Source: a virus. Taken from it: a DNA stretch of 45,012 nucleotides. Within the stretch, counting starts at the first letter, position 1; the number at the start of each line of letters is the position of its first letter. Below are positions 1 through 45,012 of this stretch, piece after piece. The notes below the pieces were generated by a model. It ran no database searches. It was not told the origin of the DNA and saw nothing but the letters and a program-made list of their open reading frames with translations. The stretch covers positions 1 to 45,012 of IMG/VR virus record IMGVR_UViG_3300045256_000806; one strand, 5' to 3'. The position numbers and the translations under genes were made by a program.

Positions 1-336
1 ATGCATCAAGTCCCCTGGCACCCCCTCACCGACGCCGAATGGGAGTTCCTTCGGCCTTACGTCGAGCGCGCGAGCCAGCGTGGGCGGCCTTGCGACCTCC
101 GGCGGCGGATGGATGCGATCTTCTGGGTGGCCTGCACGGTCGAGCCCTGGCGTTGCCTGCCGGAGGCGTTCGGGAGTGGGCAGACGGCGGCGCGGCATTT
201 CCGGCGGCTGGATGATGCGGGGGTGTGGGACCGGCTGCTGGAGGCGATTGCTTACGGGGGTGGCTCGCCGGAGCGGGAGGCGGTGGTCCGGGCGTTGCGG
301 ACGCGGGTGTGCCGGGCTTGCCGGCGGGCGCTGTAA
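1..336 (+). pseudogene. Host gene, 5' part, interrupted by the prophage (IS5-type transposase N-terminal domain)
   Basis: This is the amino-terminal 110 codons of a host gene, cut by phage insertion. The residues around W-H-P-L-T-D-A-E-W and the later R-R-M-D-A-I-F-W and H-F-R-R-L motifs resemble the N-terminal DUF4096-like domain of IS4/IS5 transposases. The reading frame ends at once inside the phage: codon 111 combines c331 with the first two phage bases, and the TAA at 334-336 is phage sequence. Removing 332-44746 joins this frame to 44747-45012 without a stop, giving a 198-residue protein. No DDE catalytic core is visible in the rejoined protein, so it may be a short transposase-derived ORF rather than an active transposase. 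Confidence 0.8.
327..331. repeat. Target-site duplication, left copy (GGCGC)
   Basis: The five host bases directly before the phage TGTA end are GGCGC. The same five bases follow the right end at 44742-44746. Five base pairs is the known duplication length for Mu transposition. Confidence 0.93.
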
Positions 337-357
337 CCGGACGAATGGTTTGAGCAG
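332..357 (+). repeat. Left end with transposase-binding site L1
   Basis: The end starts TGTAACCGGACGA and continues ATGGTTTGAGCA. The core ATGGTTTG (345-352) recurs at L2 (481-488) and, inverted, in the right end at 44698-44705 and 44721-44728. Its terminal position and match to the right end identify it as the outermost MuA-type binding site. Confidence 0.9.
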
Positions 358-365
358 GAAGGCAC

Positions 366-405
366 CCGGGATCGGCCGGGATGATCCGGGACGACGCGGG
401 ACGAA
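366..405 (+). repeat. Four tandem 10-bp repeats beside the left end
   Basis: Four abutting decamers read CCGGGATCGG, CCGGGATGAT, CCGGGACGAC and GCGGGACGAA. The CGGGA core repeats exactly every 10 bp, about one helical turn, between L1 and L2. No gene is visible here. The array could bind a phage or host DNA-bending protein on one DNA face; that role is inference. Confidence 0.75.
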
Positions 406-474
406 AACCCCGGTTCGCCGCCGGTTCCGCCTCGATGAGAGCCCCCGAGCCTCAGGAGGCCGCGGTGGCCGTCG

Positions 475-492
475 TGCCAGATGGTTTGAGCA
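475..492 (+). repeat. Transposase-binding site L2
   Basis: The 18 bases TGCCAGATGGTTTGAGCA are identical, in inverted orientation, to 44694-44711 in the right end. L2 lies 136 bp inside L1, echoing the wide L1-L2 spacing in Mu. A third, degenerate and oppositely oriented copy may lie at about 628-645 (CAAACCCATTTCG); I am not sure of that one. Confidence 0.88.
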
Positions 493-524
493 CGATGAGC
501 CGCTCCGCACGGACCCCACCGCCG

Positions 525-543
525 GCAAACCCGCAGAAGACCG
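525..543 (+). repeat. 19-bp exact repeat, copy 1
   Basis: GCAAACCCGCAGAAGACCG occurs here and again at 19352-19370, both in gene-free stretches of the prophage. Its function is not evident. Confidence 0.6.
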
Positions 544-558
544 TCACCGGGGTGCCTC

Positions 559-684
559 GAAGTGGCACCGATGAGGCCCGATCCGGACCCATTGTGCCAC
601 TTCGCCGGAAACCGGCCTTCAAGCTAGCTCCAAACCCATTTCGAGGGTCGACGAGCACGGCTCGAGCGACCGGAGAAGTGGCAC
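559..684. repeat. Three copies of GAAGTGGCAC between left end and repressor
   Basis: GAAGTGGCAC occurs at 559-568 (+), 594-603 (inverted, GTGCCACTTC) and 675-684 (+). The first copy lies in a second dyad, GGTGCC-N7-GGCACC (551-569). The whole gene-free stretch 337-701 holds these, the tandem decamers, L2 and one copy of a 19-bp repeat (525-543). The spacing suggests binding sites for a regulator or transposition cofactor, which I cannot name. Confidence 0.6.
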
Positions 685-701
685 GGGGCATTTCTTCCCA
701 A

Positions 702-1424
702 TCAGGGTCGATTGAGTACGCCGCAGACCCTGCCTAGGACGGTGAGCCGCTCCGTTTCCGACATGCTGAGCTGCACCGGCGGGACCGACGGGTTGTCGCT
801 GGACAGGTGCACGCCGGACCCGACGATCCAGCGGGCCCGCTTCATCAGCAAGGCGCCGTCGACCCTCACCGCGTAGACCTGTCCGTCACGGTCCACCCGC
901 GTTACCGAAGTGTCGAGGATCGCGATGGCGCCGTCCCGAATGGTGGGCTCCATGCTGTCCCCGGCCACCCGTACCGCGACCGTACGGCCGCGCGGGCGGA
1001 AAAGGTCGCGAACCACCGCGCCGGGCAGCTGCAGCACCTCAACCGGCTTCTCGTCGCCCCAGGGCTCCCGGCCGGAGCCGGCGGAGAACTCGATGTCATA
1101 AAGGGGGCACTCCCAGGTATCCGCCTGAGCGGAAGGAAGCCTGGGCTGATCGCTTGGGCCGCCTTCCTCGCCGGCTGCCAGCCAACCGACTGACACACCC
1201 CCAGCGGCGGCGAGCCGTACCAGCACCGGGCGCGTGGGCTCGTTGATCTTCTGCAGATAGTTCCGAAGCGTGTTCGGCGGCACCTTGGATAGGGACGCGA
1301 AGCCGCCCTGTGACCCGCCTGTGGTCCGCTCGATCAGCATCCGAAGCCGCTCCGCGAAGCCCCCGCCATCCGGATCTGCACCCTCGGGACCCGAATTCGG
1401 GTCTTCACGGAAGAAAAATGCCAT
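702..1424 (-). CDS. LexA/CI-type phage repressor with S24 peptidase domain
   Basis: A 240-residue leftward protein at the Mu c position. It should hold the lysogenic state by binding the operator between itself and ner. The N-terminal region (about 20-85) looks like a helix-turn-helix. The C-terminal half is an S24 autoprotease: the G-D-S-M-E-P motif puts the nucleophile at S157 and the general base at K195 (L-L-M-K-R-A). A candidate Ala-Gly cleavage pair lies at 115-116 in the linker. The start is preceded by GAGGGCGG. Mu's own repressor lacks S24 chemistry, so this phage is probably SOS-inducible through RecA-stimulated self-cleavage, as in lambda; that is inference from the family. Confidence 0.92.
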   Translation of the reverse strand: MAFFFREDPNSGPEGADPDGGGFAERLRMLIERTTGGSQGGFASLSKVPPNTLRNYLQKINEPTRPVLVRLAAAGGVSVGWLAAGEEGGPSDQPRLPSAQADTWECPLYDIEFSAGSGREPWGDEKPVEVLQLPGAVVRDLFRPRGRTVAVRVAGDSMEPTIRDGAIAILDTSVTRVDRDGQVYAVRVDGALLMKRARWIVGSGVHLSSDNPSVPPVQLSMSETERLTVLGRVCGVLNRP

Positions 1425-1442
1425 GGTCCGCCCTCATCCTTG

Positions 1443-1482
1443 TTGACATTGGCTCCAACTTCATCCGAAAACCGTATTCGGA
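1443..1482. promoter_or_regulatory. Repressor/Ner divergent control region with operator dyad
   Basis: The gap between the divergent repressor and ner genes contains TTGACA (1443-1448), a rightward -35 candidate, and a 19-bp dyad TCCGAA-N7-TTCGGA (1464-1482) where the matching -10 would be expected. I see no good -10 hexamer. A related perfect palindrome CCCGAATTCGGG lies inside the repressor's 5' coding end (1390-1401) and may be a second operator. Binding of repressor or Ner to the dyad would control early transcription. Confidence 0.6.
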
Positions 1483-1496
1483 CGGAGCGGGCCCTG

Positions 1497-1790
1497 ATGC
1501 GGAAGAGCTGGAACCGGAAACGCGTACTCGCCGAGCTGAAGGCGCGCGGCACGAGCCTGCGCGCCATCGGCGATCAGCTCGGCTACGCTCCCACCTCGAT
1601 CTATGGCGTTTTCCGGACGTCGATGCCGCGGGCCGAAGCCGCCATCGCCGCCGTTCTCGGTACCAAGCCGCACCTTATCTGGCCCTCTCGCTACGATCAG
1701 GACGGTGACCCCATCGGGTGGTCCCGAATGAAGGCGGTTATCAACTCCAAATTCGGTGGCGGCAACGTCAAAACCGGCGAGGCCGCGTGA
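1497..1790 (+). CDS. ner: Ner-like DNA-binding regulator
   Basis: A 97-residue protein, first gene of the rightward early operon. Residues about 5-70 match the Ner/Nlp (SfsB) winged HTH family: W-N-R-K-R-V-L-A-E-L-K near the start, then A-I-G-D-Q-L-G-Y, a C-terminal L-G-T-K-P-H-L-I-W-P-S-R-Y. In Mu, Ner binds between the divergent promoters and turns down both repressor and early transcription. I chose ATG 1497 because family members begin just before W-N-R, and GGAG lies about 10 bases upstream; an in-frame start at 1440 would add 19 unrelated residues and run through the operator. Confidence 0.9.
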   Translation: MRKSWNRKRVLAELKARGTSLRAIGDQLGYAPTSIYGVFRTSMPRAEAAIAAVLGTKPHLIWPSRYDQDGDPIGWSRMKAVINSKFGGGNVKTGEAA

Positions 1791-1791
1791 C

Positions 1792-2286
1792 ATGGCGTCC
1801 GCGAACCGCGACCAGCTGTCATTCGAAGGGTTGTTCGTCCCCCCTGCACCCACTCCCCGGCCGGCCGACCTCGGCCAGGCGGTGCGCCGGGCGCTGTCCG
1901 AGGCCCTGAAGGGGGCCGCCCGCCAAGGGACGCCCCGCAAGGGCCTGGCCGAGCGCATCAGCGCCGCCGCGTGCCGCGAGGTGAGCGTCCACATGCTGGA
2001 CCGCTTCGCCGCGCCGTCCTGCGAGAACTGGCGGCTTCCGGCCGAGCTGGTGCCCGCCATCGCCCAGGCCACCGGCGACCGCCGCATCGTGGAGCTGCTG
2101 GCCGAGGCCTGCGGCGGCCGCGTCCTCTGGGGCGACGAGGCCGCCGTGGCCGAGCTCGGCGCGCTCCACCTGCAGGAGCGGGACGCGCGCGCCCGACGAC
2201 GATTGCTCGACCGTGCCTTGCCTCCGGCAAGGCGCGCCGAAGTCCTCGACGGCCTCCGCGGCCGATTGGGAGGCGCCGGCGGATGA
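1792..2286 (+). CDS. Hypothetical early protein between ner and A
   Basis: A 164-residue protein that starts one base after the ner stop and overlaps the transposase start by ATGA. It is Ala/Arg/Leu-rich and predicted helical. A short proline-rich N-terminal stretch (about 10-25) is followed by a basic patch with repeated alternation of R and E near 125-150. I recognise no family or catalytic motif. Genes in this position occur in other Mu-like phages of alphaproteobacteria, so co-function with the transposition genes is a reasonable inference but nothing here shows it. Confidence 0.75.
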   Translation: MASANRDQLSFEGLFVPPAPTPRPADLGQAVRRALSEALKGAARQGTPRKGLAERISAAACREVSVHMLDRFAAPSCENWRLPAELVPAIAQATGDRRIVELLAEACGGRVLWGDEAAVAELGALHLQERDARARRRLLDRALPPARRAEVLDGLRGRLGGAGG

Positions 2287-4520
2287 AGCCAGCATCCATC
2301 TCGGGGGGGATGGAGCCAGAAGAGCCGGCGTGGGCCGGCCGGGCAGCCGAACTCCTCCGCGCCGACAGCTTCACCGCCGCCGAACTGGTGGCCCTCGAGG
2401 TTCCGGGTTGGCCGGCCAGCCGGTTCCGGATGCGGGAGTTCCTGAAGAAGCAGGGCCTCAAGCCGTTCCTGCGGGTCCGTCAGGGCGGCCGAGCCGAGGT
2501 GTACCTCACCACCGCCTTCCCGCGCGGCCTTCGCGCGGAGCTGGCGCGGCGCATCATGGCCTTCTTGCCGCTGGGCGGCGCGACGGGTGGCGCAGCCCTG
2601 CCGGCGAACGATGGCGCGCTGACGCGATCGCAGCAGCAGCTCCTCGCCGCAACGCCGCGCCGCGCCACCCGCGCCGAGACACGCGCCGTCGCCGTCCGCG
2701 CCTTCGAGGCGTGGAGCGCGGCTGTCGGGCTGCAGGGACGGCGGGCCGCGGACCGCTTCTCCGAACTGTGGGAAGCCGGGGCCATCGAGGTGCCCGACTG
2801 GGTGACCGAGGCACTGCCCGCGCTCAGCGCCCCTTCGCTCCTGCGCTGGCAGCAGCGCCTGGCGGCCGAGGGCGCCATCGCGCTCGCCGGCGACTACAAG
2901 CCGCGCCTCTCCACCATCGACGCCGACCCGGCGCTGCGCACCGCGGCCGAGGGGCTGATCTACCGGCACCCCCACGCCAAGGGGTCCGATCTCCGCGACA
3001 CCCTGAGGGCTGTTTGCAACGACGGCCGCGACCTCCCCTCGTACCGGGCCTGCTGCCGCTGGCTCGCCGACTGGAAGGCGAAGCGGCGCCAGCTCCATCA
3101 GCACCTCCTCAACCCCGACGCCCACCGCGGACGCTTCATGCCGGCCTTCGGTGACGCGGCCGCCGGCATCGAGCGCCCCAACCAGCTCTGGGAGATGGAC
3201 AGCACCCCCGGCGACGCGATGCTCCGCGTCGCCGACCGGAAGGTGCGCCACACCGTCATCGGCGTGGTGGATGTCCACACCCGCCGGAAGCTGCTGCTGG
3301 TCTGGCCCACCTCCAACAGCGAGGGCATCGCCCTCCTGATCCGCCGCGCCATCCTGGAATGGGGCGTGCCGGAGGCGATCAAGACCGACAACGGCGCCGA
3401 CTATACCTCCCGCGCGGTGTCCCGCGTGCTCGCCGATCTCGGGGTGAGCCACAAGCTGACCCGGCCCTTCTCGCCCGAGGAGAAGCCGCACATCGAGCGC
3501 GCGCTCGGCGCCTTCTCCCACGGCCTGGTCGAGCTGCTGCCGGGCTTCGCGGGGCACAACGTCGCGGAGGCCCAGGCCCTTCGCGAGCGGCAGACCTTCG
3601 CATCCCGGCTGATGTCGCGCGGCGAGGTCGCGGACTGCCCGCTCTCGCCCGAGGAGTTCCAGCGGTTCTGCGACCGCTGGTCCGGCGAGTACCACTTCCG
3701 CCGCCCGCACGCCGGCCTCGGCAACCGCACGCCCGAGGAGGTCATGCGCGCCTGGACCGGGCCGCTCCGCCGGGTGGCGGACGAGCGCGCGCTGGACCTG
3801 CTGCTGGCGCCGGTGGTCGGGCTGCGCACCGTCACGAAGAAGGGCATCCGCCTCGACCGCGGCACCTACATTGCCGCCGCGCTCGGTTCCCTCGTGGGCG
3901 AGCAGGTGGAGTGCCGGCACGATCCGGCGGACCTCGGCCGCATCTACGTCTTCACGACCGAGGGCGCCTTCGTCGCCATCGCCGAGGATCCGGAGCGGAC
4001 CGGCATCGACCGCCGCGCCGTCGCCCAGGCCGCGAAGGCCGTCGCGCGCCGCGGCGTGTCCGAGCAGCGCGCGCGCCTGAAGGAGGCCGCGAAGGCGCTT
4101 CCGAAGGGCGCGGCGCTGGCGGAGGCCATCCTCGACGCCGCGGCGCCCGCGCCGAACGTCGTCGCCTTCCCGCGCGCGGCCGCGCCGCACTCCACGCCCG
4201 CCATCGAGCAGCTCGGCCGCGCCGCGCGCGCCGGCGAGGCGATGCCGCCGGCCGAGCGCTCGGCCGAGGAGGCCGCCCGCGCCGCCTGGGTGGCCGAGAA
4301 GGCCAAGCGCCGCGCCGCCGAGGCGGCCGAGGACAGCGCCGACGCGCAGCGCGGGGCCCGGATCAAGCGCGGCCTCGCGGTGATGGACGCGCTGCTCGCC
4401 GGCGCCGCCGTCGAGCCCGCCGAGGCGGCCTGGTTCGAGGGCTACCGCGAGCTCGGCGAGTTCCGCGTCGCCCTGCGCCTGCAGGGGCTCGACCCCGACG
4501 ACATCCCCGCAACCGCCTGA
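2283..4520 (+). CDS. A: Mu-type DDE transposase A
   Basis: A 745-residue transposase that cuts the phage ends and joins them to target DNA in replicative transposition. Residues about 20-65 form the Mu DNA-binding HTH that reads the end sites (G-W-P-A-S-R-F-R-M-R-E-F). An rve/RNase H-like core carries the catalytic acidic residues: D306 (W-E-M-D-S), D369 (K-T-D-N-G) and E405 (P-H-I-E-R-A). The spacing is D-35-E rather than the longer D-to-E spacing of MuA. The rest is the Mu C-terminal beta-barrel and a helical, Ala-rich tail (about 590-745) for contact with B and ClpX. The ATG at 2283 overlaps the upstream stop; longer in-frame extensions run through the previous gene. Confidence 0.97.
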   Translation: MKPASISGGMEPEEPAWAGRAAELLRADSFTAAELVALEVPGWPASRFRMREFLKKQGLKPFLRVRQGGRAEVYLTTAFPRGLRAELARRIMAFLPLGGATGGAALPANDGALTRSQQQLLAATPRRATRAETRAVAVRAFEAWSAAVGLQGRRAADRFSELWEAGAIEVPDWVTEALPALSAPSLLRWQQRLAAEGAIALAGDYKPRLSTIDADPALRTAAEGLIYRHPHAKGSDLRDTLRAVCNDGRDLPSYRACCRWLADWKAKRRQLHQHLLNPDAHRGRFMPAFGDAAAGIERPNQLWEMDSTPGDAMLRVADRKVRHTVIGVVDVHTRRKLLLVWPTSNSEGIALLIRRAILEWGVPEAIKTDNGADYTSRAVSRVLADLGVSHKLTRPFSPEEKPHIERALGAFSHGLVELLPGFAGHNVAEAQALRERQTFASRLMSRGEVADCPLSPEEFQRFCDRWSGEYHFRRPHAGLGNRTPEEVMRAWTGPLRRVADERALDLLLAPVVGLRTVTKKGIRLDRGTYIAAALGSLVGEQVECRHDPADLGRIYVFTTEGAFVAIAEDPERTGIDRRAVAQAAKAVARRGVSEQRARLKEAAKALPKGAALAEAILDAAAPAPNVVAFPRAAAPHSTPAIEQLGRAARAGEAMPPAERSAEEAARAAWVAEKAKRRAAEAAEDSADAQRGARIKRGLAVMDALLAGAAVEPAEAAWFEGYRELGEFRVALRLQGLDPDDIPATA

Positions 4521-4529
4521 GGAGACACC

Positions 4530-5315
4530 ATGGCAGCCCCCGCCAGCCTAACCGATCTGCAGACAGCGGCCGAAGCTTCCGGCGGCATCGCGCAGCTCCG
4601 CAACGTCGGCGCCTTCGCCGCCGCCCTCGAGGACGCCAGGCGGCGCCCGCACCACCTGCCCGGGCTGGTCTGCATGTATGGCCCCTCGGGCTGGGGGAAG
4701 ACCCGGGCGGCGACCTTCGGCGCGAACCTGCACCGCGCCGTCTACGTCGAGGCGCGCTCCACCTGGACCAAGCGGGCCTTCTGCCGGGCGATCCTGCACG
4801 AGCAGGGCATCGAGCCCGACGGCCGCGTGTACGAGATGGTCGAGCGCATCGCCCAAGGGCTGATGGCCAACGAGACGCCGCTGATCGTGGACGAGGCCGA
4901 CTTCGTCCTGCAGGCGGGCATGATCGAGATCGTCCGCGACATCCACGAGGCCTCGGGCGCCGTCGTGGCGCTGATCGGGGAGGAGCGCCTCCCAAACAAG
5001 CTGCGGGCGGTGGAGCGCGTCCACAACCGGGTCGCCTTCTGGGTGGCGGCGCAGCCCTGCGACCTGCAGGACGCGAAGGAGCTGGCGCGCCTCTACCAGC
5101 CCAAGCTGACCCTAGCCGACGATCTGCTGGAAAAGGTGGTGCAGGCGAGCGCCGGCGGCGCCCGCCGCATCGTGACGAACCTCCACAACATCGCGCTGGA
5201 GGCGAAGAAGGCACCGGCGGAGGTGCTCGACGTCCGGTGGTGGGGCCGCAAGTCGCTCTTCACGGGCGACGTCGAGGCGCGTGCGGCTCTGGCCGCGCCG
5301 CGCAGGGCTGGCTGA
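4530..5315 (+). CDS. B: Transposition target-capture ATPase B
   Basis: A 261-residue AAA+ ATPase. Walker A is G-P-S-G-W-G-K-T (51-58) and Walker B is P-L-I-V-D-E-A-D (117-124). MuB-type proteins form ATP-dependent filaments on target DNA, deliver it to the transposase and protect phage DNA from self-insertion. The gene follows A by nine bases with AGGAGA as ribosome binding site, and its stop overlaps the next ATG. Length is slightly below Mu B (312 residues), mainly because the N-terminal HTH region is short. Confidence 0.95.
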   Translation: MAAPASLTDLQTAAEASGGIAQLRNVGAFAAALEDARRRPHHLPGLVCMYGPSGWGKTRAATFGANLHRAVYVEARSTWTKRAFCRAILHEQGIEPDGRVYEMVERIAQGLMANETPLIVDEADFVLQAGMIEIVRDIHEASGAVVALIGEERLPNKLRAVERVHNRVAFWVAAQPCDLQDAKELARLYQPKLTLADDLLEKVVQASAGGARRIVTNLHNIALEAKKAPAEVLDVRWWGRKSLFTGDVEARAALAAPRRAG

Positions 5316-5899
5316 TGGCAGCTCGAGTATCACCTTCCCACGGCGAGGCGCGGAGCGCGCTCTGGGCTGCCCTCCTCGCGGCATCCGAGCGCAAGGCCCC
5401 GCGCACGAACGCCCTCGCCGACGCCGCCGGCTTGCCTGAGGACACGGCGCTGAAGCTGCTGCGCGCGTGGGTCGCGACCGGGCATGTCGAGCAGACGCGC
5501 GAGCGCCGGCGCGAGGGCGGCTTCGCCTACCGCTGGCGCCCCGTCCGCCGCCTGCCCGAGGCGCCCGAGGGCGGCCGCGCCGAGACCGCGCAGGACCGCC
5601 TGTGGCGCACGATGAAGATGCTGAAGACCTTTTCGGCCGAGGACCTCGCGATCCACGCTTCGGTCCCCGGCCGGCCCGTGTCGCTGCAGACGGCGCGCGA
5701 TTACTGCAACCGCCTGGCCCGCACCGGCCGCTATCTCCGCTTCGTGGAGCGGGGCGTGCAGGGGGGCGCGGCGAGCCTCTACCGGTTCGTCGGCAGCACC
5801 GGTCCGCGGGCGCCCCGCATCGGGCGCGACCGCTCGGTCTTCGACCCGAACATCAACGAGGTCGTGTGGCGCCCGGATGGAGGAAAGGCCGATGGCTGA
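5315..5899 (+). CDS. Hypothetical winged-helix early protein
   Basis: A 194-residue protein overlapping the B stop (TGATG). Residues about 10-60 look like a winged helix: helices around S-A-L-W-A-A-L-L-A-A and D-T-A-L-K-L-L-R-A-W, then R-R-E-G-G-F-A-Y-R-W as a wing. A second similar unit (about 95-155) contains A-E-D-L-A-I-H-A-S-V and Y-L-R-F-V. This two-wing layout suggests DNA binding, possibly in early replication or regulation. Genes with this layout are common directly after B in Mu-like phages, but I know no characterised function. Confidence 0.8.
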   Translation: MAARVSPSHGEARSALWAALLAASERKAPRTNALADAAGLPEDTALKLLRAWVATGHVEQTRERRREGGFAYRWRPVRRLPEAPEGGRAETAQDRLWRTMKMLKTFSAEDLAIHASVPGRPVSLQTARDYCNRLARTGRYLRFVERGVQGGAASLYRFVGSTGPRAPRIGRDRSVFDPNINEVVWRPDGGKADG

Positions 5900-6008
5900 C
5901 CTCGTGCGCGAACTCGCCCCGGTGCTGCGTGGCATCGCCTACCCCGTCCTCGGCGGCTGGGTGGCCGGATACGCCACGGGCTGGCTCCTCGAACAGGTGC
6001 TCCGATGA
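5892..6008 (+). CDS. Small membrane-like protein (38 residues)
   Basis: A short frame linked at both ends: it starts inside the previous gene's last codons and its stop overlaps the next ATG. The middle (I-A-Y-P-V-L-G-G-W-V-A-G-Y-A-T-G-W-L-L) is hydrophobic with a GxxxG-like pattern and could form one membrane helix. No family is recognised. Translational coupling on both sides is the main reason to call it. Confidence 0.6.
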   Translation: MADLVRELAPVLRGIAYPVLGGWVAGYATGWLLEQVLR

Positions 6009-6382
6009 GCGGGAAGAACCGCGCCGCGGCGCTGGCTGCCTGGGCAGCGCCAGCGCCCGACTGGGTGCTGCGCCTCGCCGAAGAGGCCGATGCCACCAGC
6101 CAGGTGCGCGCGGGCGAGCGCCTCGGCCTCAGCCCCTCCACCGTCAACGCCGTCATCCGCGGCCGCTACGGCGCCAAGACCGACCAGGTCGAGCGCGTGG
6201 TCCGCGGCAAGCTGATGGACGCGAAGGTCGTGTGCCCGGAGCTGGGTCCGACGCCGCTCGACGTCTGCCACGACCACCAGGCCCGCGCCGGCGGCCTCGT
6301 GGACACCGGATCCTTCCGGGCGCGCATGCGCCGCGCCTGCAAGGCCTGCCCCCTTTCCCGCTTCTCGCAGGACCCCGCATGA
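6005..6382 (+). CDS. HTH regulator with C-terminal Cys/His cluster
   Basis: A 125-residue protein. The central helix-turn-helix reads A-G-E-R-L-G-L-S-P-S-T-V-N-A-V-I-R-G-R-Y (about 37-56). The C-terminal half has C-P near 78, C-H-D-H-Q (about 88-92) and C-K-A-C-P (about 112-116), a likely zinc site. This combination is widespread in Mu-like early operons, annotated as a small transcriptional regulator; its targets are unknown. Both ends overlap neighbours by ATGA, so it is translated as part of the early chain. Confidence 0.85.
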   Translation: MSGKNRAAALAAWAAPAPDWVLRLAEEADATSQVRAGERLGLSPSTVNAVIRGRYGAKTDQVERVVRGKLMDAKVVCPELGPTPLDVCHDHQARAGGLVDTGSFRARMRRACKACPLSRFSQDPA

Positions 6383-6684
6383 CCACGAAGAAGAAATCCG
6401 CCGACGCCACGCCCGGCCCCGGCCACAACAGCGGCGAGGACGGGCCGCTCGCGGGCGACCGCCTCGCCGGGCTGGTCCAGCGCCTCGAGCGCATCGAGCA
6501 GGACATCGGCGCGCTGAACAGCGACAAGCGCGACGTCTACGCCGAGGCGAAGTCGGCCGGCTTCGACCCGAACGCCCTGCGGGAGGTGCTGCGCTACCGC
6601 CGCGACCCGGCCAAGCACGAGGAGCGCTGGACGCTCCGCGACCTCTACCTCCGCTCCATCGAGAGCGCGCAGGCCAAGCCATGA
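6379..6684 (+). CDS. GapR-like (DUF2312) DNA-binding protein
   Basis: A 101-residue protein. After a Lys-rich start and the P-G-P-G-H-N-S-G motif often seen in alphaproteobacterial phage proteins, residues about 30-100 carry the GapR signature: I-E-Q-D-I-G-A-L-N-S-D-K-R-D-V-Y-A-E-A-K, then F-D-P-N-A-L-R and R-Y-R-R. GapR of Caulobacter binds AT-rich, overtwisted DNA ahead of replication forks and stimulates gyrase/topo IV. A phage copy could support replicative transposition or compete with host GapR. A second GapR-like segment is fused to the protein at 23865-24488. Confidence 0.9.
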   Translation: MTTKKKSADATPGPGHNSGEDGPLAGDRLAGLVQRLERIEQDIGALNSDKRDVYAEAKSAGFDPNALREVLRYRRDPAKHEERWTLRDLYLRSIESAQAKP

Positions 6685-7004
6685 CCGCCCGGCTCCAACC
6701 CGACCACGAATGGCTCTCCAAGGCCGTCGTGAAGGCCCTTGGGGACGTGAAGCGCATGCCGAAGCTGCGCGTCGCGGGGCGCGCCGATCTCCGCAAGGCC
6801 GTGCTGCTGACGGGCGATGACCTGACGCGGACGTGCGAGCTGCTGGAGGCCGAGTTCCGCATCATGATCTGGCCGGCGGAGGTGGCGCAGATCGCCCTCG
6901 ACGGCGCCACGGTCGACCGCATCGTCGAGAGCGTCCGCCGCCAGCTCGACAACCACGCGCTGCTCTCCCGGCACGCCGGCGCGAAGGAGCCGGCGGATGC
7001 CTGA
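6681..7004 (+). CDS. Hypothetical early protein
   Basis: A 107-residue protein, helical, with no motif I recognise. It overlaps the previous stop by ATGA and the next start by eight bases. Mixed charge and no membrane segment suggest a soluble protein. Homologues would be expected only in related phages. Confidence 0.75.
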   Translation: MTARLQPDHEWLSKAVVKALGDVKRMPKLRVAGRADLRKAVLLTGDDLTRTCELLEAEFRIMIWPAEVAQIALDGATVDRIVESVRRQLDNHALLSRHAGAKEPADA

Positions 7005-7197
7005 GACGCCCCGCACCACCTGCACCGGCTGCGTGCACATCTCGGTCAGTCCCAGCGGCTGCGCCCGGTGCCACCACCCCGCCCGCTGGCACGACGCCCT
7101 GATGTCCCTCGGCAAGCCGCGCGTGATCGACGAGCGCTGGCGGCGCGGCGATGCCTGCCCGCACTGGTGCCCCCTCCGTCGGAAGGCGGCCGGCTGA
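6997..7197 (+). CDS. Small Cys-rich putative zinc-binding protein
   Basis: A 66-residue protein with T-C-T-G-C-V-H (about 8-14), C-A-R-C-H-H (about 22-27) and C-P-H-W-C (about 54-58). Six cysteines and four histidines in pairs suggest one or two zinc sites. Start and stop overlap the neighbouring genes. Such knuckles usually bind nucleic acid or protein partners; the role here is unknown. Confidence 0.75.
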   Translation: MPETPRTTCTGCVHISVSPSGCARCHHPARWHDALMSLGKPRVIDERWRRGDACPHWCPLRRKAAG

Positions 7198-7727
7198 TGC
7201 CGCTCCTCCCCCAGCCGCGGCCGCGGGACCTGGCCGCCCTCCTGAACGGCCTCGCCGACGGCGCCGGCGCCGGCGAGCTGACCGACATCCGCGCCCACGA
7301 GGCGATGGGCTGGGAGGTGCGGGGCCGCCTTCACGGTTCCCCGCTGGTCCGGAACCCCGTGCTGGGCGCGTGGCAGCCCATGCCGCGCGTCTCGCGGTCG
7401 GTCGATGCGGCCGCCGCCTTCCGCCCGTGGGGCTGGCGCTGGCGCGCCGGCGAGCGAGAGGACGGCAGCGGGTTCGGGTGGGTGTCCGCCCCCGGGCCGG
7501 CCGAGCCGGGCCTGCTGGTCCGCTACGCGGAGGCCAACGCCGCGACGCCGGCGCTCGCCCTGCTGCGCGCCGCGCTGTCGGCGCAGCTCCTCCTCGTCGC
7601 CGAGGCCCGGCCGCCGGCGGCCACGCGATGCCTGTGCGGCTGGGACGGCCCCGACGCGGCGCTGCTGCCCGGCGGCGGCTGCCCGGACTGCCGCCGGCGG
7701 CTTCCCGCGCTGGAGCACGCGGCATGA
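7197..7727 (+). CDS. Hypothetical protein with C-terminal zinc ribbon
   Basis: A 176-residue protein that starts on the last base of the previous stop. The C-terminus has C-L-C-G-W (about 142-146) and C-P-D-C-R (about 161-165), a four-cysteine zinc ribbon. The middle contains several Trp (A-F-R-P-W-G-W-R-W-R). I recognise no enzyme motif. The early location suggests a DNA or regulatory role. Confidence 0.75.
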   Translation: MPLLPQPRPRDLAALLNGLADGAGAGELTDIRAHEAMGWEVRGRLHGSPLVRNPVLGAWQPMPRVSRSVDAAAAFRPWGWRWRAGEREDGSGFGWVSAPGPAEPGLLVRYAEANAATPALALLRAALSAQLLLVAEARPPAATRCLCGWDGPDAALLPGGGCPDCRRRLPALEHAA

Positions 7728-8173
7728 CCGAGACCCGTTGCGCCGATCCCTGGGCACGCAGGGAGATCGTCCGCCTGCGGCACCAGGTGGAGCTGCTGCA
7801 GGAGCTGCTCAGAGGCCGGAAGGCGCCGCGCGCCGACGCCTGCCTGATCATCGCCGACGTCGTGGGCAACCACCACGGCACGACCGGCGCCACGCTGATC
7901 GCGCGCGAGCGCAACCGGACCCTGCGCGAGCCGCGGCAGATCGCGATGTACCTCTGCCGCAGGATCACGGGGGCGTCGTACCCGGCGCTCGCCCAGGTGT
8001 GGGGACGCGACCACACGACGATCAGGTCCGCGGTGGAGGACGTCGGCTCCGCCCGCGACGTCAACCGACCGCTCGCCGGCCGCCTCGCGCGGCTGGAGGC
8101 CGAATGCCGCGACGCCATCGGGGCGCGCCCTTCCTCCCCAACCCCCGTCGAAGGAGAGACGTCATGCGTGTGA
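7724..8173 (+). CDS. DnaA domain IV-like DNA-binding protein
   Basis: A 149-residue protein whose C-terminal half matches the DNA-binding domain IV of the replication initiator DnaA: R-E-P-R-Q-I-A-M-Y-L, S-Y-P-A-L-A-Q-V-W and the signature G-R-D-H-T-T-I-R-S-A. In DnaA this domain reads the 9-bp DnaA box. The AAA+ ATPase domain is missing; the N-terminal half is a helical stretch (about 14-30, leucine-rich) that could dimerise. It may occupy DnaA boxes to block host initiation or to regulate genes; both are inference. It overlaps its neighbours on both sides. Confidence 0.9.
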   Translation: MTETRCADPWARREIVRLRHQVELLQELLRGRKAPRADACLIIADVVGNHHGTTGATLIARERNRTLREPRQIAMYLCRRITGASYPALAQVWGRDHTTIRSAVEDVGSARDVNRPLAGRLARLEAECRDAIGARPSSPTPVEGETSCV

Positions 8174-8679
8174 AGACGCCTGCGGCCCGCGTGCCGCAGA
8201 GCCGGGAGGAGGCCGACGCGCTGCTGGCGCGGCTCGGCGTCCTCGTCCGGGACCGCCAGGTGGTGCAGGCCGCGCACGACGAGGCCGTCGCGGCCGCCAA
8301 GGCGAAGGCGGAGCGCGAGGCCGCGCCGATCGACGCCGAGATCGCGGAGGCGACCCGGCTGATCCAGGCCTGGGCGGAGGCGAACCGGAGCGAGCTGACC
8401 AAGGGCGGCCGCACCAAGACCGTGAAGATGCCGGCCGGGGTGCTCTGCTGGCGCGCCGGCCGGGCGCGGCTGGTGGTCCGGGACGAGCAGGGCGCCATCG
8501 ACCACCTCTTCAAGGCCGGCAAGACCAACTTCATCGCGACCAAGGTCAGCCTCGACAAGGCGGCGCTGCTGAAGGCGCCGGACGTGGTCGAGGACGTGCC
8601 CGGCATCGAGATCGCCCTCGACGACGAGCAGTTCGTGGCCGAGCCGGTGGCGCAGCCGCTGGCGGGGGCGGCGGCATGA
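8164..8679 (+). CDS. gam: Mu Gam-like host-nuclease inhibitor
   Basis: A 171-residue member of the Mu Gam family, which binds double-stranded DNA ends like Ku and shields them from RecBCD-type nucleases. The N-terminal long helix (about 10-75) is rich in Ala and Glu, followed by T-K-T-V-K-M-P-A-G-V-L-C-W-R and a C-terminal region with F-I-A-T-K-V-S-L-D-K, both typical of the family. It starts 10 bases inside the previous gene, with GGAGAG upstream. Length is near that of Mu Gam (174). Confidence 0.93.
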   Translation: MRVKTPAARVPQSREEADALLARLGVLVRDRQVVQAAHDEAVAAAKAKAEREAAPIDAEIAEATRLIQAWAEANRSELTKGGRTKTVKMPAGVLCWRAGRARLVVRDEQGAIDHLFKAGKTNFIATKVSLDKAALLKAPDVVEDVPGIEIALDDEQFVAEPVAQPLAGAAA

Positions 8680-8882
8680 CGTCGTTTCTGTTGGCATGTG
8701 CCAGCGCCGGAGTGTTCCTCGGCTTCTTCCTGTGGGGCATGGCCAGCGCCGGCGCGCACTGGCTGTCGGAGGACACGCCGGGCCGCGTCACTCCCGCCGA
8801 CATGCGCGGGCTCGCGGCGCTGGTGATCGGGCTGAGCACGGCCTTGGCGATCTTCGCTCTCGTCTGGCGGTGGCTGCCGTGA
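8676..8882 (+). CDS. Small membrane protein, two TM segments
   Basis: A 68-residue protein with hydrophobic stretches at about 3-25 and 45-65, separated by a charged loop (S-E-D-T-P-G-R). It overlaps gam by ATGA and the next frame by GTGA. It could be an inner-membrane early protein, for example superinfection exclusion; nothing in the sequence decides this. Confidence 0.75.
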   Translation: MTSFLLACASAGVFLGFFLWGMASAGAHWLSEDTPGRVTPADMRGLAALVIGLSTALAIFALVWRWLP

Positions 8883-9019
8883 GCGCCCGCCGCCCCCGTT
8901 GGCTGCGCCGCAGGCGCCGCCGCCAGCAGCTCCGCCGCGTGCGGCGGCTGCTCGGCCTCGCCGCCACCCCCATCCCCCTTTCCGCGCTCGCGCGGATGGA
9001 TCCCGAGGTCTTGGCATGA
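8879..9019 (+). CDS. Arginine-rich mini-protein (46 residues)
   Basis: A GTG-started frame overlapping the previous stop (GTGA) and the next start (ATGA). The first half has about 17 Arg, including a run of six after W-L-R, then a short hydrophobic stretch. Such a basic peptide would bind nucleic acid if made. Coupling on both sides supports it, but the high GC content can produce Arg-rich frames by chance. Confidence 0.5.
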   Translation: MSARRPRWLRRRRRRQQLRRVRRLLGLAATPIPLSALARMDPEVLA

Positions 9020-9345
9020 CCACGATCACCGACGCCGCGGAGCGCGGCGGGATCTTCCAGCTGCACCTGCCCCGCGCAGGCGGTGCCGCGACGTACGAGC
9101 CGGAGGCCATGCCCGGTCTGCAGGCCGTCGCGAGCCCCGAACAGTTGGCCGCGCTACTGCGGAACGAGGGCCGCCGCGGGGCCGAAGCGCTCGCCGGGCA
9201 TGCAGGGCTTCTGATGTCGCCGCCGCCATCGGTCCGCGCCGTCATGACCCTCGGCGCCCTTCACCACGAGCGCGGGTACCGGCTGCCGGACGGGCGCGTC
9301 GCCCGCCTGGTGATGGCCGTCTCGATCGAGGGCGAAGGCCAATGA
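9016..9345 (+). CDS. Hypothetical early protein
   Basis: A 109-residue protein, overlapping its neighbours by ATGA on both sides. It is mixed alpha/beta in character, with G-L-L-M-S-P-P-P-S-V-R-A-V near 65-77 and a C-terminal beta-like stretch A-R-L-V-M-A-V-S-I-E. No family is recognised. Confidence 0.75.
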   Translation: MTTITDAAERGGIFQLHLPRAGGAATYEPEAMPGLQAVASPEQLAALLRNEGRRGAEALAGHAGLLMSPPPSVRAVMTLGALHHERGYRLPDGRVARLVMAVSIEGEGQ

Positions 9346-9521
9346 GGGCGCAGCTCGAGCGGCAGGCGGGCGAGCTGTGGACGGCCGCCCAGAACCCGGA
9401 GAACCGCAACAGCCCGTCCGCCCGCGAGCGGTGGGTGCGGTGGCTCGCCGGCGCGGCGGAGCACCTGGTGGAGCAGGAGGTCGCGCGGCGCCTCCGGGAA
9501 CGCGCGGGCGAGCCCGAATGA
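9342..9521 (+). CDS. Small helical early protein (59 residues)
   Basis: A short frame overlapping the previous stop and the next ATG. Its sequence is charged and helical (E-R-Q-A-G-E-L-W, R-W-V-R-W-L-A-G-A-A-E). No family is recognised. It is supported only by the gap-free translational coupling. Confidence 0.65.
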   Translation: MRAQLERQAGELWTAAQNPENRNSPSARERWVRWLAGAAEHLVEQEVARRLRERAGEPE

Positions 9522-10999
9522 ACCGGCGCGCGACGGATGCCCTCGCGGCCGCCATCCGGCGGGCCTGCGAGCCGGAGCTGGCGCTCCTGCGCGCGTGCCT
9601 GCTGAAGCAGGCGAACCCGCTCCTCGTCGTGAACGTGGACGCGCCGTTGACGCCGTCTCCGCCGGACGCGCCGCAGGATCCGCGCGCGAGGAAGGCCGCC
9701 GCGCAGCGGAAGTGGCGCGAGAAGAAGCGCGACGGCCGCCCGCCCTCCAAGGAATTCCCGCCGCCCGTGGATCCGGAGCGGCTGCGGAAGGCGCGCGAGA
9801 TCTACGCCGCCGGCGGCAGCAACCGCGACATCCGGCGCGAGACCGGCCTCGGGATGGGCACGATCATCCAGTACCGCCAGGCCGAGGGCTGGACCCGCGC
9901 CGAAGGGGCCACTCTGCCCACCAAGGGCCGCCGCCGGGCGGATCCGGCCGAGGTCGTGGCGGAGGCGCGCCGGCTGTACGAGGCCGAGTGGCTGGGCGTG
10001 AAGGCGATCGCCCAGCGCCTCGGCCTGTCGTCGGCCGGAAAGGTGGAGACGTGGCGCCTCACCGACGGGTGGCAGCGGCGGCCGAAGCCCAAGGCGGCGG
10101 AGGTGCCTCCGCCGGCGCCGCCCCCGAGTGAAATCATGGCCACGTCGGCGCCGAAGCCTGTGGATAGCGTGGGCGTTGCGGTTCCGGTCCAAAGCCGACC
10201 GGCCGGGGAGAGCGCCGATCGGCCGCTCCCGCAGCCGGCGGATCCGGAGCCGGGTCGCGCGGCACCGCCGGCCTTCGTGAGCCGAGCGCCGGCGCTGCGG
10301 CGGGTGGCGGACTACCTGTTCGACCAGCTTCGGGCGGACGGCATCGGGCAGGCGACGGCCGCCAACCGCGTCGCACGCCTTTCTGACGAGGAGCTGCTCG
10401 ACCAGGCCAACCACCGCCGCGCGCGGCGCCGCCTGCTGCTCTTTGCCGCCGACGGGACTCTGGTGCCACAGCCCGAGGACCAGGCGCCGGCGACCCCGGT
10501 CCGACACATCGCCCCGCGGGGCACAGGCGTCGCCCCTTCCGTCGTGTTCCCACGCCCTCGGACGTCGCAGCCGCTCGCGGACCTGCCGGCCGAGCAGGAG
10601 GCCATCCTCCGGGCGGGATGGGCGGACCCGAACAAGAGCCACCGCGACATCGCGAACGAAATCGGCCTTCGGCAGGACCAGGTGGCGCTGCATGCGAGGC
10701 GCCTCGATCTCGGAGCGAAGGCGCAGCGGCCCTCCGGCGCGACCGCGCACTTCCAGCGTGCCAGCGCGCCGCGCGAGGCTCCGCCGCCCGACGTCACGAT
10801 GCTCGAGCCCGTGCCGGCGACGCTCGACGCCGCGCAGGACTGGCTGATCGAGGACCTGGTGAGGGCCGACAAGGTCACCCAGGCCGAAGCCGAGGACCGG
10901 ACCGTCGCCATGCCCGCGAAGCGGCTGGTCGCGGAGGTGAACCGCCGCCGGATCGCGCTCGGCCTGTCGCCCTACTTCCTCACGGAACGCGCGGCGTGA
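9518..10999 (+). CDS. Large multi-HTH DNA-binding protein
   Basis: A 493-residue protein with at least three helix-turn-helix-like units: G-G-S-N-R-D-I-R-R-E-T-G-L (about 103-115), L-G-V-K-A-I-A-Q-R-L-G-L (about 160-171) and K-S-H-R-D-I-A-N-E-I-G-L (about 378-389). The first two each end in a G-W, like the GcrA/resolvase-type tandem repeats. Pro/Ala-rich linkers (about 190-260) separate the N- and C-terminal DNA-binding parts. A basic stretch W-R-E-K-K-R precedes the first unit. It could be a multi-site regulator or nucleoid-type protein in the middle of the early operon. Its stop overlaps gemA by GTGA. Confidence 0.8.
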   Translation: MNRRATDALAAAIRRACEPELALLRACLLKQANPLLVVNVDAPLTPSPPDAPQDPRARKAAAQRKWREKKRDGRPPSKEFPPPVDPERLRKAREIYAAGGSNRDIRRETGLGMGTIIQYRQAEGWTRAEGATLPTKGRRRADPAEVVAEARRLYEAEWLGVKAIAQRLGLSSAGKVETWRLTDGWQRRPKPKAAEVPPPAPPPSEIMATSAPKPVDSVGVAVPVQSRPAGESADRPLPQPADPEPGRAAPPAFVSRAPALRRVADYLFDQLRADGIGQATAANRVARLSDEELLDQANHRRARRRLLLFAADGTLVPQPEDQAPATPVRHIAPRGTGVAPSVVFPRPRTSQPLADLPAEQEAILRAGWADPNKSHRDIANEIGLRQDQVALHARRLDLGAKAQRPSGATAHFQRASAPREAPPPDVTMLEPVPATLDAAQDWLIEDLVRADKVTQAEAEDRTVAMPAKRLVAEVNRRRIALGLSPYFLTERAA

Positions 11000-11664
11000 G
11001 CCACGCCCTCATCCCCGCCATCCACGCCTGCCGCAAGCACGTCGCGGGCCTCGCCGAGGATGACGCCTGGCGCCCGTTCCTCGAGCGCGTGACGGGCAAG
11101 ACCAGCCTGCGCGCCTGCGACGGCCGCCAGCTCGGCAAGGTGCTCGACGAGCTGCACCGCCTCGGCGCCCCGAAGAGGCCCGGCGCCGGCGCGCGCGGCG
11201 CAACCTCCGACGACCGACCGCAGGCCCGCATGGCCCGGGGCCTGTGGATCGAGCTCGGCAAGGCCGGCGTGGTGCGAGACCCCTCCGAAGCGGGCTTGAA
11301 CCGCTTCTGCGAAACGGTCACCCGCAAGGCCGCGATGCGGTTCTGCACGCCGGCCGAGCTGAACAAGCTGGTCGAGGCCCTGAAGGGGTGGCGCGACCGC
11401 ACCGACGCCCAGGATCCCGTGGTGCGCATCGCCGAGGCCATGGAGGTGCACCCCACGGAGACGCGCGACCAGGCGCTGATCCGCCACCTCTGGGGCGCGC
11501 TGCGGGACGCGGGGGCGCTCCGGTACCAGGCCGGCCTCGACGCCTGGCTGCTTCCCCGCTTCGGGGTGTCGAACGCCGCAGCGCTCGACGAGGCGCAGGC
11601 CGAGGCCGCGGTGAAGCAGCTGGGCGAATGGCTGCGCGGGCACCTTCGGAGGCAGGGGACGTGA
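10996..11664 (+). CDS. gemA: GemA/gp16-like regulatory protein (DUF1018)
   Basis: A 222-residue protein. The N-terminus A-L-I-P-A-I-H-A-C-R-K-H, then F-L-E-R-V-T-G-K-T-S-L-R and L-G-K-V-L-D-E-L-H-R-L-G, is the GemA signature. In Mu, GemA modulates host gene expression and DNA topology through gyrase genes. Here the family domain is followed by a second, helical half (about 75-222) with W-G-A-L-R-D-A-G-A-L-R, also seen in longer homologues. It has a GTG start overlapping the previous stop. Confidence 0.88.
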   Translation: MSHALIPAIHACRKHVAGLAEDDAWRPFLERVTGKTSLRACDGRQLGKVLDELHRLGAPKRPGAGARGATSDDRPQARMARGLWIELGKAGVVRDPSEAGLNRFCETVTRKAAMRFCTPAELNKLVEALKGWRDRTDAQDPVVRIAEAMEVHPTETRDQALIRHLWGALRDAGALRYQAGLDAWLLPRFGVSNAAALDEAQAEAAVKQLGEWLRGHLRRQGT

Positions 11665-11909
11665 GCAACCAGGAAGCGCTGGACGACCTCCGTCGCCGTC
11701 TGATCGCGCTTTACCTCGACGCGATCCAGGCCCGCGGCATCCCGTGCCGGGAGGTCCTGCACGTCCTCGCTTGGACCACCGGGGAGATGGGCGCGATCGC
11801 CGCGGTCCCCGAGCGGGCCATGCAGGCGAAGCAGGAACTCCGCGGGAGCCTCGACGCCGGGTGGGACCACCGCGCGCTCGCGGACGCGCCCACGGCCGGC
11901 AGGGCGTGA
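11661..11909 (+). CDS. Hypothetical early protein
   Basis: An 82-residue GTG-started protein overlapping the gemA stop and ending one base before mor. It is helical (D-L-R-R-R-L-I-A-L-Y-L-D-A-I-Q-A-R-G) with no recognised motif. Confidence 0.7.
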   Translation: MSNQEALDDLRRRLIALYLDAIQARGIPCREVLHVLAWTTGEMGAIAAVPERAMQAKQELRGSLDAGWDHRALADAPTAGRA

Positions 11910-11910
11910 C

Positions 11911-12321
11911 ATGCCCCGCCACCCCTACCTCCACTTCCCCCTGTTCGACGTCGCGGAGCGGCACGGCATCGACGCCGCCCTCCTGCTCGCCGAGCGGTTC
12001 GGAGGGCTGGAGCTGGAGGTGCCCCAGACGGCCCGCCCCGGCCACTCCGTCGCCCAGGCGTGCGGCCTTGCCGTGTGGGAGACGCTCGTCGGCCTCGCCG
12101 ACGCGGGAAAGATCCGCAACCGCCGCGTCCACATCCCCATGGGACCGCGCCATCCCGACCGGCTTCGAGCGGCTTGGCGAGAGGGGGAGGTGCGGCGGCT
12201 GACCGACGGCGGCGGAAGCGAGCGCGTCATCGCGACGGAGCTGAGGATCTCCGCGCGCCGGGTGCGGCAGATCCGCGCACGCTTGCGCGAGCCGCGCCGG
12301 CAGGGCACGCTCGACGTGTAG
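11911..12321 (+). CDS. mor: Mor-type middle/late transcription activator
   Basis: A 136-residue protein at the end of the early operon. Residues about 40-80 match the Mor/C dimerisation region (A-Q-A-C-G-L-A-V, V-H-I-P-M-G), followed by a C-terminal HTH: G-S-E-R-V-I-A-T-E-L-R-I-S-A-R-R-V-R-Q-I-R (about 101-121). Mor of Mu binds a dyad upstream of the middle promoter and recruits RNA polymerase. Here the gene is followed, 12 bases after its stop, by one of two near-identical control blocks that fit a Mor target. No separate C gene is seen, so this protein may activate all late transcription. Confidence 0.88.
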   Translation: MPRHPYLHFPLFDVAERHGIDAALLLAERFGGLELEVPQTARPGHSVAQACGLAVWETLVGLADAGKIRNRRVHIPMGPRHPDRLRAAWREGEVRRLTDGGGSERVIATELRISARRVRQIRARLREPRRQGTLDV

Positions 12322-12332
12322 CTAGGGACCCC

Positions 12333-12380
12333 GGGAAACGCTTCCGGGGCGCAACCGCCAAACGACGCGGCCAAGTTGCC
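12333..12380 (+). promoter_or_regulatory. Candidate Mor-activated promoter before the lysis/packaging genes
   Basis: A 48-bp block that recurs before the head operon at 24951-24998, matching at 36 of 48 positions. The 5' part is 20/21 conserved and holds the dyad GGAAACGCTTCC (12334-12345); the 3' part GCGGCCAAGTTGCC (12367-12380) is 13/14 conserved, at identical spacing. CAAGTT (12372-12377) could be a weak -10 and would put transcription start at about 12384, next to the ATG at 12385. No strong Shine-Dalgarno is present, so the message may be leaderless. Confidence 0.7.
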
Positions 12381-12384
12381 GCCC

Positions 12385-12873
12385 ATGGCCGCCCCCCAAC
12401 GCCCGACCAGCCCTTCCGTTGCCCGCACGCCGCGCGGCATCCGGAACAACAACCCCGGCAACATCCGCTGGCAGAAGGGCGTCACCTGGCAAGGCCAGGC
12501 GAAGGATCGGACGGACAGCGAGTTCGTCGTCTTCGACACGCCGGAGTGGGGCATCCGGGCGCTGATCCGCGTGCTGCTGTCCTACAAGCGCCGAGGCGTG
12601 GTCACCCCCGCGGCCATCATCAACCGCTGGGCGCCGCCGAAGGGCCAGGCCCAGGACGGCCGCGCCTACACCCAGAACACCGGCGCCTACGTCCGGTCCA
12701 TCAGCGCGGCGCTCGGCGTCGGCGCGGACGCCGTGATCGACGTCGAGAGCGCTGACACGCTGCGCCTGCTGCTCCCGGCGATCATCCAGCACGAGAACGG
12801 CCAGCAGCCTTACGCCCCCGAGGTCCTCGAGCGGGCGATGGAACTGGCAAACATCGAGACCGGGAGGGCGTGA
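12385..12873 (+). CDS. Peptidoglycan hydrolase / virion lysin-like protein
   Basis: A 162-residue protein, first gene after the 12333 control block. Residues about 17-30 (R-G-I-R-N-N-N-P-G-N-I-R) are the hallmark of a widespread phage family, sometimes annotated structural protein P5, with a lysozyme-like fold. It also has E-W-G-I-R-A (about 53-58) and a later I-I-N-R-W-A-P (about 79-85). Placed just before a holin-like gene, it is the likely endolysin; it has no signal peptide, so it would need the holin to reach the wall. An upstream TTG at 12376 is in frame but the ATG is preferred. Confidence 0.85.
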   Translation: MAAPQRPTSPSVARTPRGIRNNNPGNIRWQKGVTWQGQAKDRTDSEFVVFDTPEWGIRALIRVLLSYKRRGVVTPAAIINRWAPPKGQAQDGRAYTQNTGAYVRSISAALGVGADAVIDVESADTLRLLLPAIIQHENGQQPYAPEVLERAMELANIETGRA

Positions 12874-12874
12874 G

Positions 12875-13246
12875 ATGACCTGGTGGCAGCCCCTGGCGTC
12901 GGCCGGGCTGGAGATCGTGGCGAGCCTCGTGCTCGCCCTCGGCGGGGCGGCGCTGCTGCGCCTCTACCGCTGGCTCGGGCTCAGCCAGGACGCGCAGGTC
13001 CGCGAGTACCTGGACGCCGCCCTCAAGAGGGCGGTGGACTTCGGCGTCGCCGAGGCGCGCCGGAAGTTCGGCCTGGCGGTCCTCGCGCCCGGCGGGGATG
13101 CCTACGTGCACGCCGTCGACGCCGCGGCCGCCTACGCCCGGCAGACCGTGCCGGACGCGCTCCGGCACTTCGGGATCGACGACGGCGGCTTGGTGGACCG
13201 GCTGCGGGCCCGCCTGCCGTCGCCCGCCGCCAGCCTCGCCGGCTGA
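12875..13246 (+). CDS. Holin-like protein (Holin_LLH type)
   Basis: A 123-residue protein with one N-terminal membrane helix (about 10-30: L-E-I-V-A-S-L-V-L-A-L-G-G-A-A-L-L) followed by a long, soluble helical domain. This matches the superfamily 6 (LLH) holins, which have a single N-terminal TM and a C-terminal domain similar to Y-L-D-A-A-L-K-R-A-V. It starts two bases after the lysin stop. Together the two form the lysis cassette. Confidence 0.8.
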   Translation: MTWWQPLASAGLEIVASLVLALGGAALLRLYRWLGLSQDAQVREYLDAALKRAVDFGVAEARRKFGLAVLAPGGDAYVHAVDAAAAYARQTVPDALRHFGIDDGGLVDRLRARLPSPAASLAG

Positions 13247-13251
13247 CGGGC

Positions 13252-13626
13252 ATGGAGGGGCTTTGGGGGGAGCTCCTGCGCGCGCAGGGCCTCGTGGTCT
13301 TCCTGCTGGGGCTCATCGTGAGCGCCGCGGGCTTCGCCGTCTCCGCGAAGGTCAAGGACATGGTCTCGAACAAGGCCGCGACCTCCCAGGTCCAGGCCAT
13401 GGAGGGGCGGCTCGACCAGGTCGAGGACCGCCTCGTCCGGATCGAGAGCGCGCTCCAGCACCTGCCCGGCGCCGACGATCTCACACGGCTCGAAGTGGCG
13501 GTGGAGCGGCTGAGCGGGGCGCTGAACACGGTGGCCGCCAAGACGGACGGCGTGCTGCAGATGCTCGACGCCCAGGGCCGGCGCGTCGAGCTGATCGACG
13601 AGCACCTGAAGAGGGCGGCCGCGTGA
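13252..13626 (+). CDS. DUF2730 family phage protein (gp25-like)
   Basis: A 124-residue protein with an N-terminal membrane helix (about 11-30) and a coiled-coil body (about 45-120: Q-V-Q-A-M-E-G-R-L-D-Q-V-E-D-R-L). The layout and position just before the gp26 and gp27 homologues match DUF2730 of Mu-like phages. Its function is unknown; a TM plus periplasmic coiled coil would also fit an inner-membrane spanin. Confidence 0.82.
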   Translation: MEGLWGELLRAQGLVVFLLGLIVSAAGFAVSAKVKDMVSNKAATSQVQAMEGRLDQVEDRLVRIESALQHLPGADDLTRLEVAVERLSGALNTVAAKTDGVLQMLDAQGRRVELIDEHLKRAAA

Positions 13627-13916
13627 GCTACAACACCCTCCTCGCCGAGGACCGGCGGCTGTCGATCCTGCTGCTGATGAAGGACGCGCCGGGCGGCACG
13701 ACCAACGAGGCGCTGCTCCACCAGGCGCTGCCGATCTACGGCCACTCGCCCTCCCTCGACACCGTGCGCTCGGACCTCGGCTGGCTGGCCGAGCAGGGCC
13801 TGGTCGAGACGAAGGAGCCCGGCGGGCTGCTGATCGCCACCATCACCGCCCGCGGGGACGACGCGGCGAACGGCCGCGCCGCCGTGCCCGGGGTGAAGAA
13901 GCCCGTCCGGAGGTAG
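13623..13916 (+). CDS. gp26-like winged-helix protein (VpaChn25_0724 family)
   Basis: A 97-residue GTG-started protein overlapping the previous stop. R-R-L-S-I-L-L-L-M (about 11-19), N-E-A-L-L-H-Q-A-L and V-R-S-D-L-G-W-L-A-E-Q-G-L-V form a winged helix as in the Mu gp26 family. It lies next to the small terminase, so a packaging or late-regulation role is likely. Confidence 0.85.
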   Translation: MSYNTLLAEDRRLSILLLMKDAPGGTTNEALLHQALPIYGHSPSLDTVRSDLGWLAEQGLVETKEPGGLLIATITARGDDAANGRAAVPGVKKPVRR

Positions 13917-13918
13917 GG

Positions 13919-14467
13919 GTGCCGCAGCCCTCCTCCATCGAGCTGCTGCCCCTGCCGCTTCGGCAGGCGGTCGAGAAGGCGATCCGGGAAGGGCGCCTGC
14001 CGGACGGCAACGCCGCTACGATCGACGCCCTCGTCTCGATGGTGGGGGCGCACGGCCACCAGGTCAGCCGCTCCGCCATGGGGCGCCACCGCAAGACGGT
14101 GGCGGAGGAGATCGAGGACTTCCGGCAGCAGCAGCAGCTCGCGAAGCTGTGGATGGACCAGGCGCGCGAGAACCCGGACGGCGACGTCGGCCAGGTCGTG
14201 GGCGAGTTGCTCAAGATCATCGCCATGGGGACGGCGCGCGAGCTGCGCCAGGCGGAGGAGCCTGCGGACCCGAAGCAGATCCGCACCCTGGCGGCCGCCA
14301 TCAAGGATCTCGCCATGGGCGACCGGCACCGCACCAAGCTGCGCGCCGAGCTGCTGGCCGAGACCCGGAAGAAGCTCGACGAGGTGGCCAAGGACGTGAA
14401 GGGCCAGCCCCAGCTCGAGGAGATGCTGCGCCGCATCCGGCGCGACGTGTACGGCCTGGAGGACTGA
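13919..14467 (+). CDS. DUF3486 family protein, putative small terminase (gp27-like)
   Basis: A 182-residue protein. The N-terminus S-S-I-E-L-L-P-L-P-L-R-Q-A-V and S-R-S-A-M-G-R-H-R-K (about 43-52) form the DNA-binding part of the DUF3486 family, followed by long helices. In Mu this gene lies just before the large terminase and is the likely small terminase that picks the phage left end for packaging. It has a GTG start with AGGTAGGG upstream. Confidence 0.88.
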   Translation: MPQPSSIELLPLPLRQAVEKAIREGRLPDGNAATIDALVSMVGAHGHQVSRSAMGRHRKTVAEEIEDFRQQQQLAKLWMDQARENPDGDVGQVVGELLKIIAMGTARELRQAEEPADPKQIRTLAAAIKDLAMGDRHRTKLRAELLAETRKKLDEVAKDVKGQPQLEEMLRRIRRDVYGLED

Positions 14468-14470
14468 GGC

Positions 14471-14695
14471 GTGGACAACCAGCACCGCAGGATCAGCGGC
14501 TACCGCGAGCTGACCGAGGCGGAGATCGCCGCCATGAACGAGGCGAAGGCCATGGGCAACGCCATCGGCGGGCTGCTCGACCGCATGAAGGAGCTGCCCG
14601 GGGTGGACCAGCGTGCGCTGGCGATCGCCAGGACGGAGCTGCAGACGGGCATCATGTGGGCGGTCCGCGCCGTCGCTCGCCCCGACGGCTTCTAG
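14471..14695 (+). CDS. acb2: Acb2/Tad1-family anti-CBASS candidate
   Basis: A 74-residue GTG-started protein between small and large terminase. The start (M-D-N-Q-H-R-R-I-S-G-Y-R-E-L) and end (L-Q-T-G-I-M-W-A-V-R-A-V-A-R-P-D-G-F) match the Acb2 family, whose hexamers soak up the cyclic oligonucleotide signals of CBASS immunity. As I recall, Y11 and K26 line the nucleotide pocket of Acb2 from the transposable phage PaMx33; both residues occur here at the same numbers. The middle is about 20 residues shorter than in PaMx33. Function is inferred from similarity; some family members may bind other signals. Confidence 0.85.
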   Translation: MDNQHRRISGYRELTEAEIAAMNEAKAMGNAIGGLLDRMKELPGVDQRALAIARTELQTGIMWAVRAVARPDGF

Positions 14696-14700
14696 CCTCC

Positions 14701-15105
14701 ATGGCCGCCCGCCCCCCGCCGGCCTGGCTGCAGGCCGCCATCCTGGCCCTGCACGTCCACCTGAACGTCCGCACGCAGCGCTGGCTCGCGGGCGGCGACC
14801 CGCGCTTCGGGTGGTCCGCGCAGAGCTGGGCGGCGGCGCAGGCGGGCTCCGCCGGCGCGGCGGGCACGGTGGCGCTGATCGACCGTCTGTTCTGGGAGGG
14901 CCACTGCAAGGCCGAGCACTTGCGCGCCGCGGTCGGGCTGCCTCCCGACACCGCCGATTGGCGCAACGTGGCGGGTGCGCTCTGGGCGCTCGCGCTCATG
15001 GCCGCCGTGGCGATCGGCGCCGTTGCGCTCATGGGCTGGGCAGCCCCCTTGGCCGCCCTGGGAACCGCCGCCGGCGCCGCCCTCGGAAGGGCGCTGCGCC
15101 CGTGA
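14701..15105 (+). CDS. Hypothetical membrane protein
   Basis: A 134-residue protein starting five bases after the acb2-like stop. The N-terminal part is soluble with several Trp, and the C-terminal third (about 93-130) has one or two hydrophobic helices (A-L-W-A-L-A-L-M-A-A-V-A-I-G-A-V-A-L). The stop overlaps the terminase start by GTGA. No family is recognised. Its place beside an anti-defence gene makes it a candidate accessory gene. Confidence 0.75.
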   Translation: MAARPPPAWLQAAILALHVHLNVRTQRWLAGGDPRFGWSAQSWAAAQAGSAGAAGTVALIDRLFWEGHCKAEHLRAAVGLPPDTADWRNVAGALWALALMAAVAIGAVALMGWAAPLAALGTAAGAALGRALRP

Positions 15106-16424
15106 CGAGGCCGGCCCTCGAGCTCTACGACTACCAGCGCCGGTGGCTGCAGGACCGCAGCCGCTTCAAGGCGGCCATGTACGCCCGCCAGACGGGCAAG
15201 ACCTTCACCACGACGCTCGAGGTGGTGGACGACAGCTTCGAGGCGATGGTCACCGGGAAGCGGTCCCGCTGGGTCATCCTGTCCCGCGGCGAGCGCCAGG
15301 CGCGGGAGGCCATGGAGGAGGGCGTGAAGCGCCATCTCAAGGCCTACCAAATCGGCTTCGAAAGCTCGGAGGGCGACGAGGTCTTCGGGGAGACCCGCGT
15401 CACCCAGCTGGAGGTCACCCTCCCCCAGGGCGGTCGCATCACGGCGCTGCCGGCCAACCCGGACACCGCCCGCGGCTTCTCGGCCAACGTCTTCCTCGAC
15501 GAGTTCGCCTTCCACCAAAAGGACCGCGAGATCTGGAAGGCGCTCTTCCCGGTCATCTCGGCCGGCTGGAAACTCCGCGTCGCGAGCACCCCGAACGGGA
15601 AGGGCAACAAGTTCCACGAGATCATGACGGGGCAGGACGAGACCTGGTCCCGCCACATCGTGACGATCGTGCAGGCGGTGGCCGACGGCCTGCCGCGCGA
15701 CGTCGAGCAGCTCCGCGCCGCCATCAACGACGAGGACGCCTGGGCGCAGGAGTTCATGCTGGAGTGGCTCGACGAGGCCTCCGCCTGGCTGCCCTACGAG
15801 CTCATCTCCGCCTGCGAGGACGCCAAAGCCGGCCACCCGGTGCTGTACGCCGGCGGAGGGGTCTTCGTCGGCGTGGACATCGGCCGCCGCCAGGACCTGT
15901 TCGTCATCTACGTGCTCGAGCTCGTGGGCGACGTGCTCTGGGAGCGCGAGCGGGTGGAGCTCAGGCGCGCCTCCTTCGCCGAGCAGGACGACGCGCTCGA
16001 CGACATCTTCGCGCGGTACCGGGTGCTCCGCTGCTGCATGGACCAGACGGGCATGGGCGAGAAACCGGTGGAGGACGCCCAGCGCCGCCACGGCTCCATG
16101 CGGGTGGAGGGGGTGCTGATGACCGCGCCCACCCAGCTCCGGCTGGCGACGCTCGCAAAGGAGGCCTTCGAGGACCGGCGGGTCCGCATCGCCGAGGGCG
16201 ATCCTCGGCTGCGCGCGGACCTCCACAAGATCCGCAAGGTGGTCGGTCCCACCGGCATCCCGCGCTTCGTGGCGGACCGGGACGAGGGCGGCCACGCGGA
16301 CCGCGCCTGGGCGCTCTTCCTCGCGCTAGCGGCCGCCGCCAGCCCCGTCGCGCCGATCGAGTACCGCGCCCTCGGCCGCCCCCGCGTCTCCTCCAACCTC
16401 AGCGAGTTCCGAGGCCCCCGATGA
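15102..16424 (+). CDS. Terminase large subunit (gp28-like)
   Basis: A 440-residue DNA-packaging motor. Walker A is A-R-Q-T-G-K-T (28-34), Walker B is V-F-L-D-E-F (130-135), and the coupling motif is near A-S-T-P-N-G-K (161-167). The C-terminal RNase H-like nuclease begins G-V-D-I-G-R-R-Q-D, with D259 as first metal ligand, and continues to C-C-M-D-Q-T-G. Mu-type terminases package headful from the left end and carry flanking host DNA. It has a GTG start overlapping the previous stop, and its own stop overlaps the portal start. Confidence 0.95.
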   Translation: MTRPALELYDYQRRWLQDRSRFKAAMYARQTGKTFTTTLEVVDDSFEAMVTGKRSRWVILSRGERQAREAMEEGVKRHLKAYQIGFESSEGDEVFGETRVTQLEVTLPQGGRITALPANPDTARGFSANVFLDEFAFHQKDREIWKALFPVISAGWKLRVASTPNGKGNKFHEIMTGQDETWSRHIVTIVQAVADGLPRDVEQLRAAINDEDAWAQEFMLEWLDEASAWLPYELISACEDAKAGHPVLYAGGGVFVGVDIGRRQDLFVIYVLELVGDVLWERERVELRRASFAEQDDALDDIFARYRVLRCCMDQTGMGEKPVEDAQRRHGSMRVEGVLMTAPTQLRLATLAKEAFEDRRVRIAEGDPRLRADLHKIRKVVGPTGIPRFVADRDEGGHADRAWALFLALAAAASPVAPIEYRALGRPRVSSNLSEFRGPR

Positions 16425-18004
16425 GCGAGACCACCACCCCGCCGGCCGAGGTACCCCGCGCGGCCATCCGGATCGCCCGCGTCCGCCTCAAGACCGAGGT
16501 CGCGACCCTCGCCACCGACCCCAACGCCTGGACCTGGGGCGGGCGCCTCGAGCCGAAGGACGCCGTCCTCGTGCCCCGCGGCGGCCGCCGAGCGCTCGCC
16601 CACTACAAGGCGCTCAAGCGCGACCCCCGCGTGGACACGGTGCTCGGCAAGCGGAAGTCGGCCCTCGTCGGCCGCGAGTGGGAGCTCGAGCCGGCTGACG
16701 AAAGCGCCGGCGCCGCCCAGGCCGCGGAGCGCGTGAGGGAGGCGCTGAAGCCCCTCGCCATGTCGAAGGCCGTGGGTGACCTGCTGGAAGCGCTCTTGCT
16801 CGGCTATCTGCCCGGCGAGGTGATGTGGGACGTGGGCGGCGGCCTCGTGGTGCCGGCCGAGATCCGCCCGCGCGACCCGGAGCGCTTCGTCTTCCGCGAC
16901 GACAGCGACGGCAAGGGCCCGCAGCTCCGCCTCCTCGTGAAGGGCAACATCGTGGACGGCGTCGAGGTGCCGCCCATGAAGTTCGTGGTGCACCGCCACC
17001 GCGGCGAGTTCGGCGACCCCTACGGCCTCGGGCTCGGCCACCAGCTGTTCTGGCCGTGCTTCTTCAAGCGGCAGGGCATCGGCTTCTGGCTCAACGGGCT
17101 GGAGAAGTTCGGCCAGCCCACGGCGGTGGGGAAGTACCCGAACGGCACCTCCGACCCCGACCAAGAGAAGCTGCTGGCGGCGCTGAGCGCCATCGCCTCC
17201 GACACCGGCGTCGCGATCCCGGAGGGGATGGCCGTGGAGCTCCTCGAGGCGAAGCGCGCCGGGTCCTTCGACAGCTACAACACGCTCGTCCGCTACTTCG
17301 ACGAGGAGATCACCCTCGCCGTGCTCGGCGAGACGCTCACCTCCACCGCCGGCGACCGCGGGTCGCAGTCGCTGGGAAAGGTGCACAACGAGGTCCGGCT
17401 CGAGCTCACCAAAGCCGACGGCGACGCGCTGGCGGAGACGCTGAACGCCAGCCTGATCCCGTGGGTCGCCGCGCTGAATGGCGTGGGGGAGAACCTGGTC
17501 CCGCGGATCTGGTGGAAGGTCGAGGAGGGCGAGGACCTCAACCAGCGCGCCGAGCGCGACACGAAGATCAAGGGCCTCGGGTTCAGGCCGACGCTCGAGT
17601 ACATCACGGGCACCTACGGCGAGGGGTGGGAGGAGGCGCCGGCGCCCGAGCCGCCGCCAGGCGCGCCGCCGGGCCCGCCGCCGATGCCGCCGGGCCTCGC
17701 GGCCGCCTTCGCGGAGGCGGCTATGGCCGCCCGCGCCGCGACGCTGCCCGCGGCCGACGACGGGCGCGACAATCCCGAGCGCGTGGCCGACTTGCTCGAC
17801 CGCCGCACGGCCGGCCAGCAGGAGGCGCTGCTGCGGCCGGTCATCGCGCTGATGGAGCGCGCCGCCACCCTGCAGGAGGTCGCGGACGGCCTGGCCACCC
17901 TCTACCCGCGCCTCGACACGGAACGGCTGGGCGAGGCGATGGCGCAGGCGATGATCCTCGCCAGCCTCCTCGGCCGAGACGACCTGGCCGCCCAGGGGGC
18001 CTGA
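16421..18004 (+). CDS. Portal protein (DUF935, gp29-like)
   Basis: A 527-residue protein of the DUF935 portal family, forming the ring through which DNA enters and leaves the capsid. Typical segments are R-D-P-R-V-D-T-V-L-G-K-R-K (about 68-80), E-A-L-L-L-G-Y-L-P-G-E-V-M-W (about 124-137) and the G-D-P-Y-G-L-G-L loop (about 199-206). A Pro-rich linker (about 408-425) leads into a helical C-terminal region. It starts with ATG overlapping the terminase stop (ATGA). Confidence 0.95.
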   Translation: MSETTTPPAEVPRAAIRIARVRLKTEVATLATDPNAWTWGGRLEPKDAVLVPRGGRRALAHYKALKRDPRVDTVLGKRKSALVGREWELEPADESAGAAQAAERVREALKPLAMSKAVGDLLEALLLGYLPGEVMWDVGGGLVVPAEIRPRDPERFVFRDDSDGKGPQLRLLVKGNIVDGVEVPPMKFVVHRHRGEFGDPYGLGLGHQLFWPCFFKRQGIGFWLNGLEKFGQPTAVGKYPNGTSDPDQEKLLAALSAIASDTGVAIPEGMAVELLEAKRAGSFDSYNTLVRYFDEEITLAVLGETLTSTAGDRGSQSLGKVHNEVRLELTKADGDALAETLNASLIPWVAALNGVGENLVPRIWWKVEEGEDLNQRAERDTKIKGLGFRPTLEYITGTYGEGWEEAPAPEPPPGAPPGPPPMPPGLAAAFAEAAMAARAATLPAADDGRDNPERVADLLDRRTAGQQEALLRPVIALMERAATLQEVADGLATLYPRLDTERLGEAMAQAMILASLLGRDDLAAQGA

Positions 18005-18005
18005 C

Positions 18006-19286
18006 GTGTCGGGCGCGGCCTCAGCCCAGGCGATCGGCCTGCCGTTCGACGAGGCGATCGCGTTCTTCCGGAACAAGCTGTCGGTCCCGACGCCGCGCTG
18101 GAACACGCTGTGGCGGGACCAGCATGCGGCCGCCTTCACCGTCGCCGGCGCCATGTCGGCGGACCTGCTCGCGGATATCCGCGCGGCGGTGGACAAGGCG
18201 CTGGCCGAGGGCGGGACCCTCGCGGAGTTCCGGCGCGACTTCGACGAGATCGTCCAGCGCCGCGGGTGGCGCCACAAGGGCAAGCCCGGATGGCGGGCGC
18301 GGGTGATCTTCGAGACCAACCTGCGCACCGCCTACGCCGCCGGCGCCTGGCAGCAGGCGCAGGACACGAAGGATAGCCGTCCCTTCCTTCGGTACTCGGC
18401 GATCCTCGACAACCGGACGCGGCCGCTGCACCGGCAGTGGCACGGCACGACCCTGCCCATCGACCACCCGTTCTGGCGCACCCACTACCCGCCGAACGGC
18501 TGGGGCTGCCGCTGCACCGTCATCACGCTCAGCCAAGCGCAGCTGGACGCGCGCGGCTGGAAGGTCACCGACCCCGCTCCGCTGTCGGGCGGCGTGCCGC
18601 GCCGTGTGCGGCAGCCGGACGGGACGGAGCGGATAGAGGAGGTGCCGCCCGGCGTGGATCCGGCGTGGGCGTACAACGTCGGCAGGGCCGCGTGGGGCGA
18701 GCGCCTGGACCGGGCGACGATGGACGCTTGGGCGCGCAGCGGCGCCGCATCGTGGAAGCCCCTCGGCGGCGGCGACTGGCGAAGCGAAGGCCGGCCCGAC
18801 GTGCTGCCGGCGACCACACCGCGGGCGACGCTCGGCGTGCCGGCGGCGGACCTCGCCGCCCTGGCGGCGGCGATCGAGCGCGTGATCGGCGGCCCGACGG
18901 GCACGCTGCAGCCTCCCGCGGGCCCTGCCGCGCACGTCACCGCCGCGGCGCTCGCCGAGCACCTCGACATCAACCGCGCGGTGTTCGTGCCCTTGCTGCG
19001 CGAGGTCGTCGAGGATCCGCAGGAGCAATGGCTGTCGTTCGAGCGGCACGAGCTGACGGGCAAGGTCGTGCTCCGCCAGCGGTTCGTGAGCCGCCTGGCG
19101 CTCGGGCCGGACCGCGGGTTCGTGGCGGTGGCGCAGGTCGTGGCCGGGCGCCTCGAGGCCTGGACCTTCGTCCCGATCCGCCGGGCCAACGAGCTCGGCC
19201 GCAGCCGCATCGGCACGCTGGTGTGGGCGAGGGAGGAGGAAGGGGACCGCACCGAGCCGACCGGAGGGCCACCGGATGACGGTTAG
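18006..19286 (+). CDS. F: gpF-type minor head protein fused to a PBECR-like domain
   Basis: A 426-residue protein. Residues about 10-180 are the Mu gpF/SPP1 gp7 family (F-E-T-N-L-R-T-A-Y-A-A-G, then H-P-F-W-R-T-H-Y-P-P-N-G-W-G-C-R-C), a minor capsid protein bound near the portal. After a variable middle, residues about 326-420 (F-V-P-L-L-R-E-V-V, W-L-S-F-E-R, V-V-L-R-Q-R-F, A-W-T-F-V-P-I-R) resemble the phage Barnase-EndoU-ColicinE5/D-RelE-like nuclease class (PBECR2). Such domains are thought to be injected with the DNA. A GTG start is used, one base after the portal stop. Confidence 0.88.
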   Translation: MSGAASAQAIGLPFDEAIAFFRNKLSVPTPRWNTLWRDQHAAAFTVAGAMSADLLADIRAAVDKALAEGGTLAEFRRDFDEIVQRRGWRHKGKPGWRARVIFETNLRTAYAAGAWQQAQDTKDSRPFLRYSAILDNRTRPLHRQWHGTTLPIDHPFWRTHYPPNGWGCRCTVITLSQAQLDARGWKVTDPAPLSGGVPRRVRQPDGTERIEEVPPGVDPAWAYNVGRAAWGERLDRATMDAWARSGAASWKPLGGGDWRSEGRPDVLPATTPRATLGVPAADLAALAAAIERVIGGPTGTLQPPAGPAAHVTAAALAEHLDINRAVFVPLLREVVEDPQEQWLSFERHELTGKVVLRQRFVSRLALGPDRGFVAVAQVVAGRLEAWTFVPIRRANELGRSRIGTLVWAREEEGDRTEPTGGPPDDG

Positions 19287-19351
19287 CGGGGTCGGCCCCA
19301 ACCGGCATCGTCGCTCCGCGCAAGGTAGGCACGCCGGGCTCGAACCGCAAC

Positions 19352-19370
19352 GCAAACCCGCAGAAGACCG
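19352..19370 (+). repeat. 19-bp exact repeat, copy 2
   Basis: Identical to 525-543. It lies in the 196-bp stretch 19287-19482 between the F gene and the leftward zinc-ribbon gene, where I see no gene. Confidence 0.6.
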
Positions 19371-19482
19371 CGAACACGGCCGTGGCGGGCCGTGGAGGGG
19401 GTCTGGGCGGGTTTTAGGGGTCTGGCCGCCCGCTGGTAGCGGCGGAACCCGTCGGCGCCGCGCTGGGTATCTCAAACGGGTA

Positions 19483-19791
19483 TTAAACCCCCGGTCCCGA
19501 ACGCGGCCGCGACCGTGGTTTGGGGGTGCCCGGGATCGGACGCCGGATCGCCCGGCGGCTCGCGACGTACCCGGGCGCATCCAACTGGGGATCGTCGATC
19601 AAGTCCGCCCCCGCCGCTCGACCTCCGCAGGCCTCGCACCGAAGCCGCGCCACGACGTCGGGAAGCCGCCGGTCCCCGCCGTGCCGCCGGGCGAGCAGCT
19701 TCAGGGGCAGGAGGGCCCGGTGACCGCATCCGCACCGGGCCTCGAGCCACCAACCGTCCCAGGCCGCCAAGGTGTCGTCGGGCCCGCGCAT
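19483..19791 (-). CDS. Small zinc-ribbon protein, leftward
   Basis: A 102-residue protein. W-L-E-A-R-C-G-C-G-H (about 15-24) and L-R-C-E-A-C-G (about 50-56) give a C-x-C...C-x-x-C zinc ribbon, with L-P-L-K-L-L-A between. Short proteins of this type are common in Acetobacteraceae and Methylobacterium genomes and phages. No Shine-Dalgarno is seen; a weak TTGTTC-17-TACGCT ends six bases before the ATG, which would make it leaderless. The function is unknown. It marks the left edge of the accessory island. Confidence 0.7.
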   Translation of the reverse strand: MRGPDDTLAAWDGWWLEARCGCGHRALLPLKLLARRHGGDRRLPDVVARLRCEACGGRAAGADLIDDPQLDAPGYVASRRAIRRPIPGTPKPRSRPRSGPGV

Positions 19792-19849
19792 ACCGGCAGC
19801 GTAATTTGAGAACGAAAACCGAACAAGCGGCCGGGAACCCTCAGAAGCC

Positions 19850-19867
19850 TACGCGCGTGCGCGCGCG
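19850..19867. other. Alternating pyrimidine-purine tract (Z-DNA-prone)
   Basis: Eighteen bases alternate pyrimidine-purine (TACGCGCGTGCGCGCGCG) in the 160-bp divergent gap 19792-19951 between the zinc-ribbon gene and the methyltransferase. Such tracts can flip to Z-DNA under negative supercoiling. No gene is seen in the gap. Confidence 0.5.
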
Positions 19868-19951
19868 AGCCCGACCATTGCGCGGCTGAGGCTTCGCGGC
19901 CACGCTGCGTGAAGGCCCGGCTGGGAGGGTCGTTACGGCGGGAGAGAAGGG

Positions 19952-21619
19952 ATGGCTCAAGGCGCCGCTGGCGGCCGCGCGCTGCGCAGTCTCGCGGGGA
20001 ACCAACTGCGGTACGGCGACAACCTTCCGCTCATGCAGGACATGGCGACGGCGAGCGTCGATCTGATCTACCTGGACCCGCCGTTCAACAGCCAGCGGAA
20101 CTACAATCTCATCTACCGCAACCTGACCGGCGCGCCCGTGCCCGAGCAGGAGGTCGCCTTCTGCGACGCTTGGGAGATGGATCCCGAGAAAGAGGAGATG
20201 CTGCGGAACATGCCGCGCTTCCTCAAGGAGCACGACCTTCCTCGGGACGTTGTTGAGTTCTGGCGCGTGTGGATGACGTCCCTGCGGGAGACGCAGCCGA
20301 GGCTTCTCGCGTACCTGCTCTACATGTCGTGGCGGCTGGTCGAGATGCGCCGCATCCTCAAGCCCACGGGCAGCCTGTACCTGCACTGCGACCCGACCGC
20401 GAGCCACTACATCAAGGTCATCCTGGACAGCATATTCGGCCACGGGAACTTTCAGAGCGAGATCATCTGGAAGCGCACCAGCGCGCACGGCAGCGCCAAG
20501 CGCCACGGCCCAGTGCACGACACGATCCTGATGTACAGCCGCGGCAAGACGTTCACGTGGAACGACGTGCGCATGGCTCTCGACGAGGACTACGTCGAGG
20601 AGTTCTACACGCATCGCGACCCGGATGGACGTCGCTGGCGTCGATCTGATCTCACCGGCGCGGGCACGAGAAACGGAGAGACCGGCCAGTCCTGGCGCGG
20701 TATCGACGTGACAGCGAAGGGCCGGCACTGGGCCCACCCTCCCAGCGTCCTCGATGAAATGGACAAGGCGGGCCGAATCCACTGGCCCCAAAAGGCCGGC
20801 GGCATGCCGATGCTGAAGCGCTACCTCGACGCGTCGAAGGGCATGCCCCTGCAGGATGTGTGGACCGACATCCGACCCATTCACAACCTCGGCGCAGAGC
20901 GATTGGGATACCCGACGCAGAAGCCTATCGCCCTCCTGCGCCGCATCATCGAGGCGAGCAGCAATCCCGGTGACGTGATCCTTGATCCGTTTGCCGGCTG
21001 CGGGACCGCGATCTACGCGGCGCACGAGGCCAACCGCCGCTGGATCGGGATGGACATCGCCATCCTGTCGGTCCGCATCGTCCGCGACGTGCTGCTGAAG
21101 CGCTACGGCCTCCGCGAGGGACTGGAATACCAGATGTCCGGCATCCCGATGAGCGTCGAAGGTGCACAGGAGCTGTTCGATGCCGACAAGCGCCAGTTCC
21201 AGCATTGGGCGGTCGAGCTGTCGGGCGGCTTCGTGAACAGCCGCTACAGCGGAGACCGGGGCATCGACGGCCGCCTTTGGTTCGAGACCGATGCGGGCCT
21301 CAGATCCATGGTGCTGTCGGTGAAGGGCGGCGGCGCCACGCCGGCGTTCGTGCGCGAGCTGCGCGGCACAATGGAGGACGAGACGCACTGCGAGATGGGG
21401 GGCTTCATCTGCATGCAGACCCCGACCAAGGGCATGCTTGAGGCCGCTGCGTCGGCCGGGATGTACACCTACAAGGGGCAGCAATACCCCAGGCTTCAGA
21501 TCCGCACCGTCGGTGAGTTGCTGGAGGGCAAGGGCTTCGTCACGCCTTCGCGCGTGCAGACACTCGGATGGACCTATGGCCAAGGCCAGCTGCCATTGGC
21601 CGGCGTCGCCGCGTCTTGA
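19952..21619 (+). CDS. Beta-class DNA methyltransferase fused to an Mrr-like nuclease domain
   Basis: A 555-residue protein. Motif IV is L-D-P-P-F-N (41-46) and motif I is D-P-F-A-G-C-G-T (345-352); motif IV first marks the beta class, which methylates adenine N6 or cytosine N4. The C-terminal part (about 412-530) resembles Mrr-type PD-(D/E)xK endonucleases: G-D-R-G-I-D-G (434-440) followed by L-S-V-K (455-458), where the usual E/Q before x-K is Ser. It may be a self-contained modification-restriction enzyme, or a methylase with an inactive targeting domain. AGAGAAGGG precedes the ATG. It stands alone, ending at a GC-rich hairpin. Confidence 0.9.
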   Translation: MAQGAAGGRALRSLAGNQLRYGDNLPLMQDMATASVDLIYLDPPFNSQRNYNLIYRNLTGAPVPEQEVAFCDAWEMDPEKEEMLRNMPRFLKEHDLPRDVVEFWRVWMTSLRETQPRLLAYLLYMSWRLVEMRRILKPTGSLYLHCDPTASHYIKVILDSIFGHGNFQSEIIWKRTSAHGSAKRHGPVHDTILMYSRGKTFTWNDVRMALDEDYVEEFYTHRDPDGRRWRRSDLTGAGTRNGETGQSWRGIDVTAKGRHWAHPPSVLDEMDKAGRIHWPQKAGGMPMLKRYLDASKGMPLQDVWTDIRPIHNLGAERLGYPTQKPIALLRRIIEASSNPGDVILDPFAGCGTAIYAAHEANRRWIGMDIAILSVRIVRDVLLKRYGLREGLEYQMSGIPMSVEGAQELFDADKRQFQHWAVELSGGFVNSRYSGDRGIDGRLWFETDAGLRSMVLSVKGGGATPAFVRELRGTMEDETHCEMGGFICMQTPTKGMLEAAASAGMYTYKGQQYPRLQIRTVGELLEGKGFVTPSRVQTLGWTYGQGQLPLAGVAAS

Positions 21620-21677
21620 TCTGGCGGGCAGGCAACCAGCGGTTGACGCGGCGCGCACCGGGTCTGCATAGGACGTC

Positions 21678-21705
21678 GGGGCGGCCCGCTACGGCCGGCC
21701 GCCCC
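21678..21705. terminator. Bidirectional hairpin terminator
   Basis: A perfect 9-bp stem GGGGCGGCC/GGCCGCCCC with a 10-base loop lies between the converging methyltransferase (+) and the small gene at 21736 (-). There is no clear U-run, so strength is uncertain. Confidence 0.65.
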
Positions 21706-21735
21706 AGTAGCCTTCCTTGGGTCAGGGACCGCTAA

Positions 21736-21864
21736 TCACTTCCCCTTGGTCGGCTTCCGAATGGTCTCCACCACGGACCCCTTGGGGTTCGCGGTGGCGA
21801 CTTTCACGGGGATGAACTGCCCCGAGGACGCGTCGCGTCCGATCTTCGTTCCTTTGGTCGACAA
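21736..21864 (-). CDS. Small basic protein (42 residues), TTG start
   Basis: The protein begins (M)-S-T-K-G-T-K-I-G-R-D-A-S-S-G-Q-F-I-P-V and ends in a Lys-rich tail after S-V-V-E-T-I-R. Short proteins with G-R-D-A-x-x-G-Q-F-I-P-V and V-V-E-T-I are widespread and uncharacterised in proteobacteria. I chose the TTG because AAGGAGG, an ideal Shine-Dalgarno, stands seven bases before it on the minus strand. Longer frames upstream lack that signal. Confidence 0.8.
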   Translation of the reverse strand: MSTKGTKIGRDASSGQFIPVKVATANPKGSVVETIRKPTKGK

Positions 21865-22021
21865 ACAAATCACCTCCTTCCGCCCCGATCCTGCCGGCGA
21901 ATCGGGCCGGAGGAACGCGGTGCCCAATCGGGCTAACACCAGACGGAACAAAGCGCGATTCGGTTTTTCTGAACCCGGCGAGTGCGGCCATTGGGCTGCG
22001 ATTTTGCCCGGCGCCGCGCCC

Positions 22022-22426
22022 TCAGTGCAGGACGCGGCGCGTCGCTCCGGGCGGCGGGCTCTTCGGGTCCAGCTCCTCCGGCTCGCGCCATCCCGCGAGC
22101 ACGCTGCCCAGCAGGACGCGCAGCAGCAGCTCGCGCGGCGGCCGGTCCGCCAGCAGCTCCACCGCCTCGAGGTCCGGCGCGGCCGCGGCGAGGGCCCGCT
22201 GGAACTCCACGCGGCGCCACGCCAGCCACAGCACCGCCGGCGGGACGTCCGCGATCTCGTCCTCCGGGTCGTCAGCCAGGCGGTCGAAGAGTGCGTCGCA
22301 TGCGACCTCCACCCCGGGATCCGCTTCCATCCAGTCGTCCGGCACAAGCGGGCTCAGGCGGCGATCGGCCCATTCGCCGAGGATCTCGGCCACCTCGGCC
22401 TGGGTGATGAAGCGGGGCGAGGACAT
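22022..22426 (-). CDS. Hypothetical protein, leftward
   Basis: A 134-residue acidic helical protein beginning M-S-S-P-R-F-I-T-Q-A-E-V-A-E-I-L. It contains W-L-A-W-R-R-V-E-F-Q-R-A (about 75-86) and ends in a Pro/Arg tail. No family is recognised. It lies between two other leftward genes in the accessory island and has no sign of coupling to them. Confidence 0.65.
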   Translation of the reverse strand: MSSPRFITQAEVAEILGEWADRRLSPLVPDDWMEADPGVEVACDALFDRLADDPEDEIADVPPAVLWLAWRRVEFQRALAAAAPDLEAVELLADRPPRELLLRVLLGSVLAGWREPEELDPKSPPPGATRRVLH

Positions 22427-22544
22427 GGGGCTGAGCCTACACCTCCGCTGCCGTTTCTGACATTGCGCCCGGCGGCACGCCCAGCCACGCTCCGGCCACG
22501 CCACAGCCCGGAGCCCCCGCCCGATGCCCAGCAAGCCTGTCGCC

Positions 22545-22976
22545 CTATCGGCGACGCAGCAGAACCGCCGCCAGGTTTGGCAGCAGGGCGGCGCAGCACA
22601 CACCAGCCCCGGCGGCCGGAGCGCCCAACAGCGCGATGACCAGGCCCGTGGCCATGCCGCAGACCGGCACCGCCACGGAGGCGATCCGGCCCTCCCTGGT
22701 GTCGCGAGCCTCGGTCTCGGCAGCCAGGCGCTCGATCATGGCTTGGTGGGCGATGTCTCGTTCGGCCATGCCAATGATGCGCTCGGCTGCACCTGGGACC
22801 ACCTCGTCGATGGCCCGAAGCTCGGCCGCGGGCGGCACAGGTCCGCTGTAGCTGGTTTCGGAATACTTGACGGCCACCTGGCGGGCGCTGTTGGCGGCGG
22901 CCAGCTCGGCCGGCGTCGGCCCGGCGCCCGTACGCGGCGCGACGGCTCCCGACCGTCCCCTACCCCTGGATGCCAC
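22545..22976 (-). CDS. DUF2335 family membrane protein
   Basis: A 143-residue protein. Residues about 40-95 carry the DUF2335 pattern Y-S-G-P-V-P-P-A-A-E-L, V-P-G-A-A-E-R-I-I-G-M-A-E and H-Q-A-M-I-E. The C-terminus has two hydrophobic helices (about 103-140). I chose a GTG at 22976, which overlaps the end of the leftward gene at 22960 by 17 bases; no better in-frame start exists and the ribosome site is weak. DUF2335 proteins are small inner-membrane proteins of unknown function that often travel on phages and plasmids. Confidence 0.75.
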   Translation of the reverse strand: MASRGRGRSGAVAPRTGAGPTPAELAAANSARQVAVKYSETSYSGPVPPAAELRAIDEVVPGAAERIIGMAERDIAHQAMIERLAAETEARDTREGRIASVAVPVCGMATGLVIALLGAPAAGAGVCCAALLPNLAAVLLRRR

Positions 22977-23172
22977 GCATCGCCCGTCGCAACGCCGCGC
23001 CCGTGCGCTGCCAAGCCCTTGCGGACACCGGCACCGGCTCGCGCCGGGGGGACGGCACCGGCACCAGGGGCGGCAGCGCGAAGGCATCCATCCACCGCGA
23101 CAGCCTCGTGCGCCGCACGACACGGCCTTCGGCGTCAAACTCGAGAAGTGGGCGGGCGGGGGCATGCCTCAT
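22960..23172 (-). CDS. Small basic protein upstream of DUF2335 gene
   Basis: A 70-residue Arg-rich protein (M-R-H-A-P-A-R-P-L-L-E-F-D, later W-M-D-A-F-A-L-P-P-L). AGGA lies six bases before the ATG. Its end overlaps the DUF2335 start, suggesting coupled translation. No family is recognised. Confidence 0.6.
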   Translation of the reverse strand: MRHAPARPLLEFDAEGRVVRRTRLSRWMDAFALPPLVPVPSPRREPVPVSARAWQRTGAALRRAMRGIQG

Positions 23173-23266
23173 TCGTCATCCTGTCGCCGGGAGGGCGGGG
23201 CGGGTCAAGGGGAAACGTCCACCCGCCAGTAGGGATGCTCCTCCCCGGCACGGGAGGAGGCCGCCC

Positions 23267-23614
23267 GTGACGCGAACGCCGATCCTCGCCCTGGCCCTCG
23301 CCGCGTTGGCGGGGTGCGCCCCGACGCTGACGCCGCTGCCACGGCCGGCAGCTGGCTACGAAGCGATCAGGTTCGTGCAGCCCATCGAACTGCCCAGTAG
23401 CCCGAGGTTCCGCATCGCCGCGGGCACCGTCTACGTCCAGGATCGTACACGGGAGGACGGGCGGCGGCTCTGGTGCCGCGGCGGTGGCGACGGGTTCGAC
23501 TGCCTGGAGCTGCGCGATGGCGGGCGTGTTCGGATCTGGGCCGAGGTCCCCGCCATCGGAGGCGAGCCGGTCTTCGAATTGCCACAGAGCGCGTTCGAGA
23601 GGCTTCGGCAGTAG
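23267..23614 (+). CDS. Small lipoprotein
   Basis: A 115-residue GTG-started protein with a short signal peptide (T-R-T-P-I-L-A-L-A-L-A-A) and lipobox L-A-G-C, so Cys17 would be lipidated after signal peptidase II cleavage. The mature part has two Cys about 10 apart (L-W-C-R-G-G-G-D-G-F-D-C-L) that could pair in the periplasm. GGAGG stands 10 bases upstream. Phage lipoproteins on accessory islands often alter the cell surface or block superinfection; that is only inference here. Confidence 0.8.
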   Translation: MTRTPILALALAALAGCAPTLTPLPRPAAGYEAIRFVQPIELPSSPRFRIAAGTVYVQDRTREDGRRLWCRGGGDGFDCLELRDGGRVRIWAEVPAIGGEPVFELPQSAFERLRQ

Positions 23615-23622
23615 CTGCGCAC

Positions 23623-23659
23623 TTGACGCGGACTCAGCCGGTCCGCGATTGTGCGCACA
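23623..23659 (+). promoter_or_regulatory. Candidate promoter with TGTGCGCACA palindrome
   Basis: TTGACG (23623-23628) and GATTGT (23647-23652) are 18 bp apart, and the perfect palindrome TGTGCGCACA (23650-23659) overlaps the expected start. It lies in the 250-bp gap 23615-23864 before the antirepressor-like gene and could be its regulated promoter. Confidence 0.4.
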
Positions 23660-23864
23660 GCCTGAAGGGGGCGTCGAAACCCTCCCAGGCCGGTTTCCGA
23701 ACGGCGTCGGCCCACGCCAGGGGCACCCCGATACGTCCGGGTGGCGCGCAGGCATGTCCAAGGCCGAGGTTTGCACCTCCGCCCAAAGCTGCGCGTGGTC
23801 GTCCGTTCGGCGACTTTCGAACGCCCGGACCCGCGGCGGGGGTCGCACCCACGGAGGCTCGGCG

Positions 23865-24488
23865 ATGCCAGCCGACAAGCAATCCACCGCGCTCGCGTAC
23901 GGTGAGCACAACCTCGAAGCGCTCCACCACAACAGCATGACCTGGCTAAGGGGGGCGCACCTTGCGCCCCCCTTGGGCCTGGGTGACGAGCGGCGCGTCC
24001 GCGAGATCTACACCCGCAACGCCGACGAGTTCGGCCCCAACGAGACGCGCGAGCTGCCACTGCCCACCCCGGGCGGCGTCCAGAAGGTCCGGGTCTTCTC
24101 CCTCCACGGCGCCCGCCTCCTCGCCATGCTGGCCTCGACGCCCGAAGCGAAGCGCTTCCGCCGCTGGGTGATCGACCGCCTGACCGAGCTGGACGCGGCC
24201 CGTCCCGACACCGCCGCCCGCGCCAAGCGCCACGCCCGGATCGAGGAGCAGGTGGCCCGGTTCCGCCAGCACCTCCTCGCCGAGGACGAGCGGTACGATC
24301 CCTTCGTCGAGCGGCTCGACCGCATCGACCAGGACATCGCGGCCCTCAACGTGGACAAGCGCGACGTCTACGCCGAGGCACGCGTGGCCGGCCTCTCCGA
24401 GGAGGAGCTGCGCTCCATGCGCACATCGCGCCGCATGGTCGCCATCGGCTGGGAAGCGCCGCGCCGGAGGGCCCTGCGCCATGACTGA
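23865..24488 (+). CDS. Antirepressor-like (Bro-N type) protein with GapR-like C-terminus
   Basis: A 207-residue protein. Residues about 20-105 resemble phage antirepressor N-terminal domains: R-R-V-R-E-I-Y-T-R-N-A-D-E-F, then V-R-V-F-S-L-H-G-A-R-L-L-A-M and K-R-F-R-R-W-V-I-D-R-L. Residues about 145-195 (R-I-D-Q-D-I-A-A-L-N-V-D-K-R-D-V-Y-A-E-A-R) nearly repeat the early GapR-like protein at 6379-6684. So an antirepressor-like module is fused to a GapR-type DNA-binding helix. GGAGG precedes the ATG by eight bases. It may counter a prophage repressor or regulate island genes. Confidence 0.82.
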   Translation: MPADKQSTALAYGEHNLEALHHNSMTWLRGAHLAPPLGLGDERRVREIYTRNADEFGPNETRELPLPTPGGVQKVRVFSLHGARLLAMLASTPEAKRFRRWVIDRLTELDAARPDTAARAKRHARIEEQVARFRQHLLAEDERYDPFVERLDRIDQDIAALNVDKRDVYAEARVAGLSEEELRSMRTSRRMVAIGWEAPRRRALRHD

Positions 24489-24699
24489 GTCCACCTTCCC
24501 TGGCCTCGCGATGCAGGCCAGCGCCGGCGCGATCCAGGCGGCAGCCGGCGCCGCGCTTCTCGGCGAGATCCTCGACATCCTGCCCGAGGCGCACTCGGCC
24601 CACCGCACGCTGTCCGAGGCGCGCGAGCTGCTGGTTCAGGCCTCCGACACGCTGGACCTTGCGGAGAAGCAGCTGCGCGGGGAGGCAAACGATGGCTGA
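24481..24699 (+). CDS. Hypothetical helical protein
   Basis: A 72-residue protein overlapping the antirepressor-like gene by eight bases. It is Ala/Leu-rich and helical, with A-G-A-I-Q-A-A-A-G-A-A-L-L near the start. It is likely co-translated with its neighbours. No family is recognised. Confidence 0.7.
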   Translation: MTESTFPGLAMQASAGAIQAAAGAALLGEILDILPEAHSAHRTLSEARELLVQASDTLDLAEKQLRGEANDG

Positions 24700-24883
24700 C
24701 CCCCGCGCCCCGCACCCGGACACGCCCGTGCCGCTGCCGCGCGACGAGGACGTCCAGCTCCGCAGCGGCCTCGCCGCGCTGCGAGATCTTCTCGATGCCG
24801 CGCGCGATCTGCACGCCGTGCATCCCGAGAACCTGGCGGCGCTCGTGAATGCCCTACTGACAGCCGGCCCGCCGCCGCGCTAG
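24692..24883 (+). CDS. Hypothetical small protein
   Basis: A 63-residue protein overlapping the previous stop by eight bases, with GGGGAGG just upstream. A Pro-rich start is followed by helices (A-A-L-R-D-L-L-D-A-A-R). It is the last gene before a strong terminator. Confidence 0.65.
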   Translation: MADPRAPHPDTPVPLPRDEDVQLRSGLAALRDLLDAARDLHAVHPENLAALVNALLTAGPPPR

Positions 24884-24907
24884 GCTTTCGACGAGCGGTT
24901 TCCATGC

Positions 24908-24946
24908 GGGCGCCGGAGGGGCAACCTTCCGGCGCCCTTCCTTTGT
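24908..24946 (+). terminator. Rho-independent terminator upstream of head operon
   Basis: A 13-bp stem (24908-24920 with 24925-24937, one G-T pair) is closed by the stable GCAA tetraloop and followed by TTCCTTTGT. It isolates the accessory island from the head operon, whose candidate promoter starts five bases further on. Confidence 0.88.
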
Positions 24947-24950
24947 CCGG

Positions 24951-24998
24951 GGGAAGCGCTTCCGGGGCGCATCGCTTCGCGGCCGCGGCCAAGGTGCC
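24951..24998 (+). promoter_or_regulatory. Candidate Mor-activated promoter before the head operon
   Basis: The twin of 12333-12380. Here the dyad is a perfect palindrome GGAAGCGCTTCC (24952-24963), followed at the same distance by GCGGCCAAGGTGCC (24985-24998). CAAGGT (24990-24995) as -10 would place the transcript start at about 25002, beside the ATG at 25004. It directly follows a strong terminator, as expected for an independent late promoter. Confidence 0.72.
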
Positions 24999-25003
24999 CC
25001 GGC

Positions 25004-26170
25004 ATGACCGCCCCCGCCCCCCAGCCGCCCGCACACGGCGCCGAGCCGCTGCCGCCCTTCGAGGTGTTCCGCGCCGGAACGCACACGGCGATGGACGGGC
25101 AGAGGCTCTCCTTCTCGCGCGGCGACCTCGAAGCCATCGCCGCCGCCTACGACCCCGCCGCGCGCGAGGCGCCGCTCGTCGCCGGCCACCCGAAGCACGA
25201 CGACCCCGCCTACGGCTGGCTGGATCGCCTCGAGGTGAAGGGCGACACGCTCGTCGCCCACCCCAAGCAGGTGGACAGCGCCTTCGCGGAGATGGTCCGC
25301 AAGGGCCGCTTCAAGCACCGCTCCATCGCGCTGCTGCCGCCCGGCTCGCCCGGCAATCCTTCCGCGACCGCCCACTACCCCAAGCACATCGGCTTCCTCG
25401 GCGCCCAGCCGCCGGCCGTGCAGGGCCTCAAGCCCATCGCCTTCGGCCGGATCGACGAGACGAGCGTCGCCTTCATGGAGCCGTGGCAGCAGTCCGGCCT
25501 CGGCCGGATGCTCCAGCGCCTCCGCGAGTGGCTCATCGCCGAGAAGGGCGCCGAGACCGCGGACCGCGTCCTCCCCTCCTGGGAGATCGAGGATGTGTCG
25601 CGCCCGCCGGCGACGCCCGCTCCGCAGCCCTTCCCCGCCTTCTCCGAACCGCCCCTCAACCCGCCTCCAAGGGAGCCTGAAGTGAGCGAAACCAAGCTGG
25701 CGGAGCTGCAGGCGCAGCTCGACGCCGAGAAGACCGCGCGCGAGGCGGCCGAGCGCCGCGTCGCGGAGCAGGCCGCCGCCTTCGCCGAGGCCGCGGCGCG
25801 CGACCGCCGCCGGGACGACGAGGCCTTCCTCGACGGCCTGGTGACGGAGGGCCGCTTCCTGCCGGCGCTCAAGGCCGACGCGCTCGCCTTCATGGCGACC
25901 CTCGAGCCGAAGGAGGCCGTCGTCGCCTTCGCCGAGGGCGAGAAGCGCGCCCCGCACGCCGCCTTCCGCGAGCTGCTCGGCAAGCTGCCGAAGGTCATCC
26001 CTTTCGGCGAGTTTGCCGGCGGCATGGGCGAGATCCGCGCCGTCGACCCGCAGGACGCCTCGTCCATCCAGCGCGAGGCGGCCGCCTTCATCGAGCGCGA
26101 GGCCAAGCAGGGCCGCGCCGTCACCATCGCCGAGGCCATCGAGGCCGTCACCAAGGGAGCAGCCGCGTGA
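25004..26170 (+). CDS. I: Head maturation protease with scaffold domain (gpI-like)
   Basis: A 388-residue protein. The N-terminal part (about 1-160) matches the Mu gpI protease family: F-E-V-F-R-A-G-T-H-T, V-A-G-H-P-K-H-D-D-P-A-Y-G-W, and F-K-H-R-S-I-A-L. The C-terminal part (about 227-388) is an Ala/Glu/Arg-rich coiled coil typical of scaffolds, with a Pro-rich linker (about 195-225) between. In Mu the scaffold Z is the C-terminal part of gene I made from its own start; a nested start is seen here at 25682. Confidence 0.92.
   Translation: MTAPAPQPPAHGAEPLPPFEVFRAGTHTAMDGQRLSFSRGDLEAIAAAYDPAAREAPLVAGHPKHDDPAYGWLDRLEVKGDTLVAHPKQVDSAFAEMVRKGRFKHRSIALLPPGSPGNPSATAHYPKHIGFLGAQPPAVQGLKPIAFGRIDETSVAFMEPWQQSGLGRMLQRLREWLIAEKGAETADRVLPSWEIEDVSRPPATPAPQPFPAFSEPPLNPPPREPEVSETKLAELQAQLDAEKTAREAAERRVAEQAAAFAEAAARDRRRDDEAFLDGLVTEGRFLPALKADALAFMATLEPKEAVVAFAEGEKRAPHAAFRELLGKLPKVIPFGEFAGGMGEIRAVDPQDASSIQREAAAFIEREAKQGRAVTIAEAIEAVTKGAAA
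25682..26170 (+). CDS. Nested scaffold protein (gpZ-like), internal start
   Basis: An in-frame GTG (codon 227 of the protease gene) begins M-S-E-T-K-L-A-E-L-Q-A-Q-L, exactly at the coiled-coil start. AAGGGAG lies six bases before it. The product would be a 162-residue scaffold, as with Mu Z. Confidence 0.72.
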   Translation: MSETKLAELQAQLDAEKTAREAAERRVAEQAAAFAEAAARDRRRDDEAFLDGLVTEGRFLPALKADALAFMATLEPKEAVVAFAEGEKRAPHAAFRELLGKLPKVIPFGEFAGGMGEIRAVDPQDASSIQREAAAFIEREAKQGRAVTIAEAIEAVTKGAAA

Positions 26171-26547
26171 GCACGCCGATCCTCACCCAGTCCTTCACCG
26201 CGGGCGGGGCCATCGGCGCCAACCGCATCGTCGCGCCCCACGGCTCCAATGCCGGCCAGGTGGTGCAGAGCAACGCCTCGGGCGCGCTCTTCGGGGTCTG
26301 CACCCAGCCGGCCGGCGCCGCCTCCGGCGAGCGCGTGGACGTGCAGCTGATGGGCGTGGCCCGCGTGTCCGCCGGCGGCACCATCGCCTTCGGCGCGGCC
26401 GTGACGGCCGACGCGAACGGCCAGGCCGTCGCGGCCGCCCCGGCGCAGGGCGCCAACGCCCGCGTCCTCGGCTTCGCGCTGGAGGCGGCCGCCTCCGGCG
26501 ATCTCTTCAACGTGCTGCTCGCGCCGCACACCATGCAGGGGGCCTGA
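26167..26547 (+). CDS. DUF2190 family capsid decoration protein
   Basis: A 126-residue GTG-started protein overlapping the protease stop. It is Gly/Ala-rich beta structure with G-V-A-R-V-S-A-G-G-T-I-A-F-G (about 57-70) and A-R-V-L-G-F-A-L-E-A (about 98-107), as in DUF2190 proteins that coat the capsid surface. It lies just before the capsid gene. Confidence 0.87.
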   Translation: MSTPILTQSFTAGGAIGANRIVAPHGSNAGQVVQSNASGALFGVCTQPAGAASGERVDVQLMGVARVSAGGTIAFGAAVTADANGQAVAAAPAQGANARVLGFALEAAASGDLFNVLLAPHTMQGA

Positions 26548-26550
26548 TCC

Positions 26551-27504
26551 ATGGCGCTCGCGCCTTTCACCGTCCAGCCGAACCTGGTCGCGGCGTCCGG
26601 CCTCTACCGGAACAACCGCCTCATCGCGGACCAGGTGCTGCCCCGCATCGCGCCGGTGGGCACGCAGACCTTCAAGTGGCTGCTGCACACCATGGCGGAC
26701 GGGTACACGATCCCCGACACGCGCGTGGGCCGCACGAGCCGCCCGCGCTCCGTCGAGTTCAGCGCCACCGAGCAGTCCGGCATGACGGTGGACTACGGCC
26801 TCGAGGTGGCCGTCCCGAACGCCGACGTGCGGAACTCCCAGGGCCAGTCCGACGCCGTCGCGCGAGTGGCCACCGACCCGCGCACCAAGGCGACGCTGCT
26901 CGCCACGGACCTCCTGCTGCTCGACCGCGAGGTCCGGGTGGCCAACCTGGTCTTCACGCTGGGGACCTACCCCAGCGCGAACCGCGCCACGCTCTCCGGA
27001 TCGAGCCAGTGGAGCCACCCGGACTCCGACCCCATCGGCGCGATCCACGGCGCGGCGGACGGGATGATGGTGCGCCCGAACGTCGGCGTGATGGGCCGCC
27101 AGGTCTTCACCGCGCTGCGCCGCCACCCGAAGATCGTCTCGGCGGTGCTCGGCAACAGCGGCACCTCGGGCGTCGTGTCCGCCCAGGACATCGCCCGCTT
27201 CTTCGACCTCGACCGGATCGAGGTGGGCGAGGCCTTCCTCAACACCGCGCGGCCCGGCCAGGCGGCCAGCATGTCCCGCGTGTGGGGCAAGCACTTCGCC
27301 ATGCTGTACCTGGACCCCAACGGCGGGCCCATGGACATGCCCTCGTTCGGCTGGACCCAGCCCTGGGGCGAGCGCGTCGCCGGCACGATCGAGGACCCGA
27401 ACATGGGCCTCCGCGGCGGCGAGTGGGTGCGCGTCGGCGAGAGCGTGGCGGAGGTCGTCGCGGCGAGCGCGATGGGCTACCTCTTCCGCGACGCGGTCGC
27501 CTGA
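26551..27504 (+). CDS. Major capsid protein
   Basis: A 317-residue capsid subunit, probably HK97 fold. It has a long N-terminal region (I-A-D-Q-V-L-P-R-I-A-P-V), a spine region with R-T-K-A-T-L-L-A, and a C-terminal W-G-K-H-F-A-M-L-Y and A-S-A-M-G-Y-L-F. It resembles capsids of B3- and RcapMu-type siphoviruses rather than Mu gpT. It has no long N-terminal scaffold, which fits the separate scaffold gene upstream. Confidence 0.9.
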   Translation: MALAPFTVQPNLVAASGLYRNNRLIADQVLPRIAPVGTQTFKWLLHTMADGYTIPDTRVGRTSRPRSVEFSATEQSGMTVDYGLEVAVPNADVRNSQGQSDAVARVATDPRTKATLLATDLLLLDREVRVANLVFTLGTYPSANRATLSGSSQWSHPDSDPIGAIHGAADGMMVRPNVGVMGRQVFTALRRHPKIVSAVLGNSGTSGVVSAQDIARFFDLDRIEVGEAFLNTARPGQAASMSRVWGKHFAMLYLDPNGGPMDMPSFGWTQPWGERVAGTIEDPNMGLRGGEWVRVGESVAEVVAASAMGYLFRDAVA

Positions 27505-27518
27505 CGGGAGGCCGCGCC

Positions 27519-27716
27519 ATGACCCAGAAGAAGACCGAGACCGCCGCGGCCGAGGCGAAGGCCGCCGCGAAGCCCGCGACGGCGACCGTCCGCCTCCTTT
27601 GCAACGTCGACCACGACGGCGTCCGCCACGACGAGGGCGCCGAGGTCGAGCTGCCCGCCGACGTCGCGCTCCGCCTCGTCGAGGGCGGCGCGGCCGAGAC
27701 CGTCGCCGCCGGCTGA
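27519..27716 (+). CDS. Small head-associated protein
   Basis: A 65-residue protein with a Lys/Ala-rich start and V-R-L-L-C-N-V-D-H-D-G-V-R-H. Proteins of this size and type (DUF7210-like) sit between capsid and connector genes in many phages. The role is unknown. Confidence 0.72.
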   Translation: MTQKKTETAAAEAKAAAKPATATVRLLCNVDHDGVRHDEGAEVELPADVALRLVEGGAAETVAAG

Positions 27717-27718
27717 CC

Positions 27719-28159
27719 ATGCCCTACGCCACCCAGGCCGACCTCGTCGCGCGCTTCGGGACGGAGGAGCTCGTGCAGCTCACCGACCGCAGCGGCGCGA
27801 ACGCGGTCGACGCCTCGGTGGTCTCGGCGGCGCTCGCGGACGCGGCGGCGAAGATCCACGGCTACCTCGCCGCGCGCTACGCGCTGCCGGTCTCGCCGGC
27901 GCCGGACCTGCTGCGCAGCATGCAGGCCGACGTCGCGCGCTACCTGCTCCACGGCGACCGGGCGACCGAGCTGGTCCGGAAGAACTACGAGGACGCCCTC
28001 AAGCTGCTGCGCGACCTTTCCGAAGGGAAGGCCGTGCTCGCGGGCGCGTCGCCGGCGGGGGCGGGGGCCTCGCCGGCGGCCGCAGCGGGCCAGGTGCGCG
28101 TCTCCGCGCCCGCCCGGCGCTTCGGCGCCGAGGGCGGCATCGGGGAGTACCTCGGGTGA
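27719..28159 (+). CDS. DUF1320 head-tail connector (gp36-like)
   Basis: A 146-residue protein starting M-P-Y-A-T-Q-A-D-L-V-A-R-F-G, then D-A-A-A-K-I-H-G-Y-L-A-A-R-Y-A-L-P-V, diagnostic for DUF1320. It is the likely head completion/adaptor protein. The stop overlaps the next start by GTGA. Confidence 0.92.
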   Translation: MPYATQADLVARFGTEELVQLTDRSGANAVDASVVSAALADAAAKIHGYLAARYALPVSPAPDLLRSMQADVARYLLHGDRATELVRKNYEDALKLLRDLSEGKAVLAGASPAGAGASPAAAAGQVRVSAPARRFGAEGGIGEYLG

Positions 28160-28650
28160 CCGCGCAGGTCGTGATCGACGACGGCCTGGTCCGCCGCGCC
28201 TTCCAGGGCCTCGAGGCGCTGGGCGCGGACCTGACGCCGCTGTTCCGGGAGGTGGGCGCCCACCTCGTCTCCACCACCCGGCTGCGCTTCGAGGAGGGCC
28301 GCGCGCCCGATGGGCGTGCCTGGACCCCTTCCATCCGAGCGCGGACCCAGCGCGGCCAGACGCTGCGCGACAGCGGGCGCCTGCAGCAGTCCATCACCAT
28401 GCGCGCCGAGGCGCGACAGGTCGCGGTCGGGACGAATGTCCGCTACGCCGCCGTCCACCAGTTCGGCGCCACGATCTCGGCGAAGGGCTCCAAGCCCCTC
28501 CGCTTCCGCATCGGCAACCGCTGGGCGAGCAAGCGCTCCGTCACGATCCCGGCCCGGCCCTTCCTCGGCGTCTCGGCCGAGGACGCGGCGGCGCTGCAGG
28601 CCATCGTCGCTCGGCGCGTCGCTCAGGCGATCGCGGGTCGCGGCCCATGA
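28156..28650 (+). CDS. Virion morphogenesis protein (gpG-like tail completion)
   Basis: A 164-residue protein of the Mu gpG / P2 S morphogenesis family: R-F-E-E-G-R-A-P-D-G-R-A-W, L-R-D-S-G-R-L-Q-Q-S-I and Y-A-A-V-H-Q-F-G-A, then P-A-R-P-F-L-G-V. It joins head and tail. GTG start, ATGA coupling to the next gene. Confidence 0.92.
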   Translation: MTAQVVIDDGLVRRAFQGLEALGADLTPLFREVGAHLVSTTRLRFEEGRAPDGRAWTPSIRARTQRGQTLRDSGRLQQSITMRAEARQVAVGTNVRYAAVHQFGATISAKGSKPLRFRIGNRWASKRSVTIPARPFLGVSAEDAAALQAIVARRVAQAIAGRGP

Positions 28651-29078
28651 GCCTGCTGACCAATGTCCAGGACCGGCTCCGCCAGCAGGTGCCGCAGCTG
28701 CGCACCGTGGACGGCCTGGCCGCCTACGCTTCGCTGCCCGCGAAGCCTCCCACCGCGAAGCTGCCCGCCGCCTACGTCTTCGCGCTGTCGGACAGCGGGG
28801 AGCCGAACGCCACCGCCTCCGGGCCGCACCGCCAGCGCATCACCACCGTGATCGGCGTCGCGCTGGTCGTCTCCACGCTGCCCGATGCGCGGGGCGAGGC
28901 CGGCGCACTCGCGCTCGAGCCCCTGCGTGCCCTCGTCCGCAACGCGCTGATGGGCTGGAGGCCCGCCGGCGCCGACACGCCCTTCGACTTCCTGGCGGGC
29001 GAGCTCCTGCAGGCGAAGGAGGGCACCGCCGACTGGCAGCTGGCGCTGTCCTGCCGATCCACCGTCTCGATCCTCTGA
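28647..29078 (+). CDS. Tail terminator-like protein
   Basis: A 143-residue protein overlapping the gpG-like stop. M-S-L-L-T-N-V-Q-D-R-L and A-Y-V-F-A-L-S-D, then L-A-L-E-P-L-R-A-L-V-R-N-A-L-M-G-W, fit the tail terminator family that caps the tail tube. Assignment rests on position and pattern. Confidence 0.8.
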   Translation: MSLLTNVQDRLRQQVPQLRTVDGLAAYASLPAKPPTAKLPAAYVFALSDSGEPNATASGPHRQRITTVIGVALVVSTLPDARGEAGALALEPLRALVRNALMGWRPAGADTPFDFLAGELLQAKEGTADWQLALSCRSTVSIL

Positions 29079-29092
29079 GGGACCCCCGGACC

Positions 29093-29278
29093 ATGGCCGA
29101 GAAGCCCGACAACGCTCCTGCCCCCCGCCCGACCGAGGGCGGCAGCTACCTCGTCGAGGGACGCCGCAAGCCGCGCCGCGTCGAGTTCACCGCCCCCGGC
29201 TCGGCCGAGGGCGAGGAGGCGCCGGCGCCGCCGGCCGCCGAGGCGCCCGCCGAGGGCGGCGCGGACGGGGAGGCCTGA
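29093..29278 (+). CDS. Small hypothetical tail-region protein
   Basis: A 61-residue protein, basic in the middle (G-R-R-K-P-R-R-V-E-F) and Ala/Glu/Pro-rich at the end. No family is recognised. It is placed between terminator and tail tube genes like gp38 of Mu, but I see no match to that family. Confidence 0.7.
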   Translation: MAEKPDNAPAPRPTEGGSYLVEGRRKPRRVEFTAPGSAEGEEAPAPPAAEAPAEGGADGEA

Positions 29279-29281
29279 TCC

Positions 29282-30226
29282 ATGGCACGCATGACCCACC
29301 TCCTGGCCCTCTGCGCCATGGAGGGCACATACGGCACCTTCGTCGCGCCGTCCGCCACCGTCGCGGCCGACGTCCTGCTGTTCCGGGATGTCGACGTGTC
29401 CGGCCTCGACGCCGAGCTCGTCGAGCGGCCGCGCGTCATGCCCTTCCACGGGGTGCCGCAGCGCGCGGCGCGCCACAGCCGCTCCCTCGGCCTGTCCGGG
29501 ACGCTGCCGCTGCCCGCGGCCGGGGCCGCCGGCACGGCCCCGCCCTGGCGCCGCATCCTGCGGGCCTGCGGCATGGCCGAGACCATCACCGCCGGCACGC
29601 GCGTCGACTACACGCCGATCTCGGCGGGGCAGGAGGGCGCGTCCCTCCAGTTCTTCGTGGACGGGTCCCGCCACGAGGCCGCCGGCGCCCGCGGCACCTT
29701 CTCGCTGAACTTCACCGCCGGCGAGGAGCCGACGCTGAACGCGTCCCTGCAATCGGTGGTCCGGCCCCAGGCGGCCGCGACCTTCCCGGCCAGCCCCGCC
29801 TTCACCGGGTGGCCCGAGACGACCGAGGTCCGCAACGGCAACTCCACGCTCACCGTCGGCGGGCAGACGCTGCCCTTCCGGTCGGTGGGCTACACCCACG
29901 GGAACCAGCTGCAGCAGCGGGACATCCCGGCCCGGCGCGAGGTCCGCATCACGGGCCGGACGCCGACGCTCGACCTGCTGGTGGAGGCGCCGGACGGCTT
30001 CTCGCCGATCGACTTCTACGACCTGGCGAGCAGCGGGGCCCTCACGGCCCTCAACCTTGTCCACGGCGTCGGCGCCGGGAACATCGTCGAGCTCACCTGC
30101 GGCCAGATCCAGATCATGCCGGGCATCCGCAACGAGCGCGACGGCGACGTCCAGATGCTGCGGATGCAGGCCCGCGCGCACCCGACCGCGGCCGGAAACG
30201 ACGAAGTCCTGATCCGCGTCCGCTGA
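29282..30226 (+). CDS. Tail tube protein
   Basis: A 314-residue protein similar in layout to siphovirus tail tube proteins of the B3 group: an N-terminal E-G-T-Y-G-T-F-V-A-P, a middle S-L-Q-F-F-V-D-G and G-T-F-S-L-N-F-T-A-G, and a late beta-rich region ending in D-E-V-L-I-R-V-R. It replaces the sheath/tube pair of contractile phages; no sheath gene is present anywhere in the window. Confidence 0.85.
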   Translation: MARMTHLLALCAMEGTYGTFVAPSATVAADVLLFRDVDVSGLDAELVERPRVMPFHGVPQRAARHSRSLGLSGTLPLPAAGAAGTAPPWRRILRACGMAETITAGTRVDYTPISAGQEGASLQFFVDGSRHEAAGARGTFSLNFTAGEEPTLNASLQSVVRPQAAATFPASPAFTGWPETTEVRNGNSTLTVGGQTLPFRSVGYTHGNQLQQRDIPARREVRITGRTPTLDLLVEAPDGFSPIDFYDLASSGALTALNLVHGVGAGNIVELTCGQIQIMPGIRNERDGDVQMLRMQARAHPTAAGNDEVLIRVR

Positions 30227-30242
30227 CCCCCGAGAGGCCCCC

Positions 30243-30593
30243 ATGCTGAAGCTCGCCAAGGAAAACCTGTGGACCTGGCCCGTCACGGCCCTGAAGCCCG
30301 ACGATGAGGGCGGGCTGACGGAGATCAGGTTCCGAGCCCGGTTCCGCCTCGTGCCGGCGGCGGAGCGGGAGGCTCTGCGCGCGGAGCCAGACGGTATCCG
30401 CAAGGTGCTGAAGCGCGCGGTGGTCGAGGTGCTGGACGTCGTGGACGACGAGACCGGCCTGCCGCTGACCATGAAGGAGACCCCCGGGCTGCTCGACACG
30501 CTGCTCGGCATCGCCTGGGTCGAGAACGGACTGATCCAGTCCTACGCCGACGCGCTCAGCGGCACGCCGCCGCGGGCCGCCGCGGGAAACTGA
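30243..30593 (+). CDS. Tail assembly chaperone, short form (G-like)
   Basis: A 116-residue protein between tube and tape measure, the position of the lambda G gene. It begins with a beta-rich stretch (W-T-W-P-V-T-A-L, then I-R-F-R-A-R-F) followed by helices. Its last codons are gcg gga aac tga, which place a slippery GGGAAAC directly before the stop. Confidence 0.85.
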   Translation: MLKLAKENLWTWPVTALKPDDEGGLTEIRFRARFRLVPAAEREALRAEPDGIRKVLKRAVVEVLDVVDDETGLPLTMKETPGLLDTLLGIAWVENGLIQSYADALSGTPPRAAAGN

Positions 30594-30961
30594 GGGACGC
30601 CGCGCGGGCCTGGGCCGGGTCGCGTGGCGCGGAAGCGGGCCGGGCATCGATCGAGGCGCAGGCGAAGGGCCTGGGCCTTCCGCCCGCCCTCGTGGCGCAG
30701 CTGGCGGCGCGGGCCGTCCGCGAGCCGCCGGCCGTGGAGGTGATGCCGGAGAACTGGGGGGCTGTGAGGGTGTTCGTCGCGATGGGCACGCAATGGCGCA
30801 GGGCGGGGACGGCGGGGCTTCCCGTCGGCCTTGATTACGCAGCGCTGCCGCCTGTCGCCGGCGCACTCGACGTCGTGGTCGATGCGGACCTGCTGGCGCG
30901 GCTCCGCCTGATGGAAACGACGGCCTCGGCCGCCCTCGCGGAGCGGTGGGGGCGGCGGTGA
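30243..30961 (+). CDS. Tail assembly chaperone, -1 frameshift fusion (GT-like)
   Basis: A -1 slip on GGGAAAC (30584-30590) joins the short chaperone to an overlapping frame that ends at 30961, giving about 239 residues. The added part has the DUF1799 pattern: M-P-E-N-W-G-A-V-R-V-F-V-A-M, T-Q-W-R and G-L-D-Y-A-A-L-P. In lambda and relatives the GT form links the tape measure to the tail tube. The second frame has no good start of its own near its beginning, which supports the frameshift. Confidence 0.85.
30584..30590 (+). other. Programmed -1 frameshift site GGGAAAC
   Basis: The heptamer is in the correct X-XXY-YYZ phase (G GGA AAC) and is followed at once by TGA. Lambda uses GGGAAAG at the same place. 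Confidence 0.87.
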
Positions 30962-33900
30962 GCGGATCGAGCCTCCAGCTGCAGCTCCGGATCTCGGCCG
31001 ACGCCAAGCAGGCGCAGGCCGAGATCGCCGGGGTGCGGCAGGGCCTCGACGGCCTTGCACAGGCGGGCCAGGGCGCGGCGACCGGCCTGGGAGCGACGAC
31101 GTCGGCGACGGGGCGCGCCGCGGAGGGGCTGCAGAGGACGGCCGCGGCGGGCCGCGATGCCGCCCACGCCACCCGGCTGACCGGCGAGCAGATGCGGCAG
31201 CTCGCGCCGCAGATCAACGACGTCGCGACGATGCTGCTGAGCGGCTCGTCGCCGTTCCAGATCCTGGCCACCCAGGGCGGTCAGGTCGTGCAGATCTTCG
31301 GCGGCGTGCGGCAGACGCTGTCGGCCTTCGTCGGCCTGGTGGGCGGGCCGGTGGGCGTCGCGGCGCTGGCGGCGGCCGGCGGCATCGCGGCGATCGCCGT
31401 CTCCGCCGAGCGGAGCGAGAGGGCGCTCCTCAACACCACGCAGCGCCTCCGAGCGACGCGCGACGATTGGACGGCCCTCGGCCGGACGGTCGAGGACGTG
31501 GCGAAGCGCGTCTCGGTCTCCTCGTCGCTCTCCGAGGCCGACGCTCGGGCGGCCGGCCTTTCCATCGCGTCCCAAGGGCGCTTCCGCGGCGACGGAAACC
31601 AGCTCGAGACCTTGGTGCGCCTCTCGGCCGACGTGGCGCGGATCATGGGCACGGAGGTCCCGGAGGCTGCCCAACGGTTCGTGGCACGCGCGCTGCAGGA
31701 TCCGGCGCGCGCCGCGCGGGAGGCGCAGGAGGGCGGGCTGCGCGGCTTCAACGACGAGCTGCGCCGCACCGTCGAGCTGCTGGTGGCCAGCGGCCGCGAC
31801 GGCGACGCCGGGCGCCTCGTCCTGGAGCGGATCGGGCGGGCGGCCGGCGGCGCGGCGGAGGAGGTGACGCGCTTCCAGCGGGAGTGGACCAACCTCCGCA
31901 ACCTGCTGGGACGCGGCTGGAACGCCATCACCGACGGCGCCGAGGAGCTGGCCGGCCGCGTGATGGAAGGCGCCCGTCAGGGCGTGGAGGCCCTGACCGG
32001 CCGCTCCGGGGAGGCCCCCGGGCTGCGCCCCGACGCGCGGCCCTCGGACGTCCGCGACTTCGTTCGCCGGACCGCGCTCGAGCTAGGCGTGAACCCAGCG
32101 CTCGCCGAGGCGGTGGCCGGCCGGGAGAGCGGCTTCCGGCAGCTCGGTGCGGACGGGCGCGTGCTCACGAGCTCGGCCGGCGCGCTGGGCGTGATGCAGC
32201 TCATGCCGAGAACGGCCCAAGGTCTCGGCGTCGATCCCAACGACCCGGCGCAGAACATCCGCGGCGGCGTCCTCTACCTCCGGCAGATGCTGGAGCAGTT
32301 CGGCGGCGACATCGGTCAGGCGGCCGGCGCCTACAACGCCGGCCCGGGGCGCATGCGGGAGTTCCTCGCCGGCGGCACCCTCCCTGCCGAGACCGTCCGG
32401 TACGTCGAGGCGGTGCTGCGCCAGACGGGGGCGACGAGCCGGATCGGGGACCGCATCGGCGCTCTGGCCGGGGGCCTCACGGGCCCAGCCGTCCGCGATA
32501 CGCGCGTCGACCGGGCGTCGGTGCTGGACGCGCAGATCGAGCGGATCGAGCGGTCGCTCGAGGATGGCGGCCTCTCGCCCGACGACCGCCGACGGGCGGA
32601 GCTGAACCTCCAGCAGCTCCGCGCGCAGCGCGTCCGGGAGAACAACCCGAACTGGCGCATCACCGAGGCCGCCCGCGACCGCCTCGCTGTGCTGGAGCGG
32701 CCGGAGGGCGCCGCCCGCACCCTCATGCAAGCCGAGGTCTCCGCCAGGCGGCAGGCGGTCGAGGAAGGGCTGGACGGCGCTGGGCAGGACAGCCGGGCCA
32801 CCGATGCCAGGGCGCGGGCCCAGCGCGAGCTGAATGCCGAGCTCGACGAGACGATCCGGCGCCTCGAGGAGGAGCGGCAGACGACGCTCCGCTCCGTCGA
32901 GGTGCAAGGCCAGGGTGCGGAGGCGGTGCGCGAGGCCACCATCGCCCGCCAGGCCGAGATCGACGCGCTCCGCTTCGCCCAGGCCGGCACGGACGAGTAC
33001 GCGGCCGCCGTCGCCCGTCTGACGGAGCAGTACCGGCGGAACGCCCAGGCGCGGGAGCGCGCTGCGCTGGCGCCGTTCTCGCGCCAGCTTGACCAGGAAG
33101 GCGACGCGCTCGAGCTGCGCTCGTCCCTCATCGGCGCGAGCGCACAGGACCGTGCAGGGGCGACGGCCGAGCTCCGCATGCGGCAGCGCCTCGGTCTGCG
33201 CGCGGGCGAACGGGCGTCCGAGGAGCAGTCGGGGCTAATCTCGCGGGCCCGCAGCCAAGCGGTTCGCGGCCTCGAGGTGGACCGACAGGAGCAGGCCTTC
33301 AACGAGCTGGGCCGGATCGGCGAGCAGATGTTCGACCGCATCGGGGAGGCCGCGACGCGCATGGCGCTCGACGGCAAGAACGCCTTCGACAGCCTCAAGA
33401 ACCTCGGCAACGCGGTCGCGAGCGAGCTGTACCAGGCGTTCTTTCGGCTGGCGCTGCTTAACCCCCTCAAGAACTGGCTGACAGGCTCCAACTCCCCGAC
33501 GCTCGGCGACATGGGCGGGGTGCTCGGGCGCATCTTCGGTGGCGGGGGGGTCGGGGCCGCGCCCGCTTCGTGGGGCGACGCCGCCTCGGGCTATGCGCTC
33601 GTCAACAACGTCTTCCACGAGGGGGGCGTCGCCGGCACCGGCGACGGCCGGATGCGTCCTGTCCCCCTCGGCATCTTCGCGGACGCGCCCCGCTTCCACA
33701 CCGGCGGCTTCATCGGCCCCGACGAGGTGCCGGCGATCCTGCAGCGCGGCGAGGGCGTCTTCACGGCCGAGCAGATGCGCGCCCTCGGCCCCGCAGGCGG
33801 CGCCTCTGTGGGCGACATGCACTTCCACTTCCAGGGCGGCGACATGGGCCGCCCCGAGGACCGGCAGGCCATGGCCGAAGCCGTCCGCGCCGTGGTGCGG

Positions 33901-34008
33901 GAAGAGATCGGCGCCGCCGCGCCCGGCATCGTCCGCGCCGCCACCGCCAACACCGTCACCGAGGCCAACCGCGGCGGCTCCGTCGCCCGCTCGCTGGGGA
34001 GGCGCTGA
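30958..34008 (+). CDS. Tape measure protein with embedded SLT transglycosylase
   Basis: A 1016-residue protein that sets tail length. The N-terminal part (S-S-L-Q-L-Q-L-R-I-S-A-D, then M-R-Q-L-A-P-Q-I-N-D-V) is the prophage tail length family; long helical stretches follow. Residues about 365-480 are a lytic transglycosylase: G-R-E-S-G-F with catalytic E390, G-A-L-G-V-M-Q-L-M-P and G-A-Y-N-A-G-P-G. It would open peptidoglycan during DNA entry. The C-terminus has H-E-G-G-V and F-H-T-G-G-F-I-G, common in tape measures. I chose the GTG that overlaps the chaperone stop; another GTG lies at 30946. Confidence 0.93.
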   Translation: MSGSSLQLQLRISADAKQAQAEIAGVRQGLDGLAQAGQGAATGLGATTSATGRAAEGLQRTAAAGRDAAHATRLTGEQMRQLAPQINDVATMLLSGSSPFQILATQGGQVVQIFGGVRQTLSAFVGLVGGPVGVAALAAAGGIAAIAVSAERSERALLNTTQRLRATRDDWTALGRTVEDVAKRVSVSSSLSEADARAAGLSIASQGRFRGDGNQLETLVRLSADVARIMGTEVPEAAQRFVARALQDPARAAREAQEGGLRGFNDELRRTVELLVASGRDGDAGRLVLERIGRAAGGAAEEVTRFQREWTNLRNLLGRGWNAITDGAEELAGRVMEGARQGVEALTGRSGEAPGLRPDARPSDVRDFVRRTALELGVNPALAEAVAGRESGFRQLGADGRVLTSSAGALGVMQLMPRTAQGLGVDPNDPAQNIRGGVLYLRQMLEQFGGDIGQAAGAYNAGPGRMREFLAGGTLPAETVRYVEAVLRQTGATSRIGDRIGALAGGLTGPAVRDTRVDRASVLDAQIERIERSLEDGGLSPDDRRRAELNLQQLRAQRVRENNPNWRITEAARDRLAVLERPEGAARTLMQAEVSARRQAVEEGLDGAGQDSRATDARARAQRELNAELDETIRRLEEERQTTLRSVEVQGQGAEAVREATIARQAEIDALRFAQAGTDEYAAAVARLTEQYRRNAQARERAALAPFSRQLDQEGDALELRSSLIGASAQDRAGATAELRMRQRLGLRAGERASEEQSGLISRARSQAVRGLEVDRQEQAFNELGRIGEQMFDRIGEAATRMALDGKNAFDSLKNLGNAVASELYQAFFRLALLNPLKNWLTGSNSPTLGDMGGVLGRIFGGGGVGAAPASWGDAASGYALVNNVFHEGGVAGTGDGRMRPVPLGIFADAPRFHTGGFIGPDEVPAILQRGEGVFTAEQMRALGPAGGASVGDMHFHFQGGDMGRPEDRQAMAEAVRAVVREEIGAAAPGIVRAATANTVTEANRGGSVARSLGRR

Positions 34009-34011
34009 CCG

Positions 34012-34656
34012 ATGAGCCTTGCCGTCTGGCCCGCCGCCATCCTTCCCTCGTCCTACTCGTTGGTGGTCGCCGCGAATACGCAGAGCGGCGGCCGGTCGCC
34101 CTTCGACGGATCGGAGCAGACGCTGGAGCTGCCGGGCGCGAAGTGGGTCGCGCGCCTCGTCTTCGAGGGGCTCGACCGCGACGAGCACCGCCACATGCAG
34201 GCGTGGGTGAACGGCCAGCGCGGCCGCGCCGGGCGCTTCCGGTGGGGGCCGCCGTCCCAGCCGCTGCGCGGCACCGCCGCGGCCGCCGCAGTCTCGCCCC
34301 GGATCCGCGGGGCGAACCAGTCCGGCGCCATCCTGGCCACGCAGGGCTGGCAGGCCAGCGTCGGCACGGTCTTCGCGCCGGGCGACTTCCTGTCCTTCGA
34401 GGTGTCGGGCCGGGCCTGGCTCCACCAGGTGTCCGCCCGCTCCGACGGACAGGTGGACTTCGCCGGCTCGAACGCCTCGGGCTGGTGCGACTTCACCGTC
34501 TCCCCGCCGCTCCGCCGCCCGCCGGCGGACAACGCCGCCCTCAACATCGCCGCGCCGGTCGGGACCTTCCGCCTGTCCCAGGACCGCAACCCGTTCGAGT
34601 TCCAGACGGGGATGTTCGGGGCGATCACCCTCGAGATCGAGGAGGCCATCCCCTGA
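34012..34656 (+). CDS. Distal tail-like protein
   Basis: A 214-residue beta-rich protein directly after the tape measure. W-V-A-R-L-V-F-E-G-L-D-R-D-E-H-R and F-R-W-G-P-P (about 76-81) resemble proteins placed between tape measure and tip genes in B3-like phages. No catalytic motif is seen. A role in tail tip assembly is inferred from order. Confidence 0.75.
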   Translation: MSLAVWPAAILPSSYSLVVAANTQSGGRSPFDGSEQTLELPGAKWVARLVFEGLDRDEHRHMQAWVNGQRGRAGRFRWGPPSQPLRGTAAAAAVSPRIRGANQSGAILATQGWQASVGTVFAPGDFLSFEVSGRAWLHQVSARSDGQVDFAGSNASGWCDFTVSPPLRRPPADNAALNIAAPVGTFRLSQDRNPFEFQTGMFGAITLEIEEAIP

Positions 34657-35234
34657 GCCGCAACCTCACCACCGCCGCCGCCGACGCGGTCCAGCAGGAG
34701 ACGGTCGCCCGCACCGTCGCCGTCGAGCTCGACTTCGCCTCGGGCTTCGTACGCGTGAACGGCTCGACGGCCAGCGTCTTCATCGGCGGCAACGAGTACC
34801 TGGGCGTAGGCGCGCTCGGAGGGATCTCCGAGGTCGAGGAAAGCGCGGAGCTGCGCGCCTACGGCCTGACGCTGACGCTCGCCGGCATCCCCCGCGACAG
34901 CGTCGCGCTCGCGATGACGCAGAACTACCAGAACCGCCGCGCCACGGTCTGGGAGGTGGTGCTGGACCGCGCGACCCTGCTGCCCGTGGCAGACCCCGTG
35001 GTCGTGTTCCGCGGCCGCATGGACACCATGACGCCGGAGCTCGGCGAGGACGCGAAGGTCACCCTCCGCCTCGAGAACCGGCTGGCCGACTGGGAGCGGC
35101 CGCGGATCCGCCGCTACACCGACGAGGACCAGCAGCTCCGCTTCCCCGGCGACAAGGGCTTCGAATTCGTGTCCGCCACGGCCGAGCGCGAGATCGTCTG
35201 GCCCGCCTCGAGCTTCTTCCAGAGGCGGCGATGA
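34653..35234 (+). CDS. Tail tip protein with CTG start (DUF2163/gp44-like position)
   Basis: A 193-residue protein. It starts S-R-N-L-T-T-A-A-A-D-A-V-Q and has F-A-S-G-F-V-R-V-N-G, G-I-S-E-V-E-E-S-A-E-L-R-A-Y-G-L-T-L-T-L-A and V-F-R-G-R-M-D, typical of small tail tip proteins. No ATG, GTG or TTG lies near this N-terminus; the only fitting codon is CTG 34653, overlapping the previous stop (CTGA), with a perfect AGGAGG seven bases upstream. Confidence 0.8.
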   Translation: MSRNLTTAAADAVQQETVARTVAVELDFASGFVRVNGSTASVFIGGNEYLGVGALGGISEVEESAELRAYGLTLTLAGIPRDSVALAMTQNYQNRRATVWEVVLDRATLLPVADPVVVFRGRMDTMTPELGEDAKVTLRLENRLADWERPRIRRYTDEDQQLRFPGDKGFEFVSATAEREIVWPASSFFQRRR

Positions 35235-35659
35235 GGGTCCCGGGCCAACGGCCGCGCCTGCCGGATTGGACGGAGCGCCTCGCCGAGCTCGTCGAGGAGC
35301 GGCGCCAGGCGCCCTTCGCCTGGGGCTCGCAAGATTGCTGCCTGTTCGCCGCCGACGCCGTCGTCGCAGTCACCGGCGGGGACCCGGCCGCCGCCTGGCG
35401 CGGGAAGTACCGCACCGAGGCGGGCGCGGAGCGGCTGCTCGGCGCGCTGGGGCTCGAGGGGACGGTAGCGCAGGCCCTCGCCGACTTCGGTCTGCAGGAG
35501 TGCCCACCTGCCTTCGCCCAGCGCGGCGACCTTGCGATCGTCGCCTCGGGCAACCTCCCGACCGTCGGCGTGGTGCTGGGGGACGCGGTGGCCGCGCCCG
35601 GTCCGGACGGCCTGGCTTTCGTGCCGCTGACTTCCGCCAGCCGCGCCTGGGGGGTGTAG
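35231..35659 (+). CDS. DUF6950 family NlpC/P60-like tail protein
   Basis: A 142-residue protein. W-G-S-Q-D-C-C-L-F-A-A-D (about 31-42) contains a catalytic-type Cys, as in NlpC/P60-like cysteine peptidases of phage tail tips. The usual His partner is not obvious. It overlaps the previous stop by ATGA, is 142 residues long and lies just before the giant tip protein, like gpK of lambda. Confidence 0.85.
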   Translation: MRVPGQRPRLPDWTERLAELVEERRQAPFAWGSQDCCLFAADAVVAVTGGDPAAAWRGKYRTEAGAERLLGALGLEGTVAQALADFGLQECPPAFAQRGDLAIVASGNLPTVGVVLGDAVAAPGPDGLAFVPLTSASRAWGV

Positions 35660-35662
35660 CGC

Positions 35663-38600
35663 GTGCCGCAACTGATCCCACTCGTTATCGGAGCCATCGC
35701 GACGATTGGCTCTGGGTCCCTGCTCGGAGGCCTTGGGGCAGGCATCGTCATTCTGGGAACCAAGGTGAGCGTCGCCCTGGTCGCCGGCTTCATCGGCGCC
35801 GTCGTCTCCACCATCGCGTCCATCGCTCTGTCGGCCATGATGAGCGGCGGCCAGAAGCCGCCCCAGGTCGAAGCGCAGGACCGCAAGCAGACGATCCGGG
35901 GCTCGATCGAGGCACGCCGCGTGGTCTACGGCGAGGCGCGCGTGGGCGGCGTCATCGTCTATGCCGCCTCCGCAGGCCCCGACCGCGAGCGCCTCCACCT
36001 CGTTGTCGTGCTCGCCGGCCACCCCTGCCAGAGCGTCGAGAGCGTCTGGATCGGCGACACCGCCATCCCCTGGAGCAGCATCGGCGCCGACGGCTCCATC
36101 ACCGACGGCGCGCACCCCCTCGCCGGCAAGGTCCGGATCTGGCGGTACCTCGGCAATCAGACGACGGCCGACGCGCGGCTGATGGAGGTCTTCCCGGTCG
36201 ACACCACCCCGCCGACGGGCGCGCCCTCCGACGCCTCGATCCTCGACCTGCCCTCCATCTCCGACGAGCAGCTGCTCGCCAAGGCGAGCACCGGCGGGTT
36301 CAAGCCCGGCACCCCCCTCGGCGCGCGCGAGCCCTACTACGGCGCCTGGACCAGCGCCCACGTGCTGCGCGGCTGCACCTACGTCCACGTCGAGCTGACC
36401 TACGACCGCGACAAGTTCCCGAACGGCCTCCAGAACATCTCGGCCGTCGTCCGCGGCAAGAACGACATCTGGGACCCCCGCAGCAACGCCACGGGCTTCA
36501 CCGACAACTGGGCGCTCTGCGTCCTCGACTACCTCCGCTCGGACTTCGGCCTCGCCTGCGCCTCCGACGAGCTCGACCTCCCGTTCTTCCAGGCGGCCGC
36601 GAACCAAGCCGACGAGGCGGTCCCGCTGGCGGGCGGCGCCGGCGCCGCGACCGAGCCGCGCTGGCGCCTCCACGGATCCTTCGACCTCGACCGCACGCCC
36701 CTCGACATCGTCGAGGGCATGGTCGCCGCCGGCGCCGGCGACCTGGTGTACGTCCAGGGCAAGTACCGGCTGTACGGCGGCGCCTACCGCGCGCCCACCG
36801 CGTCCATCGGGCCCTCCGACTTCGCCGGCACCGTGAAGGTCACCACCAAGCCGCCCCGCAGGGAGCTCTTCAACGCGGTTCGAGGCACCTTCATAGACCC
36901 TGCAAGGAACTATCAGGCCGCCGAGTTCCCTTCGGTCTTCGACCCCGCCTTCGACGCGGCGGACGGTGAGCGCATCTGGCGGGACCTGCAGCTGCCCTTC
37001 GTGCGCTCGGTCGTGCAGGCCCAGCGGGTGGCCCGCATCGCCCTCCTGAGCGGGCGCGACGCCCTCTCCTTCACGGCGCCGATGAAGTACTCGGCCATCC
37101 GCTTCGCCGTGAAGCAGACGGTTTCGGTCACCCACCCCGACTTCGGCTGGAGCGCCAAGCCCTTCAGCATCGAGAGCTGGAAGTTCGCCCCCGCCACGGG
37201 CGAGGTCGAGGTCACCTTCCGCGAGCACAACGCCTTCAATTACGCCTGGCTCTGGGAGAACGCCGCCGTCCCGGCCTCCATCCCGGACACGGCGCTCATA
37301 GACCCGCTTGCCATCCCGGCCGCGACGGGCGTCTCGCTCACCTCGACCACGCAGATCCAGCCGGATGGCACCGCCGTCCCCGCGCTCGCGGTGGCCTGGA
37401 CGGCCGCGCCCCATCCCTTCGTCACCGCACACGAGGTCCAATGGCGGCCCTCCGGCGGGCAGTGGACGGCCGTCGAGGTGCCGCTCCCCGCCACCCGCCT
37501 GGTCGTGCCGATTGCCGCCGGCGGCGTGGTGCACGAGGCTCGGGTGCGGCCCGTGGGCGGGCTCGCCCGGGGTCCCTGGACCGACATCGCCAGCGCCACC
37601 GCGGCGCCCGACACCACCGCGCCGGGCATGCCCTCGGGCCTGACCGCCACCGGCGTGCTGCGCGGGGTGTCGCTGAACTGGACGCCCCCCTCGGACCTCG
37701 ACTTGGCGCGCTCCGAGATCCAGGAGGCCGCGGCATCGACCGGCCCTTGGACGAAGGTGGGCGAGGCGGACGGCTCGGTCTTCCTGCGCTCGGGCATGCC
37801 GGCCGGCGGCTGCGCTTGGTTCCGCGTCCGGGCCGTCGACCGCTCGGGCAACGCCGGCCCGTTCACGGCGGCCGTGCAGGGGACGGCGGCGCTCGCGCAG
37901 ACGACCGACATCGCCAACCAGGCGGTGACGCTCGCCAAGTTCGCCTCGGGCATCGAGCCGATCACGGTGGTCTCGTCCGGCCCGCTGCCCACGACGAAGA
38001 GCACCGAGGCCATCGTCTACGGCGGCAAGCTCTACCGCTGGAACGGCGCCGCCTACACCGCGGCCGTCCCGACGGTGGACCTGTCGGGCACCCTCTCCGA
38101 CGCCCAGATCGCCGATCTCAACGCGGCGAAGCTGACCGGCACCATGGACCCGGCCCGCATCGCGGCCGGGGCGCTGGACGACACGAAGCTCCGGGGCGGC
38201 GCGCCGGGCAACCAGATATGGAACTCGACGCTCGACCGCTCCGGGACGGGCTGGATCTTCAGCGGCTCGGCGACGCCCTCCGCCTCCGGCGCGGCGCGCG
38301 GCACCTCGGCCTCGCTCGGCGGCGGGGCCAACGACTGGCGCCTCTCGGGCTACGGCTCGGGCTTCATGGCCCGCGCATCCCTCGGCGCCTCCGACTGGAT
38401 GGACGCGGCGTGGCGGCCGAACGGCGAGATGCTCGCCGTGATGCCGGGCGCCCGTTACGAGATGCAAGCGCTCGTGCTGCCCCGCAACTGCGAGGGGCTG
38501 GCGCTGATCAACTGGCACGACGCCGCCGGTACCTTCATCTCGCAGAGCCAGGGCAACGCCGTGCTGGCGCTCACCCGCACCGACGGGCTCACCGAGGACC

Positions 38601-41600
38601 GCTACGTCCGCTCGGGCGTGATCGCCACGGCGCCGGCGTCGGCCAGGTACGCCATCCCGTACGTCATGGCGCGGGCCAACGGCACGGCCCGCACCAGCCC
38701 CAGCGTAGTCTTCACGAAGGCCTACTTCGGCGAGGCGCGGCCGAACCAGGTCGACCTCTCCCCCTGGACGCCCGGCGCCTTCTCGACCAACGACCCAGCG
38801 GCCTTCGGCGCCGGCCGCATCGTGGACGACCTGCTCGCCGGCATCTCGGCGTCGAAGCTGATCGGCACGGTCGCCGACGCGCAGATCGCCGGCCTCGCCG
38901 CGTCCAAGGTCACTGGCCAGCTTTCCGACGCGCAGCTCGCCGGCATTTCAGCCGCGAAGGTCGCCGGCTCGCTCGCCAACGCGACGCTGCCCACCGTCAA
39001 CCTGTCGGGCTCCGTCTCTTCGGCGCAGATAGCCGCGCTCGACGGCGCGAAGCTGCTCGACAACACGGTGGTCGGCGCAAAGGTGGTGGCCGGCGCGATC
39101 ACGGCCTCGAGGCTCACGCTCACAACGGGCAATCTCAACCCCGACCCGCAGTTCCGCGACGCGGCGTGGTGGGTGCCTGACGCGAGCGGCTGGTACTTCG
39201 AGGACGCCGCCGCCGGCAACTACCCGCTCGCGATGGGGGTGGCCCGCTCGGCGACGATCTGGTCGGGCGGCGCAATGGGCTCGAGCACCGCGCGGCGCCA
39301 CATCTGGACGCCCGCCACGCACCCCTCGGCAACCATCACGCCGGGCCAGACGCTCCGGCTCCGCGCCGAGGCCCGGAACGACAGCAACCAGAACATCAAC
39401 GTCGAGATCCAGCTCTTCAACGCGGCCGGCACCTTCGTGAGCGGCGCCGCGCTGGCTTGGACGCCCGGCGAGGGCAACCCGGGCGGGCTTCTGAAGAGCC
39501 TCCAGATCGCCGTGCCCAACGGCGCGGCCTATTGGCGCCTCGTCGTCTACAACCAGGCCGGCACCGCCTTCTCGGGCGCGGCGGCCGTGTCCGACGTCAT
39601 CCTCCAGGTCGCGGCCGATGCCTCCCTGATCGTGGACGGGTCGATCACGACCGCGAAGCTGACCGCCTCGGCGGTGACGGCGAACGAGATCGCGGCCGAC
39701 GCCGTGACCGCCGGGAAGATCCAGGCCGGCGCCATCGTCGCGGGCAAGCTCGCGGCGGGCGCCGTTGTAGCAGGCAACATCGCCGCAAACGCCGTGACCG
39801 CGACGGAGATTGCGGCAGGGTCCGTCACCACCGCCAAGATCGCCGCAGGCGCCGTCACCGCGGGCGAGATCGCGTCCGGCGCGGTGACGACCGGCAAGCT
39901 CGCCGTCGCCTCCTCCAACCAGTGCTGGAACGGCACCTGGGAGAACGGGTCCACGGGCTGGACTGTCTACAAGTTCGGGTCCTGGTCGGGGTCGCCGGCC
40001 TTCGGGGCCGCCTCGGTTTTTGGCTCCCAATGGGTGCTCGCCGGTGTCGGGTCAGGCTACCTGCGCGCCACGGGCGTCGCCGTTCCGTCGGGCCAGGGCG
40101 TCATCGCCGATTGGCGCCCGTCCTCGGCCATCATCGGCATCTCCGTGGCGGGGCGGCAGCGCGTGCAGGCGGCGGCACTGTTCCAGGCGCACCGCTGCCG
40201 CGGCCGCGTCGAGATCCACTGGATCGACAGTGCCGGCGCTACAATCAGCGTCGCCACGGGGAACACGGTCGAGAACAACGCGCTGTCGGGCGCCGTCTTC
40301 GAGACGCAGTACGCGCGCTCATCGGTCGTCGCGACCGCGCCAGGCGCCGCCGGGACCGCGCTTTTCCGCGTCGTGCTCGAGGGCAACGGCGGGACCGACC
40401 CCTACCTCTTCCTGTCGAAGGCGATGATTGGCGTAACTGCCCCTAACGCGACCGAGGTCGCGGAGTGGGACCCGGGCGGGGCGACGTCCATCGACGGCGG
40501 CATGGTGCGGGCCCGCTCGGTCGCGGCCGACCGCCTCCTCGCCAACTCGGTCAGCGCCAACGAGATCGCGGCCGGCTCGATCTATACCGCCGCCATCCAG
40601 GCCGGCGCCGTCACCGCCGACCGGATCGCAGCGAACACGATCACCGCCTCCCAGATCGCGTCGGGCGCCGTCACGACGCCGCTGCTCGCCGCCGGAGCCA
40701 TCACCGCCTCGAAGCTCGCCATCATGGACGAGACCAACGTCGTCCCGGACGGCGCGATGGCGGACGACGCGGCCTGGTCCTTCGGCCAGCTTTCCGGGAC
40801 CAATACCTGGGCGTGGCAGACCAACACCTCGTCGGACGGGTTCTGGGGCGGCTCCCGGCGCCTCGACACCTACGGCACCGGCTCCCTCAACATCCGCTCG
40901 CGCCGCTTCACGGTATCGCCAGACCGCTCGTACCGGATACGGGGGCTGACCTATGCCACGGCGGCGCTGGGACGCTGGGTCTACGTCGACTGGTTCGCCG
41001 GCGACGGGACCTACCTCGGCGCCACGGAGGTTCATGCCTCGGCCGTCGCGCTGGCGGGCACGGCCTACGACGCCGACGTGACGCCCCCGGCCGGCGCGGC
41101 CGCCGCCGAGATCTCGATGGTCCGGTCGGCCGGCGCGTCGGCCACCATCGCGTTCGGCCGCCCGCTGATGCAGATGCGGGCAAACGGGGCATTGATCGTG
41201 GACGGCGCCATCACCGCCACGAAGATTGCGGCCTCCGCGGTCGAGACGGCCAAGATCGCCGCCGGCGCGGTCACGACGGAGAAGCTCGCCGTCGGCTCGG
41301 CGAACCAGATCGCCAACTCCTGCGCGCCGTACTCCACTTGGGGGTGGGGCCAACTCGGGCTCACCTCCATCTTCGCGGCGGTTGAGCCGTGGCGCCTCCG
41401 GCAATACGGATCGCTCGCCCTCTACGCCTCAGGCACGCGCGCGGCCTCGTACTTCGGATATGCGGCCTGGAACCCGGACGGCTACCTCACGCCCGTCGTC
41501 GGCGGGCGGCGCTACCAGATCTCCGGCCTGCTCCAGGCGCACCGCTGCCGGGCCTACCTCGAGGTGTGGTGGTTCACCGCCGGCGGCTCGCCCATCTCGG

Positions 41601-42451
41601 GCTCCACGACCGCCATTGTGGAAAACCATACCGGCGGCGGGGCGGGCCTGACGGAGGCCGACTACCTCGCGCGCGGCATCGTCGTCACGGCCCCGGCGTC
41701 GGCTGCCCAGGCCGACTTCCGCGTCGTGATGCAGGGCAACGGCGGCAACGAGCCCTACGTCTTCGCGACCAAGCTGTTCTTCGGCGAGGCTTTGGCCAAT
41801 GCCACGGAGCTCGCACCGTGGGCGGCGGGCGGTCTAACGACGATCGAGGGCGGGGCCATCAAGGCCGGGACGGTCACGGCCAACGAGATCGCGGCCAACG
41901 CCATCACCTCCGCCAAGATCGCGGCCAACGCGATAACGGCCGGGAAGATAGCCGCTGGCGCCATCAGCGCGGCCGAGATCGCCGCCGGCGCCATCACCGC
42001 CACCAAGCTGTCGGTGACCGAGGCGCTCATCACGAACGCCATCCAGGTCCAGGACCTGGTCGTCGGCACCACGAAGATCAGCAACAACGCGGTGACGACC
42101 TTCGCCACCGCCGGCCTCGGCAGCTCCATGCCGGGCAACGGGGCATTCCAGCTCGTCTGCCAAGTGTCGGTGACGGTCTCCGAGAACCGCGAGGCGGTCA
42201 TTATGATGTCGGCCTCCCAAAGCTACGCCGCGACGCGCAACCATCAGTTTCAGATCAACGAGATCCCGCCGGGGAGCACCGAGCAATTCCTCGTCAACCG
42301 CGGCACGACGGTGATCAATGACTACCCGAGCTTCATGGCCTACCGGCTGCTCACGCCCGGAACCTGGACCTTCCGGCTCTACTGGCTCGGTCAGGACAGC
42401 GCCCTCACGCTCGTCGATGCCCGCCTGACCGTCCTGTCGAGGGCCAAATGA
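35663..42451 (+). CDS. Giant tail-tip / receptor-binding protein (gpJ-like)
   Basis: A 2262-residue protein with a GTG start. A hydrophobic N-terminus (about 5-65) precedes the gpJ-type tip region (about 70-535; R-R-V-V-Y-G-E-A-R-V-G-G, V-A-A-G-A-G-D-L-V-Y). Two fibronectin-like domains follow (about 550-740). From about 790 on there are five similar N-x-x-x-N-P/W-type jelly-roll units (start about 850, 1156, 1419, 1692, 1881), separated by low-complexity linkers of A-G-A-I-T-A-x-K-I-A-A-G type. The last 130 residues differ and probably form the tip. Five carbohydrate-binding-like units suggest receptor binding to a surface polysaccharide; that is inference. Confidence 0.92.
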   Translation: MPQLIPLVIGAIATIGSGSLLGGLGAGIVILGTKVSVALVAGFIGAVVSTIASIALSAMMSGGQKPPQVEAQDRKQTIRGSIEARRVVYGEARVGGVIVYAASAGPDRERLHLVVVLAGHPCQSVESVWIGDTAIPWSSIGADGSITDGAHPLAGKVRIWRYLGNQTTADARLMEVFPVDTTPPTGAPSDASILDLPSISDEQLLAKASTGGFKPGTPLGAREPYYGAWTSAHVLRGCTYVHVELTYDRDKFPNGLQNISAVVRGKNDIWDPRSNATGFTDNWALCVLDYLRSDFGLACASDELDLPFFQAAANQADEAVPLAGGAGAATEPRWRLHGSFDLDRTPLDIVEGMVAAGAGDLVYVQGKYRLYGGAYRAPTASIGPSDFAGTVKVTTKPPRRELFNAVRGTFIDPARNYQAAEFPSVFDPAFDAADGERIWRDLQLPFVRSVVQAQRVARIALLSGRDALSFTAPMKYSAIRFAVKQTVSVTHPDFGWSAKPFSIESWKFAPATGEVEVTFREHNAFNYAWLWENAAVPASIPDTALIDPLAIPAATGVSLTSTTQIQPDGTAVPALAVAWTAAPHPFVTAHEVQWRPSGGQWTAVEVPLPATRLVVPIAAGGVVHEARVRPVGGLARGPWTDIASATAAPDTTAPGMPSGLTATGVLRGVSLNWTPPSDLDLARSEIQEAAASTGPWTKVGEADGSVFLRSGMPAGGCAWFRVRAVDRSGNAGPFTAAVQGTAALAQTTDIANQAVTLAKFASGIEPITVVSSGPLPTTKSTEAIVYGGKLYRWNGAAYTAAVPTVDLSGTLSDAQIADLNAAKLTGTMDPARIAAGALDDTKLRGGAPGNQIWNSTLDRSGTGWIFSGSATPSASGAARGTSASLGGGANDWRLSGYGSGFMARASLGASDWMDAAWRPNGEMLAVMPGARYEMQALVLPRNCEGLALINWHDAAGTFISQSQGNAVLALTRTDGLTEDRYVRSGVIATAPASARYAIPYVMARANGTARTSPSVVFTKAYFGEARPNQVDLSPWTPGAFSTNDPAAFGAGRIVDDLLAGISASKLIGTVADAQIAGLAASKVTGQLSDAQLAGISAAKVAGSLANATLPTVNLSGSVSSAQIAALDGAKLLDNTVVGAKVVAGAITASRLTLTTGNLNPDPQFRDAAWWVPDASGWYFEDAAAGNYPLAMGVARSATIWSGGAMGSSTARRHIWTPATHPSATITPGQTLRLRAEARNDSNQNINVEIQLFNAAGTFVSGAALAWTPGEGNPGGLLKSLQIAVPNGAAYWRLVVYNQAGTAFSGAAAVSDVILQVAADASLIVDGSITTAKLTASAVTANEIAADAVTAGKIQAGAIVAGKLAAGAVVAGNIAANAVTATEIAAGSVTTAKIAAGAVTAGEIASGAVTTGKLAVASSNQCWNGTWENGSTGWTVYKFGSWSGSPAFGAASVFGSQWVLAGVGSGYLRATGVAVPSGQGVIADWRPSSAIIGISVAGRQRVQAAALFQAHRCRGRVEIHWIDSAGATISVATGNTVENNALSGAVFETQYARSSVVATAPGAAGTALFRVVLEGNGGTDPYLFLSKAMIGVTAPNATEVAEWDPGGATSIDGGMVRARSVAADRLLANSVSANEIAAGSIYTAAIQAGAVTADRIAANTITASQIASGAVTTPLLAAGAITASKLAIMDETNVVPDGAMADDAAWSFGQLSGTNTWAWQTNTSSDGFWGGSRRLDTYGTGSLNIRSRRFTVSPDRSYRIRGLTYATAALGRWVYVDWFAGDGTYLGATEVHASAVALAGTAYDADVTPPAGAAAAEISMVRSAGASATIAFGRPLMQMRANGALIVDGAITATKIAASAVETAKIAAGAVTTEKLAVGSANQIANSCAPYSTWGWGQLGLTSIFAAVEPWRLRQYGSLALYASGTRAASYFGYAAWNPDGYLTPVVGGRRYQISGLLQAHRCRAYLEVWWFTAGGSPISGSTTAIVENHTGGGAGLTEADYLARGIVVTAPASAAQADFRVVMQGNGGNEPYVFATKLFFGEALANATELAPWAAGGLTTIEGGAIKAGTVTANEIAANAITSAKIAANAITAGKIAAGAISAAEIAAGAITATKLSVTEALITNAIQVQDLVVGTTKISNNAVTTFATAGLGSSMPGNGAFQLVCQVSVTVSENREAVIMMSASQSYAATRNHQFQINEIPPGSTEQFLVNRGTTVINDYPSFMAYRLLTPGTWTFRLYWLGQDSALTLVDARLTVLSRAK
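39616..42018 (+). repeat. Repeated helical linkers in the tail-tip protein
   Basis: Four linker blocks (about 39616-39909, 40495-40728, 41191-41304, 41845-42018) code for chains of A-G-A-V-T-A-x-E-I-A-A-type units of 7-11 residues. DNA copies are similar but not identical, so recombination between linkers could duplicate or delete binding units. Related, weaker linkers with S-D-A-Q-I-A-x-L occur at about 38084-38190 and 38824-39060. Confidence 0.75.
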
Positions 42452-43017
42452 TGCGCGGCTTCATGGTCGAGGCCGCGACCGGCCTCGTTCGCGCGGTGGT
42501 CGACCAGCCCGACGACGCTCTGGCACCGATGCCGCCGGGCTTCGTGTGGGTGGCCGACGACCCCGCCGACCCAACGGATCCCACGCTGCACGCCTTCGAG
42601 CCGGTGCCCGACGGCGCGTTGTTGCCGTTCGTGCCCCGCCGCATCCCGCGGCCGCCGCCGGTCCTGGACGTCGGGCGCGCGCGACAGGCGGCGCTGTGGC
42701 GGATCGATCAGGAAGCCGCACGGCTCCGCGACGCTATTCGGCCCGCCGCCCTCGCCGCGGTGGACGCCGAGCGCGTGCGCCAAGCCCGCGACGCTGCCGG
42801 GGGTGCCGTGGCCGCCCTCGGCCTCCACCCGCTCGTGGAGGCCGCGCCTGGCGAGACGTTCGCGGACAAGGCGGCCGCGATCCTCGCGGCGCACGCGCAG
42901 GCCATGGAGCGTCTGGCCGCGGTGGAGGCGGCTCGGCTCCGGGCCAAGGCGGCCGTCCGGGCCGCGGCCACCCCTGAGGCCATCGAAGCCATCCAGCTGG
43001 AGACGGAAACCCGATGA
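42448..43017 (+). CDS. Hypothetical tail-associated protein
   Basis: A 189-residue protein overlapping the tip gene by ATGATG. The N-terminal half is Pro/Asp-rich (P-P-G-F-V-W-V-A-D-D-P), the C-terminal half helical. Genes here often code for tail fibre assembly helpers, but no family match is clear. Confidence 0.75.
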   Translation: MMRGFMVEAATGLVRAVVDQPDDALAPMPPGFVWVADDPADPTDPTLHAFEPVPDGALLPFVPRRIPRPPPVLDVGRARQAALWRIDQEAARLRDAIRPAALAAVDAERVRQARDAAGGAVAALGLHPLVEAAPGETFADKAAAILAAHAQAMERLAAVEAARLRAKAAVRAAATPEAIEAIQLETETR

Positions 43018-43802
43018 GCGACAACCCACCCGTGATCGAAGGCCAAGCTGAGGCGCTCGAGGAGGAGAAGACACCCGAGCAGCTCGCCGCCGAGGCGGAG
43101 GCTGCTGCACGGGCCGCCTTCGAGGCCGAGCAGCTCGCCATCTCGACCGCCGTCGGCGAGAGGGCGTGGGCGCTCGCCTCGGGGCGCGGCGGCGAGGTGC
43201 GCGGTACCGGCCGCCTCGGCGAGGGACGTTGGGCCTGCATCCTCGAGCGCGACGGGGCCTTCGAGGTTCATGAGCTGGCAAACCCGCCGGTGCTGGTGCG
43301 GGTCCGTGCCTCGTTTTTCGAGGCCGAGCAGGTCCTGCACCGGCTGATGGAGGGCCGGAGCGCGGAGGATATCCCGGGCGAAGTCGAGCCGGGGCCCGCG
43401 CCCACGCCCTACGGGTCGAGCCCGGAGGCCAGGCTGGAGTGGGTGAAGGACGAGGCGAAGCGCCGCATAGACCGCGAGGCGGAGCTGGCGCGCCTGCGAT
43501 ACGTCACGCCGGGGGCTGGCCAGGCCATGGCGTACAAGGCGAAGGAGGAGGAGGCGCGGATGATCGTGGCTTTTGCACCGGGGGTGGACCTTGACGCCCC
43601 CTCGTTCCCGTTTCTGGCCCTCGAGGCCGAGGCCACGGGCCAGACGCTGCGCCAGGTGGCCGGGGTGGTTGTCGCGGCCGCGGACCTCTGGCGCCATGTG
43701 GGAGCCCGGATCGAGGTCCTGCGCCTGTCGGCGAAGCGCGCCGTCGAAGCGGCCGCGACCGAGGCCGAGGCGAGGGCCGCTGCCCGGGTGGATTGGCCCT
43801 GA
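43014..43802 (+). CDS. Hypothetical tail-associated protein
   Basis: A 262-residue protein overlapping the previous stop by ATGA. It begins with an acidic helix, then has a beta-like middle (R-W-A-C-I-L-E-R-D-G-A-F-E-V). Near 160-175, L-R-Y-V-T-P-G-A-G-Q-A-M-A-Y is a motif often found at the ends of phage tail proteins. Its precise role is unknown. Confidence 0.75.
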   Translation: MSDNPPVIEGQAEALEEEKTPEQLAAEAEAAARAAFEAEQLAISTAVGERAWALASGRGGEVRGTGRLGEGRWACILERDGAFEVHELANPPVLVRVRASFFEAEQVLHRLMEGRSAEDIPGEVEPGPAPTPYGSSPEARLEWVKDEAKRRIDREAELARLRYVTPGAGQAMAYKAKEEEARMIVAFAPGVDLDAPSFPFLALEAEATGQTLRQVAGVVVAAADLWRHVGARIEVLRLSAKRAVEAAATEAEARAAARVDWP

Positions 43803-44605
43803 TGGACCTGCTCCGCCCCACCGCGCCCGCTCACCCGGTCGCCCCCTACCTCGGCGGCAAGCGGAACCTGGCCGCCCGCATCATCGCTCGCCTCCGGGAG
43901 ATCCCGCACGTCACCTATGCCGAGCCTTTCGTCGGCATGGGTGGCGTCTTTCTCCGGCGGCCGTGGACGGCGCGCGCGGAGGTTATCAACGACGCCAGCC
44001 GGGATGTCGCGAACCTCTTCCGGATCCTGCAGCGCCACTACGTGCCCTTGATGGACATGCTGCGCTGGCAGGTGACCAGCCGGGACGAGTTCGAGCGCCT
44101 GGCGGCCGCCTCGGCCGACAGCCTCACGGATCTCGAGCGGGCGGCGCGCTTCCTCTACCTCCAGCGGACGGCCTTCGGGGGCAAAGTGGCTGGCCGGAAC
44201 TTTGGGGTGTCGCCGGCGACGCCCGGCCGCTTCGACGTGGCGAAGCTCGGGCCGCTGCTGGAGGCGGTCCATGGCCGCCTTTCCGGAGTGGTGATCGAGT
44301 GCCTGCCCTGGCGCGAGCTGCTCCGGCGGTACGACCGGCCGGAGACGCTCTTCTACCTGGACCCCCCTTATTGGGGGTGCGAGGAGGACTACGGGGCGGG
44401 CCTCTTCGGCCGGGAGGAGTTCGAGGCGCTCGCGGAAGCCCTTGCCGGCCTGCGCGGCCGCTGGCTCCTCAGCCTCAACGACGTCCCCGAGGTGCGCCGG
44501 GTGTTCGGCCGGTTCCGGCTCGAGCGGGTGGAGACGAGCTATGGCATCTCCCGGGAGCCCAGCGCGCGGGGCAGGGTGGCCGAGGTCCTGATCAGCCCCG
44601 CTTGA
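43802..44605 (+). CDS. Dam-family (D12 class) DNA adenine methylase
   Basis: A 267-residue enzyme. P-Y-L-G-G-K-R (15-21) and E-P-F-V-G-M-G-G-V-F (41-50) form the S-adenosylmethionine site, and D-P-P-Y (187-190) is the catalytic motif, in the alpha-class order. It probably methylates adenine N6 in a short site. It lies at the right end, where Mu keeps its mom modification gene, so a role in protecting packaged DNA from restriction is likely. The ATG overlaps the previous stop. Confidence 0.93.
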   Translation: MDLLRPTAPAHPVAPYLGGKRNLAARIIARLREIPHVTYAEPFVGMGGVFLRRPWTARAEVINDASRDVANLFRILQRHYVPLMDMLRWQVTSRDEFERLAAASADSLTDLERAARFLYLQRTAFGGKVAGRNFGVSPATPGRFDVAKLGPLLEAVHGRLSGVVIECLPWRELLRRYDRPETLFYLDPPYWGCEEDYGAGLFGREEFEALAEALAGLRGRWLLSLNDVPEVRRVFGRFRLERVETSYGISREPSARGRVAEVLISPA

Positions 44606-44628
44606 GGGTCCTTCGAAGGGCCCTCAAG
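44601..44628 (+). terminator. Terminator hairpin at the end of the late operon
   Basis: An almost perfect inverted repeat (CTTGAGGG.../...CCCTCAAG, about 12 bp with one G-T pair) includes the methylase stop codon at 44603-44605. No U-run follows, so termination strength is uncertain. Confidence 0.65.
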
Positions 44629-44636
44629 CCGTGCTT

Positions 44637-44669
44637 GATAGGAACGCTGGCAAGGCCGCGGTTCCTATC
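44637..44669. terminator. Second hairpin near the right end
   Basis: A 9-bp perfect stem GATAGGAAC/GTTCCTATC with a 15-base loop, 25 bp before site R2. It could back up termination or mark a right-end protein site. Confidence 0.5.
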
Positions 44670-44693
44670 GTCCGACGACCGAAGCTAAATTCC

Positions 44694-44711
44694 TGCTCAA
44701 ACCATCTGGCA
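44694..44711 (-). repeat. Transposase-binding site R2
   Basis: Reverse complement of the L2 sequence, 18 of 18 bases. It sits 23 bp inside R1, about two helical turns, similar to the close R1-R2 spacing of Mu. Confidence 0.88.
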
Positions 44712-44715
44712 GAAA

Positions 44716-44741
44716 TCCGACAAACCATTCGGCCGGCTACA
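44716..44741 (-). repeat. Right end with transposase-binding site R1
   Basis: Read inward from 44741 the sequence is TGTAGCCGGCCGA then ATGGTTTG (complement of 44721-44728). It matches L1 at 19 of the first 21 positions and diverges after ATGGTTTG. This is the terminal transposase site. Confidence 0.9.
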
Positions 44742-44746
44742 GGCGC
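44742..44746. repeat. Target-site duplication, right copy (GGCGC)
   Basis: GGCGC follows the TACA right end and matches the left copy exactly. Using one copy to rejoin the flanks restores an open host frame. Confidence 0.93.
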
Positions 44747-45012
44747 ATGGGGTGCGGCGGCTGCGGCTGGTGTTCCTGGCGCGGCGGCTGGGGGTGTGGC
44801 GGGCGCTGCCGGCGCCGCCGCCGCTGTGCGCCAATCGGAAATTGTCCGATTTCTGTTTTTCGTGGCGGTTGTGGCGGCGGATCCCGCGGGATTGGCCGTG
44901 GGCGGTGCGGAAGCCGGCGATGCTGCGGGAGGTGCGGGCGCTCGCGAAGCTGCTGCGGATCGCGGGCGGGCTGCGCAGCATTCCGCGCTGGATGAAGGAG
45001 GGGTGGGCGTGA
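44747..45012 (+). pseudogene. Host gene, 3' part, separated by the prophage
   Basis: This is the continuation of the frame at 1-331. With c331 the first codon is CAT, and the frame stays open to TGA at 45010-45012. The protein part is rich in Arg, Leu and Trp (L-R-L-V-F-L-A-R-R-L-G-V-W-R, later W-M-K-E-G-W-A). A GTG at 44752 could restart translation, but I see no ribosome site there. Confidence 0.75.

Follow-up and report, generated by a model that had tools for sequence, protein, structure and literature searches.

A compact Acb2-family protein encoded between the terminase genes of a Mu-like transposable phage

What is a gene for a 74-residue protein doing between the two terminase genes of a phage, and does it encode a sponge for cyclic nucleotides, as a sequence-only reading of this DNA had proposed? 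The window, by which we mean the whole stretch of DNA that was analyzed, is a 45,012-bp IMG/VR virus record with 73% GC. It encodes a MuA-type transposase (1971-4520), a MuB-type protein (4530-5315) and a Mor/C-like activator (11911-12321), as well as lysis and DUF2730 genes. The position reported for the candidate sponge gene, acb2, is correct, and the gap between gp27 and TerL harbors an orphan gene as well:

13919..14467, + strand: Mu gp27-like small terminase subunit (PF11985, E 4.1e-26; phrog_426, E 3.4e-29)
14471..14695, + strand: acb2, compact cyclic-oligonucleotide sponge by homology (PF24729, 8h2j, fold match)
14701..15105, + strand: 134-aa orphan gene; product helical, with hydrophobic C-terminal half, no Pfam or PHROG family
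15102..16424, + strand: large terminase subunit TerL (PF03237, E 3.4e-28; PF17289, E 1.2e-23)
16421..18004, + strand: Mu-type portal protein (PF06074, E 4.8e-104)
18006-19286: MuF head protein with a C-terminal PBECR2 nuclease-like domain (PF18810, E 5.2e-14)

The orphan has a sole relative in the IMG/VR scan, on the contig L002 (74% identity), and its structure model is of low confidence (pLDDT 57). The combination of MuF and PBECR2 in a single protein is a fusion of the MuF-toxin type. A DNA methyltransferase gene in the head cluster (19952-21619; PF01555, E 3.3e-40), with a weak C-terminal match to NA-iREase1 (E 4.3e-5), is likely another accessory insertion, in addition to the one discussed below. 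A second DNA methyltransferase gene (43793-44605; phrog_56, E 6.9e-72) lies near the right end.

The acb2 reading frame begins with a GTG codon, 3 nt past the gp27 stop (14467), and a GGAGG motif lies ahead of this start. Comparison with the nearest relative, that of L002 (95% identical), reveals 13 synonymous and 3 non-synonymous codon differences, which speaks for a translated gene whose frame is under purifying selection. The window and L002 diverge more strongly from about position 14651 onwards: near the 3' end of the gene, their nucleotide identity falls from about 95% to about 75%, a step that resembles a recombination boundary. A frameshift or truncation as the cause of the length of 74 residues can be ruled out, since many relatives agree with it in length and at both ends.

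The protein matches the Pfam family PF24729 (Acb2/Tad1 hairpin) over profile positions 1-58 of 58, with an E-value of 7.5e-20 and a score of 71.3 bits, to be compared with a curated cut-off of 27 bits. In a phmmer search of the PDB, the single sequence retrieved the PaP2 Acb2 entry 8h2j (E 5.8e-13), which represents the protein with 3'3'-cGAMP (PMC11722364), and the T4 Acb2 entry 7uq2 (E 0.0065). With a profile built from 22 viral homologues, the E-values were 1.6e-28 for 8h2j, 3.5e-27 for 8ixz and 9.8e-8 for 7uq2, and all significant matches were Acb2 entries. Relatives are numerous among phages, as tblastn found 695 phage records at E<=1 and 255 at E<=0.01. The NCBIfam scan assigned no family, and the Pfam scan gave no match to the Tad2 family PF11195.

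Structure prediction leads to the same family. The AlphaFold2 model of the monomer, calculated with the alignment of the 22 viral homologues, is a helical hairpin of the Acb2 type (helices 16-40 and 47-69, mean pLDDT 88.7), with residues 1-15 unstructured and residues 1-4 of low confidence, so that a short N-terminal helix is absent from the model. The nine best Foldseek matches in the PDB are all Acb2 chains (8h2j/8h2x/7uq2), each with probability 1.00, and the next, unrelated match has an E-value of 1.0. The TM-score against Acb2 chains, normalized by query length, is 0.75, and the rmsd of the gapped alignments is near 4.5 A; part of this deviation is due to the different hairpin tip. Among viral models, the named top matches are mostly annotated as "Acb2/Tad1 hairpin domain-containing".

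Residue conservation was scored in an alignment of 21 homologues from varied hosts and of varied lengths, and extends to the known pocket residues:

14471..14494, + strand: N-terminal MDNQHRRI, residues 1-8, Acb2 signature (N3, Q4 and H5 in 20/21, I8 in 21/21)
14501..14503, + strand: codon of Y11 (PaMx33 Y11, T4 Y8), dinucleotide-pocket residue (20/21)
14546..14548, + strand: codon of K26 (PaMx33 K26; 19/21)
14591..14608, + strand: loop of the hairpin tip (residues 41-46), connecting helices 16-40 and 47-69 (AlphaFold2 model, alignment)
14612..14614, + strand: codon of R48 (PaMx33 R67), invariant (21/21)
14633..14635, + strand: codon of T55 (PaMx33 T74, T4 T68), invariant (21/21)

R66 and P71 are invariant as well. 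Y11 and K26 were said to be in place, and both align exactly with their PaMx33 counterparts. We use PaMx33 R67 and T74 as invariant positions only. The numbering of T4 Acb2 was anchored on two landmarks, Y8 and F82, and these fix the equivalence of T55 with T68. In T4 Acb2, the Y8A exchange results in a binding-deficient protein and abolishes function (PMC12657218, PMC12657230), and T68M is described with lowered binding affinity (PMC12657230).

Together, the PF24729 and PDB profile matches, the fold matches and the pocket residues bear out the membership in the Acb2 family, and the protein is a well-supported, ordinary member. We put the probability at roughly 0.9 that the Mu-like transposable phage encodes with it a counter-defense protein of the Acb2 family, whose synthesis probably accompanies that of the late packaging proteins.

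The protein had also been described as having a shorter middle than PaMx33 Acb2, with possible consequences for the nucleotides that are bound. It is indeed 19 residues shorter than its PaMx33 counterpart (93 aa, translated from KU884561), and the missing residues map to the hairpin tip. The impression of a peculiar deletion, however, did not hold up, since the compact form is common. In the alignment, length variation of Acb2 is confined to the tip, where the longer proteins carry 19-38 extra residues (at residues 41-46 here), and the spacing between K26 and R48 is 21 residues in compact forms, as against 40 to 59 in extended ones. The 21-residue spacing is found in Mu-like IMG/VR contigs, in the phages Lsp-JY19, Munch and Ac42, and in the Pseudomonas phages Zuri, MR5 and 5400. 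Among the 60 best phage records, most matches span 74 to 76 codons. This list is biased by the compact query; the PF24729 profile, which is independent of this query, is insert-free at the tip. By these alignments, compact hairpins are common in phages of varied hosts and form a class of conserved length.

A change of ligand range, with the dinucleotide pocket kept and the central trinucleotide sites altered or lost, is the alternative that fares best, although we consider it unlikely. The shortened tip would be compatible with it, as would the location of R48, which the model places at the start of the second long helix, within its first turn and directly beside the tip. On the other hand, neither R48 nor T55 varies between compact and extended proteins, so that the sites they serve are presumably kept, and the compact form is common and agrees with an insert-free Pfam profile. 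The dinucleotide pocket has been described at the two termini of Acb2 (PMC10419184), away from the tip to which the length variation is confined, and should therefore be unaffected by the compact tip; an effect on trinucleotides is possible. The suggestion that the shorter linker confers a special nucleotide specificity thus finds no support in the comparisons. All Acb2 structures that we found (8h2j, 8ixz, 7uq2) are of extended proteins, and none of a compact Acb2 was among them. To learn which parts of Acb2 are required for the binding of di- and trinucleotides, compact proteins offer a cheap and useful test. It would be more speculative still, and we think improbable, that the compact class has a ligand range of its own (for example dinucleotides only, or other trinucleotides) and in addition forms a separately mobile cassette among Mu-like phages.

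Given the family assignment, our data suggest a model in which six helical hairpins most likely assemble into an Acb2 hexamer. By homology, this hexamer would hold cyclic dinucleotides, trinucleotides or both from the CBASS enzymes of the host, and CBASS effectors would be expected to stay off during phage assembly. From its place among the late packaging genes, acb2 would be expected to be expressed late. According to a review, Acb2 is active during induction, but not during lysogeny (PMC12043709). That the protein neutralizes CBASS is what we infer from its relatives.

Which host would be concerned? The nearest host-borne relatives of the packaging module are found in Acetobacteraceae, where one prophage (L148) has a portal protein 50% and a MuF protein 56% identical to those of the window, and this makes the proposed alphaproteobacterial host plausible; no host record of the phage was found that would confirm it. 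In the gp27-TerL gap of the same prophage lies a gene (5807-6214, - strand) for a 135-aa protein, in which roughly 55 N-terminal residues are fused to an Acb2 hairpin. A scan of one genome per species detected related acb2 genes in only two, a Roseomonas MAG (66%) and Luteimonas terricola (62%), neither of which contains the phage of the window. The two genomes whose acb2 homologues are the nearest host-borne ones gave no hit in a search for SMODS-type CD-NTases. Such enzymes are encoded in 14 of 250 sampled Acetobacteraceae genomes, and CBASS is thus probably present but uncommon in this family.

The scarcity of CBASS genes in the likely host family would fit a protein that mainly counters Thoeris gcADPR or type III CRISPR cA3 instead of CBASS. 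PF24729 joins the hairpins of Acb2 and Tad1, and sponges can bind several signals (PMC12043709), which also lends this alternative some weight. It nevertheless appears quite doubtful to us, because the protein is closest to Acb2 in both sequence and fold, and because the N-terminal antiparallel beta domain of Tad1 is absent from it, the model being all-helical and strand-free. On the Klebsiella oxytoca plasmid CP056499.1 (L051, 340-1046), two different sponge genes lie in tandem, one for Tad2 (PF11195, E 7.7e-26) and one for Acb2, with an overlap of 4 nt at the acb2 start; this overlap of DUF2829 and acb2 is listed for many Klebsiella plasmid records.

If the Acb2-family reading is correct, why does the gene reside in a packaging module? 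A related TerL (61-78% identity in the best segments) is encoded on 80 viral contigs, of which 79 lack acb2 in the flanks, which extend up to 3.5 kb on each side; the sole exception is the near-identical contig L002. A scan for gp27 relatives likewise returned L002 only. The gp27-TerL gap measures -16 to 248 nt in 34 relatives with recognizable gp27, as opposed to 638 nt in the window. Conversely, L003 encodes an Acb2 that is 80% identical, yet the adjoining TerL is only 25% identical. The lack of acb2 in nearly all TerL relatives, the wide gap and this mismatch all indicate that acb2 and the orphan gene form an exchangeable insertion between gp27 and TerL. Other Mu-like modules carry related acb2 genes elsewhere: between TerL and portal (L003, L004, L006-L013, L027, L149), between portal and MuF (L016), before gp27 (L020), before TerL (L017), or upstream of the whole packaging module (L021, L150). 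In the window, as in many relatives, acb2 is part of the late packaging module, which could hint at recruitment of the protein as an accessory factor of packaging or of the head. Such a role is very improbable, given the many TerL relatives that do without the gene, the occurrence of Acb2 genes beside replication, lysis or head genes elsewhere, and the retention of the nucleotide-pocket residues.

Compared with known systems, the Acb2-family protein described here is closest to Acb2 of PaP2 and PaMx33 (p26/gp24; 8h2j, 8h2x, 8ixz). Apart from the fold and the positions of Y11 and K26, it shares with them the N-terminal motif MDNQH..I.GYR.L...EI..MN..K and the C-terminal motif R...I..T..Q.G.M...RA.A.P..F, so that the claim of diagnostic motifs at both ends is confirmed; identity is about 37%, and the 19 tip residues are missing. 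PaMx33 acb2 lies beside primase and MazG genes and a terminator, whereas acb2 of the window lies between terminase genes. T4 Vs.4/Acb2 (7uq2) has the same hairpin fold, and Y11, K26 and T55 have identical counterparts in it, but it lacks the MDNQH start and has an extended tip; T4 F82 corresponds to A69 here, as in PaMx33. The homologues from Lsp-JY19 (Leptolyngbya), Munch (Salmonella), Ac42 (Acinetobacter) and Mu-like IMG/VR contigs have the same length of 74 residues as well as the compact spacing, and differ in the genomic positions of their genes; no experimental description of them was found in the literature that we searched. What is mildly new is the recognition of this compact class, and the evidence that acb2 moves as an accessory gene among Mu-like packaging modules, while the picture of the Acb2 family as such is unchanged by the present case. 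In the Beetrevirus JBD67, also Mu-like, acb2 likewise lies in the head gene cluster, but after the putative capsid genes, and encodes a protein of 108 residues with a long tip.
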